Translations under genes and position numbers: made by a program | Notes under the pieces: model-generated | The model's input: only the letters and a program-made list of their open reading frames with translations | Told to the model about the DNA's origin: nothing | The model's database searches: none | Assembly (NCBI RefSeq): GCF_014284275.1 | Contig: NZ_JACOFU010000001.1 | Span: 558,001 to 622,000, forward strand | Direction: 5' to 3' | From: Affinundibacterium amnicola | GTDB lineage: Bacteria; Pseudomonadota; Gammaproteobacteria; Burkholderiales; Burkholderiaceae_D | Length of the DNA: 64,000 nucleotides | In this document: in pieces, positions 1 through 64,000 of the stretch | Position numbering within the stretch: position 1 is the first letter of the stretch | How the letters are laid out: each line of letters starts with the position of its first letter

Positions 1-642
1 TTTCGTGCGCAGATTGATTCTTTTCGTGCCGTACCTGTGATTAGTGAAGGACTTCCAACTCGTGCATTTGTCGTTGACGCGACTGTCGGAACAGACTTTT
101 CCAGTGGGAGTTTGCAAAATACAGGTCGAGAACTTGATGTTGCGATTCAGGGCAAAGGTTGGTTGGCTGTGCAAGCAGAAGATGGCAGCGAAAAAATGAC
201 GCGACATGGCAGCTTGAAGATTAGTGAAAATGGTGTACTACAAACACACAGCGGTTTGACAGTAATGGGGGATGCCGGCCCCATCACAATCCCGCCAGAA
301 GTCACGATTGCGATCGCTAAGGATGGCACTGTTTCCAGTATTCCTATGGGAACAAAACCCAATGCGGTGCAAGTGTTAGGACGCTTGAAATTGGTGAACC
401 CTCCAGAGGCAAATATTGTACGCGATGCCGATGGCCTGTTTAAAACAAAAGATGGTGTCGCTCCAGTTGCTGATGCAGCCGTTTCTGTAGCGGGTGGCAT
501 GCTTGAAGGTAGCAATGTCAATGTGGTTGAGTCTATGGTGACGATGATTAATCTGGCTCGTCAGTTCGAAATGCAAATGAAGCTATTGAGTAATGCCGAG
601 AGTAACGCTACAAAAGCTAGTCAAATCCTCGCATTGAGTTAA
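1..642 (+). CDS. flgF: Flagellar basal-body rod protein FlgF (5' end cut off by window)
   Basis: Proximal-rod protein of the bacterial flagellum. The reading frame is already open at base 1 (it reads F-R-A-Q-I-D-S), so the N-terminal helix of about 30-40 residues lies upstream and the internal GTG at 37 is not the start. Visible parts are the central beta domain (DVAIQGKGWLAV, typical of the FlgE/F/G family) and the C-terminal rod helix ending NLARQFEMQMKLLSNAES. FlgG follows after 93 bases with its own ribosome site, and gene order flgF-G-H-I-J-K-L is the standard one, so flgB-E are expected just upstream. Identity rests on family features and on position before flgG. Confidence 0.95.
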   Translation, partial: FRAQIDSFRAVPVISEGLPTRAFVVDATVGTDFSSGSLQNTGRELDVAIQGKGWLAVQAEDGSEKMTRHGSLKISENGVLQTHSGLTVMGDAGPITIPPEVTIAIAKDGTVSSIPMGTKPNAVQVLGRLKLVNPPEANIVRDADGLFKTKDGVAPVADAAVSVAGGMLEGSNVNVVESMVTMINLARQFEMQMKLLSNAESNATKASQILALS

Positions 643-735
643 TGCAAAACATTGCAGAATATCGCAAAGCATGAATTTGTGTGAAGTCATCGTTTTGCGA
701 CGAAATCTCACACTGCAAATGAACAGGAGAAGCGC

Positions 736-1518
736 ATGATACGCTCATTATGGATTGCAAAAACTGGCCTCGATGCGCAACAGACGCAAATGGATGTCAT
801 CACGAATAATCTGGCAAACGTTAGCACCACTGGATTTAAACGTTCACGTGCGGTTTTTGAAGATTTGTTATATCAAACAGTGCGTCAACCAGGCGCGCAA
901 AGTTCTCAGCAAACGCAATTGCCTTCTGGATTGCAACTGGGTGTCGGTGTTCGACCTGTTGCGACTGAGCGTATTTTTACGCAAGGTAATCTGCAACAAA
1001 CAGGTAATAGCAAAGATCTTGCAATCAATGGGCAGGGTTTTTTTCAAGTGTTGATGCCGGACGGTACGACTGGCTATACCCGAGATGGCTCATTTCAGGT
1101 AGACAGCCAAGGCCAGATGGTGACATCAAGTGGCTTCGTCATTCAACCAGCGATTACGATTCCCGCAAATGCACAGTCGATTACTGTAGCGCGTGATGGT
1201 ACGGTATCTGTGACACAACCAGGCTCTGCCGCCCCAGTTCAAGTGGGGTCTATTCAATTGGCCTCATTTATTAATCCTGCTGGCTTGATGAGCTTGGGTG
1301 AAAATCTGTACGTAGAGACCGCAGCATCTGGCAATCCAGGAACAAATGCACCTGGTACGAATGGCGCCGGTCTCTTGGTGCAGTCATTTATCGAAACTTC
1401 AAATGTGAATGTGGCCGAAGAGCTCGTGAGCATGATTCAAACTCAGCGTGCCTATGAAATTAACAGTAAGGCGATTACGACCTCTGATCAAATGTTGCAA
1501 CGTTTGTCGCAGCTATGA
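736..1518 (+). CDS. flgG: Flagellar distal rod protein FlgG
   Basis: 260 residues, the usual FlgG length. The protein forms the distal rod that passes through the P and L rings. The N-terminal helix carries the family signature ([15 protein letters not shown], about residues 22-36); the middle has [11 protein letters not shown]; the C-terminus returns to a rod helix ([19 protein letters not shown]). The start is supported by AGGAG at 724-728, seven bases before ATG. It sits between flgF and flgH in one transcriptional direction, so it is presumably part of the same operon. Nothing unusual in length or motifs. Confidence 0.98.
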
Positions 1519-1601
1519 TGCGAGATTAATTGGATGGACTGCTTGCTTATTTATTTGATTCAGTACGCTAGTCAAGTCTTCGCCCAGTTAGAAAGTGCAA
1601 A

Positions 1602-2270
1602 ATGAAAATATTAAAATGGATTTGGTTGATGGTTGGGGGAATGGTGTTGTCTGCTTGTAGTACGACACCTCCAGCAATTGTGCATCAGACTGGGGTAGTA
1701 CATTCACAGAGTGCAAAAAATCAACGTGAAACAAATGGCGCAATTTTTCAAGCGGCCAGTTATCGACCTTTGTTTGAAGATGTAAAGGCACGCATGATAG
1801 GCGATGTATTAACGATCGCGATTAGTGAAAACACTTCTGCAACCAAAGCTGCTGGCTCCTCAGGTAGTAAATCCGGAAGTGCGGCGTTTGCTGCGCCAAC
1901 GATATTTGGTATTCCGACGACGACGACAGCCAAGGCCTCCATTGCTACTAATGCCTCTACCAAGTTTGATGAAAAAGGTGCAGAGACTGCCAGCAATTCA
2001 TTTACTGGCACAATTGCCGCGACGGTGATTGATGTTCTGCCAAATGGCAATTTATTGGTAAGCGGTGAAAAGCAAATCGCCTTCAATAAGGGCGCCGAGT
2101 TTGTGCGTTTTTCTGGTGTGGTGAATCCACAAACAATTACCGCATCAAATCAAGTCTCTTCGACGCAGGTTGCCGACGCGAGATTTGAGTATCGTTCAAC
2201 TTCACGTGTTGATCTGGCGGAGGTAAGTTCTTTGCTGACCAGATTCTTCCTTAGCGTATTACCATTTTAA
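1602..2270 (+). CDS. flgH: Flagellar L-ring lipoprotein FlgH
   Basis: Outer-membrane lipoprotein that forms the L ring around the rod. The 222-residue product begins with a lipoprotein signal peptide with lipobox LSAC and Cys19 as the lipidated residue. The rest matches FlgH style: a conserved RPLFEDVKARMIGDVLTI block, a Ser/Ala/Thr-rich middle, VLPNGNLLVSGEKQIA, and a C-terminal ADARFEYRSTSRVDLAE segment ending in a hydrophobic tail. It lies 83 bases after flgG and only 14 bases before flgI, consistent with co-transcription of the two ring genes. Secretion and lipidation are inferred from the signal. Confidence 0.96.
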   Translation: MKILKWIWLMVGGMVLSACSTTPPAIVHQTGVVHSQSAKNQRETNGAIFQAASYRPLFEDVKARMIGDVLTIAISENTSATKAAGSSGSKSGSAAFAAPTIFGIPTTTTAKASIATNASTKFDEKGAETASNSFTGTIAATVIDVLPNGNLLVSGEKQIAFNKGAEFVRFSGVVNPQTITASNQVSSTQVADARFEYRSTSRVDLAEVSSLLTRFFLSVLPF

Positions 2271-2284
2271 AGTGAGCGTGTGCT

Positions 2285-3430
2285 ATGGATAAATTTAAAT
2301 TTTCTGAATTGCACATCAAGCGATATCGTCGTTTGCTGTGGCAATTAATGGCCTTGACTATTTGTGTAGTCTTGAGTGCGCCAAGTCATGCTGAGCGTTT
2401 GAAAGACTTGGCTGGTATTCAAGGAGTGCGACAAAATCAATTAATGGGTTACGGCTTGGTTGTTGGTTTGGATGGCAGTGGTGACCAGACCACCCAAACG
2501 CCATTTACTGTGCAAAGTATTATTAGCATGATGCAGCAGATGGGCGTAACTATTCCTGTCGGTACCAGTTTGCAATTAAAGAACGTGGCGGCAGTCATGG
2601 TGACAACATCTTTACCGCCATTTTCACAACCAGGGCAAACATTAGACATAACTGTGTCATCAATGGGAAATGCGAAAAGCCTTAAAGGTGGAACTTTATT
2701 AATGACTCCGCTTAAAGGCGCTGACAATCAAATTTACGCGATTGCGCAAGGAAATATTCTGGTCGGCGGTGTTGGCGCTTCTGCCAATGGCAGTCAGACA
2801 CAGGTGAATCATTTGAGTGTCGGTAAAATATCCGGCGGTGCGACAGTGGAACGCGCTGTGCCATCACCGATAGGTCATGGAAATTCAATTCAGCTTGAGT
2901 TAAATACCGCTGATTTTTCAACAGCTAGTCGTGTTGTGGAAGCGATTAACAAGCGATTTGGTCCAGAAACAGCTGCGGCAGTTGATGGTCGGGTGATACA
3001 GGTGAAAGCCCCTCAGGTAAATGATCAGCGTGTCGCTTTTCTCGGCGCATTAGAAAGTATCGAAGTGACGCCTGCGCAGACAGCTGCGAAAGTAATTTTG
3101 AACGCGCGCACTGGTTCAATTGTAATGAATCAGTCTGTTAGCTTAGAGACCTGTGCTGTCGCTCATGGTAATTTGAGTGTCGTCATCAATACCGACAATG
3201 CCGTTAGCCAGCCAAATGCTTTGAGCAACGGACAAACCGCAGCAACACCAAATTCAAATATTTCGATTACGAAAGAGGGTGGTCAATTGTTGATGCTAAA
3301 AGCGGGAGCATCTTTAGCGGATGTGGTGAAGGCTTTAAATTCAATTGGAGCAACCCCGCAAGATTTATTAGCTATTTTGCAGGCGATGAAATCTTCAGGT
3401 GCCTTGCGTGCAGATCTAGAAATTATTTAA
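2285..3430 (+). CDS. flgI: Flagellar P-ring protein FlgI
   Basis: Periplasmic P-ring subunit that surrounds the rod in the peptidoglycan layer. 381 residues with a Sec signal peptide (positive N-region, hydrophobic core LMALTICVVLS, cleavage after S-H-A at about residue 36). Mature FlgI motifs are clear: ERLKDLAGIQGVRQNQLMGY, GLVVGLDGSGDQT, TPLKGADNQIYAIAQGN, and a C-terminal LKAGASLADVVKALNSIGATPQDLLAILQAMKSSGAL. The ribosome site in front of ATG 2285 is weak, but the signal peptide fixes the start region. It follows flgH by 14 bases. Confidence 0.97.
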   Translation: MDKFKFSELHIKRYRRLLWQLMALTICVVLSAPSHAERLKDLAGIQGVRQNQLMGYGLVVGLDGSGDQTTQTPFTVQSIISMMQQMGVTIPVGTSLQLKNVAAVMVTTSLPPFSQPGQTLDITVSSMGNAKSLKGGTLLMTPLKGADNQIYAIAQGNILVGGVGASANGSQTQVNHLSVGKISGGATVERAVPSPIGHGNSIQLELNTADFSTASRVVEAINKRFGPETAAAVDGRVIQVKAPQVNDQRVAFLGALESIEVTPAQTAAKVILNARTGSIVMNQSVSLETCAVAHGNLSVVINTDNAVSQPNALSNGQTAATPNSNISITKEGGQLLMLKAGASLADVVKALNSIGATPQDLLAILQAMKSSGALRADLEII

Positions 3431-3483
3431 TTGAATTGATGCTAGGTCAACACGCCCTAGATAAGCAAAGCAAATTTATAGGG

Positions 3484-3586
3484 TTTAGTAAAATCGGCAC
3501 TGGCGTTCTTGGGCTTGCCTCGCCGTTCAATGGAACTGACTTCGGCACCGCGTTTAGTCCGCGCAAATTTGTGTAAATCCTAATTT
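3484..3586. repeat. Dispersed hairpin element, copy A
   Basis: The flgI-flgJ gap contains a segment that aligns with 32330-32432 on the same strand. Shared blocks include GCCTCGCCGT (near 3517), ACTTCG-like and TCCTAATT (3577-3584). Its centre folds as GTTC-AATG-GAAC (3525-3536); the other copy has GTGC-TGAA-GCAC at the equivalent place, a compensatory pair change. The outer arms are more decayed here than in the other copy. The element ends just before the Shine-Dalgarno of flgJ. Two copies are seen directly; that it is a genome-wide family is inference. Confidence 0.6.
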
Positions 3587-3600
3587 AAACAGGAGAAGTG

Positions 3601-4512
3601 ATGATTGGTCGTGCAGATTTATCCGAAAAACTTGCATTTGATAGCAAGGGGCTTGACGCATTGCGTCACGCATCAAAGGATAATTCTCCCGAAGCATTGA
3701 AGGCCGCGGCAACGCAGTTTGAAGCGCTCTTTGTCAGCATGATGTTAAAGTCGATGCGACAAGCTGGTAGCCAAGAGGGGATGTTCGATAATGAACAAAG
3801 CCGTATGTACACATCAATGCTCGATCAACAATTGTCGCAAAAAATGGCAAGTCGCGGAATTGGCTTGGCAGATGCGATGGTCAGACAGCTGTCGAATAAT
3901 GCAATGAATCAGGTTTTGCAAACTGAAAATGCACCACCCTTAGCTTTAGGTGGTTTGGGCGGCGTGAATCAATACATACAACAACAAAGTTACGCCGCAA
4001 AATCGGAGCAGTTACTTAGCTCAACTGGCGGGATCGAATCCAATTCAAGTGCTCGTCATGTTCAAGAATTTACCCGGAAATTAGGAGTACATGCTGAATT
4101 GGCAAGTCAGGGAACTGGTATTCCTGCCAAATTTATGCTCGGGCAAGCAGCTTTAGAGTCGGGCTGGGGAAAGCATGAAATTAAAGCACTTGATGGCTCG
4201 ACTAGTCACAACGTGTTTGGAATTAAAGCTAGCGGAAACTGGAGAGGTCGTACAGTTGATGCATTAACTACTGAGTATGTTAATGGTGTTGCATATCAGA
4301 AGGTGGAGAAGTTCCGCGCTTACGATAATTACGGTGACGCGTTTAAAGATTATGCAAAATTGATTCGTGATAATCCTCGTTATCAATCCGTGCTGCAAAA
4401 TGGCGGTGATGCCTCTCAGTTCGCACATGCCTTGCAAAAAGCCGGTTATGCAACGGATCCACAATACGCTCAAAAGTTGACGAAAGTGATACAACAATCA
4501 TTTTCAGGCTAG
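3601..4512 (+). CDS. flgJ: Flagellar rod assembly protein / peptidoglycan hydrolase FlgJ
   Basis: Bifunctional FlgJ of 303 residues. The N-terminal third (AATQFEALFVSMMLKSMRQA) is the rod-capping domain; the C-terminal half, from about residue 155, is a GH73 N-acetylglucosaminidase domain that opens peptidoglycan for the rod. The catalytic-type Glu is in QAALESGWGKHE, followed by HNVFGIKASGNW and a FRAYDNYGDAFKDYAKLI block. A GTG at 3598 is in frame, but AGGAG at 3591-3595 is only two bases from it and five from ATG 3601, so ATG 3601 is preferred. The long gap from flgI (170 bases) holds a hairpin element. Confidence 0.95.
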   Translation: MIGRADLSEKLAFDSKGLDALRHASKDNSPEALKAAATQFEALFVSMMLKSMRQAGSQEGMFDNEQSRMYTSMLDQQLSQKMASRGIGLADAMVRQLSNNAMNQVLQTENAPPLALGGLGGVNQYIQQQSYAAKSEQLLSSTGGIESNSSARHVQEFTRKLGVHAELASQGTGIPAKFMLGQAALESGWGKHEIKALDGSTSHNVFGIKASGNWRGRTVDALTTEYVNGVAYQKVEKFRAYDNYGDAFKDYAKLIRDNPRYQSVLQNGGDASQFAHALQKAGYATDPQYAQKLTKVIQQSFSG

Positions 4513-4531
4513 TTCGGAATCTTTGTTGAAT

Positions 4532-4558
4532 TAAAGTTTTCTTGTTATGGCCCGTTAA
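4532..4558 (+). promoter_or_regulatory. Sigma-28 (FliA) promoter for flgKL
   Basis: TAAAGTTT at 4532-4539, an 11-base spacer, then CCCGTTAA at 4551-4558. The enterobacterial FliA consensus is TAAAGTTT-N11-GCCGATAA, so the -35 is perfect, spacing is exact and the -10 matches 6 of 8. It lies 75 bases upstream of the flgK start. This fits the known late-class control of hook-junction proteins by FliA; use of the promoter is inferred. Confidence 0.8.
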
Positions 4559-4633
4559 AATAAGAGTCGGAAGCCAGAAAAGCTTTCTCCATACGGTAGT
4601 GTGAAGATTATATTTGAGTGAATAGGTTGAATT

Positions 4634-6952
4634 ATGGGTACCAATATTCTAGGAATTGGGCAAAGTGCGTTGGCAGCGGCTCAGATGGGCATAGCCACGG
4701 CTGGACATAATATCTCCAACGTTAATACTCCAGGTTATAGTCGTCAGGTAATGCTGCAAAGTGCAGCGGCTGCGCAGAATGTTGGCGGCAGTTTTATTGG
4801 GCAAGGAACTGTTGTCGGAGAAGTACGACGTATTTACAATGAATTTATTGGACAGCAAGTTAATGCAACCCAATCCTCAAAAAATTATGCGGCAGCTTAT
4901 TTAAATCAAGTCCAGCAAATTAATAATTTGGTCGCGGATCCTACTGCAGGGATCTCTCCGGCCATGCAAGAATTCTTCAGCTCTATACAAAATCTAGCAA
5001 CCAGTCCAAATGGTACTGCTGGGGCAGCCGCTCGCCAAGCAGTTCTCTCGAATGGCTCCTCACTGGCGTCCAGAATTCAAAGCATGGGCGCGCGTTTAGA
5101 CCAAATATCAGATGATGTCAGCAATCGGATTGGTCAAACGGTTACAAGTATTAATGGTTATGCGAAGCAAATTGCTGATTTAAATGATTTTATTGAAACT
5201 GCTCAATCTGTATCTGGTGGTGCAGCACCAAATGATTTGCTCGATCAGCGCGATAATGCGGTTACTGAATTGAGTAAATTAGTGAGTGTTTCTGTCGTGA
5301 ATCAAGGCGGAAAATATAATATTTTCATGGGAACTGGTCAGCCTTTGGTACTGGGTGCGAGTGTTAGTGTGTTACAGCCAACAAGTTCGCTAACTGATCC
5401 AAGTAGACTTCAAGTTTCTTATGAAAGTAATGGCGCCTTAATTCAATTGAATGAGAAAAGCATCACCGGTGGTGAACTTGGCGGTCTATTCGCGTTCCGT
5501 TCGAATACACTGGACATGGCTAAGAATTCATTGGGCCGCGTTGCTGTCTCGATTGCGACTGAATTTAATGATCAACATAAATTAGGACAAGACCTAAATG
5601 GGCAGGTAGGTAAAGATTTCTTTTCGATTGCTGGACCAGTTTCGACACCTAGTGGTGCGAATCTTGGCACTGCGAATATGGCTGTTTCTTTTTCTGACGT
5701 TGGCGCATTGACGACTAGTGATTATCGTGTCCAGTACCTAGCGGGTGTGGGGCCTGCGGCTAACTACTACAAAATAACGCGTGTGTCGGACGGTAGTGTG
5801 CAGACATCGGAGACATTGCCTGCTGTTGTCGATGGCTTAAGTTTTAATCTGGCAGCAATTGGTGCTCCCCCTACAGTAGTAACGCCTACTGTCAACGATG
5901 AGTTTATGGTGAGACCAACGGCGCAAGCGGCGTCGTCAATTAGTTTGGCAATCACAGATATTTCGAAAATTGCTGCGGCAACTCCCGTTACTACCAGCTT
6001 ACCAAGTACAAATTTAGGTAGTGGAAAGTTTAGTACTGGTGTAGTCAACTCGTTGGTTTCTACCACCAGCAATTCTGCGAATGCGGTGATTGGGTTCGTG
6101 ACCGTAGGTGACTCTTATAAAAGTACCACTTTGGCAGCGCCACTGAATTTAACTTTTGCGACAGCACCAAATAGCTTGGCTGGTTTTCCTATTGGTGCAT
6201 TGGTTTCGGTAACAAACGGCGGTGTCACTTCAAATTATGAAGTTGCCGCAGCAGCAGCGCCAGCTGCAACACCGCCTCAAGTAGTCAATGTGCCATATAC
6301 CAGTGGTGCTACCGTAACTTATGGTGGCGTTAGTTTTGTGATCAAAGACAATCCAGCTGCGCCAACTGCAGGCGATACTTTCACACTTGCCAGTTCTTTG
6401 CCTATTACGCCGACGACCTTAACCTATAATTCTGCTGGAAATAATTTTACTGGCTTTCCAGCCAATGCCAACGTGACAGTAAAAAATGGTGGCACGACAA
6501 CGTCGTATGTTGCCGGGTCTCCAATTCCCTATATCGAGGGATCAACCATCAGTTTCAATGGTTTAAGTTTTAATGTGTCAGGTGCATATGCAAATGGTGA
6601 TGTCGTTAAGATTACGGGAAATCCTTCTGGTTCTGGGGATAATCGAAATGCGACTTTTTTAGCCGGATTACAAACCAAGAACACAATGGCCTCGGGCACA
6701 ACAAGTTTTCAAGGTGCTTACGGACAATTTGTCAGTAATGTCGGTAACAAAGCACACGAGATGGAAGTGACGACCAAAGCTGAAACCAAGTTATTGACAC
6801 AGGCATTACAAGCACAGCAATCCGAATCTGGTGTTAATTTAGATGAAGAGGCTGCAAATTTATTGCGCTACCAACAGGCCTATCAAGCCGCAGGAAAGTT
6901 GATGCAAATTGCCAGTCAGTTGTTTGATGCTCTATTGGCGTTGGGAAGATAA
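4634..6952 (+). CDS. flgK: Flagellar hook-associated protein 1 FlgK (expanded)
   Basis: Hook-filament junction protein. 772 residues against about 550 in E. coli. The conserved ends are intact: N-terminal SALAAAQMGIATAGHNISN and NTPGYSRQ, and C-terminal EAANLLRYQQAYQAAGKLMQ ending in QLFDALLAL. The extra length is in the exposed centre. Three segments there look like copies of one module: roughly residues 358-432, 500-590 and 591-665, the last two being a near tandem pair (GFP-x5-VSVTNGG, then VPYTSGATVTYGGVSF; GFP-x5-VTVKNGG, then IPYIEGSTISFNGLSF). A related segment occurs in FlgL. Start is the ATG after a sigma-28 promoter. Expected to be exported by the flagellar type III system. Confidence 0.96.
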   Translation: MGTNILGIGQSALAAAQMGIATAGHNISNVNTPGYSRQVMLQSAAAAQNVGGSFIGQGTVVGEVRRIYNEFIGQQVNATQSSKNYAAAYLNQVQQINNLVADPTAGISPAMQEFFSSIQNLATSPNGTAGAAARQAVLSNGSSLASRIQSMGARLDQISDDVSNRIGQTVTSINGYAKQIADLNDFIETAQSVSGGAAPNDLLDQRDNAVTELSKLVSVSVVNQGGKYNIFMGTGQPLVLGASVSVLQPTSSLTDPSRLQVSYESNGALIQLNEKSITGGELGGLFAFRSNTLDMAKNSLGRVAVSIATEFNDQHKLGQDLNGQVGKDFFSIAGPVSTPSGANLGTANMAVSFSDVGALTTSDYRVQYLAGVGPAANYYKITRVSDGSVQTSETLPAVVDGLSFNLAAIGAPPTVVTPTVNDEFMVRPTAQAASSISLAITDISKIAAATPVTTSLPSTNLGSGKFSTGVVNSLVSTTSNSANAVIGFVTVGDSYKSTTLAAPLNLTFATAPNSLAGFPIGALVSVTNGGVTSNYEVAAAAAPAATPPQVVNVPYTSGATVTYGGVSFVIKDNPAAPTAGDTFTLASSLPITPTTLTYNSAGNNFTGFPANANVTVKNGGTTTSYVAGSPIPYIEGSTISFNGLSFNVSGAYANGDVVKITGNPSGSGDNRNATFLAGLQTKNTMASGTTSFQGAYGQFVSNVGNKAHEMEVTTKAETKLLTQALQAQQSESGVNLDEEAANLLRYQQAYQAAGKLMQIASQLFDALLALGR

Positions 6953-6963
6953 GAGGAATAATT

Positions 6964-8178
6964 ATGCGTATTAGCACCAACACGATCTACGAATCCGGTG
7001 GCGCGCGTATCAGCGATTTGCAGGTGAGTTTGAATCGAACGCAACAGCAAATTGCATCCGGACGTCGTATTCTTAATCCATCTGATGATCCAATTGGCTC
7101 AGCACGTGCTTTGGTGATTTCCCAAACAGATGCTGTCAACGACCAGTATGCGGTGAATCGGAAAAATGCAACAAATACCTTGAGTATTGCTGAGGATACC
7201 TTAAGCAACGTCACGACTGTTTTGCACAATGTGAAAACACTTGTGGTCAGTGCAGGTAACGGCACTTTAACTGATCAAGAACGCGGCTATATTGCGAACG
7301 AATTGCAGGGAAGTCTAGACCAGTTGTTTGGATTTGCAAATGCAACGGACGGTACCGATGCTTACCTTTTTTCTGGTTTTTCTTCGACGATCGCGCCCTA
7401 CACCAAAACACAAGGTGGTGCGCAATACAATGGCGATCAGGGACCTCGGTTTTTGCAGGTAGACACCTCACGACAAATTCCTATCAGTGATATTGGCTCC
7501 GCTATCTTTGGGAATATTCGTACGTCAGCTGGGCAATTCAATGTTAGGCCAAATCCATCAAATGTCGGTCAAGCGGTGGCGACAGCAGCAATTAATGTTC
7601 CTACGACAGCAAATTTGACTGGCAATAACTATGAAGTTGCTTTCGATGGTACGGGAGCGAATTTTACAATTACGAATAAAACCACTGGTGTGGTTGTGGT
7701 TCCAAGTACTGCATACACAAGCCCGCAGACAGTGACTGTTGATGGTATGGACATCACATTAACCAATACGCCTGGTGCTCCGGGACCTGATGATAAGTTT
7801 TCGATTCAGCCAGGTAATCAAAATATTTTTGAAACCTTGACGGACTTAATTAACACCCTAAAGAGTCCAGCAGGAAATGTGCCTCAAAAGCTTGAATTAA
7901 CTGCAAATCTTAGCCAAGCTAATTCGAATATTGATAAATCCTTGTCTAATGTATTGTTGGCGCGCACTGGTTTAGGTACCGCCCTAAAAGAGCTAGAGAA
8001 TTTGAATAATGCTGGTGAGAGTATGGGGGTGATTTATAAACAAGAATTATCCGCGCTCCAAGATTTAGATTATGCGAAGGCAATCACTGAGTTGAATCAA
8101 AATCAGGTTGTATTGCAGGCCGCGCAGCAATCATTTGTAAAAACCTCATCGTTGTCGCTGTTTAACTACATCAACTAA
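6964..8178 (+). CDS. flgL: Flagellar hook-associated protein 3 FlgL
   Basis: Second hook-filament junction protein, 404 residues. The flagellin-like N-terminus has MRISTNTIYESG, then QQQIASGRRILNPSDDPIGSARAL, the usual heptad-rich helix; the C-terminal helix contains RTGLGTALKELENLNN and ends with ITELNQNQVVLQAAQQSFVKT and SLFNYIN. The centre (about residues 215-284) carries a module similar to those in FlgK (NNYEVAFDGTGANFTITN, then TVTVDGMDITL). An AGAGG ribosome site at 6952-6956 spans the flgK stop region, and the 11-base gap shows co-transcription. A strong hairpin terminator follows. Confidence 0.96.
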   Translation: MRISTNTIYESGGARISDLQVSLNRTQQQIASGRRILNPSDDPIGSARALVISQTDAVNDQYAVNRKNATNTLSIAEDTLSNVTTVLHNVKTLVVSAGNGTLTDQERGYIANELQGSLDQLFGFANATDGTDAYLFSGFSSTIAPYTKTQGGAQYNGDQGPRFLQVDTSRQIPISDIGSAIFGNIRTSAGQFNVRPNPSNVGQAVATAAINVPTTANLTGNNYEVAFDGTGANFTITNKTTGVVVVPSTAYTSPQTVTVDGMDITLTNTPGAPGPDDKFSIQPGNQNIFETLTDLINTLKSPAGNVPQKLELTANLSQANSNIDKSLSNVLLARTGLGTALKELENLNNAGESMGVIYKQELSALQDLDYAKAITELNQNQVVLQAAQQSFVKTSSLSLFNYIN

Positions 8179-8216
8179 TTTGATGATCTAGCGGAATTTT
8201 TACTAGATTGAATTAG

Positions 8217-8253
8217 AAAAAGCCTCACTAAAATAAATTAGTGAGGCTTTTTT
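8217..8253. terminator. Bidirectional intrinsic terminator, flgL / PP2C
   Basis: Perfect 11-bp stem AGCCTCACTAA (8221-8231) with TTAGTGAGGCT (8238-8248), six-base loop, A-run before and T-run after. It stands between converging genes flgL (plus) and the PP2C gene (minus) and would work in both directions. Confidence 0.92.
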
Positions 8254-8273
8254 ATTGCTTCTTTGAGCTTAAC

Positions 8274-9071
8274 TTAGATAGCCCTAGTCATTTTCTCAGC
8301 AATGTAAGTTTTCTGTTCAACAGGTGGTTCAACTAACTTAACGATTGCAAAAGAGACGTTATCGCCTTGCGAGTTTGCACGGTCACGTGCTTTTTTGATT
8401 AATAGCTCTGAAGCCTGACGTGGCGTGCTTGCGCCAACGGCAACTGATAGCTCGATATCCGCAAAATAGTGCCACAAACCATCTGAGCACAATAAAAATG
8501 AATCGCCAGCGGTGAGATTATCTTTTTCTCCGAAACTGACGTAGGGAATAGCATTCTTTGATCCAAGTACATTCACCAAGACATTCGACATTTTGTGATT
8601 TTTTGCCTCTTCCGCCGTAATGGAGCCCTCATCAACCAAGCGCTCTACATAAGAATGGTCTTTGGTCCTCTCTGCATAGTTGGGGCCATCAAAGCGATAC
8701 ATCCGTGAATCACCCACATGAGCCCAAACTGCTTTTTGTGGGGAAATAACAATCGCAACAAAAGTGCTATGAGGTTCTTTTTCAGATGAAACTGCCGATA
8801 ACTTAATGACGGTATGGGCTTCGTGTACGATCGCCTCTAACATTTTTTTGATGTCATTGCCCGGGAAGAATTCATCAAATAACATTTTGGCCGAACGAAT
8901 AACTTGTTCTGCTGCGATAGCACCACCGCTCTTGCCGCCCATCCCATCTGCAACGACAGCCATCATATGGCCTGGTGCATGTGGAGCTGCGAAAAGTGCG
9001 ACGCGGTCTTGTTGTTCTTTACGATCACCGATATGCTGAGCGGTGCCTGCTTCGATCTTATATTGGCTCAT
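8274..9071 (-). CDS. PP2C-family serine/threonine phosphatase
   Basis: 265-residue Stp1/PrpC-type protein phosphatase that removes phosphate from Ser/Thr with two Mn/Mg ions. The metal-binding and family motifs are all present: GDRKEQQD (15-22), ADGMGG (41-46), HVGDSRMYRF (118-127), LLCSDGLW (193-200) and GDNVS (236-240). There is no membrane segment, so it is cytosolic. No partner kinase is next to it, so its substrate cannot be deduced. It is transcribed towards flgL and shares the terminator there. The upstream region is shared with the divergent small gene at 9151. Confidence 0.93.
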   Translation of the reverse strand: MSQYKIEAGTAQHIGDRKEQQDRVALFAAPHAPGHMMAVVADGMGGKSGGAIAAEQVIRSAKMLFDEFFPGNDIKKMLEAIVHEAHTVIKLSAVSSEKEPHSTFVAIVISPQKAVWAHVGDSRMYRFDGPNYAERTKDHSYVERLVDEGSITAEEAKNHKMSNVLVNVLGSKNAIPYVSFGEKDNLTAGDSFLLCSDGLWHYFADIELSVAVGASTPRQASELLIKKARDRANSQGDNVSFAIVKLVEPPVEQKTYIAEKMTRAI

Positions 9072-9150
9072 ACGTCGTGGTAGATTACACTAGTCGGAAA
9101 TTCCGAATTTTTTAAATAAACTTGCTGTATTTTACTCGCTCTTAAAGCTT

Positions 9151-9351
9151 ATGGACCATACAAATCAAATTCGAATGCGCATTTGTGAATTAGAAGTTGA
9201 ACATCGAGACCTTGATTCTGTGATTGAGGCAATTATTAAAGATCCAAATCATGATGAATTACAATTGCGCCGTCTGAAAAAACGTAAGTTACAGTTGAAA
9301 GACTATATTGCGCTACTAAAAATGCAATTGTCTCCAGATATTCCTGCCTAA
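9151..9351 (+). CDS. Small YdcH/DUF465-family protein
   Basis: 66-residue, highly charged, predicted all-helical protein. The pattern (RICELEVEHRDLDSVIEAI, then DELQLRRLKKRKLQLKDYIALL) is that of the DUF465/YdcH family, in which two helices form a hairpin with conserved LK-rich second helix. Function of the family is not established. The ribosome site is weak, but the gene is divergent from the PP2C gene, in the same direction as the helicase 51 bases downstream, and has no competing frame. Family assignment is from pattern memory. Confidence 0.8.
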   Translation: MDHTNQIRMRICELEVEHRDLDSVIEAIIKDPNHDELQLRRLKKRKLQLKDYIALLKMQLSPDIPA

Positions 9352-9402
9352 GATGAAAAAACATTTTTTGTTATTCGCTTGCTCGCTACTTGTTGTATTT
9401 GA

Positions 9403-11436
9403 TTGCATTTTATTTTGACTGAACATAATTTAATACCGAATGGCACTGGCATTCATGACTCTGAAGTAGAACGAATCTTTGGTGATAGCGGACTTTTGAG
9501 TTCGTCGATCCAAGGATATCGGTCGCGTCAAGCGCAAATTGAAATGGCAAAGGCGATTGGACAAGCGATTGCTGGACAGCAAACTTTATTGGCAGAAGCT
9601 GGAACCGGAACCGGTAAAACCTTTGCGTATCTTATTCCAGCCTTGCTTTGGGGCGGTAAGGTCATTGTCTCTACTGGGACAAAAAATCTCCAAGATCAAT
9701 TGTATCTGCGCGATATCCCGACCATCAAAAAGGTGTTGCGGGCTCCGGTTTCTGTTGCCTTATTAAAAGGGCGTGCAAACTATCTCTGCCATTTTCATCT
9801 CGAACGCACATTGCAAAATGGTCGCCTAACATCGCGGGAAGATGTGGGTTACTTACGTGATATTTCACGCTTTATTAAGACGACGAGTAGTGGTGATAAA
9901 GCCGAGTTGACGCGAGTGCCAGAGACCGCCCCGGTGTGGAGTTTGGTGACTTCGACCAAAGACAATTGTATGGGCTCTGAGTGTCAATACTACCAAGACT
10001 GTTTCGTTATGAAAGCGCGCAAAGAGGCGCAGCAAGCAGATGTCGTCGTGGTAAATCATCATCTGTTTTTTGCTGATTTGGCTTTGAAAGACACTGGAAT
10101 AGCTGAGTTACTACCATCCGCCAATACAGTGATTTTTGACGAAGCACATCAACTGCCTGAGACCGCCACCTTATTTTTTGGAGACTCGATTTCTACTTCG
10201 CAGATTCTTGAGTTGTGCCGTGATACTTTAGCTGAAGGTTTATCACATGCACGAGATGGTGCCGAATGGGCAAAGATAGTTGCACCAGTTGAGCGTGCTG
10301 CACGCGATTTACGCCTATCTTTCCCGCAAGATTCGATTCGTTTGTCATTGCAACAAATTGCACCGTCTAGTGATTTCTTTCCAAATCTGGAGACATTAAA
10401 AGACTCTCTGGGTGATTTGATCCAAGTTTTAGAGAAACAAGCCGAACGAGCTGAGACAATTGAACAATGTCGTGTGCGCGCTATCGATTTGCAAGATCAG
10501 CTAGACGATTGGCGTGAACTTGAACCTGATTCGAAAGCTGCCAAAGCGAAGCCTGAATGTGTTTTATGGGTTGAGGCTTATTCGGTCTCGTTGCAATTGC
10601 ATCGGACGCCGTTATCTATCGCGCCAATTTTTAACAAGCAGCGTGAAGGCGTACCACGCACATGGATTTTTGCTTCCGCAACCATGGCTGTGAAAAATGA
10701 TTTTAGTCATTACGTGTCCCAGATGGGTTTATGGGATGAGCCTGCTCGTACTTGGCCGAGTCCGTTTAATTATCAAGAGCAGGGCGTACTTTACGTGCCA
10801 GAAGGGATGCCGCAGCCTAATTCGAGAGAGTATACCGATGCGGTAGTGGATGCGGCTTTGCCAATTATTGAAGCGGCTGGAGGTCGCACGTTTTTACTGT
10901 GCACAACCAACAAGGCGGTCAAACATTGTGCAGAACGTTTGAAAGATGAATTCACTCAACGAGGATTAAATTTTCCCTTGTTTGTACAAGGTGATGCCGG
11001 ACGTACAGAATTATTAGATCGGTTCCGAGCTGCGGGAAATGGTGTCCTCATTGGCTCGCAAAGTTTTTGGGAGGGCGTGGATGTACGCGGCGAGGCACTT
11101 TCCTTGGTGGTGATCGATAAGTTACCATTCGCACCACCAGACGACCCCGTGTTAGCGGCGCGAATTGAGGCGATGGAAAAGAAGGGTTTAAATGGTTTTG
11201 TGCATCACCAGTTACCCGAAGCGATTATTAATTTGAAGCAGGGTGCAGGCCGATTAATTCGCGATGAAACTGATCGCGGTGTGCTCATGATTTGCGATCC
11301 ACGATTGATCTCTAAGCCTTATGGTAAGCGTATTTGGCAAAGTTTGCCGGCGTTTGCGCGGACACGAGAATTGCCTGTCGTGCTGAAATTTTTCTCAGAC
11401 CTAGCCCTGTCGCGACAGAAATCATCAATAGACTAG
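9403..11436 (+). CDS. DinG/YoaA-type ATP-dependent iron-sulfur helicase
   Basis: 677-residue XPD-like superfamily 2 helicase, 5'-3' polarity in the family, acting on damaged or structured DNA. Walker A AEAGTGTGKT is at residues 64-73 and the DEAH box at 246-249. Four cysteines (129, 189, 194, 200) sit in the iron-sulfur domain spacing. Motif V/VI features are LIGSQSFWEGVDVRGEAL and the LKQGAGRLIRD block. The start is uncertain: the frame opens after a stop at 9400 and has only TTG codons (9403, 9415) before residue 48, with no clear ribosome site; homolog length supports one of these. Closer to YoaA than to long DinG in length. Confidence 0.92.
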   Translation: MHFILTEHNLIPNGTGIHDSEVERIFGDSGLLSSSIQGYRSRQAQIEMAKAIGQAIAGQQTLLAEAGTGTGKTFAYLIPALLWGGKVIVSTGTKNLQDQLYLRDIPTIKKVLRAPVSVALLKGRANYLCHFHLERTLQNGRLTSREDVGYLRDISRFIKTTSSGDKAELTRVPETAPVWSLVTSTKDNCMGSECQYYQDCFVMKARKEAQQADVVVVNHHLFFADLALKDTGIAELLPSANTVIFDEAHQLPETATLFFGDSISTSQILELCRDTLAEGLSHARDGAEWAKIVAPVERAARDLRLSFPQDSIRLSLQQIAPSSDFFPNLETLKDSLGDLIQVLEKQAERAETIEQCRVRAIDLQDQLDDWRELEPDSKAAKAKPECVLWVEAYSVSLQLHRTPLSIAPIFNKQREGVPRTWIFASATMAVKNDFSHYVSQMGLWDEPARTWPSPFNYQEQGVLYVPEGMPQPNSREYTDAVVDAALPIIEAAGGRTFLLCTTNKAVKHCAERLKDEFTQRGLNFPLFVQGDAGRTELLDRFRAAGNGVLIGSQSFWEGVDVRGEALSLVVIDKLPFAPPDDPVLAARIEAMEKKGLNGFVHHQLPEAIINLKQGAGRLIRDETDRGVLMICDPRLISKPYGKRIWQSLPAFARTRELPVVLKFFSDLALSRQKSSID

Positions 11437-11520
11437 AACATATCTACATGAGCAAATTTGCGCACTTTATATACGCCAATGATACGCCAGTTATACACAA
11501 TGAGTTTTAGGAGTTAGCCG

Positions 11521-12216
11521 ATGATTTCGAATTTAGTACAAGAGACCGTTGATCAAGTTATTCGTTCACGCCGTTCTTTACGCGCATTTCTCAACACGCC
11601 CGTTGCTGTCGAGGACATCCGTGCAATTCTGGATGTGGCAGCTCGCGCGCCTTCTGGGACAAATACGCAACCATGGAAAGTGTACGTGCTGACTGGTGAT
11701 CGGCTACAACAACTGTCGAGTAAGATTTTGGCTGCGCACAATAACCCCGAGATAGCGAAATTGCATACGGAAGAATATCGATACTATCCGGTCGAATGGC
11801 GTAGCCCTTATATTGATAGACGACGTAAAGTTGGTTGGGACTTATATGCATTGCTTGGTTTGGCACGTGAAAATAAGGAGGGTATGCATGCCCAACATGG
11901 CCGCAACTATTGTTTTTTTGATGCGCCAGTAGGCTTGATTTTTACGATCGATAGAGTCATGGAGCAGGGTTCTTGGCTGGATTATGGAATGTTTCTGCAA
12001 AATATTATGTTAGCCGCGAAGGCGCGAGGATTAGATACTTGTCCGCAGGCGGCATTTACCCAATACCACAAAATCATTCAAGAGGAATTGGCATTGCCAG
12101 AACAAGAAATGCTGGTTTGTGGAATGTCTTTGGGGTTTGCAGACATGCATAAGATTGAAAATTCTTTACAAACTGAACGTGCTCGGCTCGAAGATTTTGT
12201 CCAATTTCTAGAATGA
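11521..12216 (+). CDS. Nitroreductase-family FMN oxidoreductase (1 of 3)
   Basis: 231-residue protein of the FMN-dependent nitroreductase fold (COG0778). The N-terminal RRSLRAFLNTPV and ARAPSGTNTQPWKVYVL are the FMN-phosphate and isoalloxazine contact motifs; a late GLDTCPQAAF is also typical. It has a long insert around residues 70-115 (EEYRYYPVEWRSPYIDRRRKVGWDLY). The natural substrate is not deducible; relatives reduce nitroaromatics or quinones using NAD(P)H. AGGAG at 11508-11512 supports ATG 11521. It stands alone between the helicase and the D,D-endopeptidase. Confidence 0.88.
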   Translation: MISNLVQETVDQVIRSRRSLRAFLNTPVAVEDIRAILDVAARAPSGTNTQPWKVYVLTGDRLQQLSSKILAAHNNPEIAKLHTEEYRYYPVEWRSPYIDRRRKVGWDLYALLGLARENKEGMHAQHGRNYCFFDAPVGLIFTIDRVMEQGSWLDYGMFLQNIMLAAKARGLDTCPQAAFTQYHKIIQEELALPEQEMLVCGMSLGFADMHKIENSLQTERARLEDFVQFLE

Positions 12217-12367
12217 GTGTAAAAAATTTATATCATTTGCATACGTTTGATTCAAATGTGAAGAATTCTGGTGAGGATGTGACGCTAAGTCTTTAATTCT
12301 CTTGCGAATTATCAAGAATTTGCTACACTTCGTTCCATTAGGAAATTTTTGCCTCAAGGAGTAATAC

Positions 12368-13459
12368 ATGGTTGCACTACGTTTGAAGTCTATGGTGAAA
12401 TCTATGTTCAGTTTTTCGTTGAATAAAACGGTTTTGTCTGCATTTGCATTAGCTTCTGTTTTTGCTGTGTCCCAAGTCAGTGCTGCGAGTGATACGCAGG
12501 TGCGCTCTAAAAAAACCAGTCTGAAAAAGAGTAGTTTGGTACAGGCAAAATCAGTCAAAGCGAAAAAATCAACAAAACGCAGTAAGCAGACGCTCATCGT
12601 CTCAAAATCTAAAAAAACCACCAAATCCAAAGCAGCCATACGTTATGCAGCCTTGGATAATGAAGGCCCAAGCGTGGGCGACGCGGTTGGATTGAAGCAG
12701 TCTAAAGACGCGCTTTCCTTGTCTTCAAACGCGGCATTTGTCGTTGATCAAGATAGTTCTAAAGTCTTGTTTGAAAAAAATGCAGAAGTATCTTTACCTA
12801 TCGCATCGATCACTAAGTTGATGACCAGCTTAATCGTTGTCGAAGCAAAGCAAGATCTTGATGAGGTGATAGAAATTACCACGGATGATCTTGATCGTGA
12901 AAAAGGAACCGGTTCTCGTTTGGCGATTGGTGCAAAACTATCCCGTGCGGATCTTTTGCATATTGCTTTGATGAGTTCAGAAAATCGTGCGGCATCAGCA
13001 CTGGGAAGAAGTTATCCAGGTGGTTTGTCTGCATTTGTCGCTGCGATGAATGTCAAAGCCAAGCAGCTTGGCATGAATGACACTTATTATGTCGATTCTA
13101 GTGGCTTATCAAGTAAGAATGTAGCAAGTGCGCGTGATTTGGTTAAACTGATTAACGCTGCTTATCAATATCCACTTATTCGTGAGTATTCAACCGACAC
13201 AAAGTATGTTGTGAATCCTAAGGGAAAACGATTGTTAGAGTATGGTACAACCAACCATTTGGTTGATAAATCTGACTGGAATATTGGTTTGCAAAAAACC
13301 GGATACATTGCAGAAGCTGGTCGTTGCTTGGTCATGCAGGCAATTATTGAAGGACGCGCCGTGGTGATGGTGTTTTTGGATTCTAAAGGTAAATATTCAC
13401 GTATGGCAGATGCTAGTCGCGTTAAGAAATTGATTCAAGGAATGCGACCACAGGGATAA
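12368..13459 (+). CDS. pbpG: D-alanyl-D-alanine endopeptidase (PbpG/PBP7 family)
   Basis: Periplasmic low-molecular-weight penicillin-binding protein, which cleaves peptidoglycan cross-links. 363 residues. Signal peptide with core SAFALASVFAVSQ and cleavage near A-S-A (about residue 40). The three active-site motifs are SITK (Ser147-Lys150), SEN (204-206) and KTG (310-312). Between signal peptide and catalytic domain is a strongly basic stretch (residues 47-89, mostly Lys, Ser, Thr, Gln), which could hold the enzyme to the anionic sacculus or membrane (inference). AAGGAG just before ATG 12368 fixes the start. A perfect 18-bp hairpin terminator follows. Confidence 0.92.
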   Translation: MVALRLKSMVKSMFSFSLNKTVLSAFALASVFAVSQVSAASDTQVRSKKTSLKKSSLVQAKSVKAKKSTKRSKQTLIVSKSKKTTKSKAAIRYAALDNEGPSVGDAVGLKQSKDALSLSSNAAFVVDQDSSKVLFEKNAEVSLPIASITKLMTSLIVVEAKQDLDEVIEITTDDLDREKGTGSRLAIGAKLSRADLLHIALMSSENRAASALGRSYPGGLSAFVAAMNVKAKQLGMNDTYYVDSSGLSSKNVASARDLVKLINAAYQYPLIREYSTDTKYVVNPKGKRLLEYGTTNHLVDKSDWNIGLQKTGYIAEAGRCLVMQAIIEGRAVVMVFLDSKGKYSRMADASRVKKLIQGMRPQG

Positions 13460-13477
13460 ATTCAGAGATACTGGTGT

Positions 13478-13516
13478 GCATAAAAAAAGCTTTGCGTTGC
13501 AAAGCTTTTTTTATGC
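13478..13516. terminator. Bidirectional intrinsic terminator after pbpG
   Basis: Perfect 18-bp inverted repeat, arms 13478-13495 and 13499-13516 with a three-base loop. The stem holds seven A on the left and seven T on the right around AGCTTTGC/GCAAAGCT. It serves pbpG and, on the other strand, glnE. Confidence 0.93.
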
Positions 13517-13620
13517 GTGGAAGAATTGTGTAAAGAATGAGAAAAACTAACAGCGTTTAATCCAGAATTTCCACCATCGTCTCAAATAGACTCGAAGACG
13601 CGCCTAATGGAAAATCTGGG

Positions 13621-16338
13621 TTAAATGTCGGCTTCGAATAAATCATTCCACAAAGCTTCACTATAGTGCACTGCTGCGGCGACTTTTTCTTTTTGTATGC
13701 GCGCACGCTCCTCACCCTGTAGTCGAATATTATGCTGAAATTTACGCAGTAGACGATAGCTGTTAGCGGTTTCCGTTGCGAGTTTTGAGTCAATTAATCC
13801 CAAGTTTCCACAGCGCTGTAATAGCGCAATATTGCCAATATTGCCGCACAGTTCAGGATGTAGATTGGCGTAGCGGAGTACTAAATATTGAACCATGAAT
13901 TCAATATCAATCATGCCGCCGTGATCGTGCTTGAGATCAAATAGTTCGCTTCTATTTGGATTCGCATCACGCATTTTTTTACGCATATTGATTACTTCAC
14001 TCTTTAGCTGTAGTGGATCGCGAGGTAAGCACAGAACTTTTTCCCGTATCGCTTCAAATGTCTTGCCAATTTCCGCATCACCGGCGCAAAAGCGCGCTCT
14101 GGTTAGCGCCTGGTGTTCCCATAGCCAGGCAGATTTTTCTTGATAACGCTCGAAGGCTTGCACTGATGACACCATCAGTCCACTTGCGCCATCAGGGCGC
14201 AGCGCAATATCGATATCAAATAAAATCCCTGATGATGTATGTGTCGTCATCCAAGTAATAAAGCGTTGCGCTAACTTCGCGTATGCGGCGGGCGCGTCTT
14301 GATCATCATCGTCATATAAAAAAATGAGATCTAAGTCCGACGCGTAACTGAGCTCTTTTCCACCTAATTTTCCGTACGCGATCACAGCAAATTTCGGCGT
14401 CTCCCTGTGTTTGCTAGCGATGGTTTGCCAAGCAGCTTGAACCACTGCTTCCACCATGATGTCGGCCAATTTCGATAGCGAATCTGCTAAATGCTCGACA
14501 CTGACTTTGCCTTCCAAATCTTGCGCAAGCAATCGAAACAATAGGGCGTGGTGTAGTTCTCGTAAGCTATCTAGTTGTGCCTCCACATCACCAAGTTGTT
14601 CGCGCATGACTGTTTGTACTTCGAGCGTAAAGTCTTGCCAATCGGGCGCTTGGTGTAGAACGGATTCGTCTAACAACTCATCTAATAAAATTGGGTGGCG
14701 GTTGAGAAATTTTGCAGCCCAATCACTAGCACTCATCATTCTAATCACCCGTTGTAGTGCATGTGGAAATTCACTTAGAAGCGATAAGTAAGCGGTGCGA
14801 CGGGCGATGTGCTCCATAAAATTTAATAAGCGGTCAACAGTGCATGCTTGTCCTTCAGCCTGCTTTGAAATTGTTTTTAGTGCGCTATGAATCAGGGCTG
14901 CGAGCTTTACCTGACTAGCTTCAGGTAAGGTTTGCATTTTTGCCGATTGCCAGGTGTTACTTAGTCGTACGGCGACCTGTTCAGCATCATTAAAATGAAG
15001 CGTTTGCAAATGTGAGATGATCGTTTCATTGGCGTCAGTCGCTGACATGTTTGTCGTATTGAGAGCGTCATCTTGTTGTTCCGATTTGTCTTTGAAAATC
15101 GCATCGAATTGTTCAGCTACAAATTGCATATGTGGGATGAGCACAGCATTGAGTGAAATCACATCTTGGTAGCCCATCATTTGAGCGACGATGTCTTGGT
15201 CTGCGCGATTCGCAGGGAAGATATGGGTTTGTGCATCATCTAAGTATTGCAATCGATGTTCAACATCGCGTAAAAACACATAAGCCTTCATCAGTTGATC
15301 AATGATTTCTTGGTCAAGAATATTTTTTTCAGCCAGTGTTTTTAAAGTGTTGCGAGTTGATCGGTCACGTAAGATCGCTTCTCGTCCACCGCGTATTAGC
15401 TGAAATACTTGCGCTAAAAATTCAACTTCACGAATCCCACCGCGCCCCAATTTAACATTGATGCCACGTTCTGGATGTCGAGTTTCTTGACGTACGACTT
15501 CCGCACGAATTTGATGATGCATATTGCGTAGTGAATCAATTACGCCATAGTCAAGGTAGCGTCGGTACACAAAGGGGAAGATAATTTTTTCGAGCATGGC
15601 AATATGTTCAGGCTTACCAGTGATTGCCCGGGCTTTTACCCAAGCATAGCGTTCCCACTCACGACCTTGAACTAAGAAATAGTCTTCTACCATACCAAAG
15701 CTGGCAACCAATGGACCGGAATTGCCGTTCGGACGCAAAGCCATATCAACCCGAAACGAAAAGCCATCTTCGGTAATTTCGGAAATCGCAGCGATCAGTT
15801 TTTTTCCTAATCGGCTGAAGAATTCATGATTTGATAAGCTACGTTGGTTTTCTCCAGCCAGTGTTTCACCGTCTTCGCTGTAACAAAAAATCAGATCAAT
15901 ATCGGAAGATACGTTTAACTCATGTCCACCAAGTTTACCCATGCCAAGAACGATTAACTGCTGAGTTTCTCCACTGTCCTCGCCTATTGGCTGACCATGA
16001 GCGGCAAGCATATCGTTCATCAAATGCTGTAAATGGGTTTGAATCACGAAGTCAGCAAAATCACTGATTGTAGTAATAACCTCATGCAAGTTCGCTAATC
16101 CGTTCAAGTCGCGCTTGATCAGGCATGCTAACACCAGGTTTCTCAAGCGCCGCATGGCGGCGTTGAGGGAAGTTCCTTGATTCATTTCATTTTGTAAAAA
16201 ATCAGTAAAACTTGTTTTGCTGATGGCAAATTGCGATATATTCTCAAGCTCTTGCAGGCGGCTCGCTTTGGCGTTAAGCCAGCGTGTTACAAAGCGAGAA
16301 TGGTCGAGTGAACTACTGGATGTTGAATGCATATTCAT
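13621..16338 (-). CDS. glnE: Bifunctional glutamine synthetase adenylyltransferase/deadenylase GlnE
   Basis: Adds AMP to glutamine synthetase, or removes it, in response to PII signals. Two nucleotidyltransferase domains are visible: the N-terminal deadenylase half with GMGKLGGHELNVSSDIDLIF and the C-terminal adenylylase half with AYGKLGGKELSYASDLDLIF. GREWERYAWVKAR and LGRGGIREVEFLAQ are also family hallmarks. The frame extends to an ATG at 16398, but I prefer ATG 16338 (905 residues): relatives begin about 20 residues before the FVTRWL-like segment, and the longer start lies inside an inverted repeat. ATG 16332 is also possible. Divergent from yhdP. Confidence 0.95.
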   Translation of the reverse strand: MNMHSTSSSSLDHSRFVTRWLNAKASRLQELENISQFAISKTSFTDFLQNEMNQGTSLNAAMRRLRNLVLACLIKRDLNGLANLHEVITTISDFADFVIQTHLQHLMNDMLAAHGQPIGEDSGETQQLIVLGMGKLGGHELNVSSDIDLIFCYSEDGETLAGENQRSLSNHEFFSRLGKKLIAAISEITEDGFSFRVDMALRPNGNSGPLVASFGMVEDYFLVQGREWERYAWVKARAITGKPEHIAMLEKIIFPFVYRRYLDYGVIDSLRNMHHQIRAEVVRQETRHPERGINVKLGRGGIREVEFLAQVFQLIRGGREAILRDRSTRNTLKTLAEKNILDQEIIDQLMKAYVFLRDVEHRLQYLDDAQTHIFPANRADQDIVAQMMGYQDVISLNAVLIPHMQFVAEQFDAIFKDKSEQQDDALNTTNMSATDANETIISHLQTLHFNDAEQVAVRLSNTWQSAKMQTLPEASQVKLAALIHSALKTISKQAEGQACTVDRLLNFMEHIARRTAYLSLLSEFPHALQRVIRMMSASDWAAKFLNRHPILLDELLDESVLHQAPDWQDFTLEVQTVMREQLGDVEAQLDSLRELHHALLFRLLAQDLEGKVSVEHLADSLSKLADIMVEAVVQAAWQTIASKHRETPKFAVIAYGKLGGKELSYASDLDLIFLYDDDDQDAPAAYAKLAQRFITWMTTHTSSGILFDIDIALRPDGASGLMVSSVQAFERYQEKSAWLWEHQALTRARFCAGDAEIGKTFEAIREKVLCLPRDPLQLKSEVINMRKKMRDANPNRSELFDLKHDHGGMIDIEFMVQYLVLRYANLHPELCGNIGNIALLQRCGNLGLIDSKLATETANSYRLLRKFQHNIRLQGEERARIQKEKVAAAVHYSEALWNDLFEADI

Positions 16339-16394
16339 GAGGCGGATCGCTAAGAAGTCAATGAGGCACGAGGATTTGCGGTGCAGCATTGTAA

Positions 16395-16420
16395 GCATAT
16401 TTGAAAAATCACAAATATGC
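16395..16420. repeat. 9-bp inverted repeat upstream of glnE
   Basis: GCATATTTG (16395-16403), eight-base spacer, CAAATATGC (16412-16420), a perfect dyad 57 bases upstream of the preferred glnE start, in the glnE-yhdP divergent spacer. It could be an operator. The rest of 16339-16614 shows no gene or clear terminator. Confidence 0.4.
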
Positions 16421-16614
16421 TTTGAAATTGTGCGTAGTCGCGGTATATTTTGGGCAAATTTTTATCGAGGCTTTAAGACGATCATTGTTGTTAAATGATT
16501 TCATTTTTTTGTTGTGAATCGGGGGATGAGCTTGTTGTTTGAAGGATTAAACGTGCAGACGCTAAAAGACGACTGCCCCATCATTGGCGACATGCCATCA
16601 CTGATCGTTCCACA

Positions 16615-19600
16615 TTGAAAGTGGAAAATTCTTTGAATCACCCTGATCCGGTAATATCCCAAGAACCATCGCCGTCCGGCTGGCGTCGCCTCGCGCATCA
16701 GACGCGTACGACTTGCGTTGTCGCCGCATTTCATGGTGGACGCGGCTTACGCAAGTCCTTGCGAATCACTTTCAAGTTTTTACTGGTTTGCTATTTTATT
16801 TTCGCAGTTTTGTTCTTATGTTTGCGTCATCTTGTTTTGCCAAATGTAGAAAATTACAAGCCAGAAATTGAGCAATTGGTTTCTGAGAAGATTGGTAGGC
16901 AAATAAAAATTGCGCAGCTGCAGGCAAGCTGGCAAGGATTTAATCCGCGCATCGCTTTACGTGATGTGGTGATTTACGACCAAAATGCCAAACCAGCATT
17001 GAGCCTGCCAGAAATTAATACTACTTTGTCTTGGTGGTCGATTGTGGTATTGGATGCTCGTTTTGCAGCAGTTGAGTTGGTTAAGCCTGATTTGCAAGTG
17101 TCTAGAAATAAATCTGGTGTAATTCAAGTTGCGGGCTTTCCACTTCAAATCACTGATGGCAAGGCGGCGAATGACGCTGGTCTGAACTGGGTGTTAGCAC
17201 AGCACGAAATTAGTATACGAGAAGGGCAAGTGACTTGGGATGATCAACTGCGTGCGCAGCCTGCACTGCAGTTAAGTTCAGTCAATTTTGTGTTAAATAA
17301 TCATTGGCATCAGCATCAGTTTGCATTAAGGGCGGTGCCACCTGCTCGCTTAGCATCGCCGATAGACGTTCGTGGGAAATTTCAACAATCTGTGTTTGCG
17401 TTGAAAAAGTCGGGTTTGTCGACTTGGTCTGGTGAATTGTATTCAGATTTGAATAAAGCCGATTTGCCAGCGATCCATCAATATTTCCCTTTTCCGTTTC
17501 AGTTAAATAAAGGCATCGGGAGTGTTCGTTCGTGGACTAAGCTGGAGCGTGGGCGTTTAGCGGACTTTACCGCCGATTTGTATCTGCAAGATGTACTGGG
17601 AAAATTTAGAAAAGACTTGCCAGTATTGGATATGGCGCAAGTACGCGGGCGTTTTATCGCCACCGAACAAGTGTCGCGGCAGCGTAAATATTTGCCGCTG
17701 TTGTCTAGGCAAGCAGGGCATAGTTTGGCCTTGGTTAATTTTTCTATGCAAACCAGAGATGGTTTGGTGTTGCCCGCAACGACTTTGAAAGAAACTTTTA
17801 TCCCAGGTGAAAACGGGCAAGGGGAAAAAGTTGAACTGTATGCAGAATCTTTAGATTTGGCCTCACTGGCGAATTTTGCCGAACATTTGCCGATTCCTTT
17901 GGATCAGCGACGTTTGTTAATTGATGTCGCGCCCAAAGGCGTGCTTAAAAATTTTACCGCGAGTTGGCAGGGTAGTTTTCCGGATATTTCTAGTTATCGT
18001 ATTCAAGGCGAGTTTCGTAATTTGGAAATGCAGCCATTAAAGGCACAGCTGGCTCGTCCTAAACAAGGAAAGATACCAGCGAAAGTTGCGTTTCCCGCCA
18101 TCCCTGGCTTTGATAATTTATCTGGGTCCATCGACGCCAATGATAAAGGTGGCAGTTTCACGCTTGATTCGACCGATCTGACGTTGCAGCTATCGAGTTA
18201 TTTTGTCGATCCGGTGATGCCTTTTAATCGGCTCAAAATGCGAGCACGTTGGCAATTGCAAAATGACGATCGCCTTCAAATGCAAATTCAAGAGATGGAT
18301 TTTGAACAGGATGGTGCAGTTGGAAGCCTGAGTGGTCAGCATAGTTTATCGATGCGAGAATCTGATTTGGGTGAAGTAAATTTGACCGGTCGAGTTCAGG
18401 GCTTTGATCTCAAAACAATTAATCGTTATATTCCAGCGCAAACTCCTGAGCATTTGCGTGCTTGGTTGAGTGCCGCTTTGTTAGACGGCAAAGCGAATGA
18501 TGTGGTCTTTCGTATGAAAGGGGCATTAGCGGAATTTCCTTTTGAACACAATTCCCGCGATCCAGAACGCCAAGGCGAGTTTCTCGTTAAAGGCAAAATC
18601 CATGGCGGAAAATTGAATTTTCTGCCAGGTGAATATGCTAAGGATGGTGTCGCACCGTTTTGGCCAGTCATCGATGATATTAAAGGTAACTTCATCTTCG
18701 AACATGGACGTATGGAAATTCGTGCAGAAACGGCGAGTACCAATACGGTCGCTTTGAAAAAAGTGAAGGCAGTTATTCCAGACTTACTGGCGGACAATCC
18801 TATTCTAGAAATTGATGGCGCCGCTTCAGGTCAATTGCAAACTATGCTGAATTATGTAAAGGCTAGTCCAGTTGATGAATGGCTAGGGCATTTCCTGCAT
18901 GACACAGTGGCTAACGGAGTAGCTCAGCTTAGCCTGAAATTGGCATTGCCGCTAAACACCATTGTTGAATCGAAGGTGAACGGCGTATTGCAATTGAATG
19001 GAGCTGAGACGGTTTTACAAGTTGATTTGCCAAAGATTAGCAATCTCACCGGACGAATTGAATTTAACGAACGTGGTGTGACGCTAAACGGTATTAAAGG
19101 CAATCTATTGGGCGGACTTGCACAGGCAAGCGGTGGTTCGCAAAAAGATGGCGCGATACGAATTAAGATCGATGGAGTTGCAAACGCTGAAGGCATACAG
19201 AAACATTTTTCTCATCTTGAATTTGCCCAGTTCCTTGAAAGTATGCAAGGCGAGACACGCTATAACACGTTGATTAATGTGAAACGCCGTCAGGCTGAAT
19301 TATTGATTGAATCTGATTTGCAAGGTTTAGCTTGGAACTTACCAGAACCATTGACTAAAACTGCCAATGAAAACGCACCACTACGTTTGGAAATTATCGC
19401 GGATGCTGCAAGTGTAACGAGTGAAATTCGTGAGCAAATTAAGCTCAATGTGGGTAATCGTTTTAATGCGCAATACCAACGTAAAAAGAATAACGAAAAA
19501 GACGCAGCATGGCAGGTTTTGCGAGGTAGTGTTGCCGTGAATACGCCGGCACAATTGCCTGACTCTGGCTTGAACTTTCATATTCAGACCAAAACTTTTA

Positions 19601-20865
19601 ATGTGGATGATTGGCGTCGCTATTTAGGTGAGCTTGCGCAAAAGCGCGGCGTATATCAATCGACTGCGGTATCGACCACAGCAGTTGTTGGCACTACCGG
19701 ATTTTCTCAGTACATTGAACCGAATAGTTTTTCTCTGATTACCGATGAACTGTATTTGTTCGGAAAAAAATTGGATCAGATCGTCTTGGGAGCATCACAT
19801 CAATCCGGTCTGTGGCAGGCTAATCTCGATTCTAAGCAAGCTTCCGGCTTTATTAGTTGGAACGGATTTGGTAATCAACAATCCACCGGACAAGTCGCTG
19901 CCCGTTTAAGTCGCTTAATGATTCCGCGTTCAGCGGCGAGTGATGTGGGTGATTTGCTAGAGGCAAAAAGTACGACGAAACAGCTTCCCAGTTTGGATAT
20001 CCAAGTTGAAAATTTTGAGCTGTTCAATAAAAAACTAGGGTTCCTCGCATTACAGGCAAGTAATACCTTGTCATCACTTGGACGTGAATGGAATATCGAC
20101 AAGTTGGTGTTGAAAAATGACGACGCAAGTTTGCATGCTAAGGGCAACTGGGTATCACGTCAGAGTGATAGTCAAACCAAATTGGAATATGTATTGGACA
20201 TACTCAATTCAGGAAGTTTATTGGATCGCTTGGAGTTTCCCGGAGTACTGCGTGGCGGCAAGGGGAAATTGGAAGGTAGCGCACATTGGACAGGTCTTCC
20301 GTTTGATATTGATATTCCGAGTTTGGGAGGTCAATTGCAAATGACTTTAGCTGCAGGGCAATTCTTGAAAGTCGATCCTGGTGCTGCAAAATTATTGGGT
20401 GTTTTGAGCATGCAGTCTTTGCCGCGTCGATTTACTTTAGATTTTCGTGATGTGTTTTCTGAGGGCTTTGCATTCGACAGCATCGTTGGCACAGCGCAAA
20501 TTCAACAAGGAATTGCAAAGACGGATAATTTAAAAATGAGCAGTGTTAATGCGGCAGTGTTGATGGAAGGTAGCGCTGATATCGCAAAAGAAACGCAAGA
20601 TTTGCATGTCGCGGTCATTCCTGATTTTAACGCTGGTGCAGCTTCTGTTGTTTATGGTTTAGCGGTAAACCCTGTGATTGGATTGGGAACATTTCTGGCA
20701 CAATTGTTTTTTAGAGATCCGCTCAAGCGCGCTTTTACTTATGAATATCAAATTACCGGACCATGGGCAAATCCTATTGTCACGAAGATAGAAAATAAAG
20801 AGCGTCAAGAAATTTTAGATAAGCAAAGAGCAGAGCAAATCAAGGCTAAAGCAGAATCAAAATAA
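16615..20865 (+). CDS. yhdP: YhdP-family (TIGR02099) AsmA-like envelope protein
   Basis: 1416-residue inner-membrane-anchored protein of the AsmA/YhdP bridge family, which in E. coli helps move phospholipid to the outer membrane. One N-terminal membrane helix (about residues 50-72, FKFLLVCYFIFAVLFLCL) is followed by a very long periplasmic beta-rich body with the family's conserved start (QASWQGFNPRIALRDV) and a C-terminal AsmA-like block (VNAAVLMEGSADIAKETQDL, GLAVNPVIGLGTFLAQ). No ATG is available: the frame opens at 16543 and the first start is TTG 16615, then GTG 16621 and TTG 16633, none with a good ribosome site. Nine bases separate it from the next gene. Confidence 0.93.
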   Translation: MKVENSLNHPDPVISQEPSPSGWRRLAHQTRTTCVVAAFHGGRGLRKSLRITFKFLLVCYFIFAVLFLCLRHLVLPNVENYKPEIEQLVSEKIGRQIKIAQLQASWQGFNPRIALRDVVIYDQNAKPALSLPEINTTLSWWSIVVLDARFAAVELVKPDLQVSRNKSGVIQVAGFPLQITDGKAANDAGLNWVLAQHEISIREGQVTWDDQLRAQPALQLSSVNFVLNNHWHQHQFALRAVPPARLASPIDVRGKFQQSVFALKKSGLSTWSGELYSDLNKADLPAIHQYFPFPFQLNKGIGSVRSWTKLERGRLADFTADLYLQDVLGKFRKDLPVLDMAQVRGRFIATEQVSRQRKYLPLLSRQAGHSLALVNFSMQTRDGLVLPATTLKETFIPGENGQGEKVELYAESLDLASLANFAEHLPIPLDQRRLLIDVAPKGVLKNFTASWQGSFPDISSYRIQGEFRNLEMQPLKAQLARPKQGKIPAKVAFPAIPGFDNLSGSIDANDKGGSFTLDSTDLTLQLSSYFVDPVMPFNRLKMRARWQLQNDDRLQMQIQEMDFEQDGAVGSLSGQHSLSMRESDLGEVNLTGRVQGFDLKTINRYIPAQTPEHLRAWLSAALLDGKANDVVFRMKGALAEFPFEHNSRDPERQGEFLVKGKIHGGKLNFLPGEYAKDGVAPFWPVIDDIKGNFIFEHGRMEIRAETASTNTVALKKVKAVIPDLLADNPILEIDGAASGQLQTMLNYVKASPVDEWLGHFLHDTVANGVAQLSLKLALPLNTIVESKVNGVLQLNGAETVLQVDLPKISNLTGRIEFNERGVTLNGIKGNLLGGLAQASGGSQKDGAIRIKIDGVANAEGIQKHFSHLEFAQFLESMQGETRYNTLINVKRRQAELLIESDLQGLAWNLPEPLTKTANENAPLRLEIIADAASVTSEIREQIKLNVGNRFNAQYQRKKNNEKDAAWQVLRGSVAVNTPAQLPDSGLNFHIQTKTFNVDDWRRYLGELAQKRGVYQSTAVSTTAVVGTTGFSQYIEPNSFSLITDELYLFGKKLDQIVLGASHQSGLWQANLDSKQASGFISWNGFGNQQSTGQVAARLSRLMIPRSAASDVGDLLEAKSTTKQLPSLDIQVENFELFNKKLGFLALQASNTLSSLGREWNIDKLVLKNDDASLHAKGNWVSRQSDSQTKLEYVLDILNSGSLLDRLEFPGVLRGGKGKLEGSAHWTGLPFDIDIPSLGGQLQMTLAAGQFLKVDPGAAKLLGVLSMQSLPRRFTLDFRDVFSEGFAFDSIVGTAQIQQGIAKTDNLKMSSVNAAVLMEGSADIAKETQDLHVAVIPDFNAGAASVVYGLAVNPVIGLGTFLAQLFFRDPLKRAFTYEYQITGPWANPIVTKIENKERQEILDKQRAEQIKAKAESK

Positions 20866-20874
20866 GGATAGACG

Positions 20875-21681
20875 ATGAAAGTCGCAGCAATTCAAATGGT
20901 CTCGGCATCAATTCCTGATACCAATCTCCAAACAGCAGAACGTTTATTGAAACTAGCAAAAGCGCAAGGCGCGGAATTGGCTGTGCTGCCCGAGTACTGG
21001 TCGATTATGGGCTTGCGTGATGCCGATAAAGTGGCGTTTGCAGAACAGCCAGGTAAGGGTGCATTGCAAACGTTTTTAGCGCAAATGGCTAAAGATTTGC
21101 AGATGACAATCGTTGGCGGCACGATTCCATTGCAGTCAGATGATAGTCATAAAATCTATAACGCATGCTTGGTATTTGATCCGAATGGAATACAAATCGC
21201 GCGTTACGACAAAATTCATTTGTTTGGATTTACCAATGGCGAGGAGAGCTATCAAGAATCGAACACCATACAAGCAGGGAATGACATCGTTAGCTTTGAT
21301 AGCGCGATAGGCAAAGTTGGTTTGGGTATCTGTTATGACCTGCGTTTCCCTGAATTATTCCGCAATATGGGTGCTTGCAGTCTGTTAGTCTTGCCGGCAG
21401 CTTTTACCTACACGACAGGGCAAGCGCATTGGGAAATTTTGTTGCGTGCCCGTGCGATCGAAAATCAATGCTATGTTCTCGCATCGGCGCAAGGCGGAAC
21501 GCACGACAGCGGTCGCCGCACTTGGGGGCATAGTATGCTGATAGATCCTTGGGGCAAAGTATTGAATTGTTTGGAGGAGGGCGAGGGCGTCGTGATCGCA
21601 GATCTCGATATGGATTGCATGCAAAAGATTCGTAATAACTTGCCAGCCTTGAAGCACCGACGATTTGCTTGCTCGTCTTGA
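20875..21681 (+). CDS. Nitrilase-superfamily amidohydrolase (Nit1/Nit2-like)
   Basis: 268-residue carbon-nitrogen hydrolase. The Glu-Lys-Cys catalytic triad is E40 (VLPEYW), K113 (RYDKIHLF) and C153 (GLGICYDLRFPELFR). Sequence style is that of the Nit subgroup, whose known members hydrolyse deaminated glutathione; exact substrate here is inference. ATG 20875 has AAGGA at 20863-20867. It follows yhdP by nine bases and precedes tldD, a gene order I associate with betaproteobacteria, so co-transcription from yhdP is likely. Cytosolic; no signal peptide. Confidence 0.92.
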   Translation: MKVAAIQMVSASIPDTNLQTAERLLKLAKAQGAELAVLPEYWSIMGLRDADKVAFAEQPGKGALQTFLAQMAKDLQMTIVGGTIPLQSDDSHKIYNACLVFDPNGIQIARYDKIHLFGFTNGEESYQESNTIQAGNDIVSFDSAIGKVGLGICYDLRFPELFRNMGACSLLVLPAAFTYTTGQAHWEILLRARAIENQCYVLASAQGGTHDSGRRTWGHSMLIDPWGKVLNCLEEGEGVVIADLDMDCMQKIRNNLPALKHRRFACSS

Positions 21682-21764
21682 TTGTTCAGGTGAAGAACCT
21701 GAGCGTGAAATACTCTACAATACGCTTTAATAGCCATGATGGCAGCCAATAAAGATTGAAAAAC

Positions 21765-23225
21765 ATGACACCATTTGATTCGAATTTAAAACACCTCGCC
21801 ATTGCCCGCGATATTCTCTTGACGCCTTTTGGGCTGGATGAAGCGAAGTTGGCGTCTGCCTTAAAAACGATGTTCACGCATAAAATTGATTACGCCGATC
21901 TGTATTTCCAGTTCACTAAGAACGAAGGCTGGAGTCTGGAAGAAGGTATCGTCAAAACGGGTAGCTTTTCGATTGATCAAGGCGTTGGTGTGCGCGCAGT
22001 ATCTGGTGACAAAACTGCATTCTCTTATTCTGATGAGATTTCAGAACATGCCTTGTTAGAAGCGGCGGCCGCGACACGAACCATTGCCCGTGCTGGTTCA
22101 GGCAAGATTCAAGTTGCTTCGGCTATGAAGGGCGTACAAGGGCATAATTTATTTTTACAAGATGATCCATTAGCATCCTTAGATGCGACGCAAAAGGTCG
22201 CTTTGTTAGAGCGAATAGAGAAAATCGCTCGCGCAAAGGATCCGCGCATCGTGCAGGTGATGGCGAGTCTGGCTGGTGAGTACGATGTGATTCTCGTAGC
22301 ACGCAGTGACGGTGTCATCGCTGCTGATGTTCGTCCATTAGTACGCATGTCATTGACGGTGATTGCTGAACAAAATGGGCGTCGCGAAACTGGCTCTAGT
22401 GGTGGCGGTGGTCGTTATAATTTTTCGTATTTCAATGATGCAATTCTTGAACAATACGCTGACGATGCCGTGAAATCTGCCTTGGTTAACTTGGACGCTC
22501 GCCCAGCGCCTGCAGGTTCTATGACGGTGGTGCTCGGCTCTGGATGGCCAGGTGTTTTGTTGCATGAAGCGATTGGCCACGGCTTAGAGGGCGATTTTAA
22601 TCGTAAAGGTTCTAGTACTTTTGCCGGTCGGATTGGGGATCGCGTTGCGGCTAAAGGTGTAACCGTGGTGGATGATGGTACCTTAGCAAATCGTCGCGGC
22701 TCTTTGAATATTGATGATGAAGGTAATCCTACACAATGTACGACCCTGATTGAAGACGGCATACTCAAAGGCTATATTCAAGACACGATGAATGCGCGTT
22801 TAATGAAGATGCCAGTGACTGGCAATGCGCGTCGAGAGTCGTTCGCTCATTTACCTATGCCACGTATGACGAATACCTACATGTTGGGTGGTGATAAAGA
22901 TCCGGCTGAAATCTTAGCTTCAGTAAAAAATGGTTTGTACGCGGTGAATTTCGGCGGTGGTCAGGTTGATATCACGAACGGTAAATTTGTCTTCTCTGCC
23001 AGCGAAGCTTATATGATCGAAGACGGCAAAGTCACTTATCCTGTTAAAGGTGCGACCTTGATCGGTAATGGTCCAGATGTATTAAATCGGGTATCGATGA
23101 TTGGTAACGATATGCGTTTAGATTCGGGCGTTGGGGTGTGCGGTAAGGAAGGCCAAAGCGTTCCTGTCGGCGTCGGCCAGCCAACCTTAAGGATTGATGG
23201 ACTTGTTGTTGGCGGCACTGCTTGA
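21765..23225 (+). CDS. tldD: Metalloprotease TldD
   Basis: 486 residues, half of the TldD/TldE zinc protease that matures ribosomal peptides such as microcin B17 and degrades unfolded peptides. The zinc motif HEAIGH begins at His267 (LLHEAIGHGLEGDF). Other family blocks are DGTLANRRGSLNIDDEG, FAHLPMPRMTNTYML and VGVCGKEGQSVPVGVGQPTLRI. ATG 21765 is preferred to an in-frame TTG at 21756. The partner tldE/pmbA is not in the window, which is common because the two genes are often unlinked. Located 83 bases after the nitrilase gene. Confidence 0.95.
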   Translation: MTPFDSNLKHLAIARDILLTPFGLDEAKLASALKTMFTHKIDYADLYFQFTKNEGWSLEEGIVKTGSFSIDQGVGVRAVSGDKTAFSYSDEISEHALLEAAAATRTIARAGSGKIQVASAMKGVQGHNLFLQDDPLASLDATQKVALLERIEKIARAKDPRIVQVMASLAGEYDVILVARSDGVIAADVRPLVRMSLTVIAEQNGRRETGSSGGGGRYNFSYFNDAILEQYADDAVKSALVNLDARPAPAGSMTVVLGSGWPGVLLHEAIGHGLEGDFNRKGSSTFAGRIGDRVAAKGVTVVDDGTLANRRGSLNIDDEGNPTQCTTLIEDGILKGYIQDTMNARLMKMPVTGNARRESFAHLPMPRMTNTYMLGGDKDPAEILASVKNGLYAVNFGGGQVDITNGKFVFSASEAYMIEDGKVTYPVKGATLIGNGPDVLNRVSMIGNDMRLDSGVGVCGKEGQSVPVGVGQPTLRIDGLVVGGTA

Positions 23226-23420
23226 TTTGCCCTCAAACCGACGATAGAAATCTTTCTGGCGGAAAACTGGCGGCAAAAGTTCGTATTGTCTATACATCTT
23301 TCTGCCGTTGATTCATTGCTAAAAAGCCTTTGTTTTTGTGACTTGTATTGAATGTGCTGTTGTGTCTTGAGTAGATGAGATATTGTGATTACAGTGTCTT
23401 TTTTCTATGAAAGGATCAGC

Positions 23421-24110
23421 ATGTCTAAACTTTCCTTCAATCAAGGCTCTCCGCAATTTATACCGCTGAGCACTTATCGTGCCTATCCAGAAAATGAGAT
23501 GGAAGCACGTGCACAAGAATTTTATGAAGAGCTCTCTCGTCGTAAAACGATACGAGAATTTTCAGATGCCCCGGTGTCGCGTAAAGTCATCGAGCAATGT
23601 TTATTAGCGGCAGGAACAGCACCATCCGGAGCAAATCATCAGCCTTGGCATTTTGCAGTAGTCAGCGATAAAGAATTGAAACATCGTATCCGGGTAGAAG
23701 CAGAAATTGAAGAGCGTGAATTCTATGAGCGCCGTGCACCTCAAGAATGGAAAGATGCGTTAGCGCCATTGGGTACGGATTCAAACAAACCGTTCTTGGA
23801 GGACGCACCTTACTTAATCGCGATTTTCGGCCAAAAAAGTACCTTGATGGATGACGGTACCGCAGTTAAAAATTATTATGTGCCCGAATCAGTATCCATT
23901 GCCACAGGTTTTCTGATCGCAGCTTTGCACCACGCGGGCTTGGCGACTTTGACACATACTCCCAGCCCAATGGGATTTTTGAATGAGTTATTAGATCGCC
24001 CTGATAATGAAAAACCTTACATCTTATTAGTGGTCGGTCATCCTGCTGATCACTGTATGGTGCCGAATATTCGTAAGAAGCCTTTGAGCGAAATTGCCAG
24101 TTTTTTATAA
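23421..24110 (+). CDS. Nitroreductase-family FMN oxidoreductase (2 of 3)
   Basis: 229 residues from ATG 23421, which has AAAGGA eight bases upstream; an earlier GTG at 23385 is in frame but unneeded. FMN-binding signatures are [14 protein letters not shown] and [15 protein letters not shown]. The C-terminal [28 protein letters not shown] block resembles iodotyrosine-deiodinase/BluB-like branches of the fold, so a dehalogenase or flavin-dependent reductase role is possible but unproven. It stands between tldD and the aroG leader, with no obvious operon partner. Confidence 0.88.
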
Positions 24111-24202
24111 GACTTCATCAGTATTTGAATATAAGCTTATGTCGAATCCCATGTGTTAGCTCAAGGCTTTTGTAAAATTACGCGCACATTCAGATAAATT
24201 GC

Positions 24203-24232
24203 TTGCCAATTGCGTGCTGATGTTGTTATAGT
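24203..24232 (+). promoter_or_regulatory. Sigma-70 promoter of the aroG leader
   Basis: TTGCCA (24203-24208), 18-base spacer, TATAGT (24227-24232); each hexamer matches 5 of 6. Transcription would start near 24239, about 20 bases before the leader-peptide ATG. Confidence 0.65.
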
Positions 24233-24257
24233 CGTTCCATTCGATCACGAGGTTTTC

Positions 24258-24329
24258 ATGAATTTTGCACGATTTTACTTTCACTTTTACTTTAGCTATT
24301 CCAACCCTAAGGCGGTGGAGAAGCGGTAA
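24258..24329 (+). CDS. AroG leader peptide (Phe/Tyr-rich, 23 residues)
   Basis: ATG at 24258 with ACGAGG at 24247-24252, 23 codons, stop at 24327-24329. Residues 3-14 hold nine aromatic codons: the segment reads FARFYFHFYFSY, that is six Phe and three Tyr among twelve. This density, the good ribosome site and the following terminator are the hallmarks of a ribosome-stalling leader such as PheL or PheM. The peptide itself probably has no function; its translation senses charged Phe-tRNA and Tyr-tRNA. It precedes aroG, whose product starts the pathway to those amino acids. Confidence 0.85.
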   Translation: MNFARFYFHFYFSYSNPKAVEKR

Positions 24330-24406
24330 GTTCACGTAGAAGCAAAATCGACGTACATAGAACCCAACCGATCCAAAAAAACCGCCAGTCTTGGCGGTTT
24401 TTTTTT
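24311..24406 (+). promoter_or_regulatory. aroG attenuator: antiterminator segment and intrinsic terminator
   Basis: Terminator: ACCGCCA (24381-24387), loop GTCT, TGGCGGT (24392-24398), flanked by six A and nine T. The same 3' arm sequence GGCGGT also occurs at 24311-24316, inside the last leader codons just after the Phe/Tyr run. It can pair with ACCGCC at 24381-24386 and so prevent the terminator. A ribosome stalled on Phe/Tyr codons leaves 24311-24316 open (readthrough); a ribosome reaching the stop codon covers it (termination). Pairings are seen; regulation is inferred. The remaining part of 24111-24515 shows no other gene. Confidence 0.8.
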
Positions 24407-24515
24407 GCCCTAAGAATTTAATTTTCAGGTGCGGTGGATAGGAAAATAGATCAAAAACATTTTCAACAGAATTTTAAAAGCCCAATTTATTTCATTCAAA
24501 CTTCAGGAAAACATT

Positions 24516-25574
24516 ATGCAACGCACAGACGATTTACGTATTCGGGAAATGAAAGAGCTGCTTCCACCTTCGCATTTGATTCGCGAATTTGCCTGCTCTG
24601 ATAAAGCTTCAGAAGTAACTGCCAATGCACGCACAGCTTTGCATAATATTTTGCAGGCCAAAGATGACAGAGTTATGGTCGTTATTGGTCCATGCTCGAT
24701 TCACGACACGAAAGCGACGCTAGAGTATGCAAAAAAACTCGCAGAAGCGCGTGTGAAATTTGCTGGTGAACTAGAAATCGTGATGCGTGTGTACTTCGAA
24801 AAACCACGCACGACAGTGGGTTGGAAAGGTTTGATCAATGATCCGTATATGGATAACAGTTTCCGCATTAATGATGGCTTGCGTATTGCACGCGAATTAT
24901 TGTTAAACATTAATGAACTTGGATTGCCAGCGGGCACCGAGTATTTGGATATGATTAGCCCACAATACATCGCCGATTTAATTAGCTGGGGAGCGATTGG
25001 TGCACGTACCACCGAGTCGCAAGTGCATCGTGAATTAGCATCTGGTTTGTCATGCCCAGTAGGTTTTAAAAACGGCACAGACGGTAATGTCAAAATCGCA
25101 GTTGATGCGATTAAAGCGTCGTCACAACCACATCACTTTTTATCAGTAACTAAAGGTGGACATTCTGCGATTGTGTCTACTAACGGCAATGAAGATTGCC
25201 ATATTATTTTACGTGGTGGGAAGACGCCAAACTACGATGCTGCAAGTGTTGATGCTGCTGCTAAAGATATCGTAGCCAATGGTTTACAAGCTCGTATCAT
25301 GATTGACGCATCGCATGCGAATAGCTCAAAAAATCCTTTGAATCAGATACCGGTCTGCGCAGATATCGCCGGTCAAATTGCTGCTGGTGATGACCGGATT
25401 GTCGGCGTGATGATTGAATCTAATTTGGTCGCAGGGCGCCAAGATTTGGTCGCTGGTAAAGAATTAGTCTATGGTCAGTCAATTACAGATGGTTGCATTG
25501 ATTGGACGGATAGCCAGGCAAGTTTGCAAGTGCTTGCAGATGCTGTCAAACAACGTCGTTTGAAGAAATCATAA
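24516..25574 (+). CDS. aroG: 3-deoxy-7-phosphoheptulonate synthase (DAHP synthase, AroG type)
   Basis: Condenses phosphoenolpyruvate with erythrose 4-phosphate, the first step of aromatic amino-acid synthesis. 352 residues, class I alpha type, like E. coli AroG/F/H. Motifs: VVIGPCSIHD, RVYFEKPRTTVGWKGLINDP, RTTESQVHRELASGLSCPVGFKNGTDG, SVTKGGHSAIVSTNGN, and MIDASHANSSK. Feedback type cannot be read with certainty, though the upstream leader suggests Phe and Tyr control transcription. ATG 24516 has AGGAAA at 24505-24510. A 38-base stem-loop follows the stop codon. Confidence 0.96.
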   Translation: MQRTDDLRIREMKELLPPSHLIREFACSDKASEVTANARTALHNILQAKDDRVMVVIGPCSIHDTKATLEYAKKLAEARVKFAGELEIVMRVYFEKPRTTVGWKGLINDPYMDNSFRINDGLRIARELLLNINELGLPAGTEYLDMISPQYIADLISWGAIGARTTESQVHRELASGLSCPVGFKNGTDGNVKIAVDAIKASSQPHHFLSVTKGGHSAIVSTNGNEDCHIILRGGKTPNYDAASVDAAAKDIVANGLQARIMIDASHANSSKNPLNQIPVCADIAGQIAAGDDRIVGVMIESNLVAGRQDLVAGKELVYGQSITDGCIDWTDSQASLQVLADAVKQRRLKKS

Positions 25575-25606
25575 ATTTGCAGTTGTTTGGACTGCTTGTC
25601 AGTTCT

Positions 25607-25644
25607 TCCTGCTTCGTGAGTGTTGATGCACTGATGAAGCAGGA
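25607..25644 (+). terminator. Stem-loop after aroG without T-run
   Basis: TCCTGCTTC (25607-25615) pairs with GAAGCAGGA (25636-25644); inside, AGTG and CACT extend the stem around TTGATG. There is no T-run, so it is not a classic intrinsic terminator; it may stabilise the 3' end or act with Rho. Confidence 0.45.
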
Positions 25645-25707
25645 GCTAAATTCAGTTTTGCGTATGTATCGGGTAAGTATCCGGCAGGTATTGAGTATGT
25701 GAGAGGC

Positions 25708-26403
25708 TTATTTTTTGGTCAAAACCATTTGTTGCCCCTCTCGAACCATGCTTAGGCGCTTTAGAAAAGACATGCCTAGTAAGCAAATTCCTAACTCGTT
25801 TTCCTGAATCGATGCATCAACCTGAAACAATTCGATGTCACCAATTTTGACTGAATCAAGTCGGACGATATAGGTTGGGACAATTCCATTTGCCGTGCTA
25901 GTTCGGGACGGTATGCCCTTTTTGTAATCAATGCCAAGTTTGCGAGCATCGCTGGCAGACATAGAAACAAAACTCGCACCGGTATCGACCATCATTCTGA
26001 GTTTGCTGCCGCCATTGATTTTACCTTCCGTGAAAAAATGGCCGTTGTCACCTGCTTGTAATGTAATACTGGGGTTTTTTGCTGTATCTGTGCGCAACAC
26101 AGCATGTCCTAGAAATAAAGTCTGGCGCTTTCCATCCGTTTCTATCGTCGCACTATTGCTATTGATCGAGACTAATTTCGTTCCAGCAGTAATGCTGCTG
26201 CCTACCGTGAACATTTTGGGTGGCTTATCATCAACGATCAGCATCGCTTTGCCATTGCTTAATGCTACCAAGCTAAATTCATTGGCATAGGCGCTATGCG
26301 TTGCGAACAGCGCGCTGAATCCAATAACACTCAGTAGCACAGTCAATTTGCTATTCTTTAATACAAATTGTGCTGTCAAAAGATTGAGAAATCGTTCGTA
26401 CAT
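25708..26403 (-). CDS. Retropepsin-like clan AA aspartic protease (TIGR02281 type)
   Basis: 231 residues. An N-terminal hydrophobic segment (LTVLLSVIGFSALFATHSAYA, about 20-40) looks like a cleaved signal peptide or an anchor. The C-terminal domain has the aspartic protease motif VDTGAS at 139-144, followed by ASDARKLGID, and LGMSFLKRL near the end, as in retropepsin-like single-domain proteases that work as dimers. The middle (residues 41-115) is a separate small beta region seen in betaproteobacterial relatives. Substrate unknown. Probably periplasmic. It is convergent with aroG. Confidence 0.85.
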   Translation of the reverse strand: MYERFLNLLTAQFVLKNSKLTVLLSVIGFSALFATHSAYANEFSLVALSNGKAMLIVDDKPPKMFTVGSSITAGTKLVSINSNSATIETDGKRQTLFLGHAVLRTDTAKNPSITLQAGDNGHFFTEGKINGGSKLRMMVDTGASFVSMSASDARKLGIDYKKGIPSRTSTANGIVPTYIVRLDSVKIGDIELFQVDASIQENELGICLLGMSFLKRLSMVREGQQMVLTKK

Positions 26404-26538
26404 TTTTCAAACCTCGCTTTCAGTCTTATCTCTCGATCTTATTTCGCAGTTTCGTCTGAATTCTCAATCTTGCTTTGAAGTTTGACGACAGTAGTGCGAT
26501 GTATTCGGCTACATCATCTCTAGAGTTTCGCTAAAAAA

Positions 26539-27030
26539 TCAATCGCGAAAATTATTGAACTCTAGCGGCAAGTCTTTAATTTCTTTACGTAACATTGCCA
26601 TCGCAGCTTGTAAATCGTCGCGTTTTGCACCAGTCACGCGTACCGCATCACCTTGGATACTTGCTTGCACTTTCATTTTGCTATCTTTAATGACTTTCAC
26701 GATTTTTTTTGCGTCTTCCGTCTGGATACCGTTTTTGACTTTGATGACTTTTTTTACTTTGTCTCCGCCTATTTTTTGCACGTCACCGATATCAAGAAAA
26801 CGTACATCGACGCCGCGTTTGCCCATTGTTTGGGTGACTTCGATCATGATTTGATCAAGGTGGAAATCAGAGTCGCCGAAGATAGTGATTTCGCGCTCTT
26901 TATCTTTCAATTCGACTTTGGCGCTAGTGCCTTTTAAATCAAAGCGATTGGTCACGACTTTGTTTGTCTGTGTGATCGCATTTTTAACTTCTTCCATATT
27001 GGCTTCAGAAACGGTATCAAATGACGGCAT
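26539..27030 (-). CDS. YajQ-family nucleotide-binding protein
   Basis: 163 residues, exactly the E. coli YajQ length when ATG 27030 is used. That start has AGGAAATACC-ATG spacing, while the longer frame adds 39 residues unlike the family. Core features: [30 protein letters not shown], and [12 protein letters not shown] at the C-terminus. Family members bind nucleotides or RNA, and a Xanthomonas member binds cyclic di-GMP; a role here is not deducible. Divergent from murB, with 159 bases between starts. Confidence 0.95.
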
Positions 27031-27189
27031 GGTATTTCCTAAAAAATAGAGTGTTGATTGGTTAGATAAGAAAAACTTGGCAATAAAATCCAAATTTATT
27101 CGAAGTGCCGCTATTTTAACAAAAACCAAGGCCAACTTTCGTCGCAATTTACAGGAAATCCACGTGTTCGCGACTATAATCGTGTTCCT

Positions 27190-28239
27190 ATGAAATATGA
27201 AAAAAACGAATTAATTTTCCAGCATGACGTGTGCTTGCAAACCGCGAATAGCTTTGGAATCAAGGCTCAGGCGCATCGTTTGCTTGTGATTGACAGTGTG
27301 CAACAGCTAATTGCTTTGTATGAAGCGTTTCAGCATGACGATGAGTTAGCCAATTTGCCGCGTTTGATTTTAGGTGGTGGCAGCAATCTCATTCTCTCTG
27401 ATTTTTTGCCGCATCTTGTGCTTAAAGTGGCGATAAAAGCGCGCGAACTGATCGTCGAAACGAGCGATCAATTTATTGTACGTGCAGGTGCGGGTGAAAA
27501 TTGGCACGAATTTGTACAATGGACCTTAGCGCAAGGCTATGGTGGCTTAGAAAACTTGTCGTTGATTCCGGGAACCGTTGGCGCCTCGCCAATTCAAAAT
27601 ATCGGCGCTTATGGTGTCGAGATGCAAGATCGTTTTCACAGTTTGACCGCGTTTGACTTTGTTACGGGTGCGTTAAAAACATTTGATAAAGCTGAATGCG
27701 CCTTTGCTTATCGCGACAGTAATTTCAAAAGCAGTGAGCCAAATCGTTATCTGATCGTTGATGTGACTTTTGCCTTACCTAAGCAATGGCAGGCGAATCT
27801 TGGGTACGGCGATGTCGCAAAATATTTGACCGACATCGGCATCACGCAGCCGAAACCTCTTGATGTGAGCGCGGCGATTATTGCAATACGTCAGAGTAAA
27901 CTGCCAGATCCAGCGAAGATAGGAAATGCAGGCAGTTTCTTCAAGAACCCCATCGTTTCTGCCGAATTACGAGAACAAATCCTTCAGAAATTTCCGCAAT
28001 GTGTCAGTTACCGTCAAACCAACGGCAGCTTCAAACTCGCTGCTGGCTGGTTAATTGATACCTGTGGCTGGAAAGGCCGAAGTGTTGGCCCCGTGGGCGT
28101 GTACGAAAAACAAGCGCTTGTATTAGTGAATTTAGGTGGCGCGACTGGGGCGGAAGTACGCGCTTTGGCGAAAGATATACAGCGTACTGTTTTTGAACAG
28201 TTTGCGGTAGAGTTAGAAGTTGAGCCCGTATTTGTTTAA
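27190..28239 (+). CDS. murB: UDP-N-acetylenolpyruvoylglucosamine reductase MurB
   Basis: FAD-dependent cytosolic enzyme that makes UDP-MurNAc for peptidoglycan. 349 residues, type I (long) MurB. Key motifs: [13 protein letters not shown] for [31 protein letters not shown] (catalytic Arg), [10 protein letters not shown] (catalytic Ser) and the final ELEVEPV (catalytic Glu). The ribosome site before ATG 27190 is poor, but the N-terminus fits. An A/T-rich hairpin follows the gene. Confidence 0.96.
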
Positions 28240-28279
28240 CAATTTATGTTTCGGCACATGTCGAAAATAGAATTTTGCA

Positions 28280-28315
28280 AAATAGAAAAAGGGGATTTAT
28301 ACCCATTTTCTATTT
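28280..28315. terminator. Putative terminator between murB and ppnP
   Basis: AAATAGAAAA (28280-28289) and TTTTCTATTT (28306-28315) form a perfect 10-bp arm pair with an inner GGG/CCC. It is A/T-rich and lies between converging genes. It could function on both strands, though the long T-run is inside the stem. Confidence 0.5.
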
Positions 28316-28333
28316 GTATTTTCTTCATTTGAT

Positions 28334-28651
28334 TTATGCGATAAAGTGACAAACATAATCAAGTAATTCTGAAGTCTCAATTTCAAAACTAGAATTTGCC
28401 GGCACATGAAATTCTTGTCCCGCACCATAGCTCTGCCATTCGCTATTTCCTGCTAAACGAATGCGGCATAGACCCGCATTGATTTCCATAATTTCTGCTG
28501 CAGCGGTATTGAAAACTAAGGATGATGGAAAAATCACGCCTATCGTTTTCTTGTTGCCGTCAGCAAATAAAACAGTGTGAGAAATACATTTGCCATCGAA
28601 ATAAACATTAGCTTTTTTGATGACGCTGACTTGATCGAATTGTGTGCTCAT
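28334..28651 (-). CDS. ppnP: Pyrimidine/purine nucleoside phosphorylase PpnP (YaiE/DUF1255)
   Basis: 105-residue cupin-fold protein. Signatures are [21 protein letters not shown], a [24 protein letters not shown] block, and [18 protein letters not shown]. The E. coli member splits several nucleosides into base and ribose 1-phosphate. It is convergent with murB. Upstream lies a large inverted repeat and then argG on the same strand, so it may be read through from the arg operon, but the spacing of 140 bases argues for separate control. Confidence 0.92.
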
Positions 28652-28673
28652 GATGAAATATTTAGATGGAAAA

Positions 28674-28755
28674 GTAGGGCGGGTGCAATCCGCGCCGCCA
28701 AAACGAGGTGTGCGCGAAATCGACTTATGAACTGCGCGGGTTGCACCCGCCCTAC
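28674..28755. repeat. Long inverted repeat of GTAGGGCGGGTGCAA type
   Basis: Arms 28674-28694 and 28735-28755 are 21 bases each and match at 20 of 21 positions, starting GTAGGGCGGGTGCAA and ending in a CCGCG core; the 40-base centre is unrelated. It lies between argG and ppnP. Repeats beginning this way are dispersed in many proteobacterial genomes; a MITE-like or transcript-end role is inference. Confidence 0.75.
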
Positions 28756-28791
28756 AATTTTTAGAATTACTTTTGCAATGGATTCTATTAA

Positions 28792-30021
28792 TTAACCGCG
28801 CTTCAATTTTGCATTCGCTGCAATACGCATACGCAATGCATTGAGCTTAATGAAGCCACCTGCATCGGCTTGATTGTAAGCGCCGCCATCTTCATCGAAG
28901 GTCGCAATATTCATGTCGAATAAAGAGTCTGTTTTTGAATCACGCGACACAGTAATCACATTCCCTTTGTACAGCTTGACGCGTACCCAACCATTCACAT
29001 TTTGCTGTGTGTGATCGATTAATGTTTGCAATGCGAGACGCTCTGGCGACCACCAGTAGCCGTTATAAATCAAGCTGGCGTAACGTGGCATCAAATCATC
29101 TTTCAAATGTGCGACTTCACGATCTAAGGTGATGGACTCGATCGCACGATGTGCGCGCAACATGATGGTGCCGCCAGGTGTTTCGTAGCAGCCACGTGAC
29201 TTCATACCGACGAAACGATTTTCAACCAGATCTAAACGACCAATACCGTGTTTGCCACCGAGGCGGTTCAACTCAGTCAATACCGTTGCTGGTGACATGC
29301 GCACGCCGTTCAATGCCACGATATCGCCTTTTTCGTATTCGATGTCGAGGTATTCTGCTTGGTCTGGCGCCGCTTCTGGGCTTACAGTCCAACGCCACAT
29401 GGATTCTTCTGCTTCAGCACTTGGGTTTTCCAAATGACGACCTTCAAAACTGATGTGCAAAAGGTTGGCATCCATGGAGTAGGGCGCGCCACCGTTTTTG
29501 TGTTTTTGATCGATTTCTATGCCAGCATCTTCGGCATATTTCATCAATTTCTCACGCGACAATAAATCCCATTCACGCCATGGCGCGATCACTTTGACAT
29601 TTGGCATCAATGCGTAGGCACCGAGTTCAAACCGAACCTGATCATTGCCCTTACCGGTTGCGCCGTGAGAGATGGTATCTGCACCAGTTTGACGTGCGAT
29701 TTCGATCAAACGTTTGGCGATCAATGGACGTGCAATTGAAGTGCCCAATAAATACTCACCCTCATACACGGTGTTTGCACGGAACATAGGGAAAACGAAA
29801 TCACGCACAAATTCTTCGCGTACGTCGTCGATGAAAATGTTCTCAGGCTTGATACCAAATTTCAATGCTTTGGCGCGTGCTGGCTCGAGCTCTTCACCCT
29901 GACCTAAATCGGCAGTGAACGTGACGATCTCACACTGGTAGTTGTCTTGCAACCACTTCAAAATCACGGAAGTATCCAAACCACCGGAATACGCTAAAAC
30001 TACTTTTTTGACGTCGCTCAT
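28792..30021 (-). CDS. argG: Argininosuccinate synthase
   Basis: Joins citrulline and aspartate with ATP in arginine synthesis. 409 residues, short (type 1) ArgG. P-loop AYSGGLDTS is at 9-17; other motifs are [51 protein letters not shown] and [19 protein letters not shown]. Third gene of argD-argF-argG; 78 bases separate it from argF. Regulation likely comes from the arginine attenuator before argD if the transcript runs through; a separate promoter in the 78-base gap cannot be excluded. Confidence 0.97.
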
Positions 30022-30099
30022 AATGTGCTTTCTAATGTCTAAAAATTGGCTAAAAGTATGTAAACGAAAATTTCTATTCTTGGAATTGCCGCCGAATAA

Positions 30100-31017
30100 T
30101 TAGTTGTCGACTTTGCCGATGACTAAATATTCAAGCAAAGCTTTTTGTACGTGTAGACGATTCTCTGCTTCATCCCAAACTACCGATTGCGGGCCATCAA
30201 TCACGCCTGCTGAAACTTCTTCGCCACGATGAGCGGGCAAACAATGCATAAAAATCGCCTCAGGATTGGCGCGAGCCATTTTTGCTTCATCCACAATCCA
30301 GCCATCAAAGGCTTTGAGACGGGCTTGATTTTCAGCCTCGTAACCCATGCTGGTCCAGACATCGGTATTGACCGCATCAACGCCAACGCAGGCATCGGAT
30401 GGATTATCGAACACCGTGTAGTGTTCAGCTTCCACCGTCACACAAGCAGGATCAATGTCATAGCCTTTAGGTGTAGAAATATGCAAATGAAAACCAAAAA
30501 CTTTCGCCGCTTGCATCCATGAATACAGCATATTGTTGGCATCGCCTATCCACGCCACTTTTTTGCCCGCGATAGAGCCGCGATGTTCAATGAAAGTGAA
30601 CACGTCGGCAAATACCTGACAAGGATGATGTTGATTGGTCAAACCATTGATGACAGGCACGCGGGAATTTGCGGCAAATTTTTCTATCATCTCTTGTTCA
30701 AAAGTACGGATCATGATGATGTCACACATGCGTGACATGACTTGACCGGCGTCTTCGACAGGTTCGCCACGACCGAGTTGGCTGTCACGTGTATTCAAAT
30801 AAATCGCTGCGCCACCGAGTTGATGCATGCCCGCTTCAAAACTCAAACGCGTACGTGTGGAATTTTTTTCAAATACCATGACCAGCGTTCTGTCTAAGAG
30901 CGGATGATAAGGTTCGTATTTCTTAAAACGATCTTTAATGATACGAGCTCTCTGCATCAGATAGTCGTATTCATCGAGGGTCAGGTCGGAGACCTGTAAA
31001 TAATGTTTGATAGCCAT
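30100..31017 (-). CDS. argF: Ornithine carbamoyltransferase
   Basis: Transfers carbamoyl from carbamoyl phosphate to ornithine, giving citrulline. 305 residues. The phosphate-binding STRTR motif is at 53-57 (FEKNSTRTRLSFE); the ornithine-side motifs are NGLTNQHHPCQ, WIGDANNMLYSW, and HCLPAHRGEEV near residue 270. It lies 26 bases after argD and before argG, an arginine operon. Its co-substrate is made by CarAB, encoded at 59329-63715 in the same window. Confidence 0.97.
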   Translation of the reverse strand: MAIKHYLQVSDLTLDEYDYLMQRARIIKDRFKKYEPYHPLLDRTLVMVFEKNSTRTRLSFEAGMHQLGGAAIYLNTRDSQLGRGEPVEDAGQVMSRMCDIIMIRTFEQEMIEKFAANSRVPVINGLTNQHHPCQVFADVFTFIEHRGSIAGKKVAWIGDANNMLYSWMQAAKVFGFHLHISTPKGYDIDPACVTVEAEHYTVFDNPSDACVGVDAVNTDVWTSMGYEAENQARLKAFDGWIVDEAKMARANPEAIFMHCLPAHRGEEVSAGVIDGPQSVVWDEAENRLHVQKALLEYLVIGKVDN

Positions 31018-31043
31018 TTTAAATTTTTACTGAGATTGTCGTT

Positions 31044-32261
31044 TTATGATGCCGTCGATGCTGCTGCTTTTTCGTCTATCACCTGTTGGATGACTTTGCT
31101 CAACATAGAAATCATGGTGTCGATTTCTTCGTAGCTGACGTTTAGTGCCGGCATAAAACGGAGTAAGTTCGGGCGTGGAGAATTAATTAGTAAGCCAATT
31201 GGCTCCATATCACGGGCAACTTCGACCAAGCGTGGGCCAATATCGCTACCTAATTTCAGTGCGCGTAACAAGCCCTCACCGCGTTCGCCTTCCATTCCAA
31301 ATTCTGCTGAGAGGGTGTTGAGTGCTTTACTTAGATATACCGATTTTGCTTTCACTTCGTCCAAAAATCCTGGAGCGGTCAATGCGTTAATAACGGCTAA
31401 GCCAGCAGCCGTCATTAGTGGAGCGCCGTTGTATGTGCCACCTTGATCACCTGGTACAAAGCAAGAAACTTCTTCTTTCGCTAGCAAAGCAGCGAGTGGA
31501 ACACCACCGCCTATGCCTTTGCCCAAAGTCATGATGTCTGGTTCGATACCAGAAAGCTGATAGCCGAACAATTCACCTGTCCGTCCCATGCCGGTTTGAA
31601 CTTCATCGACGATTAATAAAATATTGTGTTGTTTAGTGAGCGCGCGTAAAGCTTGCATGAATTCGCGACTTGCAGGAATCACGCCGCCTTCACCTTGCAC
31701 AGGTTCTAGCATGACCGCCACAGTTTTATCACTAATGAGTTTTTCAACGGAGGCGATGTCATTTAAATCGGCTTTTGGAAAACCTGTTACCTGAGGTGCG
31801 AAAATGGTATCCCAGCCAGGTTTGCCGGATGCTGACATCGTCGCTAAAGTGCGACCATGAAATCCGTGATCGAAAGTAATGATTTCAAACGCGCCGTTTT
31901 TATTTTTTTGACCCCATTTGCGCGCTAATTTAATCGCACCTTCATTTGCTTCAGCCCCGCTGTTCGCAAAAAACACGCGGTCAAAGCAGGAATGTTGGGT
32001 GAGTTGGTCGGCCAGCTTGATCATGTTTTCGTTATAGAAAGCAGGAGAAGGATTTAGTAATTTGCCTGCCTGCGCGACGATCGCATCTTCTATGCATTTT
32101 GGCGAATGACCAAGGCAATTGACTGCCCAGCCTTGTAAATAATCGAGGTAGCGTTTGCCATTATGGTCAGTCATCCACATGCCTCGGCCCTCGGTAAACA
32201 CCAACTCAGGACGTGGTGTGATGTACATCAGGGCGTCGACGTTGTACTGACTAAATTCCAT
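31044..32261 (-). CDS. argD: Acetylornithine aminotransferase
   Basis: PLP enzyme that makes N-acetylornithine from its semialdehyde, and in some bacteria also serves lysine synthesis. 405 residues from ATG 32261, which has AAGGAG seven bases upstream; the longer frame adds nine residues without a ribosome site. Fold-type I motifs: [58 protein letters not shown], and the PLP lysine K248 in [12 protein letters not shown]. First gene of the operon; its 411-base upstream region holds an arginine leader, a terminator and a hairpin repeat. Confidence 0.95.
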
Positions 32262-32329
32262 TTCAAAACTCCTTAAAGATAAATACAAAGTAGGGTAGAA
32301 GATGTTACCGCAGAACTGACATTCATAGA

Positions 32330-32432
32330 ACTTACGTAAAACAGTCCCAGCGTTGTTGTCGCCGCCTCGCCGTGCTGAAGCACTGTCTTCGTCGGCACGC
32401 CTAGCTGGGACAATTTTGCATAAGTCCTAATT
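32330..32432. repeat. Dispersed hairpin element, copy B
   Basis: A nearly complete palindrome. Outer arms 32330-32341 and 32414-32425 match at 10 of 12; next, GTCCCAGC (32344-32351) pairs perfectly with GCTGGGAC (32404-32411); at the tip GTGC-TGAA-GCAC (32372-32383). It aligns along its length with 3484-3586. It is in the argD leader RNA between the attenuator terminator and the argD start, so readthrough transcripts would contain it. Confidence 0.7.
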
Positions 32433-32443
32433 CAAACATGCGC

Positions 32444-32538
32444 AAAAAAAAACCACAGGGGTTGAGCCTGTGGTTTTATCGTGACCTTGCTTTTCTTACG
32501 CGCAAGACTTCCCAGGCTCGGTGTGTGAACTGCGACGT
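32444..32538 (-). promoter_or_regulatory. Arginine attenuator: pairing segments and intrinsic terminator
   Basis: On the minus strand the order is: segment 1 GCTCG, overlapping the Ala-Arg codons; segment 2 CGAGCCTGGG (complement of 32511-32520); segment 3 CCACAGGCTC (complement of 32464-32473); segment 4 CCTGTGGTT followed by nine T (to 32444). Segments 1:2 share a 5-bp pairing, 2:3 a perfect 7-bp pairing (GAGCCTG with CAGGCTC), and 3:4 form an 11-bp terminator stem AAAACCACAGG / CCTGTGGTTTT with a seven-base loop. Segment 2 lies 12 bases after the three Arg codons. Geometry matches classic amino-acid attenuation; that it works so is inference. Confidence 0.75.
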
Positions 32539-32579
32539 CGAGCGATATTTGGGGAAGACATGTCAGTAAAATTTTTCAT
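32496..32579 (-). CDS. Arginine leader peptide (27 residues, Arg-Arg-Arg)
   Basis: Minus-strand ORF from ATG 32579 to TAA 32496. Codons 14-16 are CGA-CGT-CGC, three consecutive Arg within NIARRRSSH. An internal ATG at 32561 would give 21 residues with the same triplet. No Shine-Dalgarno is seen; a -10-like TACACT ends six bases before ATG 32579, so a leaderless transcript is possible. It precedes an intrinsic terminator and the argD-argF-argG operon. I do not recognise it as a known named leader. Evidence is context and codon content; translation is unproven. Confidence 0.65.
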   Translation of the reverse strand: MKNFTDMSSPNIARRRSSHTEPGKSCA

Positions 32580-32672
32580 GGGCGTAGTGTAACGGTTTTT
32601 TTGCGGTTTTGCGCACTGCAATACTGAAATAAATCAAAAAAAATGAAAAATAATTTCATCAATTTAAATAAA

Positions 32673-33701
32673 TTAGTTTTTTGTTAAATCTGCTTCTGAG
32701 GTGAAAGCGTCTGCATAAAACTCATCCGCAGGCAATTGCGACTTTGCTACAAAGTCGCGTTTTGCTGATTCCACCACGATAGGTGCGCCGCAAGCATAGA
32801 CTTGATACGCTGATAAATCAGCGTAATCATCGACCACAGCTTGATGTACGAAGCCCGTACGACCATTCCAATTGTCTTCAATTTTTGCATCGGAAATCAC
32901 GGGCGTATATTGGAAATCCCCAAGCTTACTTGCCCAATCTTCGCACAGTGACTGCATATAGAGATCTTGCGGGCGACGCCCACCCCAATATAAATGAATT
33001 GGGCGCTTAGAGTCGATGTGGATTAAGTGTTCAACGATCGCTTTGATTGGGGCGAAACCCGTGCCTGATGCCAATAAAATCACTGGTTTGTCGGATTCTT
33101 CACGTAGATAAAAACTGCCTTGTGGCCCTTCAAAACGCATAATGTCACGCTCTTTGACCGTAGCAAATACTTGATCGGTGAAGTAACCACCTGGCATGTG
33201 ACGCACGTGTAGGCTCAAAGGTCCGTCGATATGCGGCGCATTCGCCAGACTATAACTGCGGCGTTTTCCATCTTTTAATAAGAATTCTATGTACTGCCCG
33301 GCGCGATAATTGAGTTTTTCATTGGCTGGCAATTGCAACTCAATCAGCATGACGTCATCGGATAGTTTTTCCAATTTAGCGATGCGGCTTGGGAGTTTTT
33401 TGATGGGATAGTCGTCGTCCGCCAACATTTCGCGGGCTTCGATGGTGAGATCTGATTGAGGTTTCGCACAGCAAAATAATGCGCCGCCTTGTGCTTCTTC
33501 TTCGTCACTTAGCGCTTTTTGTTGATGATTGCCATGTACCACTTGTCCGGTGCTGACCTTGCCTTTACATGATCCGCACGCACCATTTTTACAACCGTAT
33601 GGCAAAATGAGCCCTGCACGTAGGGCAGCCGCCAAGACGGTTTCATCGCTATCGCAATTAAATTGGCGACCACTTGGTGAGATTGTTACTTGAAACGTCA
33701 T
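32673..33701 (-). CDS. 2Fe-2S ferredoxin-linked NAD(P)H oxidoreductase (AscD/CDP-6-deoxyglucoseen-reductase-like)
   Basis: 342 residues with an N-terminal plant-type ferredoxin domain (C37, C42, C45 in GCKNGACGSCKG; C77 or C78 closes the cluster), then an FAD-binding domain with RSYSLAN (FAD contact) and an NAD(P) domain with LLASGTGFAPIKAIVEH and YACGAP. Betaproteobacterial genomes usually name this CDP-6-deoxy-delta-3,4-glucoseen reductase by similarity, but no sugar genes are nearby. It more likely delivers electrons to an unlinked oxygenase or reductase. It lies upstream of the arginine leader on the same strand. Start at 33701 is simple. Confidence 0.85.
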   Translation of the reverse strand: MTFQVTISPSGRQFNCDSDETVLAAALRAGLILPYGCKNGACGSCKGKVSTGQVVHGNHQQKALSDEEEAQGGALFCCAKPQSDLTIEAREMLADDDYPIKKLPSRIAKLEKLSDDVMLIELQLPANEKLNYRAGQYIEFLLKDGKRRSYSLANAPHIDGPLSLHVRHMPGGYFTDQVFATVKERDIMRFEGPQGSFYLREESDKPVILLASGTGFAPIKAIVEHLIHIDSKRPIHLYWGGRRPQDLYMQSLCEDWASKLGDFQYTPVISDAKIEDNWNGRTGFVHQAVVDDYADLSAYQVYACGAPIVVESAKRDFVAKSQLPADEFYADAFTSEADLTKN

Positions 33702-33742
33702 ACGATTCCTGAATTTTAAAAACTTAAATAAAATAAAAACCT

Positions 33743-34660
33743 ATGCAGCAACGCATTTCTGAGCTAGTTCGTCGCCCCCAATTTGCAAAACCCCGCTGTC
33801 TGATTATTGGCTGCGGCGATGTAGGCATGCGCTTGTTGCCGCATCTGGTCGATCGCTTTCGGGTATTTGCAATGACCAGTCAGGGAGCTGCTTCAGAGCG
33901 TTTTGCGCAATTGCGTGCGGCGGGCGCTGTTCCTGTATTTGCCGACTTGGATCAGCCTGATACTTTGAGGCGATTGGCTGGACTTGCAAACTTTATTGTG
34001 CACCTGGCACCGCCGCGTAGTGATGGTGAAATTGATGTCAGAACGCGGCATTTGGCCGCCATTTTACCTGAGAAGGCGCATCTTGTTTATATCAGTACCA
34101 CAGGTGTGTACGGAGATTGCGGCGGCGAGCAGTTTGACGAAACGCATTCTTTGAACCCGAATAATGCGAGAGCCAAGCGTCGGGTGTCGGCTGAAGCGAT
34201 CCTGCGTGCTTGGGCAAAGCGACGGGGTGGTCAGTTGTCTATTTTGCGCGTGCCAGGGATTTATGCAGCAGATCGTTTGCCAATTGAACGCTTACGTAAA
34301 GCGACCCCGGCCTTAATCGAAGCTGATGATGTGTACACCAATCATATACATGCAGAAGATCTTGCCAACCTGATCAAGTTGGCAATGTTCCGGGCGCGGT
34401 CAAATCGTGTTTATCATGCAGTGGATGATAGTGATTTGAAAATGGCCGACTATTTTGATCAAGTTGCCGACCACTTTCAATTGCCGCGTGCACCACGCTT
34501 GCCGAGGCTTGAATTGGAAAAACAAGTGTCTCCTATGCTGTTGTCGTTTATGTCAGAGTCACGCCGCTTGCTCAATCAAAGGATTAAAGCAGAATTGGGT
34601 GCGCGCTTGATGTTTCCCACGGTGGCCGATGCTCTAAAGCAGATTACCGCTCTGTCTTGA
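33743..34660 (+). CDS. Atypical NAD(P)-dependent epimerase/SDR (YeeZ-like)
   Basis: 305 residues with a Rossmann start CLIIGCGDVGMRLLPHL (about 19-35) and an STTGVYGDCGG segment, both typical of extended/atypical SDRs. The usual YxxxK pair is not intact: the equivalent reads NARAK, so the catalytic Tyr appears replaced, and the protein may bind nucleotide without standard dehydrogenase action. Similar proteins are called YeeZ or 'SDR family'. Substrate unknown. Divergent from the ferredoxin reductase gene, with 41 bases between starts. Confidence 0.8.
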   Translation: MQQRISELVRRPQFAKPRCLIIGCGDVGMRLLPHLVDRFRVFAMTSQGAASERFAQLRAAGAVPVFADLDQPDTLRRLAGLANFIVHLAPPRSDGEIDVRTRHLAAILPEKAHLVYISTTGVYGDCGGEQFDETHSLNPNNARAKRRVSAEAILRAWAKRRGGQLSILRVPGIYAADRLPIERLRKATPALIEADDVYTNHIHAEDLANLIKLAMFRARSNRVYHAVDDSDLKMADYFDQVADHFQLPRAPRLPRLELEKQVSPMLLSFMSESRRLLNQRIKAELGARLMFPTVADALKQITALS

Positions 34661-34669
34661 ACGACTTAA

Positions 34670-34698
34670 TTGCCGCAATGCGGCAAAGCCCGCTTTGC
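34670..34698 (+). promoter_or_regulatory. Two overlapping, mutually exclusive hairpins before the PHP gene
   Basis: TTGCCGC-AAT-GCGGCAA (34670-34686) and GCAAAGC-CC-GCTTTGC (34683-34698) share bases 34683-34686, so only one can form at a time. Downstream are TTGCAG (34695-34700), a 17-base spacer and TTATCT (34718-34723), a possible promoter, and a six-codon ORF at 34708-34728 with GGAG before its ATG. Function unknown. Confidence 0.4.
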
Positions 34699-34741
34699 AG
34701 GAGTACAATGTTCATTCTTATCTATTGAATTTGGTTTTATC

Positions 34742-35602
34742 ATGTCCTCCCTTGTTTTTAGCCCTGAGCTTAATGTCGATTTGCATTGTCACTCCACCGT
34801 TTCTGATGGTGTCCTAGCTCCTGCGGCAGTCGCTCAGCGGGCACATGCGCAGGGTGTCGATGTTTGGGCATTAACAGATCATGATGAAGTTGGTGGTATC
34901 GTCGCTGCACGTGAAGCCGCGACCGATTTGGGCATGGATTACGTGACAGGTTTAGAGATTTCCGTTACTTGGGCAAATAAAACTATTCATATCGTTGGCC
35001 TGAATATCGATGAAACTAATCCTGATTTGCTGGCAGGATTGGTCAAAACTCGCTCAGGGCGTCAACGCCGTGCAGAAGATATGGCGGCTGATTTAGCGCG
35101 CGTTGGTATCCCAAATTGCTATGCGGGTGCTTTGAAATATGTCGGTAATCCTGATCTGATTTCTCGTTCGCATTTTGCCCGATATTTAGTTGAAATCGGT
35201 GTGTGTGAAGACGTTTCTGGGGTATTTAAAAAGTATTTGGCGGATGGTAAGCCGGGCTTTGTACCGCATCGTTGGGCAACATTGTCTGAGGCCGTTGGTT
35301 GGATACGTGGTGCTGGTGGTGTCGCGGTAGTTGCACATCCGGGACGCTATGATCTAACGCCATTGGCATTTGACGCTTTCTTTAACGAGTTTAAAGATCT
35401 CGGTGGCAAAGCGATTGAAGTCGTGACTGGCAGTCATACCGTTGATCAATATGATGAATACGCTAGAATCGCCAATCGCTACGGATTTATGGCTTCACGA
35501 GGTTCGGATTTCCATGCGCCAGATGAAAATTTGCCCGATTTAGGACAGTTACCTGCGCTGGCGAAAGATTTGACACCGGTATGGCATAGTTGGATAAAGT
35601 GA
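34742..35602 (+). CDS. PHP-domain phosphoesterase (RNase AM / YciV-like)
   Basis: 286 residues from ATG 34742; the frame continues upstream to 34670 but that part is not family-like. PHP metal motifs are visible: VDLHCHSTVSDG, ALTDHDEVGG, VVAHPGRYDL and GSDFHAPDE. E. coli YciV (293 residues) is a 5'-3' exonuclease that matures the 5' ends of rRNA and also acts on 3',5'-nucleotide bisphosphates. This is the same length and motif order, so the same role is likely. Cytosolic. Confidence 0.88.
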   Translation: MSSLVFSPELNVDLHCHSTVSDGVLAPAAVAQRAHAQGVDVWALTDHDEVGGIVAAREAATDLGMDYVTGLEISVTWANKTIHIVGLNIDETNPDLLAGLVKTRSGRQRRAEDMAADLARVGIPNCYAGALKYVGNPDLISRSHFARYLVEIGVCEDVSGVFKKYLADGKPGFVPHRWATLSEAVGWIRGAGGVAVVAHPGRYDLTPLAFDAFFNEFKDLGGKAIEVVTGSHTVDQYDEYARIANRYGFMASRGSDFHAPDENLPDLGQLPALAKDLTPVWHSWIK

Positions 35603-35703
35603 ATTTACTCAGATTAGCAGCACTTGAAATCACGCTAAAGACAACCATATTGCAACATGTACGGTCCACAATAGTTTGTTGATTAGGTTTTGGAGAATTG
35701 AAT

Positions 35704-36579
35704 ATGAAACGTATTGTCTTATTTTTAGCCACCAATATTGCAGTCATGTTGGTGATGACCGTGATTTTGTCCATGTTGGGTGTGAATAATTATCTGAGCG
35801 CTAAAGGTTTGAATCTGGGTGCCTTAGCTGTGTTCTCACTGGTAGTTGGTTTTACTGGTTCTATCTTTTCTTTGCTGATCAGTAAGCCGATGGCGAAATG
35901 GTCAACTGGCGCGCGCGTCATCGATAATCCATCTTCGTCTACAGAATTTTGGCTAGTCAGCACAGTAAAAACTTTATCTGAGCGCGCAGGTATCGCGATG
36001 CCAGAAGTTGCGGTATATAACGGTGAGCCAAATGCTTTCGCTACAGGTGCATTTAAGAATTCCGCCTTGGTCGCCGTCTCGACTGGCTTGTTGGAAAGCA
36101 TGACTAAAGAAGAAGTTGAAGCGGTGTTGGGACATGAAGTTGCTCACATCGCCAATGGTGATATGGTCACCATGACTTTGATTCAAGGCGTGGTAAATAC
36201 TTTTGTGGTGTTTCTGTCGCGCATTGCAGCTTATGCAGTCGATAGTTTCTTGTCGAAAAATGATGAGAATCATACGCCGGGAATTGGTTTTCATATTGCG
36301 TCGTTTGTATTTCAGATTTTGTTCGGTATCGGCGCCTCTCTAATCGTGGCGTGGTTCTCACGTCAACGTGAATTCCGAGCCGATGCAGGTGCGGCAAAAT
36401 TATTGGGAGATCGTCAGCCTATGATTAACGCTTTGGCACGTTTAGGCGGTATGGCACCTGGCGAGTTACCGCAATCGATGGCGGCAGTCGGTATTAGTGA
36501 TAAACCGGGCTGGGCGGAATTGTTTTCGACTCATCCGCCGATGGCGCAACGTATCGCAGCGCTCCAACAATTAAGATAA
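35704..36579 (+). CDS. htpX: Membrane zinc metalloprotease HtpX
   Basis: 291 residues, inner-membrane M48 protease that removes damaged membrane proteins. Two N-terminal membrane helices ([37 protein letters not shown]), then the zinc motif HEVAH in [13 protein letters not shown], two more hydrophobic stretches, and the third-ligand region [13 protein letters not shown]-terminal [14 protein letters not shown] is diagnostic. ATG 35704 has GGAG nine bases upstream; an in-frame TTG at 35698 is not needed. Heat or envelope-stress control is known in the family; no specific promoter seen. Confidence 0.96.
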
Positions 36580-36602
36580 ACTGAAATATTAGTAAGATAA
36601 TC

Positions 36603-36623
36603 AACGGAGGCTCAGCCTCCGTT
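36603..36623 (+). terminator. Hairpin after htpX
   Basis: AACGGAGGC-TCA-GCCTCCGTT, a perfect 9-bp stem with a three-base loop (10 bp if fully closed), between htpX and the yciO-like gene. There is no T-run, so it may be a weak terminator or mRNA-end stabiliser. Confidence 0.5.
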
Positions 36624-36645
36624 GTCATATTCACAGAATTTATTT

Positions 36646-37269
36646 ATGAGCCAATTTTTTCAAATTCATCCCGACAACCCACAGCTACGTTTGATCAAAC
36701 AAGCGGTACAAATTATTGATCAAGGTGGCATCGTCGCTTTGCCGACGGATTCTTGTTATGCACTGGTCTGTCATCTTGATGATAAAGATGCCGTGATGCG
36801 TTTGCGCAGAATTCGTGGCGTCGATGAAAAGCATCATTTGACTTTGTTATGTCGAGATTTATCGGAAATCGCGCAATATGCCAAGGTTGATAATCGCCAG
36901 TTTCGCATGCTGAAGGCGGCAACGCCTGGGCCTTATACCTTTATTCTGGAAGCCACCAAAGAAGTACCGCGTCGCCTAAGTCATCCTTCACGTAAAACTA
37001 TAGGTTTGCGCGTACCAGAAAATCCAATTACTCACGCCTTGCTGGAAGAGTTAAAGCAGCCATTGTTGGGAACCACTCTGATTTTGCCGGATGAAGATGA
37101 GCCATTAACTGACCCTGAATTAGTCCGTGCACGTTTGGAAAAACAAATTGATTTGGTGATTGATGGTGGTGCATGTAGCCTGATTCCAACTACCGTCATT
37201 GATATGACGCAGGAAACGCCGGAGTTGATTCGTCAGGGGCGCGGTGATGCGGCTTTGTTTGGTTTGTAA
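36646..37269 (+). CDS. Sua5/YciO/YrdC-family protein (YciO type)
   Basis: 207 residues, the YciO length (206 in E. coli). Family blocks: GGIVALPTDSCYALVC (nucleotide pocket), KHHLTLLCRDLSEIAQYA, PGPYTFILEATKEVPRR, TIGLRVPENPITHALLEEL and RQGRGDAALFGL. TsaC/Sua5 make threonylcarbamoyl-AMP for tRNA t6A; the YciO branch has a related active site but its role is less certain. ATG 36646 is used; an in-frame TTG at 36622 lies in the hairpin. Followed by the membrane protease gene after 61 bases. Confidence 0.92.
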   Translation: MSQFFQIHPDNPQLRLIKQAVQIIDQGGIVALPTDSCYALVCHLDDKDAVMRLRRIRGVDEKHHLTLLCRDLSEIAQYAKVDNRQFRMLKAATPGPYTFILEATKEVPRRLSHPSRKTIGLRVPENPITHALLEELKQPLLGTTLILPDEDEPLTDPELVRARLEKQIDLVIDGGACSLIPTTVIDMTQETPELIRQGRGDAALFGL

Positions 37270-37330
37270 ATCGCGGAACATAGCGCTTTCACTTGAAAAT
37301 AAAAATTGGAATTAAGGATTAACTCAACTC

Positions 37331-37990
37331 ATGGATGCATTGATACAAACTATCGCGGTATATGCGATTCCTGTCATTTTGGCGATTACCTTGCACGAAG
37401 CTGCGCATGCCTATGCTGCAAAATATTTTGGTGATACGACTGCTTATAGCCAAGGCCGCATGAGTTTAAATCCTATCGTGCATATTGACTTGTTTGGCAC
37501 GATTATTATTCCCGTCGTCTTATACATGGCAACGGATGGGCAGTTTTTGTTTGGTTACGCGAAACCAGTACCCGTTAATTTTGGTGCTTTGCGCAAACCT
37601 AAACGCGACATGGCTTGGGTGTCTTTAGCAGGGCCCGGAGCAAACTTCCTAATGGCATTTTTGTGGATGATCTTGGCGATTCTGCTGGTCGCATTTAAAG
37701 TCGAGCACGAGTTTTTCTATCGAATGGCACAGGCTGGATTGTTGACTAATTTGGTCATGTTTGCATTTAATCTGTTTCCGATTCCGCCTCTTGACGGTGG
37801 ACGTATCTTGACCAGTTTGTTGCCACATCGGCAGGCATATCAATTCGCCAAAATCGAACCCTATGGTTTTTTCATTGTCATGGCTCTGGTTTATTTTAAG
37901 ATTCTGCAATTTTGGATGTACCCATTGATGAACATCGCGCAGTCAATTTTGCAATTTGTGTTGACGCCATTCACAATGTTTTTAAAGTGA
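37331..37990 (+). CDS. Site-2-protease-like membrane metallopeptidase (M50)
   Basis: 219-residue polytopic inner-membrane protein. The zinc motif HEAAH occurs in TLHEAAHAYAAKYFGD (about 22-37) and the third-ligand motif in NLFPIPPLDGGRIL, both within hydrophobic helices. It lacks the PDZ domains of RseP, so it belongs to the short M50 group of unknown substrate. It precedes the methyltransferase gene by six bases and follows yciO, so a small operon is likely. Confidence 0.92.
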   Translation: MDALIQTIAVYAIPVILAITLHEAAHAYAAKYFGDTTAYSQGRMSLNPIVHIDLFGTIIIPVVLYMATDGQFLFGYAKPVPVNFGALRKPKRDMAWVSLAGPGANFLMAFLWMILAILLVAFKVEHEFFYRMAQAGLLTNLVMFAFNLFPIPPLDGGRILTSLLPHRQAYQFAKIEPYGFFIVMALVYFKILQFWMYPLMNIAQSILQFVLTPFTMFLK

Positions 37991-37996
37991 GTTTTT

Positions 37997-38539
37997 GTGA
38001 GTAATAGTAATCCTTCGTCATGGGTGCTGCGCTTTTTTGAGGAAATTCCCCGGTCAAAAGATCCCGTACTCGACTTAGCCTGCGGCTCAGGCCGCCACAC
38101 TCGTTTGTTAATTGCGGCTGGTTACGATGTCTGGGCAGTTGATCGTGATGCAGATTCTTTGTCTGAATTAGAAAAAATTGGGGCAAATTGTCTACATATC
38201 GATTTGGAACAAGATGGTTTTAAATGGCCGTTTGCAAGCGAACAATTTGCTGGCATCATCGTGACCAATTATCTACATCGCCCCTTAATGCCTTTGATTT
38301 TGTCCTCTCTTGCAGATAATGGTGTGTTGATTTACGAGACCTTTGCGATTGGTAATGAAAAATATGGCAGGCCTCGTAACCCTGATTTTCTGCTACAAGA
38401 AAATGAATTGTTAACGCATTTTGTCGGTGTTGAGTCTGCAACTTGGCGCCAACAATGTCTTGCTTTTGAACATACCTATGTCAACCAAACCACTGAAGCT
38501 ATCGTTCAAAGAATTTGCATCCGACGTTTGCGCAAATAA
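37997..38539 (+). CDS. Class I SAM-dependent methyltransferase
   Basis: 180 residues. Motif I is VLDLACGSGRHTRLL (about 24-38), the acidic end of strand 2 is VDRD, and the motif IV region reads FAGIIVTNYLHRPL. This is the TehB/UbiE-like Rossmann fold with no extra substrate domain. Start is GTG 37997, six bases after the protease stop, suggesting translational coupling. Substrate cannot be inferred. Confidence 0.85.
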   Translation: MSNSNPSSWVLRFFEEIPRSKDPVLDLACGSGRHTRLLIAAGYDVWAVDRDADSLSELEKIGANCLHIDLEQDGFKWPFASEQFAGIIVTNYLHRPLMPLILSSLADNGVLIYETFAIGNEKYGRPRNPDFLLQENELLTHFVGVESATWRQQCLAFEHTYVNQTTEAIVQRICIRRLRK

Positions 38540-38747
38540 GTCTCGACTCAGTGCGTGACTTTTTTTGCAGATGTCGATAGTTTTGTTCGATATTTCAACT
38601 TAATTTTCCACCCGCCAAGTTTGTCGCCAGTTTGGTTTCTGTCAGGATAAGATTTGCTGTTGATTCTTCTTGAATCTGCCCTCGATTCTCTCCCATAGCA
38701 GGTAACGATCCGCTACAATAATGGCTTTACTTTTTCCACGCGCTAAG

Positions 38748-39632
38748 ATGACAACGATACAAGGAAGTTTGGTCGCGATTGTGACCCCTATGCATGCCGA
38801 TGGCAGTCTCGATATTCCAACGCTGCGCAAGCTGATCGACTGGCATATCGCCGAAGGTACGGACGGCATCGTGATTGTCGGCACTACTGGCGAATCGCCG
38901 ACTGTGAGTGTTGAAGAGCATTGCGAGTTGATTCGTATCGCCGTGGAGCACACGAATAAACGTGTACCGATTATTGCTGGTTCAGGTGGTAATTCCACAG
39001 TTGAAGCGATCGCTTTGACCAAGTTTGCCAAAGAAGCCGGTGCCGATGCATCTTTGCAGGTTGTGCCTTACTACAATCGACCTACGCAAGAAGGTATGTA
39101 TCAGCATTTCAAGAAAATTGCTGAGTCAGTTGATATTCCTATTATTTTGTACAACGTGCCTGGCCGTACTGTGGCCGATATGTCGAATGAGACCATTGCT
39201 CGTCTGGCGCAGCTGCCGGGTATCATTGGTATCAAAGAAGCTAGCGGCAATGTAGGTCGTGATCTCGAATTATTGTGTATGGTGCCAAAATCATTTGCGG
39301 TGTATTCAGGCGATGATCCTACTGCGATGACTTTGATGTTCTGTGGTGGTAAAGGTAATATTTCCGTGACCGCCAATGTTGCGCCACGTGCTATGCACGA
39401 ATTATGTGCTGCAGCCATGCAGGGCAATATTGCGAAAGCAGTTGAAATAAATAATCGCTTAATTCCTTTGCATGCCAAGTTATTTGTTGAACCTAATCCA
39501 GTACCAGTCAAATGGGCTCTGGCAGAAATGGGTTTGATGCCAGCTGGAATTCGTTTGCCTTTGGTTAGCCTTTCTAGCCAATATCATGATATTGTTCGTT
39601 CCGCTTTACGTGAAGCAGGTGTATTGCAATAA
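38748..39632 (+). CDS. dapA: 4-hydroxy-tetrahydrodipicolinate synthase
   Basis: Condenses pyruvate with aspartate semialdehyde, first step to diaminopimelate and lysine. 294 residues; catalytic residues appear as the GTTGES threonine pair, Y135 (LYNVPGRT) and Schiff-base K163 (GIKEASG); [16 protein letters not shown] is conserved. An earlier ATG (38721) is in frame, but a TACAAT -10 box at 38714-38719 would start transcription after it, and relatives begin at MTTI-like residues, so ATG 38748 is chosen. BamC follows, a common proteobacterial order. Confidence 0.95.
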
Positions 39633-39729
39633 GAGTTTTTGACGAGTGCGCATGGATTAATCATGGTAGGGGACAAGCACTCGTGCATACATGTATATTT
39701 AATTGATTACAATTCGTAGGGATTTTCAC

Positions 39730-40932
39730 ATGGCAAAAAGCGTTGTTGCTAATAAAAAGATGGTTCGTGCTTTAGCATTGGCTGGCGTAATTGGAATTAC
39801 GGGTTTTTCTACTGGTTGTAGTTTTGTAGGGAATATTGCTGAATCAAATCGTATTGACTATAAGAGTGCGAGTAAGGCTAAAGTCACATCTTTGGAAGTC
39901 CCACCAGATTTAACGCAGATTCGTCGCGATAGTCGCTTTTCAATTCCTGATGCAGAACAAGGTAGCGCGACTGCTTCTTCATACGCGGCAAAGCGTGCTG
40001 GCGGTGCAGTTGCGACCGCTAATGGCGTCGTGGCACCGAATCAATTGAAAGATATGCGTATTGAGCGTAATGGAACGCAGCGCTACTTAGTTGTCAAATT
40101 GAGTCCTGAAATTTTGTGGCCTCAGTTAAAAGATTTTTGGCAAGAGCAGGGCTTCCTGATCAACCTTGAAAATGAATCGACGGGTGTGATGGAAACGGAT
40201 TGGGCTGAGAATCGTGGAAAAATTCCGCAAGATTTAATTCGTTCCACGATTGGCAAAGTATTTGATGGTTTATATTCAACGGGTGAGCGTGATAAGTTTC
40301 GTACCCGAGTTGAGCGTAGTCCGACTGGCGAAGTAGAGGTTTATGTCAGCCATCGTGGCGCGCAGGAAGTATTGACTGGAAGCGATAAGAGCAATACAGC
40401 TTGGACTTCACGTGCGAATGATGCTGGATTAGAAGCTGAGTTCTTGTCTCGACTAATGTTGCGTCTGGGCGCAGACGAAACGAAGGCGAAAGCGGTCGTC
40501 GCAGCGGCTACAAACCCTACAGATGCTGGTGCGGTTTCGACTGGTGCACCACGATCTAAATTGCTTAGCTTAAATGATCTGAGCTACTTGGAGACTGATG
40601 AAGGCTTTGATCGCTCATGGCGTCGCGTCGGACTGGCATTGGATCGTATCGGCTTTACGATTGAAGATAGAGATCGTTCAAAAGGTATTTATTTTGTGCG
40701 TTATATAGATCAAGATATTGATGCGAAAACAAAGGGAGCTAGTGAAGGTTTCTTTGCGCGTTTGTTCTCTTGGGGCTCTAGTGATGCAGCAAAAGATGGC
40801 GAGAAATATCGTATCTTAGTGCGTGACGCTGGGGAGTTGAGTCGTGTTACCGTGCACGGTGAAGACGGTAAGGTTTCAGCTTCACCTGTTGCTAGTAAGA
40901 TTTTGAAAGTTCTGAACGAACAATTGAAGTGA
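39730..40932 (+). CDS. bamC: Outer-membrane assembly lipoprotein BamC
   Basis: Lipoprotein of the BAM complex that inserts beta-barrel proteins. 400 residues from ATG 39730 with a lipobox ending TGC (Cys30); a start at ATG 39760 would give a shorter signal peptide with Cys20 and cannot be excluded. Features: IDYKSASKAKVTSLEVPPDLT just after the signal (the BamD-binding tail), then two helix-grip domains (WPQLKDFWQEQGF and WRRVGLALDRIGF). Follows dapA, as in many proteobacteria. A strong terminator follows. Confidence 0.93.
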   Translation: MAKSVVANKKMVRALALAGVIGITGFSTGCSFVGNIAESNRIDYKSASKAKVTSLEVPPDLTQIRRDSRFSIPDAEQGSATASSYAAKRAGGAVATANGVVAPNQLKDMRIERNGTQRYLVVKLSPEILWPQLKDFWQEQGFLINLENESTGVMETDWAENRGKIPQDLIRSTIGKVFDGLYSTGERDKFRTRVERSPTGEVEVYVSHRGAQEVLTGSDKSNTAWTSRANDAGLEAEFLSRLMLRLGADETKAKAVVAAATNPTDAGAVSTGAPRSKLLSLNDLSYLETDEGFDRSWRRVGLALDRIGFTIEDRDRSKGIYFVRYIDQDIDAKTKGASEGFFARLFSWGSSDAAKDGEKYRILVRDAGELSRVTVHGEDGKVSASPVASKILKVLNEQLK

Positions 40933-40945
40933 TCGATGTTTAAGT

Positions 40946-40975
40946 AAAAAAAGCGGATTTTAATCCGCTTTTTTT
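40946..40975 (+). terminator. Intrinsic terminator of bamC
   Basis: GCGGATT-TTA-AATCCGC-type stem (40953-40968) with A-run before and seven T after. Confidence 0.9.
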
Positions 40976-41040
40976 ACGCCCATAGCTTTAAGAGCATTGC
41001 TTGGGATCTACATCTTGCAGTTGCCTCAATCTCGAGGCGC

Positions 41041-41068
41041 AAAAAAGCCGGTCAATGACCGGCTTTTC
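41041..41068 (-). terminator. Intrinsic terminator of the Ala-rich lipoprotein gene
   Basis: GCCGGTC (41047-41053), loop AAT, GACCGGC (41057-41063). On the minus strand it is followed by six T. It lies 22 bases after the lipoprotein stop codon. Confidence 0.9.
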
Positions 41069-41085
41069 TTTAAAAAGTAATAAAA

Positions 41086-41322
41086 TTACTTAGATGCTGC
41101 TGCAGAAGCTGCAGCTGGTGCTGCTTCAGCTGCTGGAGATGCTGCAGACGCTGCTGCGTCAGCTGCTGGTGCAGATGCTGGAGCTGCTTCAGCTGGTGCA
41201 GATGCTGGTGCAGATGCTGGAGCTGCTTCAACTGCTGGTGTAGAAGCTGGTGTTTCAGCTGGTTTGTTGCATGCTACCAAAGCTACTGCCAACATAGAAA
41301 CGAGCAAAAGTGATTTTTTCAT
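41086..41322 (-). CDS. Alanine/proline-rich small lipoprotein
   Basis: 78 residues. A clear lipoprotein signal peptide (MKKSLLLVSMLAVALVACN, lipobox LVAC, Cys18) is followed by an almost pure Ala/Pro/Ser/Glu low-complexity tail with repeats of APAS and AEAAPA. There is no folded domain. It probably sits in the outer membrane facing the periplasm, as a spacer or wall-interacting protein; no family recognised. It has its own terminator and a palindrome in its upstream region. The matching frame on the other strand is not credible. Confidence 0.82.
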   Translation of the reverse strand: MKKSLLLVSMLAVALVACNKPAETPASTPAVEAAPASAPASAPAEAAPASAPAADAAASAASPAAEAAPAAASAAASK

Positions 41323-41371
41323 GTTTTTACTTTCAAAAAATAGATCTAAAAAAACAACAAACTTGCGATGA

Positions 41372-41389
41372 ATAATTACCGGTAATTAT
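41372..41389. promoter_or_regulatory. 18-bp perfect palindrome upstream of the lipoprotein gene
   Basis: ATAATTACC-GGTAATTAT with no spacer, 50 bases upstream of the lipoprotein ATG. Size and symmetry suit an operator for a dimeric regulator. The rest of 41323-41637 shows no gene. Confidence 0.45.
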
Positions 41390-41637
41390 CGCTCAATAGG
41401 TTAAGCCGTCGGCACAAAAATCAAAAAGATCTTGCGATTCCTTCGAAACTTTCCTAACCGCGAATTATAATGAGTTTTCTGTCAATCGAATACACCTGAA
41501 GCGACTTTTTTGGAAAAAAATACGCTTATTTACGGAATTCATCGCGAATGGGCTTATTCACTGTTGTATGTGGATCAAAAAGCGATAAACATCGAGAAAA
41601 ATGCTGAAATTTCACTGTGATTTTCAGCTGGAAAAAT

Positions 41638-42777
41638 CTAGTTCTTATCGAGTTCTAGCCAACCATCTTCATACCAAATACAGAAGGCCTCCATGACATC
41701 ATCCGATGCCTTTGTCATTTCATCCGCACTTAGATTTCTTTGATTCGCCAATTGGCTCAAAGTCTGTTTATCGACTTTGCCAACGCTAAATGACTCGCCA
41801 TTGATGAAGATATGCTTAGCTTGGTACAGCATTTGTGTTTTGAGTGCTAAGCGAACGCCGTATTTTAATGCCGCTTGTGTGAATTTCTTTGGCGGTAAGG
41901 GCTTTTCTGGAGAATCGAAGAACACACTTGATTTAGGCTCGGTCAAATACTCCCCTAAGAAAATCGCCATGTCTTCTTTGTTCAGGCTAATCTTGGCAAG
42001 CTCTGCAGCGACCTTGTCTATCATTGATTCACCAAGTTCTGCGGGATTTTTACTCGCTTTCAGCTCTGGATCCGCGTATCGACCTGGTAGCTCGATGGTG
42101 TCTGCCATAAATTGGAGGAAACCTTCACCAAGCTCTTGGTAAGAGGGGGATTTGAATCCAATTGAGTAAGTCATGCATTCGTTGAGTGCTACACCGTCAT
42201 GTGCGTAATGAGGGGGCAGGTAAAGCATGTCACCAGGTTCTAATACAAACTCTTGTTCACACTTGAAGTTGCGTAATATTTTTAGTGGCATGCCTTCAAT
42301 TAAAGTCAGATCTTTTTGCGCACTGATCTGCCAGCGGCGTTGTCCATGCGCTTGTAGTAAGAACACATCATAGGAATCAAAGTGCGGTCCTACGCCGCCG
42401 CCTTCGCGCGCATAGCTGATCATCAAGTCGTCTAGACGGGCATCTGGTGCAAAACGGAACTGCCGTAGTAGTTCATTTGCTTTTTCTTGGTGCAAATTGA
42501 CACCTTGAACTAATAAGGTCCAATCCTTTTTTTCTTTGACAGGAATTTTGTCTATTGGCCCATTTTTCATTTCCCAATGTTGTTTGAAAAAACAAATCAG
42601 GCGTGACTCCACGTCGTCCCGGCTGGCCATCTCGAACAATTCTTCTGGGCTAAATAAGGGTTTAAAGTCGGGAATCGCTTGACGAATCAGCAAAGGCTTT
42701 TTTTGCCAGTAAGTAGTGAAAAATTCTTCAGGTGAAATGCCACCCAATAAAGTGAGAGGAGAGGACAGTTTTTTCAT
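41638..42777 (-). CDS. roxA: Ribosomal protein L16 arginine hydroxylase RoxA/YcfD-like
   Basis: JmjC-type 2-oxoglutarate/Fe(II) oxygenase of the YcfD/MINA53 family; the E. coli protein hydroxylates Arg81 of L16. 379 residues from ATG 42777 (family-like MKK start); the frame also allows ATG 42789. Iron ligands are H132 and D134 (GPHFDSYDVF) and H193 (LPPHYAHDG). The N-terminal EEFFTTYWQKKPLLIRQA and the C-terminal winged-helix part are family features. Divergent from the FKBP gene. Confidence 0.9.
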   Translation of the reverse strand: MKKLSSPLTLLGGISPEEFFTTYWQKKPLLIRQAIPDFKPLFSPEELFEMASRDDVESRLICFFKQHWEMKNGPIDKIPVKEKKDWTLLVQGVNLHQEKANELLRQFRFAPDARLDDLMISYAREGGGVGPHFDSYDVFLLQAHGQRRWQISAQKDLTLIEGMPLKILRNFKCEQEFVLEPGDMLYLPPHYAHDGVALNECMTYSIGFKSPSYQELGEGFLQFMADTIELPGRYADPELKASKNPAELGESMIDKVAAELAKISLNKEDMAIFLGEYLTEPKSSVFFDSPEKPLPPKKFTQAALKYGVRLALKTQMLYQAKHIFINGESFSVGKVDKQTLSQLANQRNLSADEMTKASDDVMEAFCIWYEDGWLELDKN

Positions 42778-42894
42778 GGTGCGATGCATGCCAAGGTAAA
42801 TAAAAAGTTCAGGCAGGATAAATCATAGACGCCACTTGAGGAAGGTATAATGCGTGATGCAACACAAAAGATCTGAAAATTTTAAGGAAATAGT

Positions 42895-43425
42895 ATGAAA
42901 ATTGCCAAAAATACCGTGGTGACGGTCGAATACAGTTTGTCTGATACGTTAGGCAATCTGATTGAGCAAGGACAAGAGCCGATGGTATATCTGCACGGTG
43001 GCTATGAAAACACCTTGCCGAAAATCGAAGAAGCGCTCGACGGTAAAGAAGTCGGTTTTAATGACACAATTCAGGTAGAGCCAGAAGATGCGTTTGGTGA
43101 ATATGATGCTGAGTTGGTGAAAATGGAAGAGCGTAGTCGCTTGCCATCTCCGATCGAAGTTGGAATGCAGTTTGAAGGAACACCCGATGACGATGAAGAC
43201 GGCGAAAGTTTAATTTTCACTGTGACTGAAATCGCGGAAGATAAAGTGGTTTTAGACGGCAATCATCCTTTGGCGGGAATTGCGCTGCGATTTACGCTGA
43301 ATGTGATTGACGTGCGTGAAGCAAGCTCAGAGGAGATCGCCCATGGCCACGTACACGGTGCGCATGGACATCCAGATGATGACGAAGAAGAGGACGGAGA
43401 GTACCGTTCATATCCTTTGCATTAA
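42895..43425 (+). CDS. FKBP-type peptidyl-prolyl isomerase (SlyD-like)
   Basis: 176 residues. SlyD-type fold: TVEYSLSDTLGNLIE, YLHGGYENTLPKIEEAL, an inserted IF chaperone domain (residues about 65-125) and NHPLAGIALRFTLNVIDVR. The C-terminal tail HGHVHGAHGHPDDDEEE is rich in His and acidic residues and could bind nickel or copper, as the longer E. coli SlyD tail does; no Cys is present. AAGGAAA eight bases upstream supports ATG 42895. Divergent from roxA. Confidence 0.92.
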   Translation: MKIAKNTVVTVEYSLSDTLGNLIEQGQEPMVYLHGGYENTLPKIEEALDGKEVGFNDTIQVEPEDAFGEYDAELVKMEERSRLPSPIEVGMQFEGTPDDDEDGESLIFTVTEIAEDKVVLDGNHPLAGIALRFTLNVIDVREASSEEIAHGHVHGAHGHPDDDEEEDGEYRSYPLH

Positions 43426-43510
43426 CTTGTCGTTAGCAGAGTCGTTTTAGCAGTATTTTTGGTAAAGCCAGTATCTCGACACTGGCTTTATTTTATTCTG
43501 CAGCGTAAAT

Positions 43511-44422
43511 TTAATTACGTTGAGTCTTCTTGCGAGTCTCGGCAATATTTTTGCAAAGTTGCTCGGTCGCATCTAGCACACGTGGGCCGGCACGATGCAA
43601 CCAATCGCCTTGAATGCTGTAGAGATTGTGTTTTTTGACCGCTTGCAAATTTGGAAAATCCTCCCAGTTTTTGCGTAACTTTGTATTGTCCTTGCCACTA
43701 CTAAAAATCAGTTCTGGATTGGCTGCCAACAGAGCTTCTACCGAGATAGTGGAGCTGATATCTTTCAATTCGGCAAAAACATTGCGTCCACCGCATAAAT
43801 CAATCATTTTTGAGATGAAATGTTCCTGATTGATTGTCATTAATGGGCTTTGGACCATTTGATGAAAGACACTAATGGGTTTTTCTTTGTCTTTTAAGCG
43901 ATAGGTGGATGTGAGATTTTGTAGTCGATCGCGAAATTGCTTGGCATTGGCTACGCCAACAGATTCCGTGCCACTTAGCTTGGCAATTCGTTCAATTGAG
44001 CTGGCGATATCATCAAAATTATGCGGTTCGCTTTCAAACACCGTTACCTTATTCTCGCGTAATTTTTTTGTTAGTTGCTTGGCATTGCCTGTTCCCCAGA
44101 TGATCACCAGATCAGGTTTTAAGGCAAGTAAACGTTCTAAATCCAATGCAAAAATGTTGCCCACTGACGTGATGTGTTTTGCCGCTTCGGGGTAGTCACT
44201 GTATTCACTGACGCCGATCAGGAGGTGACCTGCGCCAGCGGCAAAAATAAGCTCCGTTACATGCGGCGCTAAGCTAATGATACGTTTTGCTGGTTGCGTT
44301 AGATTGACTGTTCGCTTTCCATCATCAATGACTTGAAGCTGCGCATAACTTGGTGGAATAGCTGCGATGCTAAGTATCGCAGCGATCAGGCAGCGGTAAT
44401 GTAGGGAGCGTAAATGCATCAT
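43511..44422 (-). CDS. Periplasmic cobalamin/iron-type substrate-binding protein (BtuF-like)
   Basis: 303 residues. Signal peptide CLIAAILSIAAIPPSYA, then a helical-backbone (cluster A-II) binding protein: PAKRIISLAPHVTELIFAAGAG, ITSVGNIFALDLERLLALKPDLVI, and a C-terminal HRAGPRVLDATEQLC. This is the BtuF-type pattern, but no permease or ATPase is next to it, so the ligand (corrinoid or siderophore) is uncertain. ATG 44422 (or 44419) is preferred to the TTG at 44425. Last gene of a minus-strand row after panC, 20 bases apart. Confidence 0.88.
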   Translation of the reverse strand: MMHLRSLHYRCLIAAILSIAAIPPSYAQLQVIDDGKRTVNLTQPAKRIISLAPHVTELIFAAGAGHLLIGVSEYSDYPEAAKHITSVGNIFALDLERLLALKPDLVIIWGTGNAKQLTKKLRENKVTVFESEPHNFDDIASSIERIAKLSGTESVGVANAKQFRDRLQNLTSTYRLKDKEKPISVFHQMVQSPLMTINQEHFISKMIDLCGGRNVFAELKDISSTISVEALLAANPELIFSSGKDNTKLRKNWEDFPNLQAVKKHNLYSIQGDWLHRAGPRVLDATEQLCKNIAETRKKTQRN

Positions 44423-44442
44423 CAAATTGGTTTCAGTGTGAA

Positions 44443-46175
<1,733 letters not shown>

Positions 46176-46231
46176 GCGTCTGAGCTTTCGAAGCCAAGCG
46201 TTTAGAGCTTAGTGGCCAGCTTCAATGGCGA

Positions 46232-46441
46232 TTAATTTTTGTTTTGGTAAACGTAGGGCTGCTGATTAACACGTGCTTCCGCTGCGCGACGTTGGTTATC
46301 AAGATCAACAGGTGTTTTATCCCATAGTAGGGCACGTCCATCACGTTGACCTTGTTCCATCGTTGGATTTGCTTCTTTTAAGCCATTAATGAACTGTGTG
46401 GCTTCAGATTGATAGAGAGAAAATTGTTTGGAAAATTTCAT
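46232..46441 (-). CDS. DUF3460-family small protein
   Basis: 69 residues. Pattern SEATQFINGLKEANPTMEQGQ, then GRALLWDKTPVDLDNQRR, then ARVNQQPYVYQ is that of DUF3460, a small betaproteobacterial family of unknown function usually beside scpA. AAAGGA before ATG supports the start. Soluble, no membrane segment. Name is by recall; function unknown. Confidence 0.87.
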   Translation of the reverse strand: MKFSKQFSLYQSEATQFINGLKEANPTMEQGQRDGRALLWDKTPVDLDNQRRAAEARVNQQPYVYQNKN

Positions 46442-46608
46442 TGTTTTTCAATCGAAAGGATAAATGGTTAACTGCTGTAGTCGCTGTTATGGTAACGACA
46501 GTCGGGGTTGGCATTTTACCCTGTAATCGTTCTTTTTCTGACGATTAGAGTAGATATTCCCACGAAATGTTGCTTATGAAGATTTCAGGGTAAATAAAGT
46601 GAAGCCCA

Positions 46609-47172
46609 TTACTCTTTGGCTCTGATGATGTTTTCAAATTGCGTCATGCGACTTAATAATAAAGACGGATCAGTTTCTTTAATGAGCAAAGCATTCTGTT
46701 CTGGTTTTAAAAATCCTGAGTAGACAGCATGTTCGAGAAACTGTAATAAATGGTCGTAAAAGCCATTTACATTGAGTAATCCTAGTGGTTTCTGATGAAA
46801 GCCTAGTTGCAACCAGGTAAACATCTCAAATAATTCTTCTAATGTGCCAATGCCGCCAGGCATCGCGATAAAGCCGTCTGATAATTCTGCCATCAGCGCT
46901 TTACGTTCATGCATGTTGGCCACTACATGCAATTTACTTAATTGGCTATGTCCCACTTCTCGATCAAGTAAGGCTTGCGGAATGACGCCAGTAACATGTC
47001 CACCCAACCGTAAGACTTCATCTGCGACCGCTTTCATTAGTCCGACATCACCACCGCCATAGACCAGCTCTTGATTATGTAGGACCAGTTGACTGGCTAA
47101 AGACTTTGCCGCTTGTTGAAAAGCAGGCGAGTTGCCGCTCGCGGAACCACAGTAGACACAAACAGATTTCAT
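46609..47172 (-). CDS. LOG-family (cytokinin riboside 5'-monophosphate phosphoribohydrolase) protein
   Basis: 187 residues. N-terminal VCVYCGSASGNSPAF and the signature PGGIGTLEELFEMFTW (residues 104-119) identify the Lonely-Guy/lysine-decarboxylase-like family; known members cut N6-modified AMP to free base. True substrate in bacteria such as this is uncertain, and may be AMP. Located nine bases after the TetR gene, so likely co-transcribed and perhaps autoregulated. Confidence 0.92.
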   Translation of the reverse strand: MKSVCVYCGSASGNSPAFQQAAKSLASQLVLHNQELVYGGGDVGLMKAVADEVLRLGGHVTGVIPQALLDREVGHSQLSKLHVVANMHERKALMAELSDGFIAMPGGIGTLEELFEMFTWLQLGFHQKPLGLLNVNGFYDHLLQFLEHAVYSGFLKPEQNALLIKETDPSLLLSRMTQFENIIRAKE

Positions 47173-47181
47173 ATTACAAAC

Positions 47182-47856
47182 TTAGGTTTCTCGTTTAATT
47201 TTTAGCAAATAATCTTGAGATAATTTCTCGAAAACTTCTTTCGTGTGCCCGCGCAAATAAGGGCTAATCTGCACAATCACTTGATAACAGCCGCGCGCCA
47301 GAGATTCGGACATCGTTTGAAGTTCCGTGTACTTACGTGGATTGCGCACATATTCATAGGAGAGCCAGTAAGTTGCTACTACAACCATATTAGTTGCCAA
47401 GGCTTCCACTGTGATGTCATCGGCTTCAAATTCGCCATCGGCACGCAATCCAAGACAGAGTTCCGTCGCCACTTTAATCTTATGGTTAAGAATCTGCTTG
47501 AAAGTCAGTTCGAGTTTTCGATTGCGTGTCAATAAGTCATTTAGATCGCGATAGAAAAAACGATAGCGCCAGATCAATTCAAACGTTAGGTGTAAATAGG
47601 TCCAGATATCTTGAATGTTAGCTTTTCTGCCTTCGGGGAAGGCTAGCTTCTTATTAATTTCTTCCTCAAACTGAACAAACAGTGAGTTTACAATATCTTC
47701 TTTATTGCGAAAATGATAATATAAATTGCCGGGAGAGATACTCATTTCTTCGGCAATAATAGTTGTTGTAATATTTGGTTCGCCAAAGTCATTAAATAAC
47801 TTGAGTGACAAATCCAAAATGCGATCGCGTGTTCGTCTTGGTGTTTTATTTTGCAT
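47182..47856 (-). CDS. TetR-family transcriptional regulator
   Basis: 224 residues. N-terminal HTH with LFNDFGEPNITTTIIAEEMSISPGNLYYHFRNKEDIV (about residues 20-55), a textbook TetR DNA-binding domain. The C-terminal domain (YRFFYRDLNDLLTRNRKLEL, and ATYWLSYEYVRNPRKYTE) resembles the PF13972-like C-terminal domain in betaproteobacterial regulators. Ligand unknown. It is upstream of and nearly touching the LOG gene. Regulates itself and that gene by inference only. Confidence 0.9.
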   Translation of the reverse strand: MQNKTPRRTRDRILDLSLKLFNDFGEPNITTTIIAEEMSISPGNLYYHFRNKEDIVNSLFVQFEEEINKKLAFPEGRKANIQDIWTYLHLTFELIWRYRFFYRDLNDLLTRNRKLELTFKQILNHKIKVATELCLGLRADGEFEADDITVEALATNMVVVATYWLSYEYVRNPRKYTELQTMSESLARGCYQVIVQISPYLRGHTKEVFEKLSQDYLLKIKRET

Positions 47857-47969
47857 GTTGAATGCCTATTGATCTTGTCTAATCGCAAGTAGCGATCATT
47901 TGGCAATAGAATATCATTGAATCAAGCAATACCCCAAATTTACTGGTGCAGAAAAGCAATTAAACAAAA

Positions 47970-48506
47970 TCAAATTTGATCTTGTTCAATTCTTTTATCA
48001 AATTTGGGAAGTTCGATTAGGCGTGTCTTTGCAAGTTTGTCGTGCAAAAATTGACCATCTTTGATAAATAACGCGGTCGCTGCCCAAGCACAAAATCCAA
48101 TGACGATAGGAATGGCTAATTGGGCATTTTTTAAATTCAATTGGTAAGCGACTATAAATCCCGGTAAAAACCACATCCAAGCGAGGCAGTAACGCACAAT
48201 CGCTTTTACCAAGGGGACTGTACTAAAGTCATCGTTGACCAGCTTAATACGCCAAGTTTGCATCGCTAAGGTTTGTCCACCGCGACGCCAGAAGAACACA
48301 AAGTAACTGCCAATCACAAAAAACAAGAATGCTTCTCTGGCTAAGCGTAGTGTTAGTGCGCTTTTACTTTGGGTAGAAACATCAAATATAAAACTGGCAA
48401 AAAAAATGACGCCAAAAACTAAAGCCGCTTCGTAGATCATCATGCATACGAGGCGGCGTTTTAGACTGGGAGTAGGGTAAGGTGTTGCAGGATGTAATTG
48501 AGTCAC
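47970..48506 (-). CDS. RDD-family membrane protein
   Basis: 178 residues with about four membrane helices (IYEAALVFGVIFFASFIF; AFLFFVIGSYFVFFW; YCLAWMWFLPGFIVAY; LAIPIVIGFCAWAATALFI). The RDD signature appears as SLKRRLVCMMIYEAAL near the start and FWRRGGQTLAMQTWRIKLV in the middle; the last part HDKLAKTRLI is typical. Transport or scaffold roles are proposed for the family; none proven here. Fourth gene after the ECF sigma factor. Confidence 0.88.
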   Translation of the reverse strand: MTQLHPATPYPTPSLKRRLVCMMIYEAALVFGVIFFASFIFDVSTQSKSALTLRLAREAFLFFVIGSYFVFFWRRGGQTLAMQTWRIKLVNDDFSTVPLVKAIVRYCLAWMWFLPGFIVAYQLNLKNAQLAIPIVIGFCAWAATALFIKDGQFLHDKLAKTRLIELPKFDKRIEQDQI

Positions 48507-48559
48507 TTGCGAAATAATTTGTTGAATGTTTGATTAATTTTTGCTTGGTTTTAACTAAA

Positions 48560-49255
48560 TTACTTGACACTAGCTTGAGATGCGCTTGCACTTGTAGGAT
48601 TGACCGGTGATGGTCCTTTTTTAATCGGAGCTAGTACTGGCGTTGTGCGTTTTGACTCTGGCTGTATCGTTGTAATTGATTTTTTGACCTTAGCTTGGTG
48701 GGCGAATTTCTTCTTTTCTTCATCGCTCAACTGCTGATATTGCTGCCACTGTGCTGACTTTTGTTCAGGTGATTTTTTTGCAGTATTGGCAAAATTTTCA
48801 CGAACTGACATACGCTGCTCAGGTGTCATTTTAACCCAAGTTTTAATACGTTCTTGCACACGTTGCTGCTCTTCAGGTTTCATGTTGCTGTATTTGTGAG
48901 AAACGCCTAGCCATTTTTTTTGTCGGGTGGCATCCATTTTGTCCCACTCATTGGCTAGCGGGGCTAATGCATTTTTCTCTTCAAGGCTAAGATTTTTCCA
49001 ACTTGTTTTATTGATGCTTGTAGCCTGTGCCGCCACGATTGTCGGATTTGGTGTGCGCGGTTGTTGCGGTTGTATTAAATCGACTTGCTTTGTCGTTGGC
49101 GTATTGGGACTGCTTGCGTCGACTGAAGCGATCGTAGTGGCGTTGTTTGCTTGTATCGCCAATTGACGTGCAAAAACATTGCTGGTCACAATTGTGACCA
49201 GCATTAAAAAAGTCATGTGAAGTAGTGGTAGTAGCGATAAATTCTTAATGCGCAC
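48560..49255 (-). CDS. DUF3106-family exported helical protein
   Basis: 231 residues. Signal peptide LLHMTFLMLVTIVTSNVFA, then a Thr/Pro/Gln-rich linker, then a helical core of repeating units: LSLEEKNALAPLANEWDKM, ATRQKKWLGVSHKYSNM, KPEEQQRVQERIKTWVKM, TPEQRMSVRENFANTA, SDEEKKKFAHQ. The repeats resemble the LTPEQ-type helices of CnrX, ZraP and Spy. The C-terminal part is Pro/Ser/Lys-rich and disordered. It follows the DUF3619 gene by two bases, so it is in the sigma operon. Function unknown; periplasmic. Confidence 0.85.
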   Translation of the reverse strand: MRIKNLSLLPLLHMTFLMLVTIVTSNVFARQLAIQANNATTIASVDASSPNTPTTKQVDLIQPQQPRTPNPTIVAAQATSINKTSWKNLSLEEKNALAPLANEWDKMDATRQKKWLGVSHKYSNMKPEEQQRVQERIKTWVKMTPEQRMSVRENFANTAKKSPEQKSAQWQQYQQLSDEEKKKFAHQAKVKKSITTIQPESKRTTPVLAPIKKGPSPVNPTSASASQASVK

Positions 49256-49257
49256 TC

Positions 49258-49689
49258 TTATTCCTCTGTTTTGGCTGGTGGTGTTTCTTTATTTAAGTAG
49301 GCGTTAAAACCACCATCTAAATAAGCATCAGGTGGTAATTCATCAACTAAAACAGCAGCGTCAATTTCAGCCAAATCATTAATTTGCTGCTCTTGTTCAT
49401 ATTCATAAATACTATATAAACCAAGCATTAATACTAAAAGGGGGAGTGCGATCCACATCTTTTTGACCCAGCTCTTTTGTGACATCGATGTGCCATTATT
49501 GCCTGCCAAAACACCACCAAAAGCCAAAGCGCGACTTGGTTCTGCCTGTTTTTGACGAGATAAAGCTAATTCACGCGCAGTTGCTAAGCGTTCCAGCGTA
49601 GATTCTGGAAGTTTTTCGCTTGATTCAGTCATCGCACGACGCACCTTGTAGGCGAAGTCAATTTCTTCTTTGTCTTTTGCGTAAGTCAT
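49258..49689 (-). CDS. DUF3619-family single-TM protein, possible anti-sigma factor
   Basis: 143 residues. A soluble N-terminal half (FAYKVRRAMTESSEKLPESTLERLATARELAL) is followed by one membrane helix (MWIALPLLVLMLGLYSIYEY, about 78-97) and a short acidic periplasmic tail. The start overlaps the sigma gene stop by four bases, implying coupled translation. An N-in, one-TM protein encoded right after an ECF sigma factor has the layout of an anti-sigma factor, but no zinc or ASD motif is visible. DUF3619 by recall; anti-sigma role is inference. Confidence 0.83.
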   Translation of the reverse strand: MTYAKDKEEIDFAYKVRRAMTESSEKLPESTLERLATARELALSRQKQAEPSRALAFGGVLAGNNGTSMSQKSWVKKMWIALPLLVLMLGLYSIYEYEQEQQINDLAEIDAAVLVDELPPDAYLDGGFNAYLNKETPPAKTEE

Positions 49690-50255
49690 AAATGTATCCC
49701 AATTGCTTTAAGTGATGCTGCCAATGCGTGAGTTGCTCTTGAACAGTGAGTTTTAACGCTTCCCTCTGAACAGCCCATGGCGGTTGCTGTCTCTGCGACA
49801 TCCATGTCTTCCCAGTAACGCATAAGGAAGGCTTCTCGTTGACGTGTTGGAAGTTTTTTTATCTGGTCATCTATAATATTTAAAACTTGTTCTCTTTCTA
49901 ATTTTTGTTCTGTCGATTCCGCTGCTTCGCTACCTTCTTCAGAAGCATGAATTTCTAATAAGTCAAAATTATCATCATCTTGATTATTTGTGGTGATATT
50001 TGAAAATAAACTCACCCAATTATTGCGAACTTTCTCTCTGCGAAAAAAATCTAAAATAGTATTTTGTAGAATTCGCTGAAATAATAATGGCAATTCATTG
50101 GCTGGTTTGTCGCCGTATTTCTCAGAAAGTTTAATCATTGCATCTTGTACAATGTCTAGTGCAGATTCATCATTGCGTACCATGTACACAGCGTGTTTGT
50201 ACGCACGACGTTCGACGCCTTCGAGAAAATTGGAGAGTTCTTTGCTAGTTGCCAT
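49686..50255 (-). CDS. ECF-type RNA polymerase sigma factor
   Basis: 189 residues. Region 2 is FLEGVERRAYKHAVYMVRNDESALDIVQDAMIKL and the following FQRILQNTILDFFRREKVRNNW; region 4 is IDDQIKKLPTRQREAFLMRYWEDMDVAETATAMGCSEGSVKTHCSRATHAL, an HTH for the -35 element. Between them is an acidic linker (about 85-120). Regions 1 and 3 are lacking, as in ECF factors. Target promoters not deducible. First gene of an apparent sigma-DUF3619-DUF3106-RDD operon. Confidence 0.92.
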   Translation of the reverse strand: MATSKELSNFLEGVERRAYKHAVYMVRNDESALDIVQDAMIKLSEKYGDKPANELPLLFQRILQNTILDFFRREKVRNNWVSLFSNITTNNQDDDNFDLLEIHASEEGSEAAESTEQKLEREQVLNIIDDQIKKLPTRQREAFLMRYWEDMDVAETATAMGCSEGSVKTHCSRATHALAASLKAIGIHL

Positions 50256-50385
50256 TCAGAGGGTAGTGCCTTGGAAATCGTAAAATTTCTAAAATGTTAG
50301 AAGAAGCAGTATGCAAGTGTAAATTGCTCAACGAAGAACGTTTGAGTTTGGTTTACCTGTCGAGCACTTTTTTGGTGCGACGATA

Positions 50386-50426
50386 TTTTTGCTAGCATGC
50401 TAAAAGTGCGCACATGCTAGCAAAAA
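50386..50426. repeat. 14-bp palindrome with T and A ends in the sigma-ilvB spacer
   Basis: TTTTTGCTAGCATG (50386-50399), 13-base spacer, CATGCTAGCAAAAA (50413-50426), perfect. The T-run is on the 5' arm and the A-run on the 3' arm, the reverse of an intrinsic terminator. The spacer 50256-50870 (615 bases) also has TGACCGC at 50705, 50770 and 50795 and palindrome GTCAGCTGAC (50789-50798); I found no leader peptide with Ile/Leu/Val runs in it. Confidence 0.55.
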
Positions 50427-50870
50427 AGCTTAGCGATGTCCTCTTATTTCAGTAAAAACTACGCTTAAGCGCTTGAATTTAAGGATTTCTTTCAAATTTC
50501 TTCCAATTGAGATCTAAATATACTTGACCAATTTGCTGCATCGCAGTAGTGTAGAGCCTCGCTCCAAAATCTCGGAGTACCAACACTTGTTTGATCTGGC
50601 TCACAATGCCTCTGTCAACAAGTCACTATCAGTAAATTGTTAGTAGCAGTTTGTTCTAACCCATGCCACAAGCGTGAGAAATTTAATATTTCTTAGCCTT
50701 ACCCTGACCGCACGAGTCGCCATTAAGCTTTGCCTGGAATATTATCCAACGGATAGTAGAAGGGGAAAGTGACCGCACAAAAAGGAACGTCAGCTGACCG
50801 CTTTTGAAATTTGAATTTCGTCAGGAAAGAACATCCGATCAATCTCCAATGGACCTTGAAAGGAAACAAA

Positions 50871-52646
50871 ATGAGTTCAGAACGACCGTCCGATCGTCAA
50901 TCGGAACGCGGTGCCGAGAAAACCCTCGACCGCAACACTGAGTACACGGGCGCAGAAATTCTCGTCAAGTGTCTCGCAGAAGAAGGCGTTGAGCATGTAT
51001 TCGGTTACCCGGGTGGTGCTGTCCTTTATATTTACGACGCGATTTTCAATCAAAGTAAATTCCAACATATCTTAGTACGTCACGAGCAAGCGGCGATTCA
51101 TGCTGCGGATGCGTATTCCCGTTCGTCGAATAAAGTTGGTGTCGCTTTAGTGACATCCGGCCCTGGCGTAACGAATGCTGTGACAGGGCTGGCAACAGCC
51201 TATATGGATTCTATTCCCATGATCGTCATTTCTGGACAAGTACCTAGCCATGCAATTGGCGAAGACGCGTTCCAGGAATGTGACACCGTGGGCATTACCC
51301 GTCCATGCGTGAAGCATAATTTCTTAGTGAAAGATGTACGTGATCTGGCCGACACGGTGAAGAAGGCTTTCTTCATTGCGACTACAGGTCGCCCTGGCCC
51401 AGTATTGATTGATATCCCAAAAGATATCAGCAATCACAAAACCACTTATCACTACCCTAAAGAAATTGAGATGCGTTCTTATCGTCCCGTCGATAAAGGT
51501 CACGCAGGACAAATTCGTAAAGCAGTTCAATTGCTGTTGCAAGCGGAACGCCCAATGATTTACACCGGTGGTGGTGTGATCTTGGCAAACGCCGCGCCAG
51601 AATTGAATAAATTAGTCGATCAATTAGGTTTCCCTGTCACCAATACCTTGATGGGGCTTGGTGGCTATCGTGCGGCTGACGAAAAATTCGTCGGTATGCC
51701 GGGCATGCACGGTACTTATGAAGCTAACATGGCGATGCAACATTGCGACGTCTTGATCGCGATCGGTGCGCGTTTTGATGATCGAGTCATTGGAAATCCT
51801 AAGCATTTCGCATCACATCCACGTAAGATTATCCACGTCGATATCGATCCTTCATCGATTTCCAAACGTGTGAAGGTTGACATTCCTATCGTCGGCAATG
51901 TGAAAGATGTGTTGGTTGAGATGCTTTCGCAATTGGCGGCATCCGATGCAAAGCCAAATGCGAAACCTCTCGCAGATTGGTGGAAGCAGATTAAGAAATG
52001 GCGCGCCCAAGATTGTCTTGGCTATACCGATTCTTCTGAGATCATTAAGCCGCAATCGATTATTCAAAAAGTGTGTGAGATTACCAAGGGCGATGCTTTC
52101 GTCACGTCTGACGTTGGTCAACATCAAATGTGGGCAGCACAATACTATAAATTCAATCAACCACGTCGCTGGATTAATTCTGGTGGTTTGGGAACGATGG
52201 GTGTTGGATTGCCGTATGCGATGGGTGTACAAATGGCAAATCCTGATGCAACGGTCGCTTGTATTACGGGTGAAGCATCAATACAGATGTGTATCCAAGA
52301 GCTCGCAACCTGTAAGCAATATCATTTGACACCAAAAATTATTTTGCTGAACAACCGTGCGCTCGGCATGGTACGTCAGTGGCAGCAAATTGATTATGCA
52401 GGTCGTTATTCCGAATCCTATATGGACTCCTTGCCTGACTTTACCAAATTGGTTGAAGCCTATGGTCATGTGGGGATGAAGATCGAAAATCCAGCCGATG
52501 TCGATGGCGCGTTGCATGATGCTTTCGCTATGAAAGACAAATTGGTTTTCATGAACTTCATTACAGATCAAGACGAAAAAGTTTGGCCTATGGTGAAAGC
52601 CGGTAAGGGTTTGACTGAAATGTTGCTTGGTTCGGAGGATTTGTAA
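50871..52646 (+). CDS. ilvB: Acetolactate synthase large subunit
   Basis: Thiamine-diphosphate enzyme that makes acetolactate or acetohydroxybutyrate, the committed step of Val/Leu/Ile synthesis. 591 residues from ATG 50871 (AAAGG eight bases upstream); the frame continues to TTG 50811 without a ribosome site. Motifs: GVEHVFGYPGGAVLYIYDA, HEQAAIHAADAYSR (catalytic Glu), and the C-terminal TDVGQHQMWAAQYY, GLPYAMGVQMANPD and LNNRALGMVRQWQ block. The first 24 residues are polar and extend beyond most relatives. Stop overlaps ilvN start (TAATG). Confidence 0.96.
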   Translation: MSSERPSDRQSERGAEKTLDRNTEYTGAEILVKCLAEEGVEHVFGYPGGAVLYIYDAIFNQSKFQHILVRHEQAAIHAADAYSRSSNKVGVALVTSGPGVTNAVTGLATAYMDSIPMIVISGQVPSHAIGEDAFQECDTVGITRPCVKHNFLVKDVRDLADTVKKAFFIATTGRPGPVLIDIPKDISNHKTTYHYPKEIEMRSYRPVDKGHAGQIRKAVQLLLQAERPMIYTGGGVILANAAPELNKLVDQLGFPVTNTLMGLGGYRAADEKFVGMPGMHGTYEANMAMQHCDVLIAIGARFDDRVIGNPKHFASHPRKIIHVDIDPSSISKRVKVDIPIVGNVKDVLVEMLSQLAASDAKPNAKPLADWWKQIKKWRAQDCLGYTDSSEIIKPQSIIQKVCEITKGDAFVTSDVGQHQMWAAQYYKFNQPRRWINSGGLGTMGVGLPYAMGVQMANPDATVACITGEASIQMCIQELATCKQYHLTPKIILLNNRALGMVRQWQQIDYAGRYSESYMDSLPDFTKLVEAYGHVGMKIENPADVDGALHDAFAMKDKLVFMNFITDQDEKVWPMVKAGKGLTEMLLGSEDL

Positions 52647-53137
52647 TGCGACACATTATTTCCGTATTGCTCGAAAACGAAGCGGGCGCCTTATCGCGTG
52701 TAGTGGGCTTATTCTCTGCACGTGGTTATAACATCGAAACTTTGACAGTTGCGCCTACTGAAGACGCAACGCTGTCACGTATGACGATAGTCACCACAGG
52801 TTCAGATGATGTGATCGAACAAATCACTAAGCATTTGAATCGCTTGATTGAAGTAGTGAAAGTGGTCGACTTAACTGAAGGTGCGCATATTGAACGTGAG
52901 CTCATGCTCATCAAAGTGCGCGCAGTCGGTAAAGAGCGTGAAGAGATGAAACGCACGGCGGATATTTTCCGCGGCCGTATCATCGACGTCACTGAAAAAA
53001 GCTACACCATAGAATTGACCGGTAACAAAGGAAAGCTCGATGCCTTTATCGATTCCATAGAGCGTACCGCAATTCTGGAAACAGTCCGTACCGGTGGTTC
53101 TGGTATTGGGCGTGGTGAACGCATCCTGAAAGTGTAA
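52646..53137 (+). CDS. ilvN: Acetolactate synthase small (regulatory) subunit
   Basis: 163 residues. N-terminal ACT domain (HIISVLLENEAGALSRVVGLFSARGYNIETLTVAPTED) binds valine for feedback control, followed by HLNRLIEVVKVVDLTEGAHIERELMLIKV and the second ACT-like domain ending with GIGRGERILKV. This is the IlvH/IlvN long type. It begins within the ilvB stop codon (TAATG), so translation is coupled. A 164-base gap with an inverted repeat leads to ilvC. Confidence 0.97.
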   Translation: MRHIISVLLENEAGALSRVVGLFSARGYNIETLTVAPTEDATLSRMTIVTTGSDDVIEQITKHLNRLIEVVKVVDLTEGAHIERELMLIKVRAVGKEREEMKRTADIFRGRIIDVTEKSYTIELTGNKGKLDAFIDSIERTAILETVRTGGSGIGRGERILKV

Positions 53138-53158
53138 TCAGATTTAGCAGAAGAAGTA

Positions 53159-53230
53159 AAACCGCGAAGGCGCAGAGGATACCGAGAATTGAAAGATTCT
53201 TCCTCCGTGCTCTCGGTGTCTCTGCGGTCC
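53159..53230. repeat. Imperfect inverted repeat of CCGCAGAG type between ilvN and ilvC
   Basis: Left arm about 53159-53188 (GCGCAGAGGATACCGAGA) and right arm 53210-53230 (TCTCGGTGTCTCTGCGG) are imperfectly complementary. Repeats built from CGCAGAG units are dispersed in many proteobacterial genomes. It interrupts the ilvBNC operon without a T-run. Confidence 0.6.
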
Positions 53231-53292
53231 AGATTAACGCCAATGTTGGCGACTTAGTTTCAGTTTCGATTTTGAATAATTTAAATTTATAG

Positions 53293-54318
<1,026 letters not shown>

Positions 54319-54382
54319 TTAGTTATTTTATCGAGGCATCATTCAGCACACGCAAGTATGCGTGCACTGCTCGAAGGCTAAA

Positions 54383-54408
54383 AGTCACCCGCAGGGGTGA
54401 CTTTTTTT
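54383..54408 (+). terminator. Intrinsic terminator of ilvC
   Basis: AGTCACCC (54383-54390), loop GCAG, GGGTGACT (54395-54402), then seven T. Located 65 bases after the ilvC stop codon. Confidence 0.92.
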
Positions 54409-54425
54409 ACGCCTTCAAGTGCACT

Positions 54426-54467
54426 TGGATCGCGAAGAACAAGATGGTTGATCAGTCGAAGAACTAA
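54426..54467 (+). pseudogene. Remnant of a second ilvC 3' end
   Basis: This stretch encodes the same last 13 residues and stop as ilvC ([13 protein letters not shown]), including its own stop codon. It differs from 54277-54318 only at synonymous sites (ATC for ATT, GCG for GCT, AAG for AAA) and in the stop (TAA for TGA); similarity runs a few bases past the stop. No ilvC sequence is seen 5' of its Trp codon. It has no start codon use and is probably non-functional. It lies between the two hairpin terminators. Confidence 0.75.
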
Positions 54468-54490
54468 TCAGTTTGATTGGGTGTTAGCGT

Positions 54491-54520
54491 AAAAAAGCCG
54501 TCAACGTTGACGGCTTTTTT
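54491..54520. terminator. Bidirectional terminator between ilvC region and moxR
   Basis: Stem GCCGTCAAC-GTTGACGGC (54497-54514), a complete palindrome, with six A before and six T after. Serves convergent transcripts. Confidence 0.92.
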
Positions 54521-54538
54521 AATGGTTAAAATTTGATG

Positions 54539-55393
54539 CTAGCGATGATTTCGCGACATCATCATTAATCGTTCAAATAAATGCACATCTTGCTCATTCT
54601 TTAAAAGCGCTCCATGCAGCGGCGGAACGGCATTTTTATTTTCTTTGGAAAGCAAGGCTTCTGCGGGTATATCTTCCGCCAACAATAGTTTCAGCCAATC
54701 GATTAGTTCGGAAGTCGATGGCTTCTTCTTGAGTCCATTGACCTCACGTAATTGATAGAATGCCTCTAATGCATTGTTGAGTAATTCAATTTTTAAATTC
54801 GGAAAATGTACATTAACAATCGCCTGCATCGTTTCTTTGTCTGGGAATTTAATGTAATGGAAGAAGCAACGACGTAAGAATGCGTCGGGCAATTCTTTTT
54901 CATTATTTGAGGTGATGATTACCAACGGTCTATGTTTCGTGCGTACCATTTCTCGCGTTTCATACACATAAAATTCCATACGATCAAGTTCGCGCAATAA
55001 ATCATTGGGAAATTCAATATCAGCTTTGTCGATTTCATCAATGAGCAAAACAACTGGCTCATCGGCATTGAAAGCCTGCCACAACACGCCTTTGATGATG
55101 TAGTTGTGAATGTCTTTGACGCGCTCATCGCCTAATTGCGAATCGCGCAAACGTGAAACGGCGTCATATTCGTACAGGCCTTGTTGCGCCTTGGTGGTGG
55201 ATTTGATATGCCACTGGAGCAGAGGCATATTCAAGGCCGCTGCGACTTCTTCTGCCAGCATGGTCTTTCCCGTACCAGGCTCACCTTTAATTAATAGTGG
55301 ACGTTGAAGGGTCAGTGCTGCATTGACAGCGAGTTTTAAGTCATCGGTAGCGACATAATTATCCGCACCGTCAAAGCGTCGAGTATTTTTCAT
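54539..55393 (-). CDS. MoxR-family AAA+ ATPase
   Basis: 284 residues. Walker A GEPGTGKT (37-44), Walker B VVLLIDEID (114-122), sensor 1 ITSNNEKELPDAFLRRCFFHY, and a C-terminal lid. MoxR ATPases act as chaperones that load metals or cofactors, usually with a VWA-domain partner encoded next to them. Here the downstream side is the ilvC terminator, and no VWA gene is in the window. Upstream, divergent, are two cytochrome c genes. Client unknown. Confidence 0.92.
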   Translation of the reverse strand: MKNTRRFDGADNYVATDDLKLAVNAALTLQRPLLIKGEPGTGKTMLAEEVAAALNMPLLQWHIKSTTKAQQGLYEYDAVSRLRDSQLGDERVKDIHNYIIKGVLWQAFNADEPVVLLIDEIDKADIEFPNDLLRELDRMEFYVYETREMVRTKHRPLVIITSNNEKELPDAFLRRCFFHYIKFPDKETMQAIVNVHFPNLKIELLNNALEAFYQLREVNGLKKKPSTSELIDWLKLLLAEDIPAEALLSKENKNAVPPLHGALLKNEQDVHLFERLMMMSRNHR

Positions 55394-55669
55394 GAAAGTT
55401 AATTGCTGTTATTGCATTCGAAAAGATTGAGTCGTGAGTATAAACAAAAATTCTTGTCAGGATGTCGGGCGAGGTGATTCTGGTAGTAAGCCTCGAATCG
55501 AGAAAGTTATAGAATTGTGTTTGCATATAACTTATTGAAATCTCTTAATGAAGGTAATTTGTGTCTGAAATGCACATGAAATTTGCGCAAAAATAATGGT
55601 TATCGGCTAAAATGCTGACTTCGATCAAATCGCAGTTTTGATTTTCCTGATTATTTTCTCTCAGCTAAT

Positions 55670-55990
55670 ATGAAAAAATTATTTGCTCTACTCGCTTTGG
55701 CGAGCGTCGCACAGCTTGCTGTGTCGGCTGAAGTTGTTGGTAACGCGAAAGCCGCAGAAAACAAAGTGGCGATGTGTATCGGTTGCCATGCAATCCCAGG
55801 TTATAAAGCCACTTTTCCAGAAGTGTATCAAGTGCCTATGATTGGTGGACAATCTGCAAAGTACATTGAGAACGCGTTGAAAGCCTATCGTAAAGGCGAT
55901 CGTAAGCATCCGTCGATGCGCGGCATTGCAGGTAGTTTGACTGATCAGGATATCGCTGATTTGGCCGCATACTATGCACAACAAAAATAA
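55670..55990 (+). CDS. Class I monoheme c-type cytochrome
   Basis: 106 residues. Sec signal peptide (LFALLALASVAQLAVSA), heme motif CIGCH (Cys36-Cys39-His40), and a late Met in KHPSMRGIAG that could be the sixth ligand; C-terminal helix LTDQDIADLAAYYAQQ is typical of cytochrome c4/c5-like proteins. No ribosome site is obvious. It lies 13 bases before the second cytochrome, in the same direction, so the two are probably one operon. Periplasmic electron carrier; partners not visible. Confidence 0.9.
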   Translation: MKKLFALLALASVAQLAVSAEVVGNAKAAENKVAMCIGCHAIPGYKATFPEVYQVPMIGGQSAKYIENALKAYRKGDRKHPSMRGIAGSLTDQDIADLAAYYAQQK

Positions 55991-56003
55991 GCTGAGGATA
56001 ATG

Positions 56004-56357
56004 ATGAAAAAAATCGCTTTAGTCGTTTCAGCTGCTTCTGCACTGACATTCTCTGCTGGTGCATTAGCTGCTGGCAATATCGAAGCAGGTAAAGTTGCGG
56101 CGGCAAAATTTAATTGTGCGTCATGTCACGGTGCAAATTACAACGAAGCTATCGATCCTAGCTATCCAAAATTAGCGGGTCAACATAAGGATTATCTGGT
56201 GCAAGCGTTGAAATCGTATCAGCGCGGCGCAGTGGGAACGTCTGGTCGTAGCAATGCGATTATGGAAGCGCAGGCGAAAGCATTGAGTAATGCTGACATT
56301 GAAAATATTTCGGCTTATTTGGCTAGCTTAAAAGGCAGTCTGGTTTTAAAGAAATAA
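56004..56357 (+). CDS. Class I monoheme c-type cytochrome
   Basis: 117 residues from ATG 56004 (GAGG six bases upstream); ATG 56001 is adjacent and also possible. Signal peptide ending GALA, then heme motif CASCH (Cys38-Cys41-His42) followed by GANYNEAIDPSYPKLAGQH, and a Met in SNAIMEAQAK as possible ligand. C-terminal LSNADIENISAYLASL. It parallels the preceding cytochrome in layout, so a duplication of a c4-type half or a paired c4-like system is likely. A strong terminator follows. Confidence 0.9.
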   Translation: MKKIALVVSAASALTFSAGALAAGNIEAGKVAAAKFNCASCHGANYNEAIDPSYPKLAGQHKDYLVQALKSYQRGAVGTSGRSNAIMEAQAKALSNADIENISAYLASLKGSLVLKK

Positions 56358-56376
56358 TTTCGCTTTCATTGGAATT

Positions 56377-56407
56377 AAAAAAAGCCACGCATACCGTGGC
56401 TTTTTTT
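56377..56407. terminator. Bidirectional terminator after the cytochrome genes
   Basis: AGCCACG (56383-56389), loop CATAC, CGTGGCT (56395-56401), flanked by six A and seven T. It is shared with the convergent DUF1841 gene. Confidence 0.92.
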
Positions 56408-56420
56408 ATTGGTATCGAAC

Positions 56421-56852
56421 TTATTTCCCTGCACGTTTCATTAACGAGGACAGGTAGGCTTCGCCATCAGGTGGTGTGCCATTTCGTTGCGAATTCCAGA
56501 TCATTTCACCTAAACAATCCATCATTTCATGGTGTGCTTCATGGATGGAATTTTTTTTGTGTGCTAATGCTTCGTAGGCGATGCGAACACCTTGAGGTTG
56601 GTTAATGGTGACTTGTTCGGCAATCGTCAAATGCATAGAAAGATGTAAAAACGGATTGGTTTTGCCTGAATCTACGCTGTAGTTACGTTGCAATGCCGCT
56701 TCGACATCGCGGAAATCATCTGCATATTCAGGATGTTGAGAAATCCAATCGGCGGCGATGGTTTCTAATGGTGTGAGAATTTCTTTGGCGTGATATTTGC
56801 GAAAAGTCTCGCAAAAAAAGCGGCGTACATCGTCTTGACTGGGATTAAACAT
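56421..56852 (-). CDS. DUF1841-family protein
   Basis: 143 residues, soluble. The family pattern is clear: FFCETFRKYHAKEILTPLE, HPEYADDFRDVEAALQ, NPFLHLSMHLTIAEQ and AHHEMMDCLGEMIWNSQRN. Several His (HLSMHL, EAHHEMM) could bind metal, but the function of DUF1841 is not established. Convergent with the cytochromes and sharing their terminator; divergent from the RutE-like gene. Confidence 0.88.
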   Translation of the reverse strand: MFNPSQDDVRRFFCETFRKYHAKEILTPLETIAADWISQHPEYADDFRDVEAALQRNYSVDSGKTNPFLHLSMHLTIAEQVTINQPQGVRIAYEALAHKKNSIHEAHHEMMDCLGEMIWNSQRNGTPPDGEAYLSSLMKRAGK

Positions 56853-57023
56853 GTTCTGCTTGGTTAAGTTTGTTGCTTGATCAGGATTTCTTTAGTGTGC
56901 GGTATTTTACTGGGAATTTGATGTTCCCGTAATTTTTGCCTGACCATATTGGGGAGCATGGCTCTGAAGAAAAAACTATTTTCGGTTATGATCGCGACTT
57001 CGTTTATTGAAAGTTATTTCATC

Positions 57024-57608
57024 ATGTTAAATCAAGAATCTTTAGACTTATTGTTTGCTTCCGCACGCACCCACAATGTTTGGTTAGATAAGCCAGTGAG
57101 TGATGAGCAAATTCAAGCCATTTACCATGCGATGAAATGGGCACCGACATCGGCTAACTCATGCCCGGCACGTTTTGTCTTTGTAAAATCTGCCGAGCAA
57201 AAAGAGAAACTGGTGGAATGCATGTCGCCAGGTAATGCTGTAAAAACACGTCAAGCACCTGTGACAGTGATCATCGGTATGGATTTGGCGTTTTATGAGA
57301 AATTGATTAAATTATTTCCACATGCGCCAGATGCGCGCTCTTGGTTTGAAGGTAATCAAGCGAATATTGAAGCGACTGCTTTCCGAAATTCGAGTTTGCA
57401 AGGTGCTTACCTGATGATGGCGGCACGTGCTTTAGGTTTGGATTGTGGCCCTATGTCAGGATTTGATGCGGATAAAATCAATGCTGCCTTTTTTGCGGAT
57501 ACGCCAGTAAAAGTGAATTTTGTGTGCAGTATCGGTTATGGTGATGCGGAAAAATTATTTCCACGTTCGCCACGTTTGGATTTTGATGAGGCTTGTCAAA
57601 TCGTTTAA
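57024..57608 (+). CDS. RutE-like NAD(P)H-dependent reductase (nitroreductase family, 3 of 3)
   Basis: 194 residues from ATG 57024, matching the 196-residue RutE of E. coli; the frame runs on to 56949 but those 25 residues are not family-like. Motifs: [39 protein letters not shown] and [20 protein letters not shown]. RutE reduces malonic semialdehyde to 3-hydroxypropionate in pyrimidine breakdown; no other rut gene is nearby, so the role is a guess from family. The transcript ends in a hairpin overlapping nth. Confidence 0.9.
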
Positions 57609-57632
57609 TTAAACTTTGTACTCGTAATTAAG

Positions 57633-57669
57633 AAGCGCTCTTACACATTTTCTGGTAAGGGCGTTTTTT
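57633..57669 (+). terminator. Terminator of the RutE-like gene, overlapping nth
   Basis: CGCTCTTAC (57636-57644) pairs with GTAAGGGCG (57655-57663), one G-U, followed by six T. The stem includes the stop codon and last codons of the convergent nth gene. Confidence 0.7.
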
Positions 57670-58288
57670 GTTTGAATTCACACAAATCAGCAATCATACA
57701 ATTCCAACATTTGGGTGTGCGCGCAATGCAAGTGTAGCGACCATGCAAGATCAGCCAATGATGGGCATCGAGCTTGAAGTCATTCGGCACAAATTTCAAT
57801 AATCTTTCTTCGACGATATCAACGTTTTTTCCTGGCGCGATACCAGTGCGATTTGAAACGCGGAAAATATGCGTGTCGACCGCAATCGTAGGCTCACCAA
57901 ATGCAGTGTTGAGCACGACATTCGCCGTTTTTCTACCGACGCCAGGTAGTGCTTCTAAAGCTTCTCGGGTGCGTGGTACTTCACCTTTGTGTTGTTCTAG
58001 CAAAATGCGGCAGGTCTCTATGGTGTTTTTTGCTTTGGTGCGAAATAGGCCTATCGTTTGTATATAAGGAATTAAGCCGTCTACGCCTAAATCAAATATT
58101 TTCTGTGGTGTATTGGCGATAGGGTAGAGCCGTTTAGTCGCTTTATTTACGGAGACGTCGGTCGCTTGGGCGGATAGTAAGACCGCGATCAATAATTCAA
58201 ATGGTGTTGTGTATTCTAGCTCGGTGGTCGGATGCGGATTTTGTGCTCGCAAGCGGGTGAATATTTCCAGGCGTTTGTTGGCATTCAT
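57641..58288 (-). CDS. nth: Endonuclease III
   Basis: DNA glycosylase/AP lyase for oxidised pyrimidines. 215 residues with helix-hairpin-helix LPGVGRKTANVV carrying catalytic Lys120, and Asp138 in IAVDTHIFRV. The 4Fe-4S cysteines are 187, 194, 197 and 203 (C-x6-C-x2-C-x5-C), the same numbering as E. coli. It follows rsxB by 21 bases, a conserved pair in proteobacteria. Its 3' end overlaps the terminator of the convergent gene. Confidence 0.97.
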   Translation of the reverse strand: MNANKRLEIFTRLRAQNPHPTTELEYTTPFELLIAVLLSAQATDVSVNKATKRLYPIANTPQKIFDLGVDGLIPYIQTIGLFRTKAKNTIETCRILLEQHKGEVPRTREALEALPGVGRKTANVVLNTAFGEPTIAVDTHIFRVSNRTGIAPGKNVDIVEERLLKFVPNDFKLDAHHWLILHGRYTCIARTPKCWNCMIADLCEFKQKTPLPENV

Positions 58289-58309
58289 AAAATTTCTGTC
58301 GGCTTAATA

Positions 58310-58984
58310 TTATTGTTGCTGCTCTTTTTTGTTGGTGGCGCGTAAGATTGCATTGGCGATGATTTTCTTCTTGCGCTCTTTTTCATCTAACTCACTTTGC
58401 GTTTCTGCGGTCTCGGACGAGACTAATTTGAGTTTTTCGTGCGCCTTTGCTAATAAGCGTTTTTCATTTTCCTGTTTTTCTCGAATGAGGCGCAGTTCTC
58501 TTTGTTGATAGCGTAATTTCGCGCTATCAGCTTGTTCTTGTGACCACGCTTGCCAGCCCGTTTTGTTGAGTGAGTCACTGCTTGGAATCATCGCGATGCA
58601 ATCTACAGGGCATGGTGCTACGCATAGGTCGCAGCCAGTGCATAGCTCTGGAATCACGGTGTGCATTTGTTTATTCGCCCCCATGATGGCATCGACCGGG
58701 CACGCTTGTATGCAAAGTGTGCAGCCTATACATACTGCTTCATCGATGAAGGCGAGGGTGCGCGGTTTTTCTACGCCATTATTGGGATTTAATGGAATAC
58801 TTGCTTGCCCTAGTAAGTCAGCGAGTTTGTTGATGCCTTCCTGCCCGCCTGGTGGGCATTGGTTATAACTGGCAGTACTATCGGCAATTGCTTGGGCGTA
58901 AGCGCGACAAGCTGGATATCCACATTTGGTGCATTGAGTTTGTGGCAATAAATTATTGATTTGTTCAGCGAGAGTCGATGCCAC
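58310..58984 (-). CDS. rsxB: RnfB/RsxB-type iron-sulfur electron transfer protein
   Basis: 224 residues. N-terminal 4Fe-4S cluster cysteines 18, 21, 26 and 43 (CTKCGYPAC), then a double ferredoxin domain: C85-x2-C88-x2-C91-x3-C95 and C115-x2-C118-x2-C121-x3-C125. The C-terminal 80 residues are a charged coiled-coil. It lacks the N-terminal membrane helix of true RnfB and no other rnf/rsx genes are present, so it is the soluble orphan type linked to nth. Electron partner unknown. Confidence 0.9.
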
Positions 58985-59125
58985 GGCGTTTATTCTTTGA
59001 GCGATAAAGTCAGTATTATCCTCTCAAAGCCAAGGCTGAACAAATCTCTTGCTAGAATCTTCACAAGTGCAGGCGATTATATTGCAATAATGCTAGAAAA
59101 ATGCCAATTGGAAAGTATTCTGCGA

Positions 59126-59154
59126 TTGCTTGAGGACGTCAATTGCGCTATAAT
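59126..59154 (+). promoter_or_regulatory. Sigma-70 promoter of carAB
   Basis: TTGCTT (59126-59131), 17-base spacer, TATAAT (59149-59154), a perfect -10. Predicted start near 59161, leaving about 168 bases of untranslated leader before carA. The region 58985-59328 otherwise contains only an implausible frame. Confidence 0.65.
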
Positions 59155-59328
59155 TCGAGGGTTTAGCTTATTCAAATCTCGTCGTAGCGCATATCCAAAA
59201 AATCACTCTCTAATTTGATTGTTCCTCATTCTCCGGATAGCGCTCTGTTATTAAAGCGGTGTTCTGAGAACAGCAAGTAACGATCGATGTTTGGGCGCGC
59301 AACGGCGGTAACACTACAGGAGTTGCCC

Positions 59329-60504
59329 TTGCTGCCCATTCCGCAGTCCTTAAGTTCCAATCCCGATACCGTCGCTATTCTTGCCCTCGCTGATGGCACG
59401 ATTTTTACGGGTGTCTCCATTGGCGCCGCCGGTCATACGATCGGTGAAGTTGTTTTCAATACTTCCATGACTGGTTATCAAGAAATCTTGACTGACCCTA
59501 GTTATAGTTCCCAAATCGTTACCTTAACTTATCCGCACATCGGCAATACGGGTGTGAATGCGGAAGACGTCGAATCCGACAAAATTCATGCTGCTGGTTT
59601 GATCATCAAAGATCTGCCGTTGCTAGTATCAAATTTCCGTTCTGAGCAATCTTTGACGGATTACCTGAAATCACAAAATATCGTTGCCATCGCTGGCATA
59701 GATACGCGCAAATTAACGCGTATCTTGCGCGAAAAAGGTGCGCAAGGTGGCGCGATTTTGGTGGGCAAGGATGCAGCGAAAGCTTTAGAGTTGGCGAAGT
59801 CTTTCCCAGGTTTGTCGGGCATGGATCTGGCGAAAGTGGTTTCTGTTTCTCAGTCTTATGAATGGACAGAAGCAGAATGGAAACTCGGTCAAGGCTACGG
59901 ACAATTAAGCAATCCAGAATTTCATGTCGTTGCTTTCGACTTCGGCGTAAAGCGTAATATTCTGCGTATGTTGGCAGAGCGCGGTTGCAAAGTTACCGTG
60001 TTGCCAGCGCAATCTACAGCGGCGGACGTACTGGCATTAAATCCTGATGGCGTATTTTTATCGAATGGTCCTGGTGATCCAGAACCTTGCGATTACGCGA
60101 TTGCGGCGTCTAAAGAATTGATCGAAAAAGGCATCCCAACTTTCGGTATTTGTCTTGGTCATCAAATCATGGCCTTGGCGTCTGGCGCAAAAACTTTGAA
60201 GATGAAGTTTGGTCATCACGGCGCGAATCACCCTGTACAAGATCTCGATACTAAACAAGTGCTGATTACATCGCAGAATCATGGCTTCGCAGTCGATGCA
60301 GCATCCTTGCCAGATAATTGTCGCGTTACGCATGTGTCTTTGTTTGATGGTTCTTTGCAAGGTTTTGCTCGTACCGATAAACCAGCATTTTGTTTCCAAG
60401 GTCATCCTGAAGCTTCACCAGGTCCGCATGATATTGCCTACCTGTTTGACCGTTTCACGAACTTGATGAAGACAGCAAAGTTGGAGAAAAACAAAAATGC
60501 CTAA
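59329..60504 (+). CDS. carA: Carbamoyl-phosphate synthase small subunit
   Basis: Glutaminase subunit that feeds ammonia to CarB for carbamoyl phosphate. 391 residues from TTG 59329: AGGAG at 59318-59322 is six bases before it, and homologs start just before [12 protein letters not shown]. An ATG at 59287 would add 14 residues but has no ribosome site. N-terminal domain [21 protein letters not shown]; class I amidotransferase domain with nucleophile Cys in [10 protein letters not shown], and [10 protein letters not shown]. The stop overlaps the carB start by eight bases. Confidence 0.95.
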
Positions 60505-63500
60505 GCGTATAGACATAAAAAGTATTTTAATTATCGGCGCTGGTCCTATCATCATTGGTCAGGCTTGTGAGTTCGATTATTCTGGCGCACAGGCTTGCAA
60601 AGCTTTGCGTGAAGAAGGTTACAAAGTTATTTTGGTGAACAGTAATCCTGCCACCATCATGACCGATCCAGAAATGGCCGATGTGACTTACATTGAGCCA
60701 ATTACCTGGCAAGTCGTTGAGCGCATCATCGCCAAAGAACGTCCAGATGCGATCTTGCCGACGATGGGCGGTCAGACTGCTTTGAACTGCGCTTTGGATT
60801 TGCATAAGCATGGCGTGCTGGAGAAATATAAATGTGAATTGATTGGTGCATCTCCGGAAGCAATTGATAAAGCGGAAGATCGTTCGAAATTCAAAGATGC
60901 GATGACCAAAATTGGTCTCGGTTCTGCGCGTTCTGGCGTGGCGCATAGCATGGAAGAATCATGGGCTGTACAAAAGACAGTCGGCTTCCCAGTCATCATT
61001 CGTCCATCTTTCACGATGGGTGGCACGGGTGGTGGTATCGCCTACAACGAAGAAGAATTCGAAACGATTTGCAAACGCGGTTTGGAAGCATCACCAACCA
61101 ACGAATTATTGATTGAAGAATCTTTGATTGGCTGGAAAGAGTACGAGATGGAAGTGGTGCGCGATAAAGCGGACAACTGCATCATTGTGTGCTCGATTGA
61201 GAACTTAGACCCTATGGGCGTGCATACGGGTGATTCGATTACGGTAGCGCCAGCACAAACTTTGACCGACAAAGAATACCAAATCATGCGTAATGCCTCT
61301 TTGGCAGTGTTGCGCGAAATTGGTGTCGATACGGGCGGTTCCAACGTACAGTTCTCCGTCAATCCTGCCGATGGTCGCATGATCGTCATTGAGATGAATC
61401 CACGTGTCTCACGTTCATCTGCTTTGGCATCGAAAGCGACTGGTTTTCCAATCGCGAAGATCGCGGCGAAACTTGCGGTCGGTTTCACACTCGATGAATT
61501 GCGTAACGAAATTACGGGTGGTCAAACACCAGCGTCTTTCGAGCCATCTATCGATTACGTGGTAACGAAGATCCCACGTTTTACTTTCGAAAAATTCCCG
61601 CAAGCGGATAATCGTTTGACGACACAGATGAAGTCAGTCGGTGAAGTGATGGCTATCGGTCGTACTTTCCAAGAATCCTTCCAAAAAGCATTGCGTGGTT
61701 TGGAAGTTGGCGTCGATGGCATGAATGAAAAAACCACCGACCGCGAAGTTTTGGAAAAAGAACTTGGCGCTCCAGGTCCAGATCGTATCTGGTACGTTGG
61801 TGATGCGTTCGCGCAAGGTTTTACGATGGAAGAAGTGCATCAACTGACGCGCATCGATCCGTGGTTCTTGGAGCAAATCAAAGACATCGTCGATATTGAA
61901 TTATGGTTAGAAACACAGTCTTTGGATGCCATCGATAAAGATTTGTTGTTGAAGCTGAAGAAAAAAGGTTTCTCTGATCGTCGTCTGGCAAAACTTTTGA
62001 AATCCACAGGTACAGCCGTGCGTGAAAAACGTATTGCTTTGAATGTGCGTCCTGTCTATAAACGTGTTGATACTTGTGCCGGTGAGTTCGCAACTAAAAC
62101 AGCATACATGTATTCTACTTATGAAGATGAGTGCGAATCAGCGCCAACCGATAAGAAGAAAATCATCGTCCTAGGCGGAGGTCCAAACCGTATCGGTCAA
62201 GGTATTGAATTTGATTATTGCTGCGTGCATGCGGCATTTGCGATGCGTGAAGATGGCTATGAAACGATTATGGTTAACTGTAATCCAGAAACCGTCTCCA
62301 CTGACTACGATACTTCCGATCGTTTGTATTTCGAACCATTGACTTTGGAAGATGTTTTGGAAATCGTTGATCTGGAAAAACCAGTTGGCGTGATCGTGCA
62401 ATATGGTGGTCAGACGCCATTGAAATTGGCATTGGAATTAGAAGCGAATGGTGTACCGATTATTGGCACTTCGCCGGACATGATTGATGCAGCAGAAGAT
62501 CGTGAACGCTTCCAGAAAATGTTGCATGAATTAGGCTTGCGTCAACCACCTAATCGCACAGCACGTACGGAAGATGAAGCGATCGCTTTGGCACAAGAAA
62601 TCGGTTATCCACTCGTGGTGCGTCCATCTTATGTACTCGGTGGTCGTGCAATGGAAATCGTGCATGAACAACGCGATCTGGAACGCTATATGCGCGAAGC
62701 GGTCAAAGTGTCACACGATTCCCCAGTGTTGTTGGATCGATTCTTAAATGACGCGATTGAAGTTGACGTTGATTGTTTGTCTGACGGTACACGCACTTTC
62801 ATCGGTGGCGTCATGGAGCATATCGAACAAGCTGGCGTGCACTCTGGTGACTCCGCTTGTTCTTTGCCACCGTACTCTTTGAAGCAAGCAACAATTGATG
62901 AATTAAAGCGTCAAACCAGTTTGATGGCCAAAGGCTTGAATGTGGTCGGTTTGATGAACGTGCAATTCGCGATTCAACAAAAAGATGGCGAAGATGTCGT
63001 CTACGTGTTGGAAGTGAATCCGCGCGCGTCCCGTACTGTGCCTTATGTTTCTAAGGTCACTGGTTTGCAGTTAGCGAAAATAGCGGCGCGTTGCATGGTT
63101 GGTCAGTCTTTGGATTCTCAAGGTATTTATAAAGAAGTGATTCCATCCTACTTCAGCGTGAAAGAAGCGGTGTTCCCGTTCGTGAAGTTCCCTGGCGTCG
63201 ATACGATTTTGGGGCCTGAAATGAAATCGACCGGTGAAGTCATGGGCGTTGGCAAGACTTTCGGTGAAGCTTTTGTTAAATCGCAATTGGGCGCAGGCGT
63301 TAAATTGCCAAGATCCGGTAAAGTGTTCTTGACCGTCAAAAATGCGGATAAGCCTCGTGCAATTAATATCGCGAAGAACTTGATCGCGATGGGTTTTGAG
63401 TTGGTTGCTACTAAGGGGACTGCAGCGGCAATTTCAGCTGCTGGCGTGACTTGTGCATCAGTAAATAAAGTCGCTGAAGGTCGTCCACACGTGGTTGATT

Positions 63501-63715
63501 TGTTGAAGAACCGTGAAGTGGTGATGGTCATCAACACCGTTGAAGAAAAACGCAATGCAATTGCCGATTCTCGTTCGATTCGTGTTTCGGCTTTAGCTTC
63601 GGGGGCGACGACAATCACAACGATTGCGGGTGCCGAAGCTGCGGTGGAAGGTATGCGTCATTTGGATGAATTGCATGTCTATGATTTACAAGGTCTGCAT
63701 AAGTCTTTACACTAA
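60497..63715 (+). CDS. carB: Carbamoyl-phosphate synthase large subunit
   Basis: ATP-dependent synthesis of carbamoyl phosphate for arginine and pyrimidines. 1072 residues (E. coli 1073). Two homologous ATP-grasp halves (carboxyphosphate: [22 protein letters not shown]; carbamoyl phosphate: [16 protein letters not shown]), oligomerisation region and a C-terminal MGS-like regulatory domain ([33 protein letters not shown]). ATG 60497 overlaps carA by eight bases. Product used by ArgF at 30100-31017. A long hairpin follows, then greA. Confidence 0.98.
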
Positions 63716-63757
63716 GCGCAATTCTGCGAATTCCTAGCTAATAGGAAATCGCGCACT

Positions 63758-63810
63758 GAGAGGTCACAATCAACAATGAGCCATCATTGTTCTTGTGACC
63801 TCTCTACTTT
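63758..63810 (+). terminator. Long hairpin terminator between carB and greA
   Basis: GAGAGGTCACAA (63758-63769) with TTGTGACCTCTC (63793-63804) and, inside, AACAATGA (63772-63779) with TCATTGTT (63784-63791) form a 20-bp stem with a small internal bulge. A short T-rich tract follows. Confidence 0.75.
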
Positions 63811-63903
63811 TAGGCATGATGGCAATCCATCTTGTTTTTTTAACTTGGGATTTTATCCTAGGATTTTTTTTCCTAATTTTTTACGTGAATATTGTAGATA
63901 GCT

Positions 63904-64000
63904 ATGAGTACAGTACCCCTGACTAAATTTGGTGCAGAATTGATCAAGCAAGAATTGCACAAATTAAAGACCAAAGAACGTCCAGAAGTGATCAACGCGA
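63904..64000 (+). CDS. greA: Transcript cleavage factor GreA (3' end cut off by window)
   Basis: First 32 codons only: MSTVPLTKFGAELIKQEL followed by HKLKTKERPEVINA, the N-terminal coiled-coil of GreA with its usual TKFGAE start and LK-rich heptads. GreA rescues backtracked RNA polymerase. Position directly after carB is common in proteobacteria. The remaining 125 or so residues lie outside the window. The start is ATG 63904, with no strong ribosome site. Confidence 0.93.
   Translation, partial: MSTVPLTKFGAELIKQELHKLKTKERPEVINA

Follow-up and report, generated by a model that had tools for sequence, protein, structure and literature searches.

A probable arginine-sensing leader-peptide attenuator with a leaderless reading frame upstream of argD in two families of the Burkholderiales

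How arginine biosynthesis is controlled is the question raised by a short leader that precedes argD, argF and argG in Affinundibacterium amnicola. The leader lies on the minus strand of the 64,000-nucleotide stretch that was analysed as a whole (the window; contig NZ_JACOFU010000001.1, positions 558,001 to 622,000). An initial annotation had proposed a ribosome-mediated arginine attenuator at this site, and the present analysis supports this reading: with considerable confidence, the leader can be regarded as an attenuator of transcription in which a ribosome, translating a leaderless upstream open reading frame (uORF), gauges the level of charged arginine tRNA. The leader recurs in two families, that of the window (first family) and that of genome G545 (second family), and its predicted antiterminator surpasses shuffled sequences in strength both among leaders of the window's genus and in the second family, though not in the remaining 64 leaders of the first family. 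Anatomy, conservation, codon constraint and in silico pairing competition are observed; from these, we infer the start of the RNA, its translation, the stalling of the ribosome and the response to arginine.

The elements on which the annotation had built its proposal are all in place (Table 1), that is, a 27-residue ORF with three successive Arg codons, an 11-bp terminator with nine T, two mutually exclusive pairings of segment 2, whose GAGCCTG begins 12 nt past the last Arg codon, and the argD-argF-argG genes, as named by NCBIfam. These genes make the very amino acid whose codons form the run, and an intrinsic terminator separates them from the uORF. Transcription would begin at about the AUG of the leaderless ORF. 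With ample arginine, the ribosome would pass the Arg run and reach the stop codon, where segment 2 would be either covered or held by segment 1; with segment 2 unavailable, the terminator would form and a short RNA (about 136 nt in the window) would be released. If charged tRNA-Arg is scarce, the ribosome would instead stall on CGA-CGY-CGY, cover segment 1 and free segment 2, which could then pair with the 5′ arm of the terminator and let transcription continue into argD-argF-argG.

Table 1. Features of the argD leader and its surroundings, in positions of the window.
Feature	Position	Strand	Remarks
-10-like hexamer TACACT	32586..32591	minus	6 nt 5′ of AUG
Leader ORF, 27 codons, MKNFTDMSSPNIARRRSSHTEPGKSCA, stop included	32496..32579	minus	homologous ORFs in relatives
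Arg codons CGA CGT CGC (codons 14-16)	32532..32540	minus
Segment 1, GCTCG, overlaps first Arg codon	32539..32543	minus
Segment 2, CGAGCCTG, partner of segment 1 or segment 3	32513..32520	minus
Segment 3, CAGGCTC, in terminator 5′ arm and loop	32464..32470	minus	antiterminator partner of segment 2
Pairing 1:2, GCTCG/CGAGC	32543-32539 with 32520-32516	minus
Pairing 2:3, GAGCCTG/CAGGCTC	32519-32513 with 32470-32464	minus
Intrinsic terminator, 11-pair stem (32477-32449) and nine T ending at 32444	32444..32477	minus
MITE-like repeat in terminator-argD gap, imperfect inverted ends	32326..32429	minus
Shine-Dalgarno-like AAGGAG of argD	32269..32274	minus
argD, acetylornithine transaminase, ATG at 32261	31044..32261	minus	NF002985, 746.7 bits (cut-off 568)
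argF, ornithine carbamoyltransferase	30100..31017	minus	NCBIfam
argG, argininosuccinate synthase	28792..30021	minus	NCBIfam

Upon scanning both strands, this proved to be the sole site of the window at which an ATG-initiated ORF of 10-45 amino acids with at least three consecutive Arg codons lies no more than 100 nt before a strong terminator. The same combination of ORF, Arg run and terminator was absent from 100 dinucleotide shuffles of the window, which is a weak null, since these shuffles hold just seven terminators in all. Folding a 171-nt segment that spans the leader gave an unremarkable stability (z -1.59), which 13 of 200 shuffles equaled or exceeded. The real evidence beyond chance is conservation rather than the window scan.

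To assess conservation, 145 genomes of the window's family were screened for argD, and 78 regions upstream of close copies of this gene were read; G087, G066:C86 and G105:C329 (the latter two being fragments) and more distant paralogues, at about 40% identity, were set aside. The leader is present in 69 of these regions. Adjacent Arg codons occur in 68, in an ORF that ends just 5′ of a terminator with the arms GCCACAGG or ACCACAGG and CCTGTGG; genome G038 (locus L245, contig positions 16469-16587, minus strand) has the same promoter type, stop region and terminator and a single Arg codon, CGA (MNIQTKFNRGSTSLVQSGKPCA). Judged by the terminator pattern, no such leader precedes argD in nine regions (L017, L058, L065 and L071-L076). 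In several of the eight that were printed (all except L072), argD begins soon after the upstream gene, which suggests that the leader has been lost in these relatives.

A covariance model built from 61 leaders extended this picture. Of the 392 genomes of the window's family, 147 contain a match with an E-value of 6.2e-7 or better, at 148 places in all, and only these were counted. Among the weaker matches (171 of 392 genomes at E 0.01), the next two, in G254 and G040, are ordinary terminators. In the second family, 88 of 150 genomes matched at E 0.01, some of them falsely, and a leader with adjacent arginines (RR) was found in 46 of the 50 loci read, all of which had been picked by the model; the others are L309, L310, L322 and L323, with L310 and L322 being other terminators and L323 having masked bases in its start codon. 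An argD-like N-terminus is encoded downstream of 42 of the 44 printed leaders of this family, another frame coming first in L278 and L281 (the downstream-gene checks exclude L206-L244). Across the order, the model matched 34 of 399 genomes at E 0.001, including seven of the window's own family. Twelve loci were read from the other 27 genomes (those of 15 further genomes were set aside), of which L252 and L253 alone are true leaders, and none of the twelve adds a third family with the leader. A loose pattern scan of genome contigs yielded at least six loci with the leader ORF before argD (L098, L099, L106, L108, L173 and L188); nearly all of the other matches examined by script were unrelated. 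The leaders of Undibacterium L098 and L108 are identical to L006 and L208 from the window's genus, and that of Herminiimonas L106 equals L018. A plasmid search using the leader gave no match. The terminator arms read CCACAGG/CCTGTGG in the first family and CCACGGG/CCCGTGG or CCACGG/CCGTGG in the second. The alignment of argD upstream regions, which had been suggested as a check on the proposal, thus shows that in both families argD is preceded by the ORF, the Arg run and the terminator, and on this comparison the element is real and widely conserved.

Part of it has already been catalogued under another name. Rfam family RF02884 (BcKCsr7, 'Burkholderia sRNA 7'), filed as an sRNA gene, covers at model positions 1-157 the argD leaders of L302 (166.3 bits) and L314 (134.2 bits), whose uORFs contain four Arg codons. 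Scores below the gathering threshold of 59 bits were obtained for L276 (47.3) and L253 (26.7), L012, L020, L028, L057 and L080 gave no match at E 0.1, and the window itself has no Rfam match at gathering score. According to a review (PMC10987360), Bc_KC_sr7 corresponds to RIT34 and nc5U30, is 147 nt long, and is expressed in biofilm, decreased in worm infection and increased with organic peroxide. The distance from the AUG to the last U amounts to 147 nt in L302, 149 nt in L314 and 153 nt in L320. The agreement of L302 with the length of RIT34, which may stem from a different species, is consistent with a leaderless RNA. The term 'argD' is absent from those portions of the main texts on BcKCsr7, RIT34 and nc5U30 that were searched.

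A related situation is known from Sinorhizobium meliloti (PMC7298713), where the trpL/rnTrpL attenuator is transcribed from the AUG of its leader ORF onwards and the RNA released at the terminator is found as an sRNA. The argD leader resembles it in the terminated RNA occurring as an sRNA and in the probable RNA start at the AUG; it differs from rnTrpL in that the latter concerns tryptophan and that both its RNA and its peptide act in trans. An extension of this parallel, which we consider rather unlikely, would be that the switch reads CGA as such, with slow decoding by an inosine tRNA-Arg providing the most sensitive gauge of charging, and that the released leaderless, ORF-bearing RNA acts in trans as rnTrpL does, RF02884 representing the trans form. 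The Rfam entry of the Burkholderia homologue and its own expression changes could also be taken to indicate an independent transcription unit, either a small RNA or the mRNA of a small protein, with a promoter and terminator of its own and with argD transcribed from a different promoter. We regard this as very unlikely, as the leader sits before argD in both families, as the same RNA is listed as nc5U30 and the 'short 5′UTRs' defined by Sass 2017 (PMC5688073) are products of processing or attenuation, and as a consensus scan of the window found no promoter match between terminator and argD (the same scan also misses the leader's own promoter). This reading is further disfavored by a peptide that differs between groups beyond the Arg run.

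The attenuator reading instead draws on the Arg codons themselves. Parsed without preference for CGA, the run opens with this codon in 67 of 68 first-family leaders. In the set of distinct leaders (n=145, with identical leaders counted once and L245, a false parse of G038, left out), CGA comes first in 144, a count that leans towards CGA because the parse of the later loci preferred it; the exception is L055, with CGT before CGA. For comparison, CGA accounts for 99 of the 849 Arg codons in 48 ORFs of the window. The run itself receives no further test from the 145 leaders, because they were selected for RR. It was also considered whether base pairing explains the constancy of the A in CGA. This idea was dropped for the first family, in which no base of the run, or hardly any, is paired less than this A; its pairing is 0.29 in the window's genus (defined here by 'SSPN'), 0.35 in the rest of the first family and 0.58 in the second family.

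By contrast to the codon, the peptide is kept only within groups, as PLPxPGxPCA or, in the window's genus, as MSSPNIA...EPG. After the Arg run, it differs between groups and between the two families, and in several it ends within a few residues (e.g. MNRILSALRRRRLPE), which is easier to reconcile with a codon sensor than with a functional peptide. The start of the run ranges from codon 7 to 22 (the false row L245 excluded). These features bear on a SpeFL-like nascent-peptide arrest, which would rely on a conserved peptide able to sense arginine, ornithine or a polyamine. In the Salmonella speF leader, two adjacent Arg codons of the uORF orf34 couple arginine to the downstream gene (PMC6386406). 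A conserved peptide domain takes part there together with Rho and RNase G, and no intrinsic terminator was found. That leader controls an ornithine decarboxylase gene, whereas the argD leader has an intrinsic terminator. That a gene of the arginine pathway is preceded by a short RR-containing ORF, and that the peptide is conserved within groups, would suit such an arrest; it is nonetheless highly improbable here, given that the peptide does not appear to be conserved beyond the Arg codons from group to group, that the position of the run varies and that the most constant feature is a codon, CGA.

For the proposed attenuator, the decisive structures are the alternative pairings. In general, segment 1 overlaps the Arg codons (in most relatives), segment 2 lies in later codons of the ORF and segment 3 is the 5′ arm of the terminator. 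Compared with dinucleotide shuffles, the energy of pairing 2:3 has a mean z of -2.36 in the window's genus (here L001-L007 and L206-L238; 23 of 40 leaders at p 0.05), -1.84 in the second family (19 of 41) and -1.01 in the whole first family (25 of 104). For the 64 first-family leaders outside the genus, 2:3 is not stronger than in shuffles (mean z near -0.2, with p 0.05 reached by 2 of 64, as derived from these counts), nor did its duplex energy exceed shuffles in the first 68 leaders (z -0.28; 5 of 68). Grouped at 80% identity, 39 of 47 sequence clusters have a negative mean z. Moreover, cognate segments pair better than permuted partners, both for 2:3 (p 0.0003 for each family and overall, 0.0013 for the genus) and for 1:2 (p 0.0002), relatedness being not fully controlled in either comparison. 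The arm and segment 2 also change together between groups, from GCCGUGCGC with GCCACAGGC to GCCUGGG with CCACAGGC and GGCCUGGC with GCCACGGCC.

The initial annotation had named covarying 2:3 and 3:4 stems as possible support, and this check was borne out in part. Pairing 1:2 and the terminator together yielded 15 double-change cells as compared to 4.8 in shuffles, 10 of the 15 at one pair. On the same alignment (A1), on which the arm hardly varies, 2:3 gave 5 versus 4.1 and hence no excess. Most members of the window's genus have a further hairpin just 3′ of the Arg codons, with 6 double-change cells versus 1.4 in shuffles; the window's own copy has lost one pair. RNAalifold consensus energies for 35 gapless leaders were weak (-1.0 and -3.0 kcal/mol). 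On these sequence data, an antiterminator 2:3 beyond chance is supported by the genus, the second family and the permutations, and not by the energies of the other 64 leaders or by covariation on A1; a protector 1:2 that may compete for segment 2 finds moderate support.

The states of the switch were modeled by folding the RNA as far as the loop of the terminator while a ribosome masked the 5′ sequence. In the window, the predicted probability of the terminator's 5′ arm being paired upstream is 0.66 for a ribosome stalled at the Arg codons, 0.09 for one at the stop codon and 0.65 for none. The respective means are 0.73, 0.12 and 0.42 in the genus (leaders with 'SPN', which takes in L050 of another genus and omits L236), 0.65, 0.09 and 0.13 in the rest of the first family, and 0.76, 0.34 and 0.41 in the second family, in which the contrast between stalled and stop states is thus smaller. 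Pairing is higher in the stalled than in the stop state in 137 of 145 leaders, and in 142 of 145 the stalled value lies above the average obtained with shuffled spacers; shuffling lowers it to 0.44 (genus), 0.48 (rest of the family) and 0.56 (second family). Since the arm of the window is largely sequestered even without a ribosome, an untranslated leader is predicted to read through, which in this model speaks against a strict classical scheme in which lack of translation means termination.

The promoter region adds to this picture. First-family leaders typically have TTGACG-17-TAATAT or similar; in the second family, TTGACA or TTTACA is combined with a -10 box resembling TATTCT or TTATAT. 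A gap of 6-8 nt separates the -10 box from the ATG in 144 of 145 distinct leaders, a count that leans upwards because the choice among start codons favored those preceded by a -10 box at about 7 nt. The RNA therefore very probably starts at or beside the AUG, which would make the uORF leaderless. Unlike most relatives, the window has no clear -35 box in a consensus promoter scan. Conservation in the first family reaches beyond the -35 and -10 boxes. A stretch reading GCAGTGCGCAAAAC or similar (about 32592-32625, minus strand, in the window) is kept even in the sub-clade without TTGACG, to which the window belongs and in which the distance to the -10 box is longer; this stretch may be a candidate regulator site.

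The initial annotation had pointed to ArgR as the usual alternative in arginine genes. From each family, 60 genomes were searched for the domain of the E. coli/Bacillus-type ArgR (Arg_repressor_C, PF02863), and none of the 120 gave a match, whereas the same search matched 8 of 14 control genomes, E. coli included; its scope was this type and not the AraC-type ArgR of Pseudomonas. A repressor of the E. coli/Bacillus type thus appears not to be encoded in these genomes. As a further alternative, the terminator that follows the translated ORF could be constitutive, the pairings being due to GC content, and control could come from a repressor of whatever identity at the conserved promoter. This would suit the conservation beyond the two boxes and the antiterminator of those first-family leaders that does not exceed shuffles, but it is scarcely credible, as it leaves the Arg codons, CGA and the cognate-partner signal unexplained and as E. 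coli-type ArgR, the sole repressor type covered by the search, was not found.

Classical leader-peptide attenuators control the trp, his, leu, thr, ilv and phe operons. The argD leader shares with them the short ORF with codons for the regulated amino acid, the alternative hairpins, the intrinsic terminator and the biosynthetic operon downstream; it differs in concerning arginine, in its probably leaderless uORF, in a segment 1 that overlaps the regulatory codons and in the nearly invariant CGA. For arginine, a passage of PMC1262725 names T-boxes, attenuators being named there for histidine, threonine and phenylalanine. Among the texts searched, mostly open-access and in part, none describes an arginine attenuator before argD. 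Leader-peptide attenuation for arginine has apparently not been described previously, priority being not certain. If the proposed mechanism is true, arginine joins the amino acids sensed in this manner, two Burkholderiales families without detected E. coli-type ArgR gain a mechanism for arginine feedback, and RF02884, an Rfam sRNA family whose function has so far been blank, becomes a cis-regulatory leader. The argD leader could also offer a clean test of whether codon identity (CGA) or the amino acid alone sets the sensitivity of an attenuator.

Finally, the gap between terminator and argD measures 182 nt in the window as compared to 55-89 nt in six other members of the genus. It harbors the MITE-like repeat of about 100 bases, which has 19 matches in its own genome, itself included, and probably lies outside the mechanism.
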